A stretch of 46,764 bases of DNA, taken from contig JAUZRG010000091.1 in assembly GCA_030950585.1 (NCBI GenBank), forward strand, positions 1-46,764, written 5' to 3'. Below, in pieces: positions 1-46,764 of the stretch (its first letter is position 1; every line of letters begins with the position of its first letter). The stretch is from Mariprofundaceae bacterium (GTDB lineage: Bacteria > Pseudomonadota > Zetaproteobacteria > Mariprofundales > Mariprofundaceae). The position numbers and the translations under genes were made by a program. The notes beneath the pieces were generated by a model, which made no database searches, was not told where the DNA came from, and worked only from the letters and a program-made list of their open reading frames with translations.

Positions 1-12
1 TCCCAATTACTC

Positions 13-262
13 GGGGCGGCGAACTTTAGCTTCGCCTCAGAGAATGTCAACACTTTCGTTTCGACTTCCTCTACCTGCTGATCTGATCTGCGTTAGCATT
101 TCATTTCTGCGGGAGGCGAACTCTACGTTCGTCTCAGAGAAGTGTCAACACTTTCGTTTTAACTCTCTGCCTGCTAAATAGTGAAGATTTGTTAATCTCA
201 CAACTCAGCGGGACGCGAACTTTAATAACTTAAAAACTTTTGTCAACACTTTATTTTAACAG
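13..262. repeat. Tandem ~98-bp degenerate repeat array, three copies
   Basis: Three successive units share a block GCGGG..GCGAACT, a variable middle, then GTCAACACTTT. The (G/C)GCGAACT block occurs at 18-25, 115-122 and 214-221. GTCAACACTTT occurs at 46-56, 144-154 and 242-252, exactly 98 bp apart. The linkers are also alike: CTCTaCCTGCT after copy 1 and CTCTgCCTGCT after copy 2. Copies 1 and 2 can fold a hairpin (18-23 with 31-36; 113-120 with 128-135, one G-T pair); copy 3 cannot. A weaker GTCAACATTAATTT at 345-358 may be a fourth, decayed copy. The array may continue left of the window. Function unknown. Confidence 0.8.
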
Positions 263-511
263 CCTTAACAAAGAACCCTTCATATAAGCCTATATATACT
301 CAAGGCATATGAAGCTTAGCAAATAACAACCTATATAATAGATAGTCAACATTAATTTAAAGAAACGCCAATATAAGCATAAAGCCCTATTTCAATCTTG
401 ACAAAATCACATATACAGATATCATTTTGCTCTCAATTCCTTCTAGGTATCAGCTTACAAAGCTAAGTCATGACACCTTCCTTATCCTTACCTTCACTCT
501 TTGGAGTATCC
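263..511 (+). promoter_or_regulatory. AT-rich leader upstream of rho
   Basis: This stretch links the repeat array to rho and holds no convincing gene. It is AT-rich, with several TATATA-type runs around 288-300 and 332-342. The clearest elements are the promoter at 398-425 and a Shine-Dalgarno GGAG at 503-506. A five-codon ATG reading frame starts at 309, but I see no reason to call it a gene. I saw no clear intrinsic terminator, so any attenuation of rho here would have to be Rho-dependent, which cannot be judged by eye. Confidence 0.4.
398..425 (+). promoter_or_regulatory. Candidate sigma-70 promoter of rho
   Basis: A perfect -35 TTGACA at 398-403 is followed, after 16 bp, by TATCAT at 420-425 (five of six matches to TATAAT). 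The expected transcription start near 432 leaves a leader of about 80 nt before the rho start at 512. Confidence 0.55.
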
Positions 512-2431
512 ATGCCATCCTCTACCGAGGCTTTAGCTAAAGCTGACTTACAAGATAAAAAAAATGCCCTTAAGTCAACAGAAATTGACTTAAAAGCAAC
601 AAAAGATGCAACAGAAGTCTTAAAAAAGAAGCCTGTACGTCGTAAAAGAAGAACAAAAGCGGAAATGGAAGCTGCTAAAGCATTAAAAGAAATGCAGAAG
701 AACGAAACTTCAGACTCTAAACCAATTAAAAAAAACAAAATAAATGAAGAGAAGAAACCTTTAGAAAGTAAAGATAAAAAGAACGAAACATCAGTACCAC
801 CCCTACCTTCTCAAAAAAGCAAACCAACATTAAGCCTAAAACAACAAGAACTTGAAAAAAAACCTTTAAAAACCGAAAAAACGATAGAAGAAAAACAACA
901 ACTGCATAGCAAAGAAGATAATAAAAACCACTATAAACGTGGACAAAAGCAAAAAATTGAAAATAAAACCTACCAACCAACGGATAAAGTTGAAAAAACT
1001 GTAGAAGGTAGCATCACCACAACAGATGATGAGCATAAATCAGACAAAAAGAATCGCCCTCAACCACAACGAGGAAGACGCAATAACAATAACAATAACA
1101 ATAACAATAACAATAACAATAACCGTCGAAGAAAAGTAGAAGAAGACACCGTTACTTCACATGAAGCTAAAGGTGAACAGATGCACTTACGTGAAGTTGC
1201 ATCTCTTCATCCTAAGGCAATATTAGACCTTGCAGAGTCCGTTAATATTGAAAATGCATCTAGCATGCGTAAAGCAGAGCAAGTATTTGCTATCCTAAAA
1301 GCACATGCTGCGCGTGGCGGCACACTATATAGTGAAGGTGTTTTAGAAGTATTACCTGATGGCTTTGGATTTTTACGCTCACCTGAAGCCAATTATATGA
1401 CTGGCCCTGATGATGTTTACGTTTCTAATCATCAAATTCGTCGCTTTAGCTTACGCAAAGGAGACACTATTGCAGGTGAGATTCGTTCACCACGCTCTAG
1501 CGAACGTTACTTTGCTCTAAAAGCCATTGATACCATTAATAATCATGAACCTCGCGAAGCCAAAACCAAGGTTTTATTTGATAACTTGACCCCACTTTAC
1601 CCAGATGAACGCTTTCATATGGAGGTTAAAGGCTCCAAGGACCTTACTGGCCGTGTCATTGACTTGGTTGCACCCATCGGAAAAGGCCAACGTGGGTTAC
1701 TTGTTGCTCCACCACGGACTGGCAAAACAGTCATGATGCAATCCATTGCTCACTCTATCGAAGCAAATCATCCTGATTCCACCTTAATGGTTTTATTAAT
1801 TGATGAACGCCCAGAAGAAGTTACCGACATGAAAAGGTCAGTGAAAGGTGAGGTTGTTGCCTCTACTTTTGACGAACCCGCACAACACCATGTCCAAGTA
1901 GCTGAAATGGTTATCGAAAAAGCAAAACGTTTAGTCGAACATGGCGAAGATGTGATTGTACTTCTTGACTCTATCACCCGACTCGCTCGCGCCTACAACA
2001 CAGTATCCCCTTCATCAGGAAAGATTTTATCAGGTGGTGTTGACTCCAATGCTCTGCATCGTCCCAAGCGTTTTTTTGGTGCTGCTCGTAATATCGAAGA
2101 TGGTGGCAGCTTAACCATTATTGCCACTGCACTTATCGATACAGGAAGCCGTATGGATGAAGTTATTTTTGAAGAATTCAAAGGCACGGGTAATATGGAA
2201 ATTCACTTGAGTCGGAAACTCATGGATAAACGTGTATTTCCTGCAATTGACATGGCTCCTTCTGGCACGCGTAAAGAAGAGCTTCTATTAGAACAAACAG
2301 ACATGGCAAAAGTTTGGGTGTTACGTCGCATCTTATCCCCAATGGGAACCGCTGATTCTATGGAGTTTTTACTTGAAAAACTTCGTCAACATCCAACCAA
2401 CGATGATTTTTTCTTAGGAATGAACCAATAA
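512..2431 (+). CDS. rho: Transcription termination factor Rho with long basic N-terminal extension
   Basis: Hexameric RNA-dependent ATPase that terminates untranslated transcripts. From residue ~224 the protein follows canonical Rho: RHO_N helix bundle, cold-shock RNA-binding domain ([15 protein letters not shown]), then the RecA-like ATPase with Walker A APPRTGKT near residues 399-406, [11 protein letters not shown], and Walker [17 protein letters not shown]. Before it lies a ~220-residue Lys/Glu/Asn-rich, probably disordered extension holding 14 consecutive Asn. I chose the ATG at 512 (639 aa) because GGAG at 503-506 sits 5 nt upstream; an in-frame ATG at 470 has no ribosome site. An internal ATG at 1181, preceded by AAAGGTG at 1169-1175, would give a classical 416-aa Rho. 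It is followed after 11 nt by the next gene. Confidence 0.97.
1082..1123 (+). repeat. In-frame hexanucleotide microsatellite (AATAAC)x7 in rho
   Basis: Seven perfect copies of AATAAC encode 14 Asn residues (191-204 from the start at 512). The unit is six bases, so slippage would change the length by two Asn without breaking the frame. It lies in the disordered extension, not in the catalytic core. Confidence 0.95.
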
Positions 2432-2442
2432 CAAAAAAACAC

Positions 2443-3300
2443 ATGCTCCCTAAAAAGCTCATCATTCTTGGTTGTGGCTATATTGGCACAGCCTTTGCAC
2501 AAGTGGCAAAGGCAAACAATATAGCCATTACTGCGATTGTTCGTGACCAACAACAAGCCGATCGTCTACACTCTCTCAACATTAAAGTGCATATTAACAC
2601 TTCACCACAAGCCATTGTAGATCTGATTTCACAACACGACGCGCTTCTCGACTCAATCCCCTTAGAAAAAGCAACATCGCATGCAACGCAATGTGATTGG
2701 CTACCACACATCAAATCAGCCATTGAACACATGCAATGGGTCGCTTATTTATCATCAAGTAGTGTGTATGGGGATCATCAAGGTGCGTGGGTAAACGAAG
2801 AGACAAGCTGTCAACCCACTAGCCCTCGTGGAAAAGAACGCCTTCATGCAGAACAAGCATGGCAAAAAACCTTTGAGAACATACGAATATTTCGCCTATC
2901 TGGCATTTATGGCCCAAAACGAAACTTACTAACGCGCCTTAAAACAGGACAATATAAAGCCCTTTGCTGGCCTCACTTTTCAAATCGCATTCACTGTGAT
3001 GATATTATTGATGCTCTTATGGCATCATTATGCAAAGAACAGCACGCTTCAATCATCAACTTAAGTGATGATCAACCATTATCACACCATGAATACGTAT
3101 GCGAACTGGCTAAAATAGCACAACTGCCACAACCAACGCTCATCCCAGCAGCAGAAGCTAATCAACATTTTTCAGAGTCTTACCTAGATTTTTTTCGTGA
3201 TAATAAGAGAATTTGCAATAAGATATTGCATCAAGAACTTCTCCCTAAGTTAACATACTCAAGCTTTAGAGACGCTGTCCCTAAATTATTACTTCAATAA
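2443..3300 (+). CDS. SDR-family NAD(P)-dependent epimerase/oxidoreductase, YeeZ-like
   Basis: The 285-residue protein opens with a Rossmann dinucleotide-binding motif, LIILGCGYIGTAF (residues 7-19). A strand then leads into AYLSSSSVYGDHQGAWVNE, whose SSSVYG resembles the extended-SDR catalytic strand with Tyr, and FRLSGIYGP follows as in NAD-dependent epimerases. Overall layout resembles the E. coli YeeZ group, whose substrate is not established. It starts 11 nt after rho stops, with no strong Shine-Dalgarno, so it is probably co-transcribed with rho. It ends 12 bp from the convergent suf operon end, with no visible terminator between. Family call is firm; substrate unknown. Confidence 0.8.
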   Translation: MLPKKLIILGCGYIGTAFAQVAKANNIAITAIVRDQQQADRLHSLNIKVHINTSPQAIVDLISQHDALLDSIPLEKATSHATQCDWLPHIKSAIEHMQWVAYLSSSSVYGDHQGAWVNEETSCQPTSPRGKERLHAEQAWQKTFENIRIFRLSGIYGPKRNLLTRLKTGQYKALCWPHFSNRIHCDDIIDALMASLCKEQHASIINLSDDQPLSHHEYVCELAKIAQLPQPTLIPAAEANQHFSESYLDFFRDNKRICNKILHQELLPKLTYSSFRDAVPKLLLQ

Positions 3301-3312
3301 GAAAAGAAACCA

Positions 3313-3621
3313 TTAAGCATCAACATCTATTTGCACCATACCTGATGCAGTGCGCACAGCGTACACTTCAATATCTTCATAAGCAGGTGGTGTAAGAGCC
3401 TTTCCACTACGCAAACAAAAATGCGCTCCATGAAACGGGCAGACCCATGCTCCATCTTCAACACAACCTTCATCCATCTGAATATGGTCATGGCTACAAC
3501 GGTTTTCAATCGCATAGAAACCTGTTTCAAGGTGTAATATTAAAATATCTTCAAAATCAGTTGCGTATAACTTCTTTGCACCGAGAGGAAAATCAACCTC
3601 AGCAACCACATCAACCCACAT
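3313..3621 (-). CDS. Rieske-type [2Fe-2S] ferredoxin, last gene of suf operon
   Basis: A soluble 102-residue protein with a complete Rieske cluster site: C42-S-H44 (RCSHDHIQM) and C61-P-F-H64 (VCPFHGAHF), 16 residues apart. It has no signal peptide or membrane anchor, so it resembles the small ferredoxin components of non-heme oxygenase systems rather than a bc1 Rieske subunit. Its ATG overlaps the sufT stop by one base (TAATG), implying translational coupling. Position at the end of the suf operon suggests either an electron donor in Fe-S assembly or a client; this is inference. No oxygenase gene is adjacent. Confidence 0.88.
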   Translation of the reverse strand: MWVDVVAEVDFPLGAKKLYATDFEDILILHLETGFYAIENRCSHDHIQMDEGCVEDGAWVCPFHGAHFCLRSGKALTPPAYEDIEVYAVRTASGMVQIDVDA

Positions 3622-4160
3622 TAAAACATGCCTAATTCAAGCTGAGCGGCATCACTCATCATATGCTTATTCCATTCGGGTTCAAACACAAGTTCAATAT
3701 CAACTTCTTTGACTTGTGGTAATTGCTTTAATTTATAACGAACATCGTCAACAATAAAAGGCCCCATACCACAACCTGCCGCTGTTAATGTCATAATAAT
3801 ATCAACACCATAGCCACCTTCATCTAAATCCACGACATGAATATCGTAAATTAAACCAAGATCAAAAATATTCACAGGAATTTCAGGGTCAAAACATGTT
3901 TTTAATACTGTTGTGACCTGAGCTTCATCCAATGGATCATCTGCACACATATCAGAATGCAGCTCGGGCTGAGCCAACCCCAAGGCTGGAAAATTCTCAC
4001 CACTCACACTCACCATATTACCATTCACATTTAGAGTCATACTGCCACCCAACTCTTGAACCACCATTGCTTGCGTTCCAGCGGGTAGTTGCACAGGTGT
4101 TCCCATTGGAACATGGCTAGCTGGGCAGTCTGCAATCACATGAATAAGATCACCTTTCAT
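3621..4160 (-). CDS. sufT: SufT, Fe-S cluster assembly protein (MIP18/DUF59 family)
   Basis: A 179-residue protein with a C-terminal DUF59/MIP18 domain: the segment from VTTVLKTCFDPEIPVNIFDLGLIYDI to IMTLTAAGCGMGP is the family hallmark. The N-terminal ~90 residues form the extra domain seen in the long SufT type. SufT is an auxiliary maturation factor thought to help pass clusters to apoproteins. The ATG directly follows the sufU stop with no spacer, and the stop overlaps the Rieske start, so it sits firmly in the suf transcription unit. Confidence 0.92.
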   Translation of the reverse strand: MKGDLIHVIADCPASHVPMGTPVQLPAGTQAMVVQELGGSMTLNVNGNMVSVSGENFPALGLAQPELHSDMCADDPLDEAQVTTVLKTCFDPEIPVNIFDLGLIYDIHVVDLDEGGYGVDIIMTLTAAGCGMGPFIVDDVRYKLKQLPQVKEVDIELVFEPEWNKHMMSDAAQLELGMF

Positions 4161-4619
4161 TTATTCAGTCCTCGCTGCATCTTGATCACCACTTAATGCT
4201 GCTTGCACTGTATGCCAACATAAAATGGCACACTTAATGCGAGAGGGAAATTCACGCACCCCTGCCAATGCTGCAAGCTTTCCTAAGTGTGAAAAATCTT
4301 GTTCTTCTGTTATATCTGATGTCACCATCTGTTGAAAACTTTCAAATAAAACTTTGGCTTCATCGACTGTTTTTCCTGTCATTGTCTCTGTCATCAATGA
4401 TGCAGATGCAATAGAAATGGCACAGCCTGTACCTTTAAAACTGATATCTTGTACTAAGTGATGTTCATTAACTTTCAAGTAAACATGTAATTGATCACCA
4501 CATAATGGATTGTAACCATCAGCATCATGGCTACAGCTTTCTATTTCCCGAAAATTTCGAGGATGTTTATTATGATCCACAATCACTTGCTGGTATAAAT
4601 CTTTTAAATCAAAAAACAT
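4161..4619 (-). CDS. sufU: SufU, sulfur acceptor/scaffold (IscU family)
   Basis: The 152-residue protein has the metal/sulfur ligands of the IscU fold: C40 and D42 (NPLCGD), C66 (GTGCAIS) and C130 (RIKCAILCWH). The extra ~20 residues between C66 and C130 relative to IscU mark it as SufU. In characterised systems SufU binds zinc and takes persulfide sulfur from SufS. Here it lies directly downstream of sufS with a one-base overlap, matching that partnership. No SufE or SufA gene is seen in the window. Confidence 0.93.
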   Translation of the reverse strand: MFFDLKDLYQQVIVDHNKHPRNFREIESCSHDADGYNPLCGDQLHVYLKVNEHHLVQDISFKGTGCAISIASASLMTETMTGKTVDEAKVLFESFQQMVTSDITEEQDFSHLGKLAALAGVREFPSRIKCAILCWHTVQAALSGDQDAARTE

Positions 4620-5839
4620 TAGCTAAACATCTCCTGTGCATAAGCAAGCGCAGCAAACAAACGATCTATTTCTTCTGTTGTGTTATAAAAAGCAAAAGAA
4701 GCACGTGTCGTGGCAGCAATATCAAAATATTGCATCACAGGCATCGCGCAGTGATGGCCTGCACGCACAGCAACACCACAACGATCAAGAATTGTTCCTA
4801 AATCATGAGGGTGAATATCGGACATGACAAAGGATAAGATACTTGCCTTGTCTTTTGCCTGACCAATGACTTTTAAGCCAGCAACTTGCCGTGCCTTATT
4901 CGTTGCGTATGCCAGTAGATCATGTTCATGAGCAGCAATATAATTTAAGCCAATATCATTGAGGTAATCAATAGCCGCACCCCAAGCAATTGCTCCTGCA
5001 ATATTGGGTGTACCAGCTTCAAATTTATAAGGCGCTTGGCTATACGTGCTACCAGAAAAACTCACCGTGCGAATCATATCGCCACCACCATGCCAAGGTG
5101 GCATCTCAGCCAGCAACTCAGCTTTGGCATACAAAGCACCCACACCTGTTGGCCCAAACATCTTATGCGCAGACATCACATAAAAATCGACATCTAAATC
5201 AACCACATCCACAGTCATATGCGCAGTAGCCTGTGCGCCATCGACCAACACAGGCACACCTAAAGCATGTGCTTTTTCAATCATTTCTTTGACAGGATTA
5301 ACGGTTCCCAAGGCATTTGATAAATGCCCAATAGCAAGCAAAGCTGTGTTTTTATTAAGCAATTCAACGAATTTATCTTGAATTAACTCACCGTGTTCAT
5401 TCATCGGAATAACTTTTAATGTCGCACCCGTTTGTTCACATAACATCTGCCAAGGCACAATATTAGAGTGGTGCTCCATCATACTCACCAATATTTCATC
5501 ACCAGCTGAAATATTTTTACGCCCATACGTTTGTGCAACTAGGTTAATCGCTTCCGTTGCCCCACGCACAAAGATAATTTCTTTTTCACTGCTAGCATGA
5601 ATATAAGCACCGATCTTCTGACGTGCAGCTTCATATTTTGCAGTTGCTCGCTCAGAAAGCGTGTGCACACCACGGTGAATATTGGCGTTATCGTATTCAT
5701 AGTAATGGGTTAAAGCATCAATCACACACTGTGGCTTTTGTGTTGTCGCTGCATTATCTAAATAAACAAGAGGGTAGCCGTGAACCTGCTGATTTAAAAC
5801 AGGAAAATCTTTCCTAATTGTATCAACATTAAAAGCCAT
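4619..5839 (-). CDS. sufS: SufS cysteine desulfurase
   Basis: A PLP enzyme of 406 residues that converts cysteine to alanine and delivers the sulfur as a persulfide. The PLP lysine is K226 in SAHKMFGPTG and the catalytic cysteine is C364 in RAGHHCAMPV, the same positions as in E. coli SufS. HHSNIVPW and GTPNIAG are typical of class II NifS-like desulfurases. It overlaps sufD by one base upstream and sufU by one base downstream. Sulfur probably passes to SufU and then to the SufBCD scaffold. Confidence 0.97.
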   Translation of the reverse strand: MAFNVDTIRKDFPVLNQQVHGYPLVYLDNAATTQKPQCVIDALTHYYEYDNANIHRGVHTLSERATAKYEAARQKIGAYIHASSEKEIIFVRGATEAINLVAQTYGRKNISAGDEILVSMMEHHSNIVPWQMLCEQTGATLKVIPMNEHGELIQDKFVELLNKNTALLAIGHLSNALGTVNPVKEMIEKAHALGVPVLVDGAQATAHMTVDVVDLDVDFYVMSAHKMFGPTGVGALYAKAELLAEMPPWHGGGDMIRTVSFSGSTYSQAPYKFEAGTPNIAGAIAWGAAIDYLNDIGLNYIAAHEHDLLAYATNKARQVAGLKVIGQAKDKASILSFVMSDIHPHDLGTILDRCGVAVRAGHHCAMPVMQYFDIAATTRASFAFYNTTEEIDRLFAALAYAQEMFS

Positions 5840-7074
5840 TAACTCATCTCCTGCAACTCAGAAGATAACTCATCACCTGGTAAGATCTGCAATAAACGTT
5901 GGCGTGCATGCTCTTGTAACACAGGATCAGTCATGTGATTTAATAACTCTGCAGCAAAGGAAAAGGTTAAAATTTTCTTTGCTTGTTCCTCACTTAAGCC
6001 ACGCGATCTTAAATAAAACAATTGATTATCATCAATTTGACCCACAGTAGCACCATGAGAACAACTCACATCATCTGCATAAATCTCAAGCTCAGGCTTG
6101 GTATCTATTTCAGATTTCTTTGATAATAATAAATTACGATTTTGTTGATGAGCCTCTGTTTTTTGTGCATAAGGATGCACAACGACTTTACCATTAAAGA
6201 CAGCACGCGAACGATCCATCAAAATACCTTTATAGTATTCATGGCTTTCACAGTTAGGTACACGGTGGTGCACTGTTGTATGATAATCCATATGTTGACG
6301 AGACTGTGTTAAATACAAACCATTTAAAGTACAGCTTGCTTCTTCGCCCTGCAATTCCACCACAATATCCGTGCGTGCCATTGCAGCACCCAAACCAATA
6401 GCATGGGAAAAAAACTGACTTTTCTCTTGTTGTGTCACAGTCATCAAGTGACGGTATAACGCCTTGTTTTGTAAATACTGTAAACTGTAATGTTGTAAAA
6501 CAGCATTTCTTCCTAACTTAACATGACTTTGATGATTAACAAAACTACGCACATTTGGCATGCCAATATGCATATCAACCACTTCAGCATGCACACCCTC
6601 TGCTAAAACAAGACGACTTTGCGTATAATTACCCACATCTGGAGAAGCACTAATGAAAAGGCAGTGAATCGCTTTTTCCACAGAGGCCGACAAAACCACA
6701 TCAAGAGCTGCTGTGCATAAAGCAACATTCAAAGCCTCAATGCCATCTCTTAAATGATCGGTGTCTTGAAAAACAGAGGGAACGACTTGAAGACCCACAG
6801 GCAAATCATCAGATAATTCAGGCTTAAAAAAACCATCCACAAAAACCAATCTAGTCGCATCACAACTTGGTAAACAAAATTGATTTAAATCAATAGATTT
6901 TTTTTGCATTGCCACAGGAAAAACATGACGTTTTAAAACTCTGAAATCTGTATAGCGCCAGTCTTCTTGAGAGGTGTCTGGAATACCCAACGAGCCAAAG
7001 GATACTAATGCCTCTTTGCGCCACATATCTTGTTGGCCGTGTTGATCAAAATATTGTTGATATTGTTCTTTCAT
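5839..7074 (-). CDS. sufD: SufD, component of the SufBCD scaffold
   Basis: This 411-residue protein has the variable helical N-terminus and the conserved beta-helix core of the SufB/SufD family. The C-terminal signature is intact: TKPELEIYADDVSCSHGATVGQ followed by FYLRSRGLSEEQA. SufD pairs with SufB and a SufC dimer to build nascent clusters. The start overlaps the sufC stop by 4 bp (7071-7074) and the stop meets sufS by one base. SufD is generally the most divergent Suf subunit, and it is so here. Confidence 0.94.
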   Translation of the reverse strand: MKEQYQQYFDQHGQQDMWRKEALVSFGSLGIPDTSQEDWRYTDFRVLKRHVFPVAMQKKSIDLNQFCLPSCDATRLVFVDGFFKPELSDDLPVGLQVVPSVFQDTDHLRDGIEALNVALCTAALDVVLSASVEKAIHCLFISASPDVGNYTQSRLVLAEGVHAEVVDMHIGMPNVRSFVNHQSHVKLGRNAVLQHYSLQYLQNKALYRHLMTVTQQEKSQFFSHAIGLGAAMARTDIVVELQGEEASCTLNGLYLTQSRQHMDYHTTVHHRVPNCESHEYYKGILMDRSRAVFNGKVVVHPYAQKTEAHQQNRNLLLSKKSEIDTKPELEIYADDVSCSHGATVGQIDDNQLFYLRSRGLSEEQAKKILTFSFAAELLNHMTDPVLQEHARQRLLQILPGDELSSELQEMS

Positions 7075-7814
7075 GCAGCACTAACCCAATCATAACCACG
7101 ACTTTCCAATTCTTTAGCCAAATCTTTGTCTCCAGATAGCTGGATCTTTCCATCTGCCAAGACATGCACCACATCAGGGATTATATAATCTAATAGACGC
7201 TGATAATGCGTGACCATAATCATTGAACGGTCAGGCTGACGCAATTGATTCACACCATGAGCAACTGCTTTCAACGCATCAATATCTAAACCTGAATCGG
7301 TTTCATCCAAAATAGCTAAATAGGGTTCTAACATCGCCATTTGAAAAATTTCATTGCGTTTTTTCTCACCACCAGAAAAACCTTCATTTACACCACGGCG
7401 CATCAAATCTTTCTTGATCGCAATAATCTCTAGTTTTTCCTTCATCAAGGCCATGAAGTCCATCGCATCGACTTCTGGCTGCTGACGGTGACGGCGAATT
7501 GCATTTAAGCTTTCACGTAAAAAATAAGCATTATTGACACCTGGAATTTCAACAGGGTATTGAAAAGCTAAGAAAACCCCTTCGCATGCTTTTTCTTCTG
7601 TGGACATGGCCAATAAGTCTTTACCCTTATAGACCACACTTCCTTGGGTAATCTCATAACCAGGCCGACCTGATAAAACATGTGATAATGTGCTTTTACC
7701 TGAACCATTTGGTCCCATAATGGCATGCACTTCACCTGCTCGCACATGCATATCAATGCCTTTAAGGATTTTCTTTCCGTCTACTTCGACATGTAAGTTT
7801 TTAATTTCTAACAT
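7071..7814 (-). CDS. sufC: SufC, ATPase of the SufBCD complex
   Basis: ABC-type ATPase of 247 residues. Walker A is GPNGSGKST (residues 34-42), the ABC signature is FSGGEKKRNEI, and Walker B with the catalytic Glu is LAILDETDSGLD. It drives SufBCD conformational change and is cytosolic rather than a transporter. I place the start at 7814 (MLEIKNLHVEV), which has AGG six bases upstream and agrees with family length. The reading frame stays open upstream to 7952, but that part overlaps sufB and has no homology. Confidence 0.96.
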   Translation of the reverse strand: MLEIKNLHVEVDGKKILKGIDMHVRAGEVHAIMGPNGSGKSTLSHVLSGRPGYEITQGSVVYKGKDLLAMSTEEKACEGVFLAFQYPVEIPGVNNAYFLRESLNAIRRHRQQPEVDAMDFMALMKEKLEIIAIKKDLMRRGVNEGFSGGEKKRNEIFQMAMLEPYLAILDETDSGLDIDALKAVAHGVNQLRQPDRSMIMVTHYQRLLDYIIPDVVHVLADGKIQLSGDKDLAKELESRGYDWVSAA

Positions 7815-7848
7815 GAGAACCTGCACCTTTTGATATAACTTAAAACCA

Positions 7849-9288
7849 TCATCCAACCGCACCTTCAAGACTAACAGCCAATAGCTTCCCAGCTTCAACT
7901 GCAAACTCCATGGGCAATTCAGCAAAGACTTCTTTACAAAATCCATTAACAATCATGGATACAGCGTCTTCTTCTGATAGACCTCGCTGCATACAATAAA
8001 ACAATTGATCTTCACTAATGCGTGATGTTGTTGCTTCATGCTCCAATGTCGCACTTGCATTTTTCACTTCAATATAAGGAAAAGTATGTGCGCCACATTG
8101 ATCACCCAAAAGCATCGAGTCACACTGCGTATAATTCCTTGCATTATCAGCACTTGCGGCAATTTTCACTAAACCACGATATGCATTAGACGCATGTCCT
8201 GCTGAAATGCCTTTACTTAAAATAGTGCTCCGTGTGTTTTTTCCCAAGTGAATCATTTTTGTACCTGTATCTGCTTGCTGATAATTATTTGTTAGAGCGA
8301 CTGAGTAAAACTCACCCACTGAATGATCACCACGTAAAATACAACTAGGGTACTTCCATGTAATTGCAGACCCTGTTTCAACTTGCGTCCAAGAAATACG
8401 AGCGCGATCACCTAAACAATCACCTCGTTTAGTCACAAAATTATAAATGCCACCCACGCCATTTTCATCACCTGGATACCAGTTTTGCACGGTGGAATAT
8501 TTAATACTTGCATCATCCAATGCGACCAACTCAACCACCGCAGCATGCAATTGATTTTCATCGCGCATGGGAGCCGTGCAACCTTCAAGGTAACTCACGG
8601 TCGAAGCTTCATCAGCAATAATCAATGTTCGTTCAAACTGACCTGTGTTTAACGCATTAATCCGAAAGTAAGTGGAAAGCTCCATTGGGCAGCGAACCCC
8701 TTTTGGAATATACACAAAGGATCCATCTGAAAAAACGGCTGAATTTAAGGCTGCAAAGAAGTTATCCGTTGTTGGCACTACTGAACCTAAATATTTTTGA
8801 ATCAATTCAGGATGTGTTTGCACAGCCTCTGAAAAAGGACAAAACACAACACCTACTTTAGAAAGCTTATCCTTAAATGTTGTGGCCACTGAAACAGAGT
8901 CAAATACGGCATCAACAGCGACCCCAGCCAAAGCAGCTCTTTCATGCAGTGGTATACCTAGTTTTTCATAGGTTTCTAATAACTTAGGATCAACTTCATC
9001 CAAACTTTTAGGCCCATCCTTATTGGACTTTGGTGCCGAGTAATAAGAAATACTATCGTAGGGGATAGGTTCAATATTTAATTTTGCCCAATCAGGCTCA
9101 GCCATAGCCAGCCAATGCTTGTATGCCTTTAAACGCCACTTTAATAAAAACTCAGGCTCATTTTTCTTTTGTGAAATAACACGAATCACATCCTCATTTA
9201 AACCTGGAGGGATAGTATCCGTATCAATTTCAGTGACAAAACCATGTTCATATTCTTTTTGAACAAACTGATCAATCTCTGAACTCAT
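7849..9288 (-). CDS. sufB: SufB, core scaffold of the SufBCD complex
   Basis: A 479-residue protein with the full SufB pattern: the N-terminal segment around WRLKAYKHW, the motif [16 protein letters not shown], and the C-terminal [17 protein letters not shown], which carries the cysteine implicated in cluster assembly. [20 protein letters not shown] follows. SufB receives sulfur and builds the cluster with SufD. Its ATG overlaps the sufR stop by 4 bp (9285-9288). A 34-bp gap separates it from sufC, the widest within the operon. Confidence 0.97.
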
Positions 9289-9737
9289 GTTTTCTTTCCT
9301 GTGGGAGCTTGTTCAATATGCATATTTAAACGCAAATCATCTTTTGCCATATCGGCTAAAGAGACATCTTTTAATGCATTGTGTACAGCTTGATTAATGC
9401 GTTGCCAATTACTCTGTACCTGACATACTTTTAACTGCTCACACTGACTACTTGCCAGACTGCATTCAGTTAATGCGATAGGTCCTTCGAGCGACTGAAT
9501 CACATCTTGCACGCTAATATTAGCAGCACTTCGTGCTAATTTATAGCCACCATGCATACCACGAACAGACTCAACAACTTTTGTTTGTGTTAGTTTTTTT
9601 AGAAGCTTACTCACTGTTGGTAAAGGCAAGTGCAAATCTTGAGCTATATCAGAAGCTTTATATAAACGGTGCTCTTTATCTGCCATATAACTCATCAGCA
9701 TCACACCATAATCTGCTAGTTTTGTAATTCGAAGCAT
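9285..9737 (-). CDS. Rrf2-family SUF operon regulator (SufR/IscR-like)
   Basis: A 150-residue winged-helix regulator beginning [19 protein letters not shown]. The HTH ([18 protein letters not shown]) and the wing with [11 protein letters not shown] are typical of Rrf2 proteins. Three cysteines, C92, C99 and C105, follow the IscR spacing and probably bind an Fe-S cluster, letting the protein sense cluster supply. I chose the start at 9737; the frame is open to 9788 but that part has no family match and covers the promoter. It is the first suf gene and the palindrome at 9759-9776 is a likely target site. Confidence 0.93.
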
Positions 9738-9758
9738 CACCCATCCAATAAAGTGGAC

Positions 9759-9776
9759 GAATATAGTACCATATTC
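9759..9776. promoter_or_regulatory. Candidate SufR/Rrf2 operator palindrome
   Basis: GAATATAGTACCATATTC is an 18-bp near-perfect palindrome: arms GAATAT/ATATTC and centre GTAC, with one mismatched pair. It covers the predicted -10 of the suf promoter, so a bound regulator would block RNA polymerase. It is the only clear dyad in the 95-bp gap before sufR. Operator function is inferred. Confidence 0.55.
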
Positions 9777-9788
9777 AATGTGACGCAA
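9760..9788 (-). promoter_or_regulatory. Candidate promoter of the suf operon
   Basis: On the minus strand, TTGCGT (9788-9783) is followed after 17 bp by TATATT (9765-9760). The -10 matches five of six bases and the -35 three of six. A start near 9752 leaves a short leader before ATG 9737, with GGATGGGTG as the ribosome site. The weak -35 fits a regulated promoter. Confidence 0.5.
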
Positions 9789-9821
9789 CTATTCAATGAG
9801 AATTGAGAAGCCCATTTAAGC

Positions 9822-9843
9822 AATAAAACCCTTTAAAGAAAGG
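9822..9843 (-). terminator. Weak candidate terminator after the ahcY operon
   Basis: Read on the minus strand: CCTTT-CTTT-AAAGG followed by GTTTTATT. The five-pair stem overlaps the stop codon of the 95-residue gene and is followed by a short U-rich run. It would separate the ubi/met/ahcY unit from the suf promoter. The stem is short, so it may be inefficient. Confidence 0.35.
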
Positions 9844-10120
9844 TAATATCATCCCAGATATGGCTTGGTGATCCACTGTGATCACGGAATAAAAAAGTTT
9901 TTTCATCGGGAACAACCCGTGTTGCGCGTCCATACACATCATTTTGCATCGATGTTGCATGTAAATCGACAGCAACCATCACGCCATCATCCATCACAAC
10001 ATCAATAATTTTATACGCTTTATTTAAATACCGAATGTGTTGACCAATCATTTGATGCATCTTTTCAGTATTATTCACCATTTCTTGTATGGCTACAGGA
10101 ATCACAGTCTCACTCTTCAA
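9833..10120 (-). CDS. Hypothetical protein, 95 aa
   Basis: I do not recognise this protein. It is small, soluble and acidic, with no signal peptide or membrane segment; the middle (GQHIRYLNKAYKIIDVVMDDGVMVAVDL) looks beta-rich. The longest frame starts with TTG at 10120, inside the end of the upstream gene. An in-frame GTG at 10105 and ATG at 10081 are alternatives, so the start is uncertain. It is the last gene of the unit running from ubiE through metK and ahcY. The overlap and compact fit support it being real. Confidence 0.6.
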   Translation of the reverse strand: MKSETVIPVAIQEMVNNTEKMHQMIGQHIRYLNKAYKIIDVVMDDGVMVAVDLHATSMQNDVYGRATRVVPDEKTFLFRDHSGSPSHIWDDITFL

Positions 10121-10433
10121 ACTGCTTTTTTAAACCTTGTAAGTATTGTTCTTCTCTTGTACCTAAACCACCTAAGGAAGCATCGGGGTCTTTACCTAAA
10201 TCGATCACCAACTTTCTCGCATAGGCGCGTTTTTCTTTTTCATCCATCATTTTCCAGTCAGTGACATCTATTTTGCCATCAGTATTTTTATCAAATGGAT
10301 CTACTGGCTGCTTTGTTTCTTCAGCCACGATTTCTGTCGGTTTTTCCGCCTCAGTTTTTTCGGCTGCATTCACCAAAGTCATGCCAGAAAAAATTATAAA
10401 TAAAATACTGATTAGACGCCACTGCTGTTTCAT
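10110..10433 (-). CDS. Small exported protein with an EF-hand-like calcium loop
   Basis: The 107-residue product begins with a clear signal peptide (MKQQWRLISILFIIFSGMTLVNA, probable cleavage near residue 23). A Glu/Lys/Pro-rich linker follows, then DKNTDGKIDVTD (residues 48-59), which fits the 12-residue EF-hand loop with D1, N3, D5, G6 and D9 and Asp in place of the usual Glu at position 12. The rest is helical and charged. It is probably periplasmic. It starts 3 bp after ahcY ends, so is likely co-transcribed, but no functional link to the methyl cycle is evident. Confidence 0.72.
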   Translation of the reverse strand: MKQQWRLISILFIIFSGMTLVNAAEKTEAEKPTEIVAEETKQPVDPFDKNTDGKIDVTDWKMMDEKEKRAYARKLVIDLGKDPDASLGGLGTREEQYLQGLKKQFEE

Positions 10434-10436
10434 AGT

Positions 10437-11741
10437 TTAATACCTATAATGTTCAGGCTTATAAGGTCCATCTTTAGACATGCCAAGATAGTCCGCCTGT
10501 TCCTTTGTTAGTTTTGTAAGATTGGCACCAATTTTTGCCAAATGTAAACGTGCAACTTTTTCGTCTAGTTCTTTTGGTAAAACATAAACTTTATTCTCAT
10601 ACTGATCGCAGTTCTTCCACAGTTCCAACTGTGCCAAGACTTGATTTGTAAAAGATGCAGACATCACAAAGCTTGGGTGACCAGTCGCACAACCTAGGTT
10701 TACCAGACGACCTTCAGCAAGTACTGTTAAACGTTTGCCATCAGGAAAGATAACATGATCCACTTGTGGTTTAATATTCTCCCACTCATATTGACGAAGG
10801 GAAGCAATCGCAATTTCAGAGTCAAAGTGTCCGATATTGCAAACAATTGCTTCATTTTTCATCGCAACCATATGATCATGGTTAATCACATCTATATTGC
10901 CTGTTGTGGTCACAAAGATGTCCCCAAGGGCAGCAACTTGATCCATTTCAACCACACGATAACCTTCCATAGATGCTTGTAAAGCGCAAATTGGATCAAT
11001 TTCAGTTACCCAAACGGTGGCACCCATGCCCTTAAATGCTTGAGCGCAGCCTTTACCAACATCACCATAACCCAAAACAATCGCAATTTTACCCGCAATC
11101 ATGACATCTGTTGCACGCTTGATGCCATCTAACAAAGATTCACGGCAACCATAAAGGTTATCAAATTTTGATTTTGTCACTGAATCATTCACATTAATGG
11201 CTGGTACTAATAACGTACCTTGCTTCACCATATCATATAAACGATGTACACCTGTTGTGGTTTCTTCTGACAAACCGCGTACATCTTTAAGTAATTCTGG
11301 GTATTTTTCATGCATCATGATGGTCAAATCACCACCATCATCCAAAATTAAGTTTGGAGTCCAGCCATTTGGACCATGAATAGTTTGTTCAATACACCAC
11401 ACAAATTCTTCTTCAGTTTCGCCTTTCCAAGCAAAAACAGGAATATCTTGTGCTGCAATAGCAGATGCTGCGTGATCTTGTGTTGAAAAAATATTACAAG
11501 ATGACCAACGTACTTCTGCGCCTAGATCAATCAATGTTTCAATCAAAACAGCTGTTTGAATGGTCATATGCAGACAACCTGCAATACGTGCACCCTTCAA
11601 AGGAGACTGCCCTGCAAATTCTTCACGCAATGCCATTAAACCAGGCATTTCAACTTCAGCAATTTTAACTTCTTTGGCACCCCAAGGTGCTAATGAAAGG
11701 TCTGCAACCTTATAATCGTGTGCTTGTTCTACGGAACTCAT
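10437..11741 (-). CDS. ahcY: Adenosylhomocysteinase
   Basis: Cytosolic NAD-dependent enzyme that hydrolyses S-adenosylhomocysteine to homocysteine and adenosine, relieving product inhibition of methyltransferases. The 434 residues include [15 protein letters not shown], the NAD-binding [18 protein letters not shown], and the C-terminal [17 protein letters not shown]. It ends KPEHYRY, the typical C-terminus carrying the Lys and Tyr that complete the active site of the neighbouring subunit. AGGAG lies just upstream of ATG 11741. metK is 42 bp upstream, which puts SAM synthesis and SAH removal in one unit. The 42-bp gap is too short for a SAH riboswitch. Confidence 0.98.
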
Positions 11742-11783
11742 GAATACTCCTACGTTCTTCTATTATTTTTTTAAAAAATATTT

Positions 11784-12953
11784 TTACAAACCTGCTGCGG
11801 TTCTTAACTCTGCAGCTTTATCCGTTGCTTCCCATGTAAAATCAGGAAGTTCACGACCAAAATGGCCGTAAGCAGATGTCTTGCTATAAATAGGGCGCAA
11901 CAAATCTAATGCATGAACAATGCCCTTCGGACGCAAATCAAACACATCAGAGACTAACTGAGCCAAACGATCTTCTTCTATTTTTCCTGTACCAAAAGTA
12001 TTCACCATAATGGACAAGGGATGAGCCACACCAATGGCATAAGCCACCTGGATTTCACAACGATTCGCCAAACCCGCTGCCACAATATTTTTTGCCACAT
12101 AACGCATCATATAAGAGGCTGAACGATCCACTTTGCTTGGATCTTTACCTGAAAAAGCACCACCACCATGATGACCAAAACCACCATAAGTATCGACAAT
12201 GATTTTACGCCCAGTCAAACCACAGTCACCCACAGGGCCACCAATTACAAAGCGGCCTGTTGGGTTAATAAAGTATTGCGTATCTTTATGCAGTAAGCCT
12301 GTTGGATCTAAAACAGGCTTAATGATCTCATCCATCACAGCTTCAGATAAATCTTTGTGACCAACATCAGGGTCATGCTGTGTGGAAAGAACCACGGTAT
12401 CAATTGCAATAGGCTTGTTATTTTCATAACGCACAGTGACCTGTGTTTTAGCGTCAGGACGTAAAAAGTTTAATTGACCTAATTTACGCACTTGCGCTTG
12501 CTGCTCGGCCAAACGGTGCGATAAATAAATAGGGCTTGGCATCAAGGTTTCGGTTTCATCACTGGCATAACCAAACATTAAACCTTGGTCACCTGCTCCT
12601 TGGTCTAAATCAAGACCTTCACCTTCGTTGACACCGACAGCAATATCTTTGGACTGCTTATCCAAACTCACCATCACCGCACAAGATTCCCAGTCAAAAC
12701 CCATGTCTGAAGAGTTATAACCGATGTCTTTAATGGCTTCACGAACCACATCCGCATACTCAACCACGGCAGAAGTGGTAATTTCCCCTGCAATCACGGC
12801 CATACCCGTGGTGACCATGGTTTCACAAGCCACACGCGCCGAAGGATCTTGCTCAAGGATGGCATCCAAAATACTATCTGAAATACGATCAGCCACCTTA
12901 TCAGGGTGCCCTTCACTCACAGATTCACTGGTAAATACAAAATTTTTGCTCAT
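11784..12953 (-). CDS. metK: S-adenosylmethionine synthetase
   Basis: Makes SAM from methionine and ATP. The N-terminus [19 protein letters not shown] is diagnostic. The Gly-rich [23 protein letters not shown] motif and [12 protein letters not shown] (MetK signatures) are present. I chose ATG 12953 (389 aa) rather than 12962, because AAGGA lies 9 bases before 12953 and touches 12962 directly; the family start also fits. It follows ubiB closely, so SAM supply may be co-expressed with the SAM-dependent UbiE methyltransferase. Confidence 0.97.
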
Positions 12954-12968
12954 ATCACTCATTCCTTG

Positions 12969-14549
12969 TCATATACATTTAAAAAAACGTCTGATTCCCA
13001 CATAAAATAAAAACAAAGCCAGAACCATCGCCCACCAAGGTTGTTCGGTCAGAAACACAAAATTTAACAAAGCCCCGCCCGCACTACAAAGAATCACATC
13101 AGGAAACAAGTCTAAACGCGTTTGCTTCAACTCAGACTTATTCGCTGTTTGTTCGATCCATTTTGGAATTTCGAGCCAAGCTTGCAAGTACTTTTCTGTC
13201 TGTCGCCACTTTTGTTTTACTTTTCCTTTTGGCCCCATGTGGTTCGTTACAAATGTTAACATTAATGGGCGCGCAATATCCCAAATATTCATTTCTGGTT
13301 CAAGCTCTCGACCCACACCTTCAAGAATGACCATCGTTTTTTGCAATAACAATAGTTCCATGCGTGTTTCCATTTGAAAACGCTCGGTTACAGAGAATAA
13401 ACTTATTAATAGATAGGCCAAAGAGACCTGAGCCAAAGGACGGTTAAAAATAGGCTCACAAACTTCACGCATGGCATCTTCAAATTCAGACATACAAGTA
13501 TCATATGGTACATAACCTGCCTCTAAATGAACCTCCGCAGCACGTCGGTAATCGCGTTGTAAAAAAGCTGACATCATCTGTGCAAGATAAAGACGTGTGT
13601 CAATATCCATATGGCCAACAATGCCAAAATCCACTAACTTTAACTGGCCTTCTTTGGTGACAAATATATTCCCTGGGTGCAAATCAGCATGAAAGTAACC
13701 ATCCAAAAAAACCATATGAAAAAAAACATGCGTTAAGTTCTCACATAAACGCTTTGGGCAATGTCCTTGCTCAATCAAAAGATCTCGCTCATCGATGGGT
13801 GTACCGTGTATCCATTCTGTGGTTAAAACTTTTTCTGTGCTACAGTCCCACAAGACTTCAGGTACACCAACATAATCTAAATCTTTTAAGTTTGTTTCAA
13901 AGCGTGAAGCACGCGCAGCCTCAGCCCGTAAATTTAATTCACTCTGAATACTTTTAGAAAACTCGGCCACAACCTTCGGCATTTTTAAACGACGATAATG
14001 GGGAAAGAAACGATCAAAAATAATAGAAAACCACGCCAATAAGGCTAAATCTGCTTCGATGGTTTTCTCAATTTTTGGACGACGTATCTTTACGGCAACT
14101 TCTTGACCATCAGCAAGCTTTGCCCAATGCACCTGAGCAATGGATGCAGCAGCGATTGGCTCTGGGTTAAAAACAACAAAAACACCATCCTCACCCAAAG
14201 GCTTTTTAAAATTTTTATGCAAGACCTCTTGAATATATTTTTCAGATTCAGCAGGAACATTATCTTGTAATTTTTTTAATTCCACCATGGTGTCAACCGA
14301 AAAGAAATCAACTCGGGTAGAAAGCATTTGTCCAAACTTAATATAGGTTGGGCCTAATGCTTCAATAATAAGACGAAGTTGCTGCGAGCCTTGTGCAGGA
14401 ATCGGGCGTAAAAAAAAGACGCGCCTTAAAAAATTATAAACTATGAGCACTCTGAAAAAAGAAGAAATCATCGCGGTTCCATACACAAGCAACACCTGCA
14501 TAATCACCAACAATCGTAACATGCAACGAAAGCGAGTATGTAGTTTCAT
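12969..14549 (-). CDS. ubiB: UbiB, atypical kinase/ATPase for ubiquinone biosynthesis
   Basis: A 526-residue ADCK/UbiB-family protein. It has the N-terminal KxGQ motif (YIKFGQMLSTR, residues 69-79), an alanine-rich nucleotide loop in place of the kinase P-loop (IAAASIAQVHWAKL), the VAVKIRRP lysine strand, the catalytic loop HADLHPGNIFV and the metal-binding VDFGIVG. The last ~40 residues hold hydrophobic segments (WWAMVLALFLFYVGI), as expected for membrane-associated UbiB. The start at 14549 overlaps the ubiJ stop by 4 bp. An upstream extension to 14642 is open but lies inside ubiJ and lacks homology. Confidence 0.95.
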   Translation of the reverse strand: MKLHTRFRCMLRLLVIMQVLLVYGTAMISSFFRVLIVYNFLRRVFFLRPIPAQGSQQLRLIIEALGPTYIKFGQMLSTRVDFFSVDTMVELKKLQDNVPAESEKYIQEVLHKNFKKPLGEDGVFVVFNPEPIAAASIAQVHWAKLADGQEVAVKIRRPKIEKTIEADLALLAWFSIIFDRFFPHYRRLKMPKVVAEFSKSIQSELNLRAEAARASRFETNLKDLDYVGVPEVLWDCSTEKVLTTEWIHGTPIDERDLLIEQGHCPKRLCENLTHVFFHMVFLDGYFHADLHPGNIFVTKEGQLKLVDFGIVGHMDIDTRLYLAQMMSAFLQRDYRRAAEVHLEAGYVPYDTCMSEFEDAMREVCEPIFNRPLAQVSLAYLLISLFSVTERFQMETRMELLLLQKTMVILEGVGRELEPEMNIWDIARPLMLTFVTNHMGPKGKVKQKWRQTEKYLQAWLEIPKWIEQTANKSELKQTRLDLFPDVILCSAGGALLNFVFLTEQPWWAMVLALFLFYVGIRRFFKCI

Positions 14550-15184
14550 GTTTTTAGACTTTTTAACTGACGCTGAGCACGTTGAACACGTTTTGTTAAC
14601 TGTTGTTTTTGCCGCTCTAACTCTTCTATGCCTGCCACCCATGCTTCAAAGTGTTGATGGTTGGGCGTTCCTTGTTGCAATAATTTCTGTTGAACCCATG
14701 TTTTCAACTGCTGCTGACATTGCTGATCTTTTTCTATCAAGCCATATGCAGCCAAACGAACACGTTTGGCAAAACGATAGCCAAAAGCATGTTTGAGTGA
14801 ATCAAACCAATTCATATCCATTTTTTCAAACAATGCTTTAAACTGCAACATCGCATGAGAATCGCCTGAAAGTTTAAGAACCTTTTGCAACACAAGTTCA
14901 TCGGCATCTTCGCCATTAAAACACAAGCGCGCAAATCCCGTTGTATTGGCTTCAAGTGTCACATCCACATGACTATCATGCGTTGGATGAACCCATGCTT
15001 TTTGTTGTTTAAAGCCTAAAAAGAAAACTTCATTAACATCAGATACTTTCACTTCAATCACAACCCCATCCAAAGCAGATAAGGTATCACCCAAAACATT
15101 TGAACGTGTTAACAACAAATCCAATGCTGTATTTAAAACAATGCATTGCACAGAGAGAGGTATAAGCCGTATTGGTAAAAACAT
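14546..15184 (-). CDS. ubiJ: UbiJ, SCP2-domain accessory factor of ubiquinone biosynthesis
   Basis: The 212-residue protein has an SCP2 sterol-carrier-like domain in its first half (VVIEVKVSDVNEVFFLGF ... VTLEANTTGFARLC) and a charged helical C-terminus (AWVAGIEELERQKQQLTKRVQRAQRQL) likely to form a coiled coil with UbiK. Known UbiJ binds ubiquinone intermediates in the soluble Ubi complex. Order ubiE-ubiJ-ubiB matches E. coli. ATG 15184 lies 5 nt after the ubiE stop; a TTG at 15193 overlapping that stop is an alternative start. Confidence 0.88.
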   Translation of the reverse strand: MFLPIRLIPLSVQCIVLNTALDLLLTRSNVLGDTLSALDGVVIEVKVSDVNEVFFLGFKQQKAWVHPTHDSHVDVTLEANTTGFARLCFNGEDADELVLQKVLKLSGDSHAMLQFKALFEKMDMNWFDSLKHAFGYRFAKRVRLAAYGLIEKDQQCQQQLKTWVQQKLLQQGTPNHQHFEAWVAGIEELERQKQQLTKRVQRAQRQLKSLKT

Positions 15185-15189
15185 GACGC

Positions 15190-15936
15190 TCAAATCTTAT
15201 AACCTCGATGTAGGGCAACGATGCCACCCGACATATTTTGATAGCGCACCATATCAAAGCCTGCCCATTGAATTAATTTAGAAAAACGTTTTTGATTTGG
15301 AAAGCGTCGAATAGATTCAACTAAATATTGATACGAATCACGGTCATTAACCAACTGCTCACCTAACCAAGGAATCACTTGATAAGAATAAGCATCATAA
15401 ACCACATCTAACATAGGCAAATCAGGGTGGGAGAATTCCAAACAAATAAACTGACCACCAGGTTTTAAGACGCGGTAAAATTCACTCAAACCTCTTTCAA
15501 TATCCACAAAATTGCGAATACCAAACGAAATACTCACAACATTGAAGCTGTTGTCTGCAAAAGGCAAACGACTACCATCCGCTTGCACAGCACACATCTG
15601 TTGAAACAATATACCATGATCCAATACCCGTTGCGCACCCTCATGCAGCATTGCAGCGTTCAAATCACTAAACACAACTTGACCTGATGCACCAACTTTT
15701 TTAAACAACCCTAAGGAAATATCAGCAGAACCAGCAGCAACATCTAAAACGGTATCACCATGCCTTGCCTGGCATTTGGATAACATGGTTTTCTTCCACA
15801 AACGATGTACCCCAAGGCTCATCGCATCATTCATTAAATCGTATTTCTCGGCAACAGAGGAAAAAACACCCATGACAAGCTTCTTTTTTTCATGAGAGCT
15901 AACGGATTGCATACCGAAGTGAGTATTTTTTTGCAT
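15190..15936 (-). CDS. ubiE: UbiE/MenG C-methyltransferase
   Basis: SAM-dependent methyltransferase that C-methylates the quinone ring. The 248 residues show NTHFGMQSV at the start (E. coli has TTHFGFQTV), motif I VLDVAAGSADISL, and the UbiE signature GIRNFVDIERGLSEFYRVLKPGGQFICLEFS. ATG 15936 was chosen from that alignment; the frame extends to a TTG at 15972. It heads the ubiE-ubiJ-ubiB-metK-ahcY unit and is divergent from nrdJa, with 192 bp between. No men genes are in the window, so ubiquinone is the more likely product. Confidence 0.96.
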   Translation of the reverse strand: MQKNTHFGMQSVSSHEKKKLVMGVFSSVAEKYDLMNDAMSLGVHRLWKKTMLSKCQARHGDTVLDVAAGSADISLGLFKKVGASGQVVFSDLNAAMLHEGAQRVLDHGILFQQMCAVQADGSRLPFADNSFNVVSISFGIRNFVDIERGLSEFYRVLKPGGQFICLEFSHPDLPMLDVVYDAYSYQVIPWLGEQLVNDRDSYQYLVESIRRFPNQKRFSKLIQWAGFDMVRYQNMSGGIVALHRGYKI

Positions 15937-16023
15937 GGCCAAATCGTAGCACCCAAGAGCATGTTTTTCCAAACAATTAAGTGTATTTTCCTTAAAATTA
16001 TCAATAGCTAAAAAATCTCACAA

Positions 16024-16039
16024 CCACAATACCTAGTGG
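16024..16039. promoter_or_regulatory. Candidate NrdR box upstream of nrdJa
   Basis: CCACAATACCTAGTGG agrees with the NrdR consensus (acaCwAtATaTwGtgt) at most positions and lies inside a longer dyad, AACCAC (16022-16027) and GTGGTT (16036-16041). NrdR represses ribonucleotide reductase genes. It is 11 bp upstream of a TTGACA (16051-16056) that could be the -35. NrdR boxes normally occur in pairs about three helical turns apart; I could not find a convincing partner. Confidence 0.4.
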
Positions 16040-16128
16040 TTAGATATCAGTTGACACCCCAGATATAGATTCTAGGTTGCCGACCGCTCTTTTTAAAAGA
16101 AACAGACTCAACTACTTAAGGAGTTACT

Positions 16129-18276
16129 ATGACGGCCATCTCTGACAAAGAAATCATGCAACAATTCAATGAAAATATTGAGTTGCAAAGTGCCTCCCTA
16201 GATATTTGGGATAAAAAATACCGATTAAAAGATCAACAAGGTCACCCAATTGATCAAGATATCCAAGGAACTTGGCAGCGCGTTGCGACAGCGCTTGCAG
16301 AAATTGAAGCACCAAGCAAACGTGAGTTCTGGAAAAAAAGATTCACATGGGCATTGCAACATGGTGCCATTCCCGCAGGACGTATTATGTCAAATGCGGG
16401 TGCCCAAGCTTACAAACCCGCCACATCAACCATCAACTGCACCGTATCAGGTGATGTCCCTGACTCGATGGATGGTATTTTAAGCAAAGTACATGAAGCT
16501 GGCCTAACACTAAAAGCTGGTTGCGGCATTGGTTACTGTTTTTCAACATTACGACCAAAAGGTGCTTATGTCTCGGGGGCAGGAGCCTACACCTCAGGCC
16601 CTATGTCTTTTATGGATATTTACGACAAAATGTGCTTTACAGTTTCCAGCGCAGGCGGACGACGTGGCGCGCAAATGGCTACTTTTGACATTTCTCATCC
16701 AGACATTTTCGATTTTATTCGTGCGAAACGTGAAGATGGTCGCTTACGTCAATTCAACTTATCTTGCCTAATCACCAAAGATTTCATGGACGCTGTGGAA
16801 AATGATCTTGAATGGGATTTGTTTTTTCCTGCTAACAACTATGAAATGAAAGACAACAACATACGTATTATTTACCAAGCCTTTTATCAAGTAGAGGATA
16901 ATTATATTGTAAATGATGCTGGCGATGTTGCATGTCGTGTTTATCGCACCGTGAAAGCACGTCGTTTGTGGGATAGCATCATGGCTTCTACTTATGATTA
17001 TGCTGAGCCTGGTTTCATCTTGATTGATCGCGTCAATGAAATGAATAACAACTGGTTTTGTGAAGATATTCGTGCCACTAACCCTTGTGGAGAACAACCT
17101 TTACCTCCCTACGGCGCATGCCTTCTAGGATCTATTAATTTAACCAAGTGCGTTAAAAAAGCATTTAGCAATGAAGCTTATTTTGATTGGGATCAATTCA
17201 GAGAGATTGTCACTGTCTTTACTCGCATGCTTGATAATGTCATCGAAATTAATGGCCTTCCTCTCCCAGAGCAACGTGAAGAAATTGAAAGAAAACGTCG
17301 TCATGGTATGGGGTTCTTAGGATTAGGTTCAGCTCTGAGTATGCTTCAGCTTCGCTATGGTGAAAAAGAATCATTAGCCTTCGCTGAAAAGGTTAGCTAT
17401 GAAATGGCCAAAGCTGGTTTTGCCTCTGGTTTAGAACTTGCAAAAGAAAAAGGTGCTGCACCTATTATGGAGGAAAGTTTTAGTATTACAGCCCATATGC
17501 TCAAGATGCGCCCTGAAATGAAAACAGATGGCTGCAATGTCGGTGATCAAGCTCAAGGAAAGGTTTTATGGGCTAAATACTCTCGCTATATGCAACAGTT
17601 TCAAAACAGTGGTAAAGAAGACCTGCAAATGTTGAAAGACTTAGAGGAATATGGCTGTCGCTTCACACACCATAGTTCAATTGCACCCACAGGTACGATT
17701 TCCCTTAGCCTCGCGAACAATGTTAGCAATGGCATTGAACCTAGTTTCGCTCACCATTACTCACGTAATATTATTCGTTCAGGTAAAAAGAGCAAAGAGA
17801 AAGTAAATGTTTATTCATATGAACTATTGGCCTATCGCCAATGGATCAATGATCAAGCCATGCCTTATGCAGAAGACGCATCACAACAGTTACCAGATTA
17901 CTTCATCTCTGCGGATGATGTGACTCCTCAACAGCATGTTGATGTACAAGCAGCGGCACAAATATGGATTGACTCTTCAATTTCAAAAACAGCCAACGTC
18001 CCGACTGATTTTGATTATGATGCTTTTAAAAACATCTATACTTATGCCTATAAGAAAAACCTGAAAGGATGTACGACCTTCAGATTTAACCCAGAGGTCT
18101 TCCAAGGTGTCTTGGTTAAAGAAAAAGACCTTGAAAACACAACATATCGCTTTACCTTAGAAGATGGCAGTCAAGTTGAAGTCAAAGGTAATGAGACGAT
18201 TGATTATGATGGCGAAAGTCATACTGCAGCAAATTTATTCGATGCCTTAAAAGAAGGCTACTACGGCAAATTCTAG
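16129..18276 (+). CDS. nrdJ: Adenosylcobalamin-dependent ribonucleotide reductase, catalytic chain NrdJa
   Basis: Class II enzyme reducing ribonucleotides without oxygen dependence. The 715-residue chain has the first redox cysteine C104 (TINCTVSGD), the catalytic finger loop N318-P-C320-G-E322 (NPCGEQPLPPYGACLLGSINL), the glycine-rich AGCGIGYCFSTLRPKG and the partner-cysteine region LKGCTTFRFNP. AAGGAG sits 6 bp before the ATG. The protein stops before the C-terminal TSCPD/cysteine module of one-piece NrdJ; that part is the next gene, in another frame. This matches the split NrdJa/NrdJb of Pseudomonas aeruginosa. It needs vitamin B12. Confidence 0.95.
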   Translation: MTAISDKEIMQQFNENIELQSASLDIWDKKYRLKDQQGHPIDQDIQGTWQRVATALAEIEAPSKREFWKKRFTWALQHGAIPAGRIMSNAGAQAYKPATSTINCTVSGDVPDSMDGILSKVHEAGLTLKAGCGIGYCFSTLRPKGAYVSGAGAYTSGPMSFMDIYDKMCFTVSSAGGRRGAQMATFDISHPDIFDFIRAKREDGRLRQFNLSCLITKDFMDAVENDLEWDLFFPANNYEMKDNNIRIIYQAFYQVEDNYIVNDAGDVACRVYRTVKARRLWDSIMASTYDYAEPGFILIDRVNEMNNNWFCEDIRATNPCGEQPLPPYGACLLGSINLTKCVKKAFSNEAYFDWDQFREIVTVFTRMLDNVIEINGLPLPEQREEIERKRRHGMGFLGLGSALSMLQLRYGEKESLAFAEKVSYEMAKAGFASGLELAKEKGAAPIMEESFSITAHMLKMRPEMKTDGCNVGDQAQGKVLWAKYSRYMQQFQNSGKEDLQMLKDLEEYGCRFTHHSSIAPTGTISLSLANNVSNGIEPSFAHHYSRNIIRSGKKSKEKVNVYSYELLAYRQWINDQAMPYAEDASQQLPDYFISADDVTPQQHVDVQAAAQIWIDSSISKTANVPTDFDYDAFKNIYTYAYKKNLKGCTTFRFNPEVFQGVLVKEKDLENTTYRFTLEDGSQVEVKGNETIDYDGESHTAANLFDALKEGYYGKF

Positions 18277-18284
18277 GAAAAGAC

Positions 18285-18917
18285 ATGGCTACGAAAATAA
18301 ATAAAAAAATCACAGCTTATGAAATTGTGACCAAAAAAGATAACGAAAAACCAAAGAAAAAACACGTTGAACCACTTCTTGAACGTGATGAAATTCTTTC
18401 TGGTTACACCTATAAAATAAAAACACCGTTATCTGAGCATGCGTTATATATCACGATCAATGATATTGTCGTTAATCAAGGTCATGATGATGAACATAGG
18501 CAACCTTTTGAAATCTTTATTGTTTCAAAAAACATGGAACATTTTGCATGGATTGTTGCACTAACACGGGTTATTTCAGCCGTCTTTCGCAAGGGGGGAG
18601 ATGTCACCTTCTTGGTGGAAGAATTAAAGGGTGTGTTTGATCCACGCGGTGGCTATTATAAAAAAGGTGGGAAATACATGCCTTCGCTCGTGGCTGAAAT
18701 TGGAGAAGTCATTGCCCAGCACCTTATCACTATTGGCATGATGGAAGGTCAGTTAGGTAGTGCTGAGTTAGAAACAAAGCGTCAAAGTATCAAAGAAAAA
18801 ATGGGCAACAAAGCACTTCATAATGCTGATATTTGTCCTAAATGTTCTGCTAAAACCTTTGTCAGAATGGATAACTGTGCCACTTGTTTAGAATGTGGTT
18901 ATAGCAAGTGCGGTTAA
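18285..18917 (+). CDS. NrdJb, C-terminal TSCPD and cysteine module of split class II RNR
   Basis: 210 residues. After a Lys-rich N-terminus comes the TSCPD-type domain (segment FDPRGGYYKKGGKYMPSLVAEIGEVI), then a Cys-rich tail: CPKC, C-ATC-LEC and the terminal CGYSKCG. In class II and class I RNRs the terminal Cys pair re-reduces the active-site disulfide; here it sits on a separate polypeptide. It starts 8 bp after nrdJa, with AGGAAAAG as ribosome site overlapping the nrdJa stop. The frames differ, so this is a separate gene, not a readthrough product. The same split is known in P. aeruginosa. Confidence 0.92.
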   Translation: MATKINKKITAYEIVTKKDNEKPKKKHVEPLLERDEILSGYTYKIKTPLSEHALYITINDIVVNQGHDDEHRQPFEIFIVSKNMEHFAWIVALTRVISAVFRKGGDVTFLVEELKGVFDPRGGYYKKGGKYMPSLVAEIGEVIAQHLITIGMMEGQLGSAELETKRQSIKEKMGNKALHNADICPKCSAKTFVRMDNCATCLECGYSKCG

Positions 18918-18933
18918 TCTAAAATATCTAAAG

Positions 18934-18970
18934 ACATCAACGCCAACTAAATCGCTGGCGTTGATGTTTT
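18934..18970. terminator. Bidirectional intrinsic terminator between nrdJb and ptsN
   Basis: A perfect 12-bp stem, ACATCAACGCCA (18934-18945) and TGGCGTTGATGT (18956-18967), encloses a 10-nt loop. It is followed by TTT on the plus strand and by an A/T-rich tract on the other side. It lies between convergent transcription units, so it can end both. Confidence 0.85.
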
Positions 18971-18981
18971 CAGAATAAAAA

Positions 18982-19419
18982 CTACTTCACTGAAGTTTGA
19001 AAAATATCTAATACCTGCTCATAAGACTCAGCAGACATCAAAGCAGTACGAACATCCACATTTTGCAATAACCTTGCCAGAGCAGCCAATAACTCAAGAT
19101 GCTTACGCTCTTCATCACTAGGGACCAAGAGCAAAACAACCAAATGTACTGGTGCACCATCAATAGCATCAAAATGAATACCCTCAATGTGACGAGCCAC
19201 GACAATTAAAGGTTCTTCGAGTGCTTCCATTCGACCATGTGGAATAGCCACACCATGCCCAATACCAGTACTTCCCAAGCGTTCGCGAGCCATCACAATA
19301 TCAAGAGCTTGATCAATATCAATGGTAAGCACCGATGACAACATCTTAGCCACCAGTGCTTTTTTGCTACCTGAGTTAATATTTAGCAATACATGTTCAG
19401 GTGCAATGTTGATATTCAT
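18982..19419 (-). CDS. ptsN: PTS IIA-like nitrogen regulatory protein PtsN
   Basis: The 145-residue EIIA-Ntr protein carries its phosphorylation histidine H61 in GVAIPHGRM. LGSTGIGHG and VHLVVLLLVPSDE are family markers. It takes phosphate from the nitrogen PTS (PtsP, NPr) and modulates potassium transport and other targets; it does not carry sugar. The ATG overlaps the hpf stop by 4 bp. The neighbourhood rpoN-hpf-ptsN is classic; usual followers rapZ and npr are absent on this side, where the operon ends at a terminator. Confidence 0.96.
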   Translation of the reverse strand: MNINIAPEHVLLNINSGSKKALVAKMLSSVLTIDIDQALDIVMARERLGSTGIGHGVAIPHGRMEALEEPLIVVARHIEGIHFDAIDGAPVHLVVLLLVPSDEERKHLELLAALARLLQNVDVRTALMSAESYEQVLDIFQTSVK

Positions 19420-19982
19420 GCTTCAGGTTCAATCCAGCCTAATTGTTCATTGTCTTTGCGATACAACACATTCAAACGATCTGTATCTTGGTTCATAAAC
19501 ATCATAACCTGTTGCTTTGAACCCAGCTCAAACTGCATCACAGCTTCATCAATAGACATAGGCTTAGCATAATGATGCTCATGATGTACGACCTCATGCT
19601 CATGCTCTTCATCTAACTCTTCTACTGCCATTGCTGTATCAAGTACGCGATGAGATACTTTAATATCATTACTTAAAGAGCGTTTTTTCTGACTACCATG
19701 CTTCTGCATTTTAGCTCTGTATTTTTTAAGCTGTCTACTTAGCTTATCCACAACGCCATCAATTGAAGCATACATATCATCGGTCTCATGACTACCGTGA
19801 ATACTGATACCATTTGCCTGAATCGTGACTTCAACTTCTTGTCTAAATTTCTCAACAGATAAAACCACATGCACATCAACCACATGATCAAGAAAATGTT
19901 TTAGGTGCTGTAGCTTTTCATCAACATAGGTTTTTAACGATTCTGTGAGTTCAACATGACGTCCTGTGATAGATACATGCAT
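19416..19982 (-). CDS. hpf: Ribosome hibernation promoting factor, long form
   Basis: 188 residues with two domains. The N-terminal domain (MHVSITGRHVELTESLKTYV, residues 1-~100) is the S30AE/YfiA fold that occupies the ribosomal decoding centre. The C-terminal domain (KPMSIDEAVMQFELGSKQQVMMF... to the end) is the dimerisation domain that joins two 70S ribosomes, which short HPF lacks. A His/Glu-rich linker (EEHEHEVVHHEHHY) connects them. The start at 19982 is set by GGAGGT 7 bp upstream; an upstream in-frame codon at 20006 would lie before that site. Confidence 0.94.
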   Translation of the reverse strand: MHVSITGRHVELTESLKTYVDEKLQHLKHFLDHVVDVHVVLSVEKFRQEVEVTIQANGISIHGSHETDDMYASIDGVVDKLSRQLKKYRAKMQKHGSQKKRSLSNDIKVSHRVLDTAMAVEELDEEHEHEVVHHEHHYAKPMSIDEAVMQFELGSKQQVMMFMNQDTDRLNVLYRKDNEQLGWIEPEA

Positions 19983-20012
19983 TATTGTTACCTCCGGTAT
20001 ATTCAAGGAGAC

Positions 20013-21335
20013 TTACTGTCTCCGCTTTGTGCTGGTCGGTATCCCCAGCGACTCTCTGTATTTCGCCACTGTGCGGCGCGCAATTTCAATCCCCTCAGAC
20101 TTTAATTGCAATGTAATTTTTTGATCTGATATGGGTTTAGCATTATTTTCCACAGAAATCAATGCTTTAATTCGTTGTTTTACGCAATGAATAGAAATAT
20201 TTTCGCCACCTAAAGTACCTAAACCACTAGAAAAAAAACATTTAAGATGAATCAAGCCAAGTGGTGTTTGTGCATACTTTTGACTCACAACACGAGAAAT
20301 AGTGGACTCATGAAGACCGACTTCTTGTGCAACATAAGCCATCGTCAGTGGTTTTAAGGCCATCACACCATTCAGAATAAAATCTTTTTGATAGTGGGCT
20401 AGAAAAGATCCCAGCTTAAACATTGTTTGTCGCCTTTGACTTAAAGCATGAATCAAAGAACGTGCATTATTCCACGCATGATTCATAAATTCTTTTTCGT
20501 CACCTTTCCACACATGTTGCTGCCAACGATGATTTAAAATAAGGCTCTTACCCACGGGATCAGGGACATCAACCTCAACCTCACCATTTTTTAAAACAGA
20601 AAAATATATATCTGCCTTCACATACACATCATCTTCTGCATACAACCCACCCGCTGGTGAAGGTTGTAAGCGCCGTATGCGAGACCGTAACTGTTGAATT
20701 TGCGTTAAAGAGTAGCCACTTTCTTTGGCAAGAGTATGATCCTCTTCAGTCAAAAAAGTGACATGATGCTGCAAACACGCTTTAACCATACGATCAATGG
20801 GCGTGTCGTCTAATTGCAATAATAAATATTCTTTTAAATCACGAGAACCCACGCCGACAGGCTCTAATTGCTGCACAATATCGACAAGAACAGATTCAAC
20901 ATGCTTTGCTGTGCAGGCAAGCTGATGTGCTAAAAAGTCTATAGCCTCATGCAGGTAGCCATTGCTTTCTAAGGCATCAATAATCACGATAGCAATATCG
21001 CGTTCAACTTGTGAGACCTGCATACAGTTCACTTGTTTTTTTAATACCGCATTCAATGATTCTTGCGCACTTAATTGTGATTCAAGGTCATGCGAAATCC
21101 TTGAGGAAGCACCACCTATATCATCTGAAAAAAGAGTTTTTTCTTCACTTGATCCAGGAATCTCAAGATGTTCTCTATATTCTTCATCTCTTTCCAAGCA
21201 AGGGTTCTCTAATAAAGATTCACTCACGAAGGTTTCAAGAAGAATATGATCCATGCTCAGCAGCTTTAAGCTTTGCTGAAAACTTTGCCCTAAATACAGC
21301 TTTTGTTTTTGCTGATAAGATAAGCTTAATGCCAT
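20013..21335 (-). CDS. rpoN: RNA polymerase sigma-54 factor
   Basis: A 440-residue sigma factor for enhancer-dependent promoters. The N-terminal Gln/Leu-rich activator-binding region (LSYQQKQKLYLGQSFQQSLKLLSM) is recognisable but departs from the usual LQQAIRLLQ wording. The core-binding region (LEPVGVGSRDLKEYLLLQL) and HTH (AQEVGLHESTISRVV) are clear. The RpoN box ARRTVAKYRE is at 419-428. It is slightly short compared with typical 470-500 residue RpoN. hpf follows after 30 bp. The usual lptB upstream is replaced by grxD. Confidence 0.94.
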   Translation of the reverse strand: MALSLSYQQKQKLYLGQSFQQSLKLLSMDHILLETFVSESLLENPCLERDEEYREHLEIPGSSEEKTLFSDDIGGASSRISHDLESQLSAQESLNAVLKKQVNCMQVSQVERDIAIVIIDALESNGYLHEAIDFLAHQLACTAKHVESVLVDIVQQLEPVGVGSRDLKEYLLLQLDDTPIDRMVKACLQHHVTFLTEEDHTLAKESGYSLTQIQQLRSRIRRLQPSPAGGLYAEDDVYVKADIYFSVLKNGEVEVDVPDPVGKSLILNHRWQQHVWKGDEKEFMNHAWNNARSLIHALSQRRQTMFKLGSFLAHYQKDFILNGVMALKPLTMAYVAQEVGLHESTISRVVSQKYAQTPLGLIHLKCFFSSGLGTLGGENISIHCVKQRIKALISVENNAKPISDQKITLQLKSEGIEIARRTVAKYRESLGIPTSTKRRQ

Positions 21336-21440
21336 TGTGGCCTACGGAAAAAAAAAGGATGATCCCACATATTCAATAAACTAACAGGACAAAGCTTTCA
21401 AACAACACTTTTTATCTTCCTACCGTCAACAATAACCTCT

Positions 21441-21752
21441 TTAATGTAGCAGTTTAGCTAACTCACCAGACTCGTTCAATTCAGTGATAATATCACAACC
21501 ACCCACAAATTCCTGACCAATATAAAGCTGTGGAATAGTTGGCCAATCAGAATAGACTTTGATTCCTTCGCGAATACTGGGGTCAAGCAATACATTTACA
21601 TGCCCATACTCAACATTTAACTGACTTAGAATAGACGACACGCGTTGCGAAAAACCACACTGTGGAAATTGCGGTGTACCTTTCATAAATAAAACGACTT
21701 GATTCTCTTTAATAAGCGTATCAATTTTTTTTAAAACTTCATTTTCAGACAT
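21441..21752 (-). CDS. grxD: Monothiol glutaredoxin (Grx4/GrxD type)
   Basis: The 103-residue protein has the monothiol active site CGFS (32-35) and the family motifs VVLFMKGTPQFPQCGFS, WPTIPQLYI and FVGGCDII. Such proteins bind a bridging [2Fe-2S] cluster with glutathione and carry or sense Fe-S clusters, often as a heterodimer with BolA. The gene overlaps bolA by 8 bp, strongly suggesting co-translation of the partners. It lies upstream of rpoN on the same strand, with 105 bp between. Confidence 0.96.
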   Translation of the reverse strand: MSENEVLKKIDTLIKENQVVLFMKGTPQFPQCGFSQRVSSILSQLNVEYGHVNVLLDPSIREGIKVYSDWPTIPQLYIGQEFVGGCDIITELNESGELAKLLH

Positions 21753-22008
21753 TTGTATTTTCCCTTTCTTTCCATTGCTGTGGTGTCATGGTGGTTAATG
21801 CCAAAGCATGAATCTCTTGATGCATCCATGACCCAAGAGCTGCATAAACAGCTTGATGTGCGCGAACTTTTGGTTTTTTTTCAAAAAAAGCAGAGACAAC
21901 CACAGCCTCAAAGTGATCATCACCAGCATAACAACATACATCTACGCTAGCGTCTGGAATTTTTTCAAGAATACGCAAACGAATCTCTTCAACACTGGGT
22001 TGACTCAT
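21745..22008 (-). CDS. BolA-family protein
   Basis: An 87-residue BolA/IbaG-type protein: EEIRLRILEKIPDASVDV, then DDHFEAVVVSAFFEKKPKVRAHQAVYAALG and a C-terminal HALALTTMTPQQW. The His in VRAHQAVY and the preceding loop are the cluster-ligand area used with CGFS glutaredoxins. GAGGA lies 7 bp before the ATG. The length suits BolA or IbaG; subtype was not resolved. A likely job is Fe-S trafficking with GrxD. Confidence 0.92.
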   Translation of the reverse strand: MSQPSVEEIRLRILEKIPDASVDVCCYAGDDHFEAVVVSAFFEKKPKVRAHQAVYAALGSWMHQEIHALALTTMTPQQWKERENTNV

Positions 22009-22029
22009 GATAATTTCCTCTCATTTCAC

Positions 22030-22048
22030 CATCAATAATGATGATATA
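22030..22048. promoter_or_regulatory. Short dyad and Fur-like hexamers before bolA
   Basis: CATCA-ATAA-TGATG (22030-22043) is a small dyad in the 47-bp gap before bolA, and AATAATGATGATAT (22034-22047) resembles repeated GATAAT Fur hexamers. Given the iron-related bolA-grxD pair downstream, iron control is conceivable. The match is partial and the region is AT-rich. Confidence 0.2.
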
Positions 22049-22055
22049 CACGTTA

Positions 22056-22913
22056 TTAACCTGCATAAGCAGCTAAGACTTGAGCATCAAACACAGGCCC
22101 ATCGACACAAACACGTCGATAATATTCTTTTCCATTTTCAACTGTCTTCACAACACAACCCGCACAACCACCAATACCACAAGCCATGTGTGCTTCCAAA
22201 GAGAGTTGCGTGGGTAATTGCCACTTCTGACCTAACTTCGCGACAGCATGCAGCATCACCTCAGGCCCACAAGCCAACAAAACACAATCTTCCGTTGTAC
22301 CTAAAGCTGATAAATACTGATCTGCTAATTCCGTCACAAAACCATTAAAACAACCAAAATACTCTTGTTGCGAAGCAAGTCGTGATGGCACCTTCCAATT
22401 TTCAAGGACATCTAAACCCATCATGGCTGTGCTGGGAATCCCCGGTAAAATCACTGTTGAAGGTCTTATCTTAAAGGGAAAGGGCACTTCTGAGCCTGCA
22501 AAACAAACCATACGTGCGCTAGCCTTTAAATGCTGGGCAACGGCCAGCATTGGCGGGATACCCACACCACCGCCAATTAAAATATAACGCTTACTGGTAT
22601 CCAATAAATCAAACGGCTTGCCAATAGGTCCTAATAAAGACAACGACTCACCTTGCTGACGTTTGGCCAGTAAAGCTGTTCCTTGGCCAATTTTTTTAAT
22701 TAAAATATCAAGGCGACCTTTTTCTGGATCACAAAACATAATTGATATAGGACGGCGCATCGCTCGTTCTGGCGACACTTGAATATGCACAAACTGGCCA
22801 GCCTTTGCTTGTGCAGCAATCACAGGAGCATGTAAACGCATGATAAATTGATCACCCTCATGGTGACTAATGGCTAGAAGCTTTGCATCTTCAACATGAA
22901 TATTATTGCTCAT
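22056..22913 (-). CDS. pyrK: PyrK-like dihydroorotate dehydrogenase electron-transfer subunit
   Basis: A 285-residue ferredoxin-reductase-fold protein with FAD motif RRPISI (53-58), nucleotide motif GGGVGIPP (114-121) and a C-terminal [2Fe-2S] site with C245, C250, C253 and C269 (HMACGIGGCAGCVV ... RVCVDGPVF). This is the PyrK signature. PyrK passes electrons from class 1B PyrD to NAD. It overlaps pyrC by 4 bp in a pyrB-pyrC-pyrK run. No pyrD lies in the window, so the partner must be elsewhere, or this paralogue serves another dehydrogenase. Confidence 0.88.
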   Translation of the reverse strand: MSNNIHVEDAKLLAISHHEGDQFIMRLHAPVIAAQAKAGQFVHIQVSPERAMRRPISIMFCDPEKGRLDILIKKIGQGTALLAKRQQGESLSLLGPIGKPFDLLDTSKRYILIGGGVGIPPMLAVAQHLKASARMVCFAGSEVPFPFKIRPSTVILPGIPSTAMMGLDVLENWKVPSRLASQQEYFGCFNGFVTELADQYLSALGTTEDCVLLACGPEVMLHAVAKLGQKWQLPTQLSLEAHMACGIGGCAGCVVKTVENGKEYYRRVCVDGPVFDAQVLAAYAG

Positions 22914-24193
22914 GACGACACTTCTTTTTGATAAACAACTTCACCGCCCAATAAGGTATAATGCACCGTACCGCGCATGATTTTACCATCCCAAGGGGTA
23001 TTTTTACTCTTGGAGCGTAATTTCTTAGAATCTAGCATCCAATCTTCGCTTGGGTTAAAAATCACAATATCGGCTTTTTTACCTAGACCCAAAGTTCCGA
23101 CATCAAGCCCAAGTAACTTGGCTGGATTAGAGGTCAACTTGGCCACCACTTCTGACATACTTAAGTGCCCTTGATGTACCAGCTCCAAAGAAACAGGCAA
23201 TAAGGTCTCAAGCCCAACAATACCAAAAGCCGCACAATCAAGGGTGCAACACTTATCATCTTCGTGATGAGGTGCATGGTCTGAAGCAATCACAGCAATA
23301 CTACCGTCACGTAAACCTTTAACAACAGCCATACGGTCTGCTTCTGTGCGTAATGGTGGGTTCATTTTGGCATTTGTATTAAAGTTAAGTAGTTCAAGCT
23401 CTGTTAAGGCAAAATGATGAGGAGCAGCCTCAGCCGAAACAGATAAGCCTTTTTCTTGTGCATGACGAACCATTTCAATCGAACGGGCAGAAGAGATATG
23501 CGCCACATGATACCGTCCACCCGTTAACTCGGTGAGCATAATATCGCGTGCAACCATGCAATCCTCACCCTCATTGGGCATGCCTTTGAGGCCAAGCATA
23601 CTAGAAACAATGCCTTCATTGATGGCACCATCTTTTGTCAGTTCAAACTCTTCAGCATGCTGAATGATCAGATAACCGAAGCTAGAAGCATATTCTAAGG
23701 CTTTACGCATCGTTCCTGCATGCCAAATAGGTAAACCGTCATCAGAAAAAGCCACCGCACCCGCTTTAGAAAGATCACGCATCTCCGTGATTTCTTTGCC
23801 CTTAAGTTGACGACTCACGGCACCGATAGGAAAGATCCGACACAAACCAACTTCTTTTGCACGATTCAAAATTTGATGCACAACCCCAGCATGATCCAAA
23901 CAAGGTGTGGTGTTTGGCATACAACACATCGATGTTACACCCCCTGCAACCGCAGACTTAGATGCAGACTCAATATCTTCTTTCCACTCTTCACCGGGTT
24001 CACGCAAATGCACATGCATATCAATGAGACCAGGACAAACCACGCAATGAGTCGCATTAATTTCTTGATCAGCGACTTCTTCAATATGACCCATATGAGA
24101 AATATGGCCATTTTCAATCCACACATCACAAATCACATCGATATGATTTTCAGGATCAATCACACGCCCTTGACGAATACATAAAGTTGTCAT
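22910..24193 (-). CDS. pyrC: Dihydroorotase
   Basis: Zinc amidohydrolase for the third step of pyrimidine synthesis. The 427-residue protein has the metal-site DMHVHLREPG, the carboxylated-lysine region, GVTSMCCMPNTTP and the active-site SDHAPHHEDDK. This is the long class I type, not the short E. coli PyrC. I set the start at 24193 (MTTLCIRQGRVIDP), two bases after the pyrB stop; the frame reaches 24217 but that part overlaps pyrB. Long dihydroorotases sometimes sit in complex with PyrB, which fits the pairing. Confidence 0.96.
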   Translation of the reverse strand: MTTLCIRQGRVIDPENHIDVICDVWIENGHISHMGHIEEVADQEINATHCVVCPGLIDMHVHLREPGEEWKEDIESASKSAVAGGVTSMCCMPNTTPCLDHAGVVHQILNRAKEVGLCRIFPIGAVSRQLKGKEITEMRDLSKAGAVAFSDDGLPIWHAGTMRKALEYASSFGYLIIQHAEEFELTKDGAINEGIVSSMLGLKGMPNEGEDCMVARDIMLTELTGGRYHVAHISSARSIEMVRHAQEKGLSVSAEAAPHHFALTELELLNFNTNAKMNPPLRTEADRMAVVKGLRDGSIAVIASDHAPHHEDDKCCTLDCAAFGIVGLETLLPVSLELVHQGHLSMSEVVAKLTSNPAKLLGLDVGTLGLGKKADIVIFNPSEDWMLDSKKLRSKSKNTPWDGKIMRGTVHYTLLGGEVVYQKEVSS

Positions 24194-24195
24194 GC

Positions 24196-25125
24196 TTATA
24201 ATGCCTCCAAACCACATAATGTGCTCAGAATAGCCATTCTCATCGCAACACCATTTTCCACCTGATTCAATACCTGACTCTGTGCATGATTGGCAACATC
24301 AGACGTAATTTCAACGCCTCTATTCATCGGACCAGGGTGTAATATAAGTGCATCTGAAGCCAATTTAAAACGTGCCATATTTAAGCCGTAAGCTTCGTGA
24401 TATTCTCGAATAGAAGGAAATGAGCAATTTGTTTTTAAACGTTCATTTTGAATACGCAGCATGTAGATACAATCACTACCAACAATCGCATCTTCAAAAC
24501 GATGAAAAACATCACAACCCATTTTTTCAATATGCAGCGGCAATAATGTTTTAGGTGCCACAACACGCACACTATAACCCATGATTTTAGCTGCTAACAA
24601 ATGAGATCTCGCCACGCGGGAGTGTTTAATATCACCCACAATGGTGATGACCTTTCCTTTCACATCACCCCATGCATTCTTCAATGTTAATAAATCTGTT
24701 AAGACTTGCGTAGGATGTTCATGCGCACCATCACCACCGTTCACAATGGATGTCCCTTGCGTATGTTTTGCCAAAAAGTGACAAGAGCCAGAATCGCCAT
24801 GACGAACAACCACCACATGAGGTCGCATCGCAGCCAAGGTTTGTCCCGTATCCATTAAGGTTTCGCCTTTTTGCACCGCAGACATAGAAGCTGAAATATT
24901 AATCACATCGGCTGAAAGGCGTTTACCTGCAATTTCAAAGCTACTACGTGTACGTGTCGAGTTTTCAAAAAAAAGATTAATCACCGTTTTGCCACGCATC
25001 GTGGATGCTTTGCGTATATCGTCACGAGATAAGTCCAGAAAAGGTTGACTAAAATCAATCAATGCATTGATTTGTGCTCGTGTTAAATCTGTAATGGACA
25101 AGAGGTGTTGGGGGAAAGGTTTCAT
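24196..25125 (-). CDS. pyrB: Aspartate carbamoyltransferase catalytic subunit
   Basis: Forms carbamoyl-aspartate, the committed step of pyrimidine synthesis. The 309-residue chain has the carbamoyl-phosphate site FFENSTRTRSSFEIAGKRL, GDGAHEHPTQVLTDL, and the C-terminal HPGPMNRGVEI. No pyrI regulatory subunit accompanies it. The start overlaps the ruvX stop by 4 bp. I saw no pyrR site or UMP-sensitive leader; the upstream sequence is ruvX coding. Confidence 0.97.
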   Translation of the reverse strand: MKPFPQHLLSITDLTRAQINALIDFSQPFLDLSRDDIRKASTMRGKTVINLFFENSTRTRSSFEIAGKRLSADVINISASMSAVQKGETLMDTGQTLAAMRPHVVVVRHGDSGSCHFLAKHTQGTSIVNGGDGAHEHPTQVLTDLLTLKNAWGDVKGKVITIVGDIKHSRVARSHLLAAKIMGYSVRVVAPKTLLPLHIEKMGCDVFHRFEDAIVGSDCIYMLRIQNERLKTNCSFPSIREYHEAYGLNMARFKLASDALILHPGPMNRGVEITSDVANHAQSQVLNQVENGVAMRMAILSTLCGLEAL

Positions 25126-25580
25126 AAAGCCTCTTCTTTTGCTTTTAAATATACCGACAAGAAGTCCTCCAAGATAATAGCTGCTGCGGTTTGATCAAGA
25201 CGAGCTCTCGTCTTTTTTTCGTTCAAACCCATACTATGTAAGCGTTTCCTTGCAGCCCAGCTACTGAGCCTCTCATCATGAAAGTAGACGGGTAAACCGC
25301 TAAACAATTCAACCTGAGCACCAGCATCTCGACAATCTTTCGCCTGAACACCTTCTGTTCCATCCATGTTTTTTGGTAGGCCAACCACAATACCCACACA
25401 AGCATATTCATCAATATGCTTTTTCATTTGCTTCAGCCAACCTGCATCTTGACGAAACAAGCAAGCAATGCCGTTACAGCTTAAGCCTCGACGATCAGAT
25501 ACAGCCACGCCGACACGTTTTAAGCCGACATCCAAGGCTAATAATGGTAATTTAAAAGTTAAGTAAGATTTGTTCATCAT
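25122..25580 (-). CDS. ruvX: RuvX/YqgF, putative pre-16S rRNA nuclease
   Basis: A 152-residue RNase H-like protein: LLALDVGLKRVGVAVSDRRG with the first catalytic Asp, VVGLPKNMDGTEG, and FHDERLSSWAA with the second acidic pair; the DQTAAAIILEDFL tail matches the family. E. coli YqgF processes the 16S rRNA 5' end. The first 29 bases overlap the end of the upstream reductase gene; no later start fits, so the overlap seems real. It also overlaps pyrB by 4 bp. Confidence 0.94.
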   Translation of the reverse strand: MMNKSYLTFKLPLLALDVGLKRVGVAVSDRRGLSCNGIACLFRQDAGWLKQMKKHIDEYACVGIVVGLPKNMDGTEGVQAKDCRDAGAQVELFSGLPVYFHDERLSSWAARKRLHSMGLNEKKTRARLDQTAAAIILEDFLSVYLKAKEEAL

Positions 25581-26340
25581 GAAATCCGAGTTTTATTAAT
25601 GTCTCTGTGCAGGCATCCACCATTGCATTCATACCTGTAATACATACCACAGTATTATCCGCAACAGGACGGTCTTTACGCAAACTATCTTGCACAAAAC
25701 CGATGGGGCCACTCCAATATTCTGAGCCTTCTGTGACACTGACATGGACTTGAATATCATCTTGCGCGAGTGTCTCTAACTCATCGGTTAAGATAATATG
25801 CATCGGAGTCAAAAATCCTGCATAGATGGCAACATGCCCATAAGCATCGCGATTTTTTGCAACACTACGCCACACACTACGCAAAGGTGCAACACCCGTA
25901 CCGACACCTAATAACAATAGATTTTTCGGTTGAGAAGCGCGCACATCAAAGCCCTTACCCATTGGACCATCAATATCAACAGCCGCACCTGGTTGTAAGC
26001 CAACCAAATGCGCAGATATGCCTGCTGATTCTTTAATCACAAAACTATAAATATCAGCATCTTCAGGCTCCGAAGCAATCGCAAAATAACTTGCACTCAC
26101 ATCTTTTTTTCCTGGTAGACCCATGCGAACAAATTGACCAGAACGAAAGACTTTCAATCGTTCACCCGGCATAGCCTCAAGATCTAATTGTATAATTTTA
26201 TCACTACATTCTAGCGGTGTTAGGCAACGATTCCTTTTCACACGCATTTGATACGACATAAGCTGCTGCACACCAACGACCCCACGTAAAAGCTGGCGTA
26301 TTGCAACGAAGCCAAGCTCAATATGCAAGTGCTTTAGCAT
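25552..26340 (-). CDS. FAD/NAD(P)-binding ferredoxin-reductase-like oxidoreductase
   Basis: A 262-residue protein of the ferredoxin-NADP reductase fold: an FAD-binding barrel (FRSGQFVRMGLPG, SYFAIASEP), FVIKESAGISAHL, the IDGPMGKGF loop and the nucleotide motif LLLLGVGTGVAPLRSV. The terminal Cys cluster of PyrK is missing. Electron partner unknown. ATG 26340 is the longest start; M28 (26259) also aligns with the beginning of the conserved domain and neither has a strong ribosome site. It is the first gene of the unit containing ruvX-pyrB-pyrC-pyrK. Confidence 0.8.
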   Translation of the reverse strand: MLKHLHIELGFVAIRQLLRGVVGVQQLMSYQMRVKRNRCLTPLECSDKIIQLDLEAMPGERLKVFRSGQFVRMGLPGKKDVSASYFAIASEPEDADIYSFVIKESAGISAHLVGLQPGAAVDIDGPMGKGFDVRASQPKNLLLLGVGTGVAPLRSVWRSVAKNRDAYGHVAIYAGFLTPMHIILTDELETLAQDDIQVHVSVTEGSEYWSGPIGFVQDSLRKDRPVADNTVVCITGMNAMVDACTETLIKLGFHDEQILLNF

Positions 26341-26390
26341 GCAACAAGCCTATATGTTGATACAATTTTCTACTTTAAGATCAAAATATT

Positions 26391-26404
26391 TATCAATCTT
26401 GATA
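26391..26404. promoter_or_regulatory. Perfect dyad between divergent oxidoreductase and prmA genes
   Basis: TATCAA-TC-TTGATA is a perfect 6-2-6 inverted repeat in the 138-bp divergent gap (26341-26478). Minus-strand TTGATC (26384-26379) and TATCAA (26362-26357), 16 bp apart, could be the promoter of the oxidoreductase gene. The dyad is not an FNR box (half-sites are inverted). Possible operator for an unknown regulator. Confidence 0.3.
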
Positions 26405-26478
26405 GCTCTAAGCTTTACTTTTAACAGCCATAAAAAGCATGATACGCAACCAATTATTAAAGAAAAGGGCAAAATACC

Positions 26479-27330
26479 ATGCAAGAATTCACACTATTGC
26501 AACTAAAAATACCGACATCTCAAACAAGCGAAGAAGACTTTCAACTATTGGCTCTAAAGTCACAAGGTGATGCGATTGAAACAGATCTTGACCGCAATGA
26601 AACCTACTATTTAGCATGGTTTTCTGTTGATCAGGCTCACCAACTTGCAGCTCTAAAAACATCATTAGAAATTCAAGCGGCTCTTTTAGGCATTGCACCT
26701 GAGCATGTTCAAGCACAACCACTACGCGATGACTGGGAAACAGCATGGCAGGAATCATGGCACGCACAGGCTATTGGCCAAAACTTTTGCGTTCGCCCCT
26801 CTTTTTGTGAACCGATGCCAGATAAAATAGACCTGATTTTAGAGCCAGGATTAGCTTTTGGTACAGGTCAGCATCAAACCACACGCCTATGCTTATCGGC
26901 CATTGAAAAACTATTGGCACAGCACCCTGTTAGCACCATGCTCGATATGGGTGCGGGTTCAGGCATCCTCGCTGTTGGTGCCGCTAAATTAGGAGTCACT
27001 GATATTGAAGCCATTGATATGGAAGCAGACTCGGTGGCTGCCTGCATCGATAATGCCAAAGCCAATCACGTACAATTTAAAAGCACCAAAGGCCATGTTC
27101 CACCCACCAAAACCTTTGATTTGGTTGTCGCAAATATCTTGGCCAACCCACTCATAGAAATGGCACCGTCCCTTGCGGCCTGTGTTGGAAAATACCTTAT
27201 TTTATCAGGCCTACTGCAAACACAAGTTGAGTCACTGGTTGAAGCATATCAACAACATGGCCTTCAACTACAAGAAATGAGTCATGAGGATGAATGGGTT
27301 GCCTTATTGCTGACTCACAGCGCCTCATAA
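26479..27330 (+). CDS. prmA: Ribosomal protein L11 methyltransferase
   Basis: A 283-residue SAM-dependent methyltransferase that trimethylates L11. The PrmA signature LEPGLAFGTGQHQTTRLCL is followed by motif I MLDMGAGSGILAVGAAKLG and the NPPY-like ANILANPLIEMAP. An N-terminal ~60-residue L11-recognition domain precedes the catalytic part. AAGGG lies about 10 bp before the ATG. The gene stands alone on the plus strand and its last 16 bp overlap the end of the convergent GGDEF gene. Confidence 0.95.
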   Translation: MQEFTLLQLKIPTSQTSEEDFQLLALKSQGDAIETDLDRNETYYLAWFSVDQAHQLAALKTSLEIQAALLGIAPEHVQAQPLRDDWETAWQESWHAQAIGQNFCVRPSFCEPMPDKIDLILEPGLAFGTGQHQTTRLCLSAIEKLLAQHPVSTMLDMGAGSGILAVGAAKLGVTDIEAIDMEADSVAACIDNAKANHVQFKSTKGHVPPTKTFDLVVANILANPLIEMAPSLAACVGKYLILSGLLQTQVESLVEAYQQHGLQLQEMSHEDEWVALLLTHSAS

Positions 27331-28721
27331 GCAGCACAATAACTACCGCGCTGCTTTGCTTGCATCAACGCCAATGTCGCATGTTGAATAACATCTTCTG
27401 TATTCATCGTAGCGCGGTGTACACCAATACCCATATGAAGCTGAATTGGTACTTTTCCAGCATGAAAATAATAATGATTCAAAGCCTGATCAAGTTCGTA
27501 AGCAAAGTCTTGCGCATCATCCAAACTAGCTTCTTTCATCACCAACATAAAATCAGCACCGCTCCATCGTGCAATCACATCTTGTTGAGCCAAGCGATGA
27601 CGAACAAAATCAGAAAATTGAATCATCATTTGATCCGCTGCAATGAGACCGTACTGTTGATTTAAAGCCTTAAAATCAGCAATATCTATCAACATCAAAC
27701 AAAAAGACTGTTGTTTTTGTCCATATTGTTTCACCAGTTTTTGACAAATATGCATCATCGCACGCCGATTCATCAAACCTGTCAGGTCATCCGTACACGC
27801 TACTTTAGCAAGTTCTTTTTCAATTTTAACACGCTGTTCCACTTCTGTTCGCAACAAAGCATTACTTTCTTCCAGTTCATGGGTATGTTCTTTATAATGC
27901 TTCTTTAGGTGCTGCAATTGATCTTGTAAGCCTTGCTGAGAACGGTCTGCAGACAACTGATTTTCATACAATTCATTGGCAATACATTCGGATGCCCCAA
28001 CCAATGCATCCAGCTCATCACCTTTTCTCTCTTTAAACTCAGGCATCAATGATTTCTCATGAAGTTTTTTTATTGTTACGTTAATACGCCTTGTAAATAG
28101 ATTCGATAATCCCCATGCAAATAGCAGTGAAAACACACAGATCAACAACAATGCAAGCAAGCCCGCATATCGAACCTCTTCCACTTGCTTTGCCACATCA
28201 TCAGCGCGCATATCCATGCCAATTAAATATTGCCCCAAACCGTTTTTAAGCGGTGCATAGCCAGACAAAAAATAGCCCCATTGATCCGATGTGATTTTCA
28301 CATCCGTTGAAACTTGATAAAAACCAATCAATAGCTCTGGATTAACGGCCTGATATAAACTACCCGTATCAACCATTGCCACACTGTCTGAATCCAAAAC
28401 AAACAACGCTTGTTGCGTGCTGCGACGCAAAATATAAAGAGATACCACATCAGGATTGGATTTCACCATTTCACGCAATAACTGAATGTTTTTGCGATAA
28501 ACATCTTTATCCATATCTTTTTTTTGACGCAATCCATTGAGTTGACTTGCATCAAAGCTTTGGCTCAATAACACAATACTGCTGGCCAAGCGTGTTTGCA
28601 CACTCAACAACACATTTTGCATGGCCTGTATATAAAGATAAGTACCTAAACCCATCACCACAAAAACAATGGCTAAAAAGTGACTAAGAAATATTTTTTG
28701 ATAAACAGATAAGTTCATCAT
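27315..28721 (-). CDS. Membrane GGDEF-family protein with degenerate active site
   Basis: 468 residues: TM1 (~11-31), a periplasmic sensor region (to ~183), TM2 (~186-206), a HAMP-like linker, a coiled coil (~255-305) and a GGDEF domain. The signature is SGADF (387-391) instead of GGDEF/GGEEF. The metal-binding DxD is DIA (346-348) and the RxxD inhibitory site is AQQD. All three changes argue that it cannot make cyclic-di-GMP. It is a paralogue of the upstream cyclase, sharing FVLDSD, PELLIGF, WGYFLSGYAP and GMDMRADDV in the sensor. The start overlaps that gene's stop (ATGATG context). Confidence 0.92.
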   Translation of the reverse strand: MMNLSVYQKIFLSHFLAIVFVVMGLGTYLYIQAMQNVLLSVQTRLASSIVLLSQSFDASQLNGLRQKKDMDKDVYRKNIQLLREMVKSNPDVVSLYILRRSTQQALFVLDSDSVAMVDTGSLYQAVNPELLIGFYQVSTDVKITSDQWGYFLSGYAPLKNGLGQYLIGMDMRADDVAKQVEEVRYAGLLALLLICVFSLLFAWGLSNLFTRRINVTIKKLHEKSLMPEFKERKGDELDALVGASECIANELYENQLSADRSQQGLQDQLQHLKKHYKEHTHELEESNALLRTEVEQRVKIEKELAKVACTDDLTGLMNRRAMMHICQKLVKQYGQKQQSFCLMLIDIADFKALNQQYGLIAADQMMIQFSDFVRHRLAQQDVIARWSGADFMLVMKEASLDDAQDFAYELDQALNHYYFHAGKVPIQLHMGIGVHRATMNTEDVIQHATLALMQAKQRGSYCAAYEAL

Positions 28722-30193
28722 AACGATGTCGGATGTATGCCTTGCGTTTCAACTCGACTCTTTTTCCGATGCTCCACAAAACTAACAACACAGTTTCTAC
28801 CTTGATTCTTAGCATCATACATCGCGGCATCAGCCATACGAATACTATCATCCAAAGAAGACATATCACTATGCTGACTGACACCAAAACTAGCCGTCAG
28901 ACCCAGTTCAATCGCATCATATAAAAAAACATGTGTGGCTAAGGCATAGCGCAATGATTCGGCAATATCGCTAGCATTTGATAGTTCGGTGTTGGGCACC
29001 AGCAATAAAAACTCTTCGCCACCCCAACGTGCCAACACATCATTGCTACGCATCAAGTTACTCAGTTTCTCTGTCACCATCATCAACACTTGATCACCAA
29101 TATCATGACCATGTTCATCATTGATTTGTTTAAAATGATCCACATCGATAAAAATAAGACAAAACGATTCATCTTCTTGGTAAGTACGTTTTCCTTCATG
29201 TTCCAAAATACGCATCATGGCACGACGGTTTAGCAAACCTGTTAGGTAATCGGAATAAACTGAACGTTCTAAATTATCTTCTACTTTTTTGCGGTCTTCA
29301 ATTTCCTGACGTAACTTTTGATTTGCAACTGCCAATTCATGTGTACGACTACTGACAACATTTTTTAATGTTTCTTGCGCCTTCTCTAAGGTCAATTTAT
29401 CTTTTTTGTTTAACGTTTGAGTTTCGTGCACACGTTGTTCCATTAATGCTAAGACGTGGCTAAGATGGTCTAAATCGTCACCCCTAACCATCACATCATG
29501 ATCAACTTGACCATTTTCACTATCAACCATCATACACTGCTGCACCAACACATGAAATCGACGTGTGAAATATCGCGCCAACAACAAACTAAAGATAACG
29601 GATAACAACACGCAAACCAACAAAGAAATCACTGCCACTTGGTTTAAATGAGTCATTTTTTTAAGCACTTCATCAGCACGCATATCAAGACCAAGTAAAT
29701 AGTGACCTTGTGCATTGGCAATGGGCGCGTAACCCGACAAAAAACTTCCCCATTTATCTATGTTAATCTCTTTATCAGCACTTACCATAGAAAAACCCGT
29801 GATAAGTTCAGGTGGCCGACCTTCATACAGATCATCTGGAGATGCAGCCTCTTTCGATACGTCAGAATCTAAGACAAAATGAATGTGATCGTTTTCATAT
29901 CGCATCACATAGATAAAGGCAATATCATCATTGCTACTTGCAAACTCACGAATCTTTTGAATGTATGCTTGATATTCAGCTGTTTCTTTTGCGTGCTCGC
30001 CGCGAATTTTATGTAAGATTTCGACATCAAAAGAATGGCTCAATAACGCAGCACTATTACTCAGTCGAGCACGTAAACTATCCATACTTTCTTGTTTGGC
30101 ACTATCATAAAAGTAGAAACCCGCACTCAACATAAAGACCAGTAAAACCAATAGGTGGCTTAGAAAAAAACGCTGATATGTAGAGAGTGTCAC
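28718..30193 (-). CDS. Membrane-bound diguanylate cyclase
   Basis: 491 residues from a GTG start at 30193 that overlaps the folA stop (GTGA). It has TM1 (~8-28), a periplasmic Cache-like sensor (~29-184), TM2 (~185-208), a HAMP-like segment, a coiled coil (~256-305) and an intact GGDEF domain: RWGGEEF (391-395), metal-binding FIDVDHFKQIND, and RSND (382-385) as the RxxD product-inhibition site. It should make cyclic-di-GMP from two GTP in response to an external signal. An earlier TTG at 30205 would overlap folA further. Confidence 0.93.
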   Translation of the reverse strand: MTLSTYQRFFLSHLLVLLVFMLSAGFYFYDSAKQESMDSLRARLSNSAALLSHSFDVEILHKIRGEHAKETAEYQAYIQKIREFASSNDDIAFIYVMRYENDHIHFVLDSDVSKEAASPDDLYEGRPPELITGFSMVSADKEINIDKWGSFLSGYAPIANAQGHYLLGLDMRADEVLKKMTHLNQVAVISLLVCVLLSVIFSLLLARYFTRRFHVLVQQCMMVDSENGQVDHDVMVRGDDLDHLSHVLALMEQRVHETQTLNKKDKLTLEKAQETLKNVVSSRTHELAVANQKLRQEIEDRKKVEDNLERSVYSDYLTGLLNRRAMMRILEHEGKRTYQEDESFCLIFIDVDHFKQINDEHGHDIGDQVLMMVTEKLSNLMRSNDVLARWGGEEFLLLVPNTELSNASDIAESLRYALATHVFLYDAIELGLTASFGVSQHSDMSSLDDSIRMADAAMYDAKNQGRNCVVSFVEHRKKSRVETQGIHPTSL

Positions 30194-30669
30194 ACCCGTT
30201 CCCAAGTGCTAAAACTATAATCCCAATGATTTTTCTCATCCGCAGCATGCGCTTCATGCACCACCCTATGCCACTGATGATCAGGCAACTCAGGAAAGAA
30301 AGCATCACCCGCAAAGCTTCCTGCAATTTCTGTTAAGTAAATGCGTTGTACCAAAGGAAGGCATTGTTGATACAACCGCGCCCCCCCGATGCATATCAAC
30401 TCTTCACCCTCATATTGAGCCGCTTGCTCAAGCGTATGGATGACTTGGCAACCTTTGACCTGTAAATCTTGCTGACGACTCAAAATAATATTATCACGAC
30501 CCGGCAAAGGGCGGCCAATCGAATCATAGGTTTTTCTTCCCATCAAAATTGCTTTTGCCATCGTGTTGCGTTTAAAAAAAGTCATATCGGCAGGCAAGTG
30601 CCAAGGTAAAGTGTTTTGATACCCAATCACACGCTGATCAGCCATCGCAACCATCATGCTAAACATCAT
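30190..30669 (-). CDS. folA: Dihydrofolate reductase
   Basis: The 159-residue enzyme regenerates tetrahydrofolate consumed by ThyA. Family landmarks are [24 protein letters not shown] with the active-site Asp in the LPAD segment, the NADPH-binding [23 protein letters not shown], and CIGGARLY. The ATG at 30669 overlaps the thyA stop by 4 bp; a second ATG follows immediately. Pairing thyA-folA is a standard thymidylate-cycle operon. The last codons overlap the cyclase start. Confidence 0.97.
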
Positions 30670-31460
30670 ACTGAAATCTTCGCACGAATAGCATCATGGG
30701 AAACATAATGATTTAACATAAAGTCCTCGTAAACAAATGAGCTGATGTCTTTTCTTGCAGGGTTCATCGACATGGTTGGCAATGGCATGGGATCTCGACC
30801 CAACTGTTTTTTCGCTTGCTCTAAATGATTCAAATACAAATGTGCGTCGCCTAAGGTATGCACAAAGTCACCAAGCTCTAAATCACACACCTGTGCGACC
30901 ATCTGGGTTAATAAAGCATAAGATGCGATATTAAAAGGAACACCTAAAAAGACATCTGCACTGCGCTGATATAATTGACAAGATAACTTATTATCAGCAA
31001 CATAAAACTGAAAAAAGGCATGACATGGTGGCAAAGCCATCGCATCAATTTGAGCCACATTCCATGCCGAAACAATCATTCGGCGAGAATCAGGTGTTTG
31101 TTTAATTTGTTCTATCACCTGAGCTATTTGGTCAATGCTACCACCTTGATGATCAGGCCAACTACGCCACTGAACCCCATAAACAGGGCCAAGCTCACCT
31201 TTAATATCAGCCCACTCATTCCAAATTCGCACACCATTTTCTTGTAAATAATGCACATTACTTTGACCACTCAAGAACCATAGTAATTCATGAATGATAG
31301 ACTTCAGGTGCATTTTTTTTGTCGTTAGCAAAGGAAAGCCTTGCGCCAAATTGAAACGCATTTGATGCCCAAAAACAGAGAGCGTGCCTGTGCCTGTACG
31401 GTCTTCTTTTTTAATGCCATTTTCTAAAACATGTTGCATCAAATTCAAGTAGGTTTGCAT
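30666..31460 (-). CDS. thyA: Thymidylate synthase
   Basis: Methylates dUMP to dTMP using methylene-tetrahydrofolate. The 264 residues have the E. coli length, with catalytic C146 in [25 protein letters not shown] near the start, and [23 protein letters not shown]. The start overlaps the end of the transporter gene by 16 bp. Together with folA and the B12-dependent ribonucleotide reductase elsewhere in the window it supplies dNTPs. Confidence 0.98.
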
Positions 31461-32365
31461 GTTGTTTTTCCTGTTACACGGTCTGATGTGACGATTACTG
31501 GATCAGCATGAATCAAAACTTCAGCATTTGGGAAAGCTTCTTGAATCAATGCCTCAACTTCGTTTGAAAATTGATGTGCTTGCACAAGGGTTAAATTTCC
31601 ATCTAACTCTAAATGTAACTGAATAAATTGTTGAATGCCTGATTGCCGTGTCCGTAAATCGTGTAAACCTTGTGCATGCGTATGGGTCATGAGCAATGCA
31701 CTAATTTTTTCCCGATCTTCATCAGGCAACTCGTGATCAATCAACGTATGCCACGACTCTTGAATAATTTCCCAAGCACTATGGAGAATAAAAATCACAA
31801 TCAAGATAGCAAAAATGGCATCTGCACCCATCCAACCCCAGTGGATTAAACACAACGACACAATCACACTTGCGTTAATCAATAAATCTGTTTTGTAATG
31901 CAGTGAATCCGCTTTAATCGCAGACGAACGTGTTTCTAAAATCACATGTCGTTGCACCGCGAGCAAAACTAAGGTTGCTACAATCGAGATGATCATCACA
32001 ATAATACCCACTGAAATATGCTCAACAGCTTGGGGGTGCAACACACGTTCAACAGCATGCAACAATAAAAAGGCACCTGAACCCACAATCAACACAGCCT
32101 GACCAAGGCCAGCTAAAGATTCAATTTTACCATGCCCAAAACGATGTTCTTTATCTGCAGGTTGCAAAGCATGATGCACCGCGATGAGATTGATGATTGA
32201 GGCAACAGCATCCAAACAGGAGTCCGTTAGCGTCGCTAACAAACTCACTGAACCTGTCCACCACCATGCAATGCTTTTAACGATAATAAGTAAAATAGCG
32301 ATAGCGACAGAAGACCATGTCGCTATACGTAAAAGGCGTTTGTTTTTATCTTGAATACTTAACAT
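31445..32365 (-). CDS. Cation diffusion facilitator, FieF/YiiP-like
   Basis: A 306-residue inner-membrane exporter with six predicted TM helices and a cytosolic C-terminal domain. Transport-site residues match YiiP: D48 and D52 ([11 protein letters not shown]) on TM2, H156 and D160 (DSLHYKTD) on TM5. [13 protein letters not shown] is also conserved. The C-terminal ferredoxin-like fold ends with a His-containing strand (VLIHADP). It should export Zn2+ or Fe2+ in exchange for protons; metal choice cannot be read by eye. It is first in the unit with thyA, folA and the GGDEF genes. Confidence 0.9.
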
Positions 32366-32413
32366 GGAGCCAAACCTATCGACAAGTTCACCCTTGCATC
32401 AATCATCCACATC

Positions 32414-32432
32414 GAAAACGACTCCAAGTCGT
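32414..32432 (-). terminator. Candidate terminator after outer-membrane protein gene
   Basis: On the minus strand ACGACT-TGG-AGTCGT is followed by TTTTC, just after the stop of the barrel gene. The stem is only 6 bp with a 3-nt loop. It would separate this gene from the transporter/thyA unit downstream. The rest of the 69-bp gap shows nothing. Confidence 0.5.
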
Positions 32433-32434
32433 AC

Positions 32435-33976
32435 TTAAAAACGCGTGCTAAATGACGTTGCAAATTTCACAGATCTTGGTGCGCTACTACCTTTAAAGTT
32501 CGCTTTTTTACTGCTCATGGCAGCCGCCATATCCCAACTAACAGCCCATAAATTCACACCCAAACCAAGCGTATACATCATACCAATATCACTTTCTGAT
32601 AAATTTTTATACACACCCGCACGCAAGTTCAACACCTGCCAAGGTTTCCACTCCCCACCAAAGTTCACATAACGTGTTTTATAGCCAGGTAAGGCAGTTG
32701 ACTCATTATCCGTCAAATCAAGACCTGCTTCCACCACAATATTATCTTTAGGTAACCAAGCCACACCCGCACGTACTTGAGGGTTCATTTTCACCGTATA
32801 CAGCTGTGCAGTCGTTGCACCGACCACAGGTACAGAAAACTTAGGTGTATTTAAATTTTTAGCCACAAGACCAAATTGATACTGTGGAATACGGTAAATC
32901 GCTCCCAAGTCCAAACCAAAAGCAGATTTATCTTGGTATGCATTTTGAATACTTGTATTTAAATTCGAGGAATTTTGATTAAAAATACCCACATCGCTGG
33001 CATACACTCGCGCACTCAAATACTTCAAACTACCGCCCACAGACAAATGCTCATTGATCGCATAACCATAACTCACAGGAATTTCTGTAATCACAGCACC
33101 ACGAAAACGCAACACAGATAAGTTTTGATCAATCGTATTGCCACTTTGGCTTTGTGCCAAGGTCACCAACGTCGATGCAATCGCATTTTGTTGCCCCGCA
33201 GCTTGGGGAGCTTGTGCCAATGCAGTGTCTGCTTGTTGTACCACAGCATCAGCCTGAACCGCTGTCATAGGTGTAATACCTGCGGCATTGATCCCTTGTA
33301 GCGATGTCGAAAGACTGGTCAGTTGTGCAGGGCTAAAGTATTGGGCATTGTAACCAACAGTCGGTGTCGCCGCTGGCGCATAAGCTGCAATCAGCGGATT
33401 CACCACAGCACCTGCACCAGCGGGTGTTGAGACAGCTAAATTATTTAAATCAACCAATGCTGATGCACCAATTTCACCATAAACACGGTAACCAAAACCC
33501 ACGTTACCGATGCGAAATCCCGTACCACCATTCACTTGAAATTGCACGCCTGTACCTGGTGTATTTAAGCCATCTAATTGTTTTAATAAAACCAGAGAAT
33601 CGGCAATTTGAGCCGCAGCAAAAGCTGTGTTGTTAGCAGCTGCGGTACTAATGGCATTAAAATTAAGTTGATCAATACTATCAATCAAGTCAGGTAGTTG
33701 TTGATGAATAGAAACACCAATGCCCACCCCAGCATCAGCACCACGTAACTTTGCGTTCACATCTATATCATGCTGATAACCGTAAGTACCCAAATAACCA
33801 AAGGCGGCAGGGTTCCAATACGCAGCATCCGTATCATTTGTTGAGGCCACGTTGCTACCACCCATACCCAATGCACGCAGGCCAACGGGTTGAAATTCTG
33901 CTGCACTGAGCAGAAGTGGGACGCACATCATCATAGCCATCACTAAATAGGTGAATATTTTATTAAACATGATCAT
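32435..33976 (-). CDS. TraF/FadL-like outer-membrane beta-barrel protein
   Basis: 513 residues with a signal peptide (cleavage near LLLSAA, ~residue 25) and the N-terminal motif RALGMGGSNVASTNDTDAAYWNPAAFG, typical of the conjugal-transfer TraF-like/FadL-related barrel family. The C-terminus alternates hydrophobic residues and ends in Phe (FATSFSTRF), as expected for BAM-inserted barrels. Residues ~180-290 are Ala/Gln/Ser-rich and low-complexity. Despite the family name, no conjugation genes are near. AGGAG lies 6 bp before ATG 33976. Substrate unknown. Confidence 0.8.
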   Translation of the reverse strand: MIMFNKIFTYLVMAMMMCVPLLLSAAEFQPVGLRALGMGGSNVASTNDTDAAYWNPAAFGYLGTYGYQHDIDVNAKLRGADAGVGIGVSIHQQLPDLIDSIDQLNFNAISTAAANNTAFAAAQIADSLVLLKQLDGLNTPGTGVQFQVNGGTGFRIGNVGFGYRVYGEIGASALVDLNNLAVSTPAGAGAVVNPLIAAYAPAATPTVGYNAQYFSPAQLTSLSTSLQGINAAGITPMTAVQADAVVQQADTALAQAPQAAGQQNAIASTLVTLAQSQSGNTIDQNLSVLRFRGAVITEIPVSYGYAINEHLSVGGSLKYLSARVYASDVGIFNQNSSNLNTSIQNAYQDKSAFGLDLGAIYRIPQYQFGLVAKNLNTPKFSVPVVGATTAQLYTVKMNPQVRAGVAWLPKDNIVVEAGLDLTDNESTALPGYKTRYVNFGGEWKPWQVLNLRAGVYKNLSESDIGMMYTLGLGVNLWAVSWDMAAAMSSKKANFKGSSAPRSVKFATSFSTRF

Positions 33977-33996
33977 CCTAATCTCCTATGTTGATC

Positions 33997-34009
33997 AGCA
34001 TATTATGCT
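33997..34009. promoter_or_regulatory. Palindrome in the 5' region of the barrel gene
   Basis: AGCATA-T-TATGCT is a 13-bp palindrome 21 bp upstream of the barrel gene ATG. Its minus-strand reading contains CATAAT, a possible -10, but no good -35 is found. It could be an operator. Confidence 0.25.
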
Positions 34010-34067
34010 AGGCAGAAACGGTGAAACACATAAAACACTGAAGTCAAAAAGGATGACACAATCAGTC

Positions 34068-34577
34068 TCACAAGCCAAAAACTTTTACATGCTGCTGTGC
34101 ATAAGCTTGCTGTATACGTTCTTCTAAATTGCAAAATAACGAGGGGTGATGAAGCTGATGCAAAGCCAATAAACGCGATTCAGCATCGACTTGAGACTCT
34201 AGCAAGCCATCATGTTGCAGGTGATAAAGGTCTATTTCGTGTGCCAAACAACGACAGATAAGCAAAAATCGGTGGCAGCATAAGGGATCTTTCTCCGCAC
34301 ACATTAATGCAATGCGGTACCTTTTTAAACCCTCTTTCAAACGCCGCATCGCCTGTTGAAATAGCTTGTTTTTGATCACCTCTTCATACACCAACACACC
34401 ATCCGCATAAGCAGCGGCATCTTCAACACGCGCACCACATAAATCACCCATAAAAACATAGTGAATAGATTGCTTCTTTAAAGTATGAGCAAGAATATCG
34501 CGGTTAAAATCTGACCACACACGACTATAAGGCATAGAACGAACATCCACGACGGCATCAATATAATGTTGTTGCAT
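34068..34577 (-). CDS. DUF488-family protein; true N-terminus probably upstream
   Basis: A 169-residue DUF488 protein: VVDVRSMPYSRVWSDFN near the start, IHYVFMGDLCGAR in the middle, and MCAEKDPLCCHRFLL, the family's conserved C/E/CHR segment. Biochemical function of DUF488 is not known. The first ATG (34577) cuts off the normal first strand: in-frame codons upstream encode TVGYAPLANQSFFEL, the expected TIGHSN-type N-terminus. No ATG, GTG or TTG occurs between those codons and an in-frame stop; ATT at 34652 is the only start-like codon. The upstream part overlaps the end of the phosphatase gene. Confidence 0.82.
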   Translation of the reverse strand: MQQHYIDAVVDVRSMPYSRVWSDFNRDILAHTLKKQSIHYVFMGDLCGARVEDAAAYADGVLVYEEVIKNKLFQQAMRRLKEGLKRYRIALMCAEKDPLCCHRFLLICRCLAHEIDLYHLQHDGLLESQVDAESRLLALHQLHHPSLFCNLEERIQQAYAQQHVKVFGL

Positions 34578-34638
34578 GAGTTCAAAAAAAGATTGGTTCG
34601 CTAAAGGTGCGTAACCAACAGTAAATAAAGGATGTCGA

Positions 34639-35115
34639 TTAGTTGGAAGAATATTTCTTCAATAAGTGCTGCATGACCAAGCCAGCATTGTGCTCTAAGA
34701 TATTGAATACATTTTCAAAACCTTGATCACCACCATAATAAGGATCAGGCACATCTTGCTCACCATCAGCAAAGCGCATCAAGATCATATGCTCTGGGGC
34801 AACACCCATGCGAGTTAACTCATCGTAATTACAACAATCCATCGCCACAAAGAAATCCCATTGCGCAATATTATTAGCATTCACTTGTTGAGCACAGTGT
34901 GAAGATAGATCAACACCATGTGACTTGGCTGTTTGTGCTGAACGTGGATCTGCACCTTTGCCAATATGCCACGAGCCTGTCCCTGCGGATTGAAGCTCAA
35001 AATGATGCGATAAGCCTTGTTCATCGACATAGTTCTGACACAAAGCCTCTGCTTGAGGTGAACGGCAAATATTTCCCAAACAAACAAATAAAACACGTGT
35101 GGCGACTTGCGTCAT
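34639..35115 (-). CDS. Low-molecular-weight protein-tyrosine phosphatase
   Basis: 158 residues with the phosphate-binding loop VCLGNICRSP (C12 nucleophile, R18) and the general-acid loop PDPYYGG (D124). QSAGTGSWHIGKGADPRSA is typical of the LMW-PTP family. It is cytosolic. In capsule systems this family dephosphorylates tyrosine kinases, but no kinase is near; other members act on small phosphates. The ATG overlaps the tsaB stop by 4 bp, and its 3' end overlaps the DUF488 N-terminal codons in a different frame. Confidence 0.93.
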   Translation of the reverse strand: MTQVATRVLFVCLGNICRSPQAEALCQNYVDEQGLSHHFELQSAGTGSWHIGKGADPRSAQTAKSHGVDLSSHCAQQVNANNIAQWDFFVAMDCCNYDELTRMGVAPEHMILMRFADGEQDVPDPYYGGDQGFENVFNILEHNAGLVMQHLLKKYSSN

Positions 35116-35750
35116 TTCATCATCCTTTCTGCTTGTGAAGCTTGGATATAATTAAGCTCAGGGTAATCCATCCACTGTGCATCTTTCTTCCCAGCACTCA
35201 GGCTGACAGCCTTGGCCAGTGCTTCAGACCTTCTTAGCACAACAGGTATTTCTTGCCAGTTTTCCAAACTTTTTTTAGGATCTTGCTGTGCAAGGTAGCT
35301 CGCACTTGGCAACTGAGACAACTGTGCTAAAGAAAGACATTTTGGTGTGTCTAAAACCAAGTTATGCTGAAAAGAGGCCACATAAACCGATTGGGTTCGT
35401 GCATCTTCCACCACCCAAGCTTGGTCATGGGTATCTGCTTGCAAATAAGTAATGTGCAACGAACATAACTTTAAAATGGGCAATTTTAAGCGACTATTTA
35501 AGCCCGCCAATGTTGCCGCACTCACCCGCAGACCAGAGAAAGACCCTGGTCCGCAACCAAGAGCCAAAGCGTCTAAATCATCCCAATCCAGTTCAGCTTG
35601 CTGCATCAAACTTGTTAAACAGGTCAAAACCGATTGAGATAACGGCAATGTTGACGTTGGTGCATGGTGCAACACGCCTGACGCTGTTTGCAAACAAGCG
35701 GTTAAAGCACCACTTGCTGCATCCAGTGCCAAAAGATTATTAAAGTTCAT
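35112..35750 (-). CDS. tsaB: TsaB, tRNA threonylcarbamoyladenosine biosynthesis protein
   Basis: The 212-residue ASKHA-fold protein starts with LLALDAASGALTACLQ and has the TsaB marker ALGCGPGSFSGLRVSAATLAGL. TsaB is the non-catalytic partner that scaffolds TsaD and TsaE for t6A37 modification of tRNA. It is slightly shorter than E. coli TsaB and has a divergent C-terminal half. It overlaps galU by 11 bp upstream and the phosphatase gene by 4 bp. Confidence 0.92.
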   Translation of the reverse strand: MNFNNLLALDAASGALTACLQTASGVLHHAPTSTLPLSQSVLTCLTSLMQQAELDWDDLDALALGCGPGSFSGLRVSAATLAGLNSRLKLPILKLCSLHITYLQADTHDQAWVVEDARTQSVYVASFQHNLVLDTPKCLSLAQLSQLPSASYLAQQDPKKSLENWQEIPVVLRRSEALAKAVSLSAGKKDAQWMDYPELNYIQASQAERMMK

Positions 35751-36603
35751 TCAAAAAGTCTTTAAAAGCATCCCCATATTCAGGGTGCTGTTGACCAATC
35801 GCAGCATTCGCTTTTAAAAAGCCTAGTGGATTTCCTGCATCGAAACGCTGACCATCCACCACCACACCATAAACACCCTCGCTTTTGGCAAGTTCTGCAA
35901 TGGCATCGGTTAGCTGAATCTCACCACCACTACCCGGTTGAACTTGCTGTAATAAAGCCATGATTCTTGGTGTGAAAATATAACGACCAATAATCGCCAT
36001 ATTTGAAGGAGCATCTTCTTTTTTAGGCTTTTCAAGCATATCTGTCAGGCGCATTAAATCACCTTCTTGCTCATAAGCCACAATGCCATATTGATGAACT
36101 TCTTCGGGAGAAACTTCACTTAAGGCAACCACAGAACAACCTGTTTTTTCATACACCATACGAAGTTGTTGCATCACAGGCACAGAGGATAAAATAAGCT
36201 CATCTGCCAGCACCACGCCAAAGGGTTCATGATGAATCCAAGGGGCTGCACAAGCCACCGCATGACCTAAACCACGCGGATGCTTTTGACGCACATATGC
36301 CACATCAGCCATGCGAGAAACATAAGAAACCTTATGATACAACGCATCTTTACCTGAATCACGCAAGCTTCTTTCGAGTTCAACAGACACATCAAAATGA
36401 TCTTCAATCGTGCGTTTCCCACGACCTGTAATAATGATAATTTCATCCATACCCGAAGCCAATGACTCTTCCACCCCATACTGAATCAAAGGCTTATCAA
36501 CAATGGTCAACATTTCTTTAGGCGTGGCTTTGGTTGCAGGTAGAAAGCGCGTACCTAAACCTGCGGCTGGAAAAATAACTTTGCGTAAATTAGATAAAGA
36601 CAT
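35740..36603 (-). CDS. galU: UTP-glucose-1-phosphate uridylyltransferase
   Basis: A 287-residue nucleotidyltransferase making UDP-glucose for envelope polysaccharides. It has the activation loop FPAAGLGTRFLPATKATPKEM, VDKPLIQYGVEE, the sugar-binding FGVVLADELI and MLEKPKKEDAPSNMAIIGRYI. Its ATG follows the ccsB stop with no spacer (TAAATG). It interrupts a cytochrome-maturation and tRNA-modification series, so operon membership seems positional rather than pathway-based. Confidence 0.97.
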   Translation of the reverse strand: MSLSNLRKVIFPAAGLGTRFLPATKATPKEMLTIVDKPLIQYGVEESLASGMDEIIIITGRGKRTIEDHFDVSVELERSLRDSGKDALYHKVSYVSRMADVAYVRQKHPRGLGHAVACAAPWIHHEPFGVVLADELILSSVPVMQQLRMVYEKTGCSVVALSEVSPEEVHQYGIVAYEQEGDLMRLTDMLEKPKKEDAPSNMAIIGRYIFTPRIMALLQQVQPGSGGEIQLTDAIAELAKSEGVYGVVVDGQRFDAGNPLGFLKANAAIGQQHPEYGDAFKDFLNEL

Positions 36604-37851
36604 TTACATCAACTTCCCATACGAATGCAGACCAGATAAATACATATTCACACCGACAAAACAAAAAACGGTGATTAAGAAACCTGCCACAGTCCACCAT
36701 GCCAATGCTCTACCACTCCAACCATGCGTGACGCGCACATGCAAATAAGCACCATAAACCAACCAAACAATCAGTGCCCATGTTTCTTTAGGATCCCAAG
36801 ACCAATAACCGCCCCAAGCTTCTGCTGCCCAAGCTGCGCCCAAAATGGTGGCTAAGGTAAAGGCAGGAAAACCAATAGCGACCGCTTTATAACCGAGTTC
36901 ATCAAGTTGTTTTAATGTTGGCATAATAGTTAAATAATGCGAGGAAGTCGCTGTTCTTTCAATGGTTTGACGAATCAAATACAACATACCTGCCGCAGAA
37001 GCCACCGCAAAAGAACCATAACCCACAAAGTTCATCGGCACATGAATTTTCATCCAATAAGACTGTAAAGCTGGTACCAATGGTTTAATATCACTTTGAC
37101 CAATGCTATCCAACCAAATCCCAAAAAAGACACCCGCAGACACCAAAGGCATTAAAACAGCACCCAGTGATTTGACTTCATATTTCTTTTCTAAGGCCAA
37201 GTAAATCAATGTTGTGATACAACAAAGCAAGACGAAAACTTCATATAAGTTAGACACAGGTGCATGCCCAATACTTGAATCAGTCATGGCTTCACCAATT
37301 AAATAAGACTCATGCCAACGCAATAACAAACCAGATCCACCTGCATACACCGCAGCCCAAGCTGTATACGTGGCTAATTTACCAATAAAAGAATCATAAG
37401 CAAACATATGCGCCACATAACAAACAGCCGAAAAAATAAAGACCATATTCATGGTCATAATGACATTTGCCGATAACAAATTGGATTGATTCTCATAATT
37501 AATTTCCAAAACAGAAGGTTCAAAAGCAGCCAAAACAAAGGTCAACGCCACCATCCCCATTGCCACATCTAGCCAGCTCACCAACAAGGAAGCAGCTTTA
37601 GATTCCCCTAATTCAGGGCGTATACTGGCAACAGAAAATGCTGCCACTCCCGCGATAATAGCGCCAATAAAAGCCCACATTAAACCTGCTGAAGATGTGA
37701 GAGCAGGAAAAATAGCATCTGCATCATAACTCATGCCCAGATTCACAAATGCGACCACACCAATAATGAAACCGATATAAGCATAATACCTTGAAAACGT
37801 GATTTTAGATGGGGAGTCATCGACATCCATCGCCATTGTCATACTACTCAT
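36604..37851 (-). CDS. ccsB: CcsB (CcsA/ResC), System II cytochrome c synthase subunit
   Basis: A 415-residue inner-membrane protein with about eight to ten TM helices. The WWD heme-handling motif is WGGYWSWDPKETWALIVW near residue 345, and conserved histidines occur in HVPMNFVGYG and RVTHGWSG. Together with ResB it exports heme and attaches it to CxxCH motifs of apocytochromes. It overlaps resB by 4 bp. Naming varies: proteobacterial CcsB equals CcsA/ResC elsewhere. Confidence 0.94.
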   Translation of the reverse strand: MSSMTMAMDVDDSPSKITFSRYYAYIGFIIGVVAFVNLGMSYDADAIFPALTSSAGLMWAFIGAIIAGVAAFSVASIRPELGESKAASLLVSWLDVAMGMVALTFVLAAFEPSVLEINYENQSNLLSANVIMTMNMVFIFSAVCYVAHMFAYDSFIGKLATYTAWAAVYAGGSGLLLRWHESYLIGEAMTDSSIGHAPVSNLYEVFVLLCCITTLIYLALEKKYEVKSLGAVLMPLVSAGVFFGIWLDSIGQSDIKPLVPALQSYWMKIHVPMNFVGYGSFAVASAAGMLYLIRQTIERTATSSHYLTIMPTLKQLDELGYKAVAIGFPAFTLATILGAAWAAEAWGGYWSWDPKETWALIVWLVYGAYLHVRVTHGWSGRALAWWTVAGFLITVFCFVGVNMYLSGLHSYGKLM

Positions 37852-39524
37852 ACATTCTCCTTGATACGAATATTGCTCGATATACTTGCAATAAGTTGTT
37901 CAAATTCTTGTTCAAAACCCAATGTATTGCGATTGGTATTGCCCGCAACACTCAAGCGAACACCATCACCCTGCGGCTGTAATACACACCAAATCTTACG
38001 ATGAGGCATATAAAACATAATACATAAACCAAAGCATAAAATAGCTGAACCAATCCACACAATATTCATACCAGGGTCTCGTGTTAATTGAAGGCCTGTA
38101 TAATAATGTTGCTCATAATCATCCAAAACAGGAATCGCTACCCAAGGAATTTTAGCTAAAATACTCATGCTTTGTATAATATGCGAACCCATAGTTTGCA
38201 AACCCTCAGGGCGCGTATCACCAAACACATCTTTGAGTGCAGCTTTAAAGGCTTCAAAGTTTTTCTTTTCATCATTACCTGTGTTTTTTTCTAAGTGACG
38301 CGCAAAGGCATGAAACAAAGCCCATTCTTTAGGGTTGGTAAAATCAAGCCCCAAAGACACAGGCTGATAGTCTCTGGCATCACTGGTAAAAGAGACCAAA
38401 AGCAATGAACCTAAATTTTCACCATCACGCATAAAAGGATTCATGAAACTTTTAATTTTCACTGTTTCCATATCTGGGCCACGCATAATAAATTCAACAG
38501 CTGGACCTAAATCTTGAAACTCTTTTGGTTCACCTGGGTCAGCCATGTTTTCAACATTAAAAGGTTTGAAATCAGTAAACTCATACGAAATACCCGTGCT
38601 ACTATCTTTGTATGTTTGATAAACAGAAGCTTTCACTTCTTCTGTCTTAGAACTACCATCCATATAAAACAACTTGAGTTTCACATCCGAACCTGCATCA
38701 CCAAAAGAAGACTGATAAATTCGCGTTCCCTTATAAAGCAAGGGTTCATTCACGATAATATCAGATGTGAGAACTTCTTTGCCATCCTCAATAATGGTTA
38801 AATTACTACGAAACTCTTTAGGCTGACCAGTAGGATAAAAGCTAATATAGAAATCATTACAACGAACTTTAAAATCCATTGCTAAAGTTTCAATATCGGT
38901 TCCCTTCAAGAAGTTTATTTTACTTTCATTTCCGCCTTCAGGTACCGACATATTGCCACGAAAGCCAAATTGAACACCCGACCAACCACCAATAAGAATA
39001 ATTAAAATAGCCGAATGCACGAAAATATAACCTAATTTATGTAAGCGGCCCTTATCTGCACGCAAATAAACACGATCATCTTCAAGCGAAGACTTTTGCT
39101 CCCAATCTTTCAAACGTTTCTTAATCAAGGTCAACGCTTCTTCTTTGCTCGTGTTACGCAAGTACCAGTGATGCAAGTGATGAAAACGCTGTAAAGACTT
39201 ATCTGTAATAAAGACTTTGCGTGAACGAACTTCTCTTAGCATCCGAGGTGCGTTGTGCCACAAACAAAAGACAAGCGACAACATCAAGAAAGCCAATAAA
39301 CCTTGAAACCACCATGTGTGATACATATCAAAGAGGCCTAGTGACCGAAAGACCCAGTACCACAACACGCCAAACTGTTGCATATAGTCTGTTTGCTGTT
39401 GATTTTGTAATAAAATCGTTCCAATAATGGATGCCAAGGCGAGTACAACCAATAAAACAACTGCCAGAGACATAGATCTCATCGCGTTAATGTAAACATT
39501 AACACTTTTAGATGATTTGTGCAT
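37848..39524 (-). CDS. resB: ResB, System II cytochrome c maturation subunit
   Basis: 558 residues. N-terminal TM helices (SLAVVLLVVLALASIIGTILLQ; WFQGLLAFLMLSLVFCLWHNAPRML), a third near LGYIFVHSAILIILIGGW, a large periplasmic domain (~190-490) and a last TM (IVWIGSAILCFGLCIMFYMPHRKIWCVL). SLAVVLLVVLALASIIGT and the final HRKIW are ResB family marks. ResB docks the apocytochrome for the CcsB heme synthase. AGGA lies 7 bp before the ATG. A c-type cytochrome gene precedes it. Confidence 0.94.
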   Translation of the reverse strand: MHKSSKSVNVYINAMRSMSLAVVLLVVLALASIIGTILLQNQQQTDYMQQFGVLWYWVFRSLGLFDMYHTWWFQGLLAFLMLSLVFCLWHNAPRMLREVRSRKVFITDKSLQRFHHLHHWYLRNTSKEEALTLIKKRLKDWEQKSSLEDDRVYLRADKGRLHKLGYIFVHSAILIILIGGWSGVQFGFRGNMSVPEGGNESKINFLKGTDIETLAMDFKVRCNDFYISFYPTGQPKEFRSNLTIIEDGKEVLTSDIIVNEPLLYKGTRIYQSSFGDAGSDVKLKLFYMDGSSKTEEVKASVYQTYKDSSTGISYEFTDFKPFNVENMADPGEPKEFQDLGPAVEFIMRGPDMETVKIKSFMNPFMRDGENLGSLLLVSFTSDARDYQPVSLGLDFTNPKEWALFHAFARHLEKNTGNDEKKNFEAFKAALKDVFGDTRPEGLQTMGSHIIQSMSILAKIPWVAIPVLDDYEQHYYTGLQLTRDPGMNIVWIGSAILCFGLCIMFYMPHRKIWCVLQPQGDGVRLSVAGNTNRNTLGFEQEFEQLIASISSNIRIKENV

Positions 39525-39561
39525 AAAATATTCCTATCTGATGTTTAATAATGATGAAATT

Positions 39562-39888
39562 TTATAAGGTTTGTAGAAAATCAATCATGGCTTGACGATT
39601 CACAGGGTCAGCCATCACCTTATAAGTTGGCATGCGTGTTCTTGGTTTCACCCCTCTAGGGTTTTTCAGCCAACGATGCAGTTTTTCTTCTGTCAATGTA
39701 CCGATTTCTGCAACAGAACTTCTCCCATAAACCCCTTTAAGACCAGGGCCGACTTTCTTTTTATCGGTCAAATTATGGCACACTGCACAGGTCTTTTTAA
39801 AGATTTTTCTACCTGTTTCCACATCTGTCGCTTGAGCATATGTTGTTGTTCCCAATAAGATAACAACCATAGTCCATAGAAATTTCAT
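39562..39888 (-). CDS. Periplasmic class I c-type cytochrome
   Basis: 108 residues: signal peptide (MKFLWTMVVILLGTTTYAQA), heme-binding CAVCH near residues 34-38, KVGPGLKGVYGR, and a likely axial Met in RTRMPTYKV. This is a small mono-heme cytochrome of the cytochrome c-552/c5 kind, an electron carrier in the periplasm. AGGGG lies 6 bp before the ATG. It is followed after 37 bp by resB, so the cell may co-express a cytochrome with its maturation machinery. Confidence 0.92.
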   Translation of the reverse strand: MKFLWTMVVILLGTTTYAQATDVETGRKIFKKTCAVCHNLTDKKKVGPGLKGVYGRSSVAEIGTLTEEKLHRWLKNPRGVKPRTRMPTYKVMADPVNRQAMIDFLQTL

Positions 39889-39965
39889 ACATGCCCCTGC
39901 ATTATTTTTTAATGAATAATCGCGGCAAACGATAGCATAAAGAATTGATCATGCCCCATTTTTTT

Positions 39966-39988
39966 CCTAAATAATGCCAATTATTAGG
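39966..39988. promoter_or_regulatory. Imperfect inverted repeat in the divergent gap before the cytochrome gene
   Basis: CCTAAATAAT and ATTATTAGG pair over nine bases with one bulged A, around GCC(A). It lies in the 210-bp gap (39889-40098) between the cytochrome gene and the divergent cassette. No U-run follows on either strand in the right direction, so it is more likely an operator than a terminator. A TTGACT at 40044-40049 may be a -35 for the plus-strand genes, with only a poor -10. Confidence 0.3.
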
Positions 39989-40098
39989 TGTGGCAGCCTA
40001 CAAGATAAGTTTACTTTTTTAAAAAAATGATGATTGCATTCTATTGACTTCAAGTCTTATTCATGTACACATTTACCCCTCTCATTGGAGGTTTTACC

Positions 40099-40533
40099 GT
40101 GTACTACATTATCATTATTCTAAGCTTGATCCTATCGAGTAACATCAGCATCGCAGCACCGTTAAATAAATTTGTTGCACCGCCAGCAGAAGCACCCATC
40201 AATTACGCATCACCTGTTATGCAACAGCAGCAGCGTCTCACGCTACAACCTCAACGTATCCCCCCGCCTGAGTCTTTAACACTGCAACAGCGCTGGGAAC
40301 AATTAAGGCTTAAAAAGATTGAAGATAAAACAAATAAAATGATTGATAAGTTAAAGAAAAAGATGCAAAAACTTGATTTAAAAACCAAGAAAACTTGGCA
40401 TAAAAATTTCAAACAAAAATACAATAAAGCACAACAAAATGGTGAAGACATGGCCAAAGAATATTATCAAAAGCTCATCAGCGTTAGCGAGCAACTCATA
40501 GGACAAGAGATTTTAGAAGAGAAACAACAATGA
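40099..40533 (+). CDS. Hypothetical exported coiled-coil protein
   Basis: I do not recognise this 144-residue protein. A GTG start at 40099 is indicated by GGAGG at 40087-40091, 7 bp upstream; it places a signal peptide (YYIIIILSLILSSNISIAA, cleavage near residue 20) exactly at the N-terminus. An ATG at 40063 would add 12 unlikely residues. After a Pro/Gln-rich stretch comes a strongly basic helical region (LTLQQRWEQLRLKKIEDKTN ... residues 60-135), probably a coiled coil. The stop overlaps the next start by 4 bp. Likely periplasmic, in a pair with the next gene. Confidence 0.7.
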   Translation: MYYIIIILSLILSSNISIAAPLNKFVAPPAEAPINYASPVMQQQQRLTLQPQRIPPPESLTLQQRWEQLRLKKIEDKTNKMIDKLKKKMQKLDLKTKKTWHKNFKQKYNKAQQNGEDMAKEYYQKLISVSEQLIGQEILEEKQQ

Positions 40534-41060
40534 AAAAAATCCTATATATCCTTTTATTTTTACTTAGCTTCTCTCTATCCGCTTATGGTGACAGTTTTGA
40601 GGAATTTGACTTTGACGAAGCACAAATTGATAGCGCACAAAATGTAACTCCAGAAACAAATAGCCAGCCATCAAACACAGAGTCTCAGCCCATCCTCTTA
40701 AGCCAAGAGATGTTGCAAACCATGTTGGCATCGCAACAAGATCAAAAATACCAACAATGGACACAGGTTGTGCGTGATCAATCTGATAATAACTTTAAAA
40801 TCATTATCACACTCTGCGTCGTTCTTCTTCTTTCATTGCTCTTTTTACTCTATTTTTTACGCAACCGCGATAGCCGAGATATCGTTAGTGGGGTCGGACT
40901 TAACCTGATTATTTTTGGTACGGTTATCATGGTCATGGTCGCACAAACAGATCAACAGCTGACCGCTGGTGCAGGCATCTTAGGTGCTATTGCAGGCTAC
41001 TTGTTTCGATCCATTCAAAATGATGATCCAAGACCTGCGCCCCCCGAAAACAAATCATAA
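40530..41060 (+). CDS. Hypothetical membrane protein, partner of the preceding gene
   Basis: A 176-residue protein I do not recognise. Signal peptide or signal anchor (MKKILYILLFLLSFSLSAYG), an acidic then Gln/Ser-rich stretch (21-88) likely outside, TM ~90-110, an arginine-rich turn (RNRDSRD), TM ~121-138 and a Gly/Ala-rich TM ~144-160, then a Pro-rich tail. Its acidic N-terminal segment contrasts with the basic coiled coil of its neighbour, so a direct interaction is plausible. The 4-bp overlap argues for coupled synthesis. It precedes an M48 protease gene by 55 bp. Confidence 0.7.
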   Translation: MKKILYILLFLLSFSLSAYGDSFEEFDFDEAQIDSAQNVTPETNSQPSNTESQPILLSQEMLQTMLASQQDQKYQQWTQVVRDQSDNNFKIIITLCVVLLLSLLFLLYFLRNRDSRDIVSGVGLNLIIFGTVIMVMVAQTDQQLTAGAGILGAIAGYLFRSIQNDDPRPAPPENKS

Positions 41061-41115
41061 GCGCATATGGACTAAGGCTTGCCAAATGAGGATGGCTTAG
41101 ACACGCTTCCACCGC

Positions 41116-42363
41116 ATGACTATGAATCTTTTTGCAATCATTATTCTTTCCACGCTATTATTAAGCTGGCTATTAGAAACACTGGCCAGCTTACTCAACC
41201 TTCGCGCCGTCAAAAAGCAGGCAGATCCTGAACTTTCAGATCTCATGCCCAGCGCACAATACAAAAAAAGCACCGACTATATTCGTGCTAAAACAATTTT
41301 TTCGTTTTTATCGTCAGCATCTTCTTTATTTATCTTGGTTGCCTTTTGGGCTTGCGGTGGTTTTGCTTGGCTAGACCAATGGGTGTTGCGTTTTGACTTC
41401 AACCCAATCCTCACAGGCATCCTTTTTATCGGTATTCTCATTCTCGCAGGGCAGTTCACATCACTACCCTTCACGCTTTACAATACCTTTAAACTGGAAG
41501 CCCGCTTTGGTTTTAACCGCACCACTCTCCAAACCTTTGTCAGCGATAGGATCAAAGGATTTGGCTTATTGCTTTTCATTGGCACACCCATTTTAGCGAT
41601 GGTTTTGTTTTTCTTTGAAACTCTGGGTGCCCAAGCATGGCTCTATGCTTGGCTTGCGATGACAAGCGTTGCTCTTTTAATGCAATACCTTGCGCCTCGT
41701 TATTTAATGCCTCTATTTAATAAGTACCAAGACCTTGAAGAAGGTGAGTTGCGTCAAAAAATCATGGCCTTTGCCCATGACGTCGATTTTACTGTGACTG
41801 ATATTTATATCATGGATGGTTCCAAACGCTCATCCAAAGGCAATGCTTTTTTTACAGGCTTTGGAAAAAACCGTCGCATTGCATTGTTTGATACCCTTAT
41901 TGAGAAATTAAGCCATGAAGAATTATTGGCTGTATTGGCGCATGAAATTGGCCACTATAAAAAGAAACATATGATTCAAAGCACCCTACTAGGCATCGTA
42001 CAAACAGGTTTGATGATGTACGTGCTTTCTATTTGCCTTGGTGCGCAAGGTCTATTTGATGCCTTTGGACTGACGCATCTATCCGTTTATGCTGGTTTGG
42101 TCTTCTTCTCGCTTCTTTATAGCCCTGTCGATATGCTAACATCTTTAGGAACCTTGTATTTATCACGCAAAAACGAATATGAAGCAGATGCTTTTGCAGT
42201 AGGCTCACTGCAAAAATCTGAAACCCTTATCAGTGCCTTGAAGAAGCTATCGGTGGATCACCTATCTCATCAAAGCCCACACCCACTCCATGTTTGTTTG
42301 CATGATTCTCATCCACCGCTACTCCAACGCATTCATGCCATGAGAAAGCACCTCAGCGATTAA
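41116..42363 (+). CDS. M48-family integral membrane metalloprotease (Ste24-like)
   Basis: 415 residues with about seven TM helices. Zinc site HEIGH (H276, E277, H280) in VLAHEIGHYKKKH; the third ligand is E356 in KNEYEADAFA. The N-terminal CAAX-protease-1 domain with FKLEARFGFNRTT and the C-terminal SHPPLLQRIHAM place it with Ste24/HtpX-like proteases rather than BepA. Bacterial members cut damaged or misfolded membrane proteins; substrate unknown. No clear ribosome site; MTM offers two close ATGs. It ends 3 bp before the convergent decarboxylase gene. Confidence 0.9.
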   Translation: MTMNLFAIIILSTLLLSWLLETLASLLNLRAVKKQADPELSDLMPSAQYKKSTDYIRAKTIFSFLSSASSLFILVAFWACGGFAWLDQWVLRFDFNPILTGILFIGILILAGQFTSLPFTLYNTFKLEARFGFNRTTLQTFVSDRIKGFGLLLFIGTPILAMVLFFFETLGAQAWLYAWLAMTSVALLMQYLAPRYLMPLFNKYQDLEEGELRQKIMAFAHDVDFTVTDIYIMDGSKRSSKGNAFFTGFGKNRRIALFDTLIEKLSHEELLAVLAHEIGHYKKKHMIQSTLLGIVQTGLMMYVLSICLGAQGLFDAFGLTHLSVYAGLVFFSLLYSPVDMLTSLGTLYLSRKNEYEADAFAVGSLQKSETLISALKKLSVDHLSHQSPHPLHVCLHDSHPPLLQRIHAMRKHLSD

Positions 42364-42366
42364 AGG

Positions 42367-43557
42367 TTAAAGAACCACTTCCGCAGGTTTTGGGTGACTT
42401 AAAAATAGGGTATTGGACATCGTCAAGCCATAAGCACCCGCCAAACCAAACACAGCAATATCACCCACATCTGCGGATGCAACATACACATCATTGGCCA
42501 ATTTATCTGCCCCTGTACACAAAGGTCCACCAAAATAAACACGCTCATCACGCACATGAACTTGCGCATCAAACAAAGGTTTATGCTGCCTTGCAATGAT
42601 ACAAACAGGGTGATTAATGGCCAACGCAGCAGGGCGACGAAAATGATTAATTCCGCCTGCGCACACCAATTGTTTTTTGCCTCGACTCATCTTAATATCA
42701 AGGATCTCTGAACAAAACCAACCTGAATCAGCAGCTAGGTAACGGCCAAGTTCCAAGATCAAGTGACGGTCTTCGTAATGGTAATCTTCAATCAACTGAC
42801 GCAGCTCAGCAGCATAACTCACCACATCAAAATCTTGCCCTGTTTCCAGGTAATCAATGCCAAAACCACCGCCAAAATCAATGATATCGCAACGCACAGG
42901 GAAGCTTTTTTCAATCGTTTTAACCATAGCAAATACAAAACGACAGTTTTGTAAAATATCTTGAACACGCAACACACCTGAAGCTGCAAAGACATGCAAG
43001 CCACGGAAGTTAAGATGTGCCAAGCCCATCAAGACGGGCAACACATCCGTCAAAGTTTCTTCATCGACACCAAATTTGCGAGAGCCACCACTAAAGGTGG
43101 TTTGGGCATCATGAATATCAAAATTGGCATTCACACGTAACAAAATATCTTGCGTCTGACCAAGCTCCGCACAAATGTTTTCTAAGCGATGTGCTTCCAC
43201 CAACGACTCAATATGAATGGTACGCACCCCTGACTGCACGCTCCAGCGCAATTCAGCAGGTGTTTTCCCAGGCCCCGTGAAAACAAGGCGTTGTGCTGTG
43301 ATACCATTTTCTAAAGCCTTTTTGGCTTCACCAATACTCGCAATCTCAATGCCTTCTAAAGCATTGGCTTCTCGCACAAAGGCTGAATGAGGGTTGGCTT
43401 TCATGGCATAAAAGGGATCGACTTGTGCAGGTAAAACCTGATGCAATCGCTTCACTTTTTCTTTCATCACAGCCGTATCATAAAGGTAAAAATTTGCGGA
43501 TGCCATGCTATTGGCATAAGTGTGAATCGCCGTTTCAATAGAGGGGGACAACTTCAT
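42367..43557 (-). CDS. Fold-type III PLP decarboxylase (ODC/DAPDC superfamily), substrate uncertain
   Basis: 396 residues. PLP lysine K53 in YAMKANPHSAF, glycine loop FGGGFGIDY, ELGRYLAADSGWF, and the active-site C347 in FGGPLCTGADK. The end, LAGAYGLTMSNTLFLSHPKPAEVVL, resembles PvsE/SbnH-type siderophore decarboxylases and the exosortase-associated decarboxylase group more than LysA, which has CESGD. It sits in the argH-dapC cluster where lysA would be expected, so it could still decarboxylate diaminopimelate or a related diamino acid. It follows dapC after 1 bp. Confidence 0.82.
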   Translation of the reverse strand: MKLSPSIETAIHTYANSMASANFYLYDTAVMKEKVKRLHQVLPAQVDPFYAMKANPHSAFVREANALEGIEIASIGEAKKALENGITAQRLVFTGPGKTPAELRWSVQSGVRTIHIESLVEAHRLENICAELGQTQDILLRVNANFDIHDAQTTFSGGSRKFGVDEETLTDVLPVLMGLAHLNFRGLHVFAASGVLRVQDILQNCRFVFAMVKTIEKSFPVRCDIIDFGGGFGIDYLETGQDFDVVSYAAELRQLIEDYHYEDRHLILELGRYLAADSGWFCSEILDIKMSRGKKQLVCAGGINHFRRPAALAINHPVCIIARQHKPLFDAQVHVRDERVYFGGPLCTGADKLANDVYVASADVGDIAVFGLAGAYGLTMSNTLFLSHPKPAEVVL

Positions 43558-43558
43558 C

Positions 43559-44737
43559 TTAAATCCTGATTGTTAAAAGTCTTTGTGCGAGCTCAGCTGC
43601 TTTTTCAGGGCCATCCACCAAGGCAAGGCGCACATAGCCTTTACCGGGGTTATTCCCATGCTCATCTTCTGTGGCCAAGAAAGAACCCGGCAGCAACTTC
43701 ACAGCACAATCACGGTAAGCGGCAATGGCAAATGCTTTGTCATCGGCAACAGGTAGCCACACGAAAAAAGAGCCTTCAGGTACTGCGCCAGGATAAACAT
43801 TAAAAAAAGCAGCCAAACTACTGCGGTATACCGCTAAGTTTTGCACCACATGCGCTTCATCTTGCCAAGCCGCAGCAGCCACATGTTGCAAGGGTAATGG
43901 CGTGGCAGGGCCTGTGTAACTGCGTAATTTTGCAAACAAAGCGATGACATTGGCATCACCTGCAATAAAGCCACTGCGTAAACCCGGTAAGGCAGAGCGT
44001 TTTGAAAGTGAGTTAAACACCACACAACGGCTAAAGTTTTCATAACCGCTTTGCTCAGCAACTTCCAATAAACCCACGGGTGCATGTTGCCAATAAATCT
44101 CGGAATAGCACTCATCCGAAAGCACATAAAAATCATAACGATGTGCCAATTCAATCAAGCAATGCAAGTAATTTTTAGATGCTACCCAGCCTGTTGGGTT
44201 GGAAGGTGAACACACATAAACCATCCGTGTCTTACGCCAAACTTCTTCAGGGATTGCATCGAGGTTTGGGGCAAAATCATGATCACTTTCACACGGCAAT
44301 AAATACGGTGTACCACCAGCCGTCCATGTTGCACCCAAGTAAATTTGATACATTGGATTCGGCATCAATACATAGGGTTTCACACTTGCTTCAGGCTCAA
44401 TCAAGGCATGTGCCACCGCAAACAAAGCTTCTCGTGTGCCATTGGCTGAAAGAACTTGCGTCTCCGCATTCACATCGTTTAAGTCATAACGACGCATCAA
44501 CCACCCAGCAATGCTTTGCCGCAACGCTAAAATACCACCTGTGGGTGGGTACTTTGAAAAACCTGAGAGTTGCTGTGCCAAAATAGGGGCAACAAACTCA
44601 GGCAAAGGCAACCGAGGTTCACCCGCACCTGCATCAATAAAATCTAGGTCAGCGGCATCATAAGGAGCCAACAAATCAGATAAGCGTTGAAAAGGATAAG
44701 GACCTAGTTTTTCCAAACGAGACTGTGTGATAATCAT
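43559..44737 (-). CDS. dapC: Succinyldiaminopimelate aminotransferase (DapC-like)
   Basis: A 392-residue class I/II aminotransferase. PLP lysine K246 lies in NSLSKRSALPGLRSGF; SPSNPTGWVASKNYL and LSDECYSEIYW bind cofactor and substrate. LGPYPFQRLSDLL at the start and IDAGAGEPRLPLP are typical of proteobacterial DapC. It would act in lysine and peptidoglycan precursor synthesis. It overlaps the lipoprotein gene by 4 bp and abuts the decarboxylase gene. Other alpha-family aminotransferase roles are possible but less likely. Confidence 0.87.
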   Translation of the reverse strand: MIITQSRLEKLGPYPFQRLSDLLAPYDAADLDFIDAGAGEPRLPLPEFVAPILAQQLSGFSKYPPTGGILALRQSIAGWLMRRYDLNDVNAETQVLSANGTREALFAVAHALIEPEASVKPYVLMPNPMYQIYLGATWTAGGTPYLLPCESDHDFAPNLDAIPEEVWRKTRMVYVCSPSNPTGWVASKNYLHCLIELAHRYDFYVLSDECYSEIYWQHAPVGLLEVAEQSGYENFSRCVVFNSLSKRSALPGLRSGFIAGDANVIALFAKLRSYTGPATPLPLQHVAAAAWQDEAHVVQNLAVYRSSLAAFFNVYPGAVPEGSFFVWLPVADDKAFAIAAYRDCAVKLLPGSFLATEDEHGNNPGKGYVRLALVDGPEKAAELAQRLLTIRI

Positions 44738-45153
44738 TTGAGTCGATCTTTATCTGAGTGTGCTTGCATGGTTTGACTCCACGCACCGAGGTGGCCTTGA
44801 CCATCGACAGCACGCATTCTAAATAGATAAGTGGTATCTTCTAAAGGTAAAGCAAATAAACGGCTAAAGCGTTCGCCTTGATGACGTGCTAATGGCGACA
44901 TTTCTGAATAACGCTGCCAACTACTTGGACACTTGCAATAAGGATCCAATACCGCACGATCCAGTTGATAGCCGATACTTCCACTTCCACCCTCAAGATT
45001 GAGATGAAAATGTACCACCTGACCAATCACTTTGTGGCTTAATTTTGTGATTGCAGGCGGCGTGGCGCTTGTTTGTTGTAAGCTAGGAATCTCTTTTCGT
45101 CCACAGCCAAATAATAATAAAACAGTCATCAAAGCAATGATAAGTTTAGGCAT
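44734..45153 (-). CDS. Small lipoprotein with fibronectin-III-like C-terminus
   Basis: 139 residues from ATG 45153: a lipoprotein signal MPKLIIALMTVLLLFGCGRKE with lipobox LFGC (lipidated Cys near residue 17). The C-terminal half (PLEDTTYLFRMRAVDGQGHLGAWSQTMQA) looks like an FN3 strand pattern. Small lipoproteins often sit beside argH/lysA in Proteobacteria; their role is unknown. The frame stays open upstream to 45252 inside argH, but the lipobox fixes this start. It overlaps argH by 8 bp. Confidence 0.82.
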   Translation of the reverse strand: MPKLIIALMTVLLLFGCGRKEIPSLQQTSATPPAITKLSHKVIGQVVHFHLNLEGGSGSIGYQLDRAVLDPYCKCPSSWQRYSEMSPLARHQGERFSRLFALPLEDTTYLFRMRAVDGQGHLGAWSQTMQAHSDKDRLK

Positions 45154-46534
45154 CTTGATTCTCCAAACGATCTTTCCAAAGCGTGCATTGCATTTGTACT
45201 TGCTGCGGTGCACAACCACCAAGATGCTTACGAGCAGCCACACAAGCTTCAACCGATAAACTGCTAATCATCTCAGCACTTAAGTGGGCATCAAGATCAG
45301 CACACTCATTGACACTGAGTGTGTGTAGCTCTTTCTTGGTACGGATACAATAAGCCACGGCCTTGCCCACAATGGCATGCGCATCACGAAACGAGACACC
45401 AGCCCGAACCAAATGATCGGCTAAGTCTGTTGCAGTCGCATGACCTGAACTTGCAGCGTCATAGAGTTTATCACGATTCACAGTCATTTCAGGCAACATA
45501 TCAATACAAATACGTAAACTGGCACTCAATTGATCAAAGGTATCAAAAACTGCTGCCTTATCTTCTTGCATATCTTTATTATAAGCCAAGGGTAAAGATT
45601 TCAAGTTCACCAACATGGTGACAAGACCACCCACAATGCGACCTGTTTTACCACGAATCAATTCAGGCATATCAGGATTTTTCTTCTGAGGCATAATCGA
45701 AGAACCTGTGCAAAAAGCATCTGATAATTCAATAAAGGAGAATTGAGCACTCATCCACAAAATCAATTCTTCACAAAAGCGCGACAAATGAACCGCACAC
45801 AAGCTAGAAGCAGCCAATAATTCCACCACGAAATCACGATCAGAAACACCATCCAAGGAATTGGCGCAAGGACGATCAAAGCCAAGTTGATCCGACGTGA
45901 ATTGACGATCAATATTAAAGGTCGTACCTGCAAGTGCAGCTGAACCCAGTGGGCACTCGTTCATACGCTTACGCGCATCACAAAAGCGTCCATGATCACG
46001 ATCAAGCATTTCAACATAAGCCAACATATGATGACCAAAAGTCACAGGTTGCGCACTCTGTAAATGCGTGAATCCCGGCATGATGGTATCATGTTCACGC
46101 TGAGCAATATCCACCAAGACCATTTGAAACTGGCGCAAAAGATCTAAGACATGATCCGTGCGTTGACGTAAATATAAACGGGTGCCTGTCGCAACTTGGT
46201 CATTGCGTGAACGTGCCGTATGTAACTTTTTACCAGCTTCACCCACCCGCTCAGTCAAACGACGCTCAATATTCATATGCACATCTTCAAGCTCAATCAA
46301 AAAGGCAAATTCACCGCGTTCGATTTCGCCTTCGATCTCATCAAGGCCATTCAAGATCTTTTTTAATTCATTCGATGACAAAATAGATTGACGGTGCAAC
46401 ATCGTGGCATGGGCACGTGAGCCTTCAATATCTTGGGCATACATACGCTGATCAACATCCGTTGATGCATTAAAAGCTTCCACAAAAGCATTGGTTGGCG
46501 CATCAAAACGCCCACCCCAAGGTTTATCAGACAT
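45146..46534 (-). CDS. argH: Argininosuccinate lyase
   Basis: Last step of arginine synthesis: argininosuccinate to arginine and fumarate. The 462 residues begin MSDKPWGGRFDAPTNAFVEAFNAS and contain the superfamily signature GSSIMPQKKNPD and TARSRNDQVATGTRLYLR. I chose ATG 46534 because GGAGG lies 8 bp upstream; ATG 46540 is only 2 bp from it. It is the first gene of the argH-lipoprotein-dapC-decarboxylase unit. Confidence 0.97.
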   Translation of the reverse strand: MSDKPWGGRFDAPTNAFVEAFNASTDVDQRMYAQDIEGSRAHATMLHRQSILSSNELKKILNGLDEIEGEIERGEFAFLIELEDVHMNIERRLTERVGEAGKKLHTARSRNDQVATGTRLYLRQRTDHVLDLLRQFQMVLVDIAQREHDTIMPGFTHLQSAQPVTFGHHMLAYVEMLDRDHGRFCDARKRMNECPLGSAALAGTTFNIDRQFTSDQLGFDRPCANSLDGVSDRDFVVELLAASSLCAVHLSRFCEELILWMSAQFSFIELSDAFCTGSSIMPQKKNPDMPELIRGKTGRIVGGLVTMLVNLKSLPLAYNKDMQEDKAAVFDTFDQLSASLRICIDMLPEMTVNRDKLYDAASSGHATATDLADHLVRAGVSFRDAHAIVGKAVAYCIRTKKELHTLSVNECADLDAHLSAEMISSLSVEACVAARKHLGGCAPQQVQMQCTLWKDRLENQDA

Positions 46535-46764
46535 GGGCATGACCTCCAAAAAGGCGAAGTTTACATAAAACCTTTGCTATTGGGTATGTGTAGGGTGGAT
46601 ATAATATAGCTAGAGCTTAGCCGAAAAGGTACATAGAGCTTACTCGGCTCAAGAAATTCACCTTCCAAATTTAGCCACATTTCTTTTTCGTGGCATAACT
46701 TGTGATAAAACCATCACTATTAGCTCAGTTTTCAAGGAAGAAACAGGCTCTTATTTGCCTTGAG
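46535..46764. promoter_or_regulatory. Upstream region of argH with short repeats
   Basis: This 230-bp end of the window shows no gene. TAGAGCTTA occurs twice, at 46611-46619 and 46634-46642. AGCCGA (46619-46624) and TCGGCT (46644-46649) can pair, and GCCAC (46674-46678) pairs with GTGGC (46690-46694). TATATT on the minus strand (46608-46603) could be the argH -10, but no good -35 sits at the right distance. The next gene lies beyond the window. Confidence 0.35.

Follow-up and report, generated by a model that had tools for sequence, protein, structure and literature searches.

What is the tandem repeat that fills the first bases of this contig, upstream of the gene for transcription termination factor Rho (rho), in a Mariprofundaceae bacterium, a relative of iron oxidisers, and on which strand should it be read? 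The window (the whole stretch of 46,764 nucleotides analysed here) starts at base 1 of contig C204 in an assembly of 2.5 Mb and 212 contigs. The motif GTCAACACTTT occurs at 46, 144 and 242, with spacings of 98 and 98 bp, and a flanking block of the GGGCGGCGAACTTTA type (GGG-GCGAACTTTA) at 14, 111 and 210, with spacings of 97 and 99 bp. When nt 1-300 were matched against themselves at offsets of 60-150, the best score was 23; 500 dinucleotide shuffles scored 8.4 on average and 16 at most. The 98-bp array is therefore real and far above chance, and the regular spacing and matching flanks described in the first-pass annotation, which was made from the sequence alone, are both present. It had also described the copies as growing less alike toward rho, in agreement with our comparison: copies 1 and 2 are the closest pair, and copy 3 is the one nearest rho. 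We conclude that nt 1-262 almost certainly represent three tandem rRNA operon (rrn) promoters, P1-P3, located on the minus strand and divergent from rho.

The strand used in the earlier reading was the wrong one. Read on the minus strand, the repeat copies each show the anatomy of a sigma-70 promoter: reverse-complementing GTCAACACTTT gives AAAGTGTTGAC, and this contains most of the -35 box TTGACA, and every unit runs from an A-tract through TTGACA, a spacer of 16-17 bp and TAAAGT or TAGAGT to a GC-rich discriminator, TCGC(C/G)(G/T)CCC, that is present in all three window promoters. A promoter scan of the minus strand recovered three TTGACA-16/17-TA(A/G)AGT sites whose positions match those of the three repeats (10 of 12 consensus bases in the boxes of each of P1, P2 and P3), and three such sites occurred together in none of 2000 shuffles. 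All three predicted promoters face left, with rho behind them and the contig end at nt 1 ahead. The A-tracts occupy the place expected of a proximal UP element. The features of the locus are:

219..246, minus strand: predicted rrn promoter P1 (first transcribed, nearest rho), with -35 TTGACA at 246-241, a 16-bp spacer and -10 TAAAGT at 224-219, then TCGCGTCCC
120..148, minus strand: predicted rrn promoter P2, with -35 TTGACA at 148-143, a 17-bp spacer and -10 TAGAGT at 125-120, then TCGCCTCCC
23..50, minus strand: predicted rrn promoter P3 (nearest the contig end), with -35 TTGACA at 50-45, a 16-bp spacer and -10 TAAAGT at 28-23, then TCGCCGCCC
14..22, minus strand: GC-rich discriminator of P3, TCGCCGCCC, conserved position by position in relatives
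119-111 and 218-210, minus strand: equivalent discriminators of P2 and P1
51..60, minus strand: A-tract directly upstream of the P3 -35 box, AACGAAAGTG, with A positions conserved in relatives
149-158 and 247-256, minus strand: equivalent A-tracts of P2 and P1
17..38, minus strand: imperfect dyad GGCGAA..TTCGCC, the hairpin of the first-pass annotation, straddling the P3 -10 box
1..299, minus strand: block in common with the start of contig C160 (99% identity), the probable promoter region of a second rrn operon
1..1, no strand: contig end, beyond which a 16S gene (not in this genome's assembly) would lie
398..425, plus strand: probable rho promoter, TTGACA-16-TATCAT, divergent from the rrn promoters
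470..2431, plus strand: rho, divergent neighbour of the rrn promoters (position 511 is an alternative start, since GGAG directly precedes it)

A near-identical copy of the array exists in the same genome: nt 1-300 recur, 99% identical, at the very start of contig C160; the match breaks off at about nt 299, and beyond it the two sequences are wholly different. On C160, the gene upstream of the promoter block is tyrS, in the same direction as the promoters. The site at 345, which had been proposed as a possible fourth remnant, was rejected as a further unit; it lies outside the block common to both rrn loci and has no matching -10 box or discriminator. Within the block, the window carries an extra G at 142 relative to C160 (L002), which gives P2 its 17-bp spacer, whereas the sister P2 has one of 16 bp; this base may be a real mutation, a strain mixture or an assembly error. 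Both contigs stop at the same base, and no 16S, 23S or 5S rRNA gene was found in the assembly of this genome. Absent rRNA genes and broken contigs are what draft assemblies usually show where identical rRNA operons have been collapsed. We infer that the neighbouring 16S gene, which the assembly lacks, lies directly beyond nt 1.

Relatives place the same promoters before 16S. In genomes of the family, 16S genes have two to four promoters of this form directly upstream. We scanned 84,980 genomes with the pattern TTGACR-N16-TAWWGT-TCGCCGCCC and obtained 47 stretches. Of these, 46 come from Zetaproteobacteria-type records, Mariprofundus and Ghiorsea among them (two records bearing just the title Proteobacteria were counted in for their like sequence and layout), and one from a Verrucomicrobiales MAG. 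The latter, the sole match outside the lineage (L028), is a single site with no 16S nearby and is about what chance would give, since by our own estimate approximately one match is expected for a pattern of about 39 bits in 257 billion bases. The start of 16S was seen in 17 of the 46 lineage loci, 204-309 nt past the last promoter, and the contigs of the other 29 break off short of where it could start; all 17 loci long enough to show 16S thus have it, and none of the 46 contradicts the arrangement. Rfam confirmed the longer 16S stretches among these loci. Neighbouring promoters are 86-158 bp apart (median 104), mostly in two to four copies, and in most loci a boxA-like word, TGTTCTTTAC or TGCTCTTTAC, stands between the last promoter and 16S. 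In about 20 loci tyrS lies upstream of the promoters, as in the sister copy on C160. Two of the Zetaproteobacterial contigs with rrn promoters also carry SAH riboswitches (RF01057; L020:2947-3028 and L026:586-661).

Among 104 distinct promoters compared, 103 have a 16-bp spacer, the exception being P2 of the window. In these 103, TTGAC, TA...T, the discriminator and an A-rich run upstream of the -35 box are constant, and the spacer and remaining linker are variable. The constancy of several positions, including most of the discriminator, is partly built in, as the search pattern demanded them; the A-run and the G/C positions beside the -10 box were not demanded. When nt 1-460 were used as a DNA query against 60 relatives, one short extra match was all that came up, because conservation is confined to the promoter cores; the promoters of relatives were reached by searching backwards from 16S. 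The first-pass annotation had recorded an impression of GCGGGA-GCGAA/GTCAACA blocks near housekeeping genes of other proteobacteria, and this fits: the blocks are the reverse complements of rrn promoters across the Zetaproteobacteria. With copies so widespread before 16S and tRNA genes, the array is not the neutral local duplication that it would have been taken for if no copies existed elsewhere. No paper dedicated to Zetaproteobacterial rrn promoters was found in the open-licence literature.

The same promoter type also stands before tRNA genes in this genome, which we searched with TTGACA-N16-TAAAGTTCGC, allowing up to three mismatches. Outside the two rrn arrays there are three places with one mismatch, each followed after 11-21 nt by a co-directional tRNA gene (tRNA-Glu, tRNA-Val and tRNA-Lys), and six with two mismatches, half of which lie 7-10 nt before tRNA-Met, tRNA-Gly and tRNA-Asn. 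With up to three mismatches the total was 41 matches versus 29 control matches, and most of the three-mismatch places are probably due to chance. On contigs C14, C65, C140, C40, C141 and C179, we observed tRNA genes behind rrn-like promoters with differing discriminators (TTCGG, TTCGC, TTCGA). Such tRNA promoters could possibly form a genome-wide class of stable-RNA promoters.

The hairpin in copies 1 and 2 had suggested selection at the RNA level, with the repeats acting as tandem small RNAs or structured leaders transcribed on the plus strand toward rho. Stable plus-strand hairpins do form in these copies (-11.8 and -13.5 kcal/mol; z -1.97 and -2.75), and copy 3 has indeed lost its hairpin (-2.1 kcal/mol), as had been noticed, but it keeps the promoter. 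The hairpin spans the end of the spacer, the -10 box and the discriminator, and between copies 1 and 2 there is no compensatory change in the stem: the arm GGCGAA is identical and the other arm is altered on one side only. On the minus (transcribed) strand, an A-C mismatch interrupts the stem of copy 2, and no stem forms in copy 3. In standard promoter geometry, transcription starts about 6-9 nt past the -10 box, and because of this the promoter's own transcript would exclude most of the hairpin. Rfam gave no match at the gathering score, its weak matches being confined to the rho coding region, and thus no credible RNA family. The parts that stay constant across relatives are the -35 box, the -10 box and the discriminator, and it is 16S and tRNA genes, rather than rho, that follow the elements. 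We therefore regard small RNAs or leaders as very unlikely. A related idea is that a conserved GGCG..CGCC dyad flanking the -10 box acts as a separate control element in Zetaproteobacterial rrn promoters, for example through extrusion or resistance to melting under supercoiling, or as the site of an unknown regulator. A partial dyad (at least 5 of 6 matches) occurs in 16 of 52 non-redundant promoters of relatives, where 3.4 are expected and 1000 shuffles reach at most 10; a direct, non-complementary match, however, likewise reaches 10 of 52, and because of this a general GC-rich preference beside the -10 box is the simpler reading. The dyad as a control element seems improbable to us.

Two further explanations accept the repeats as DNA elements and assign them another role. 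The array could be a duplicated fragment of rrn promoters, now dead, with no rRNA operon behind it, as no 16S is assembled alongside and relatives have no rrn beside rho. Near-consensus boxes are nevertheless kept in all three promoters, the two copies end at the same base, as an assembly break at a collapsed repeat would produce, and the contigs of 29 relatives break in the same region. Moreover, the genome must have at least one rRNA gene, yet none is assembled anywhere even though completeness is 99%. Dead promoters are accordingly a highly improbable explanation. Alternatively, the repeats might regulate rho, e.g., as repressor sites or parts of an attenuator; they do lie upstream of it, 208 bp or more before the first rho ATG. 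However, rho has its own likely plus-strand promoter at 398-425, the near-identical block on C160 has no rho, and rrn promoters were found near rho in none of the 29 rho loci of relatives. Sites for the control of rho are, in our judgement, extremely unlikely, and rho is only a neighbour of the array, not its target. Among the genomes sampled, only this one has rho beside these promoters; the rho location has no synteny support from the sampled relatives, whereas the tyrS copy has such support. Rho itself has a long low-complexity N-terminal extension rich in Lys/Glu and Asn (window 470-1150), with an Asn run coded by (AATAAC)n at about 1081-1123. Elsewhere in the window, a minus-strand cluster at 3313-9288, named by eye from the translations, resembles SUF iron-sulfur cluster assembly genes (SufB-, SufC-, SufD-, SufS-like, SufU/IscU-like and SufT-like proteins and a Rieske-type ferredoxin).

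With the array read as three rrn promoters, the housekeeping sigma-70 RNA polymerase would bind each unit through the A-tract, TTGACA, the short spacer and the -10 box. The idea that the repeats are protein-binding sites holds in this broad sense, as RNA polymerase holoenzyme binds promoters. The first-pass interpretation as a whole is partly supported. The GC-rich discriminator would make the open complexes short-lived and thus sensitive to ppGpp and DksA, and promoters in series would send more polymerase through the rrn leader (boxA) into 16S-23S-5S; activity of the three promoters and an additive output are both probable on this reading. E. coli rrnB P1 has a 16-bp spacer, and boxA is found in the leader. 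Repression by ppGpp/DksA is known to go with a GC-rich discriminator and a short spacer, as in E. coli rrn (PMC4696680), and dksA and two genes with RelA/SpoT domains are present in this genome. Growth-rate control and ppGpp/DksA (stringent) control of P1-P3 would be expected.

Tandem rrn promoters are an ordinary and well-known kind of arrangement. E. coli rrn P1/P2 are tandem sigma-70 promoters before 16S with AT-rich upstream sequence and a GC-rich discriminator (PMC4696680), and the window promoters resemble them in the tandem layout, the upstream sequence and the discriminator, in the predicted place before 16S, and in the 16-bp spacer of P1 and P3. In E. coli, however, there are two promoters that differ in regulation, whereas the window has three near-copies at steps of about 98 bp, which clearly arose by duplication. 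Mycobacterial rrnA has promoters in series as well (two in M. tuberculosis, five in M. chelonae), and mycobacterial rrnB lies downstream of tyrS (PMC10218544), as does the sister copy on C160. The lineage and the promoter sequences are unrelated, though, and the common tyrS neighbourhood is probably a coincidence. The closest likeness is to the Zetaproteobacterial rrn loci (L005-L063; Mariprofundus, Ghiorsea and others), which have the same -35 box, 16-bp spacer, -10 box and TCGCCGCCC, mostly two to four copies at steps of 86-158 bp, boxA and 16S; they differ in that none of those examined adjoins rho and that copy number and spacing vary.

The repeat is thus explained and its strand corrected, and nothing established is overturned. 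The two visible rRNA operon fronts of this genome are now placed, one divergent from rho and the other downstream of tyrS. Across the Zetaproteobacteria, a compact signature of stable-RNA promoters holds, which helps to locate missing rRNA operons in draft genomes of this group and to pick strong native promoters for genetics in these bacteria.
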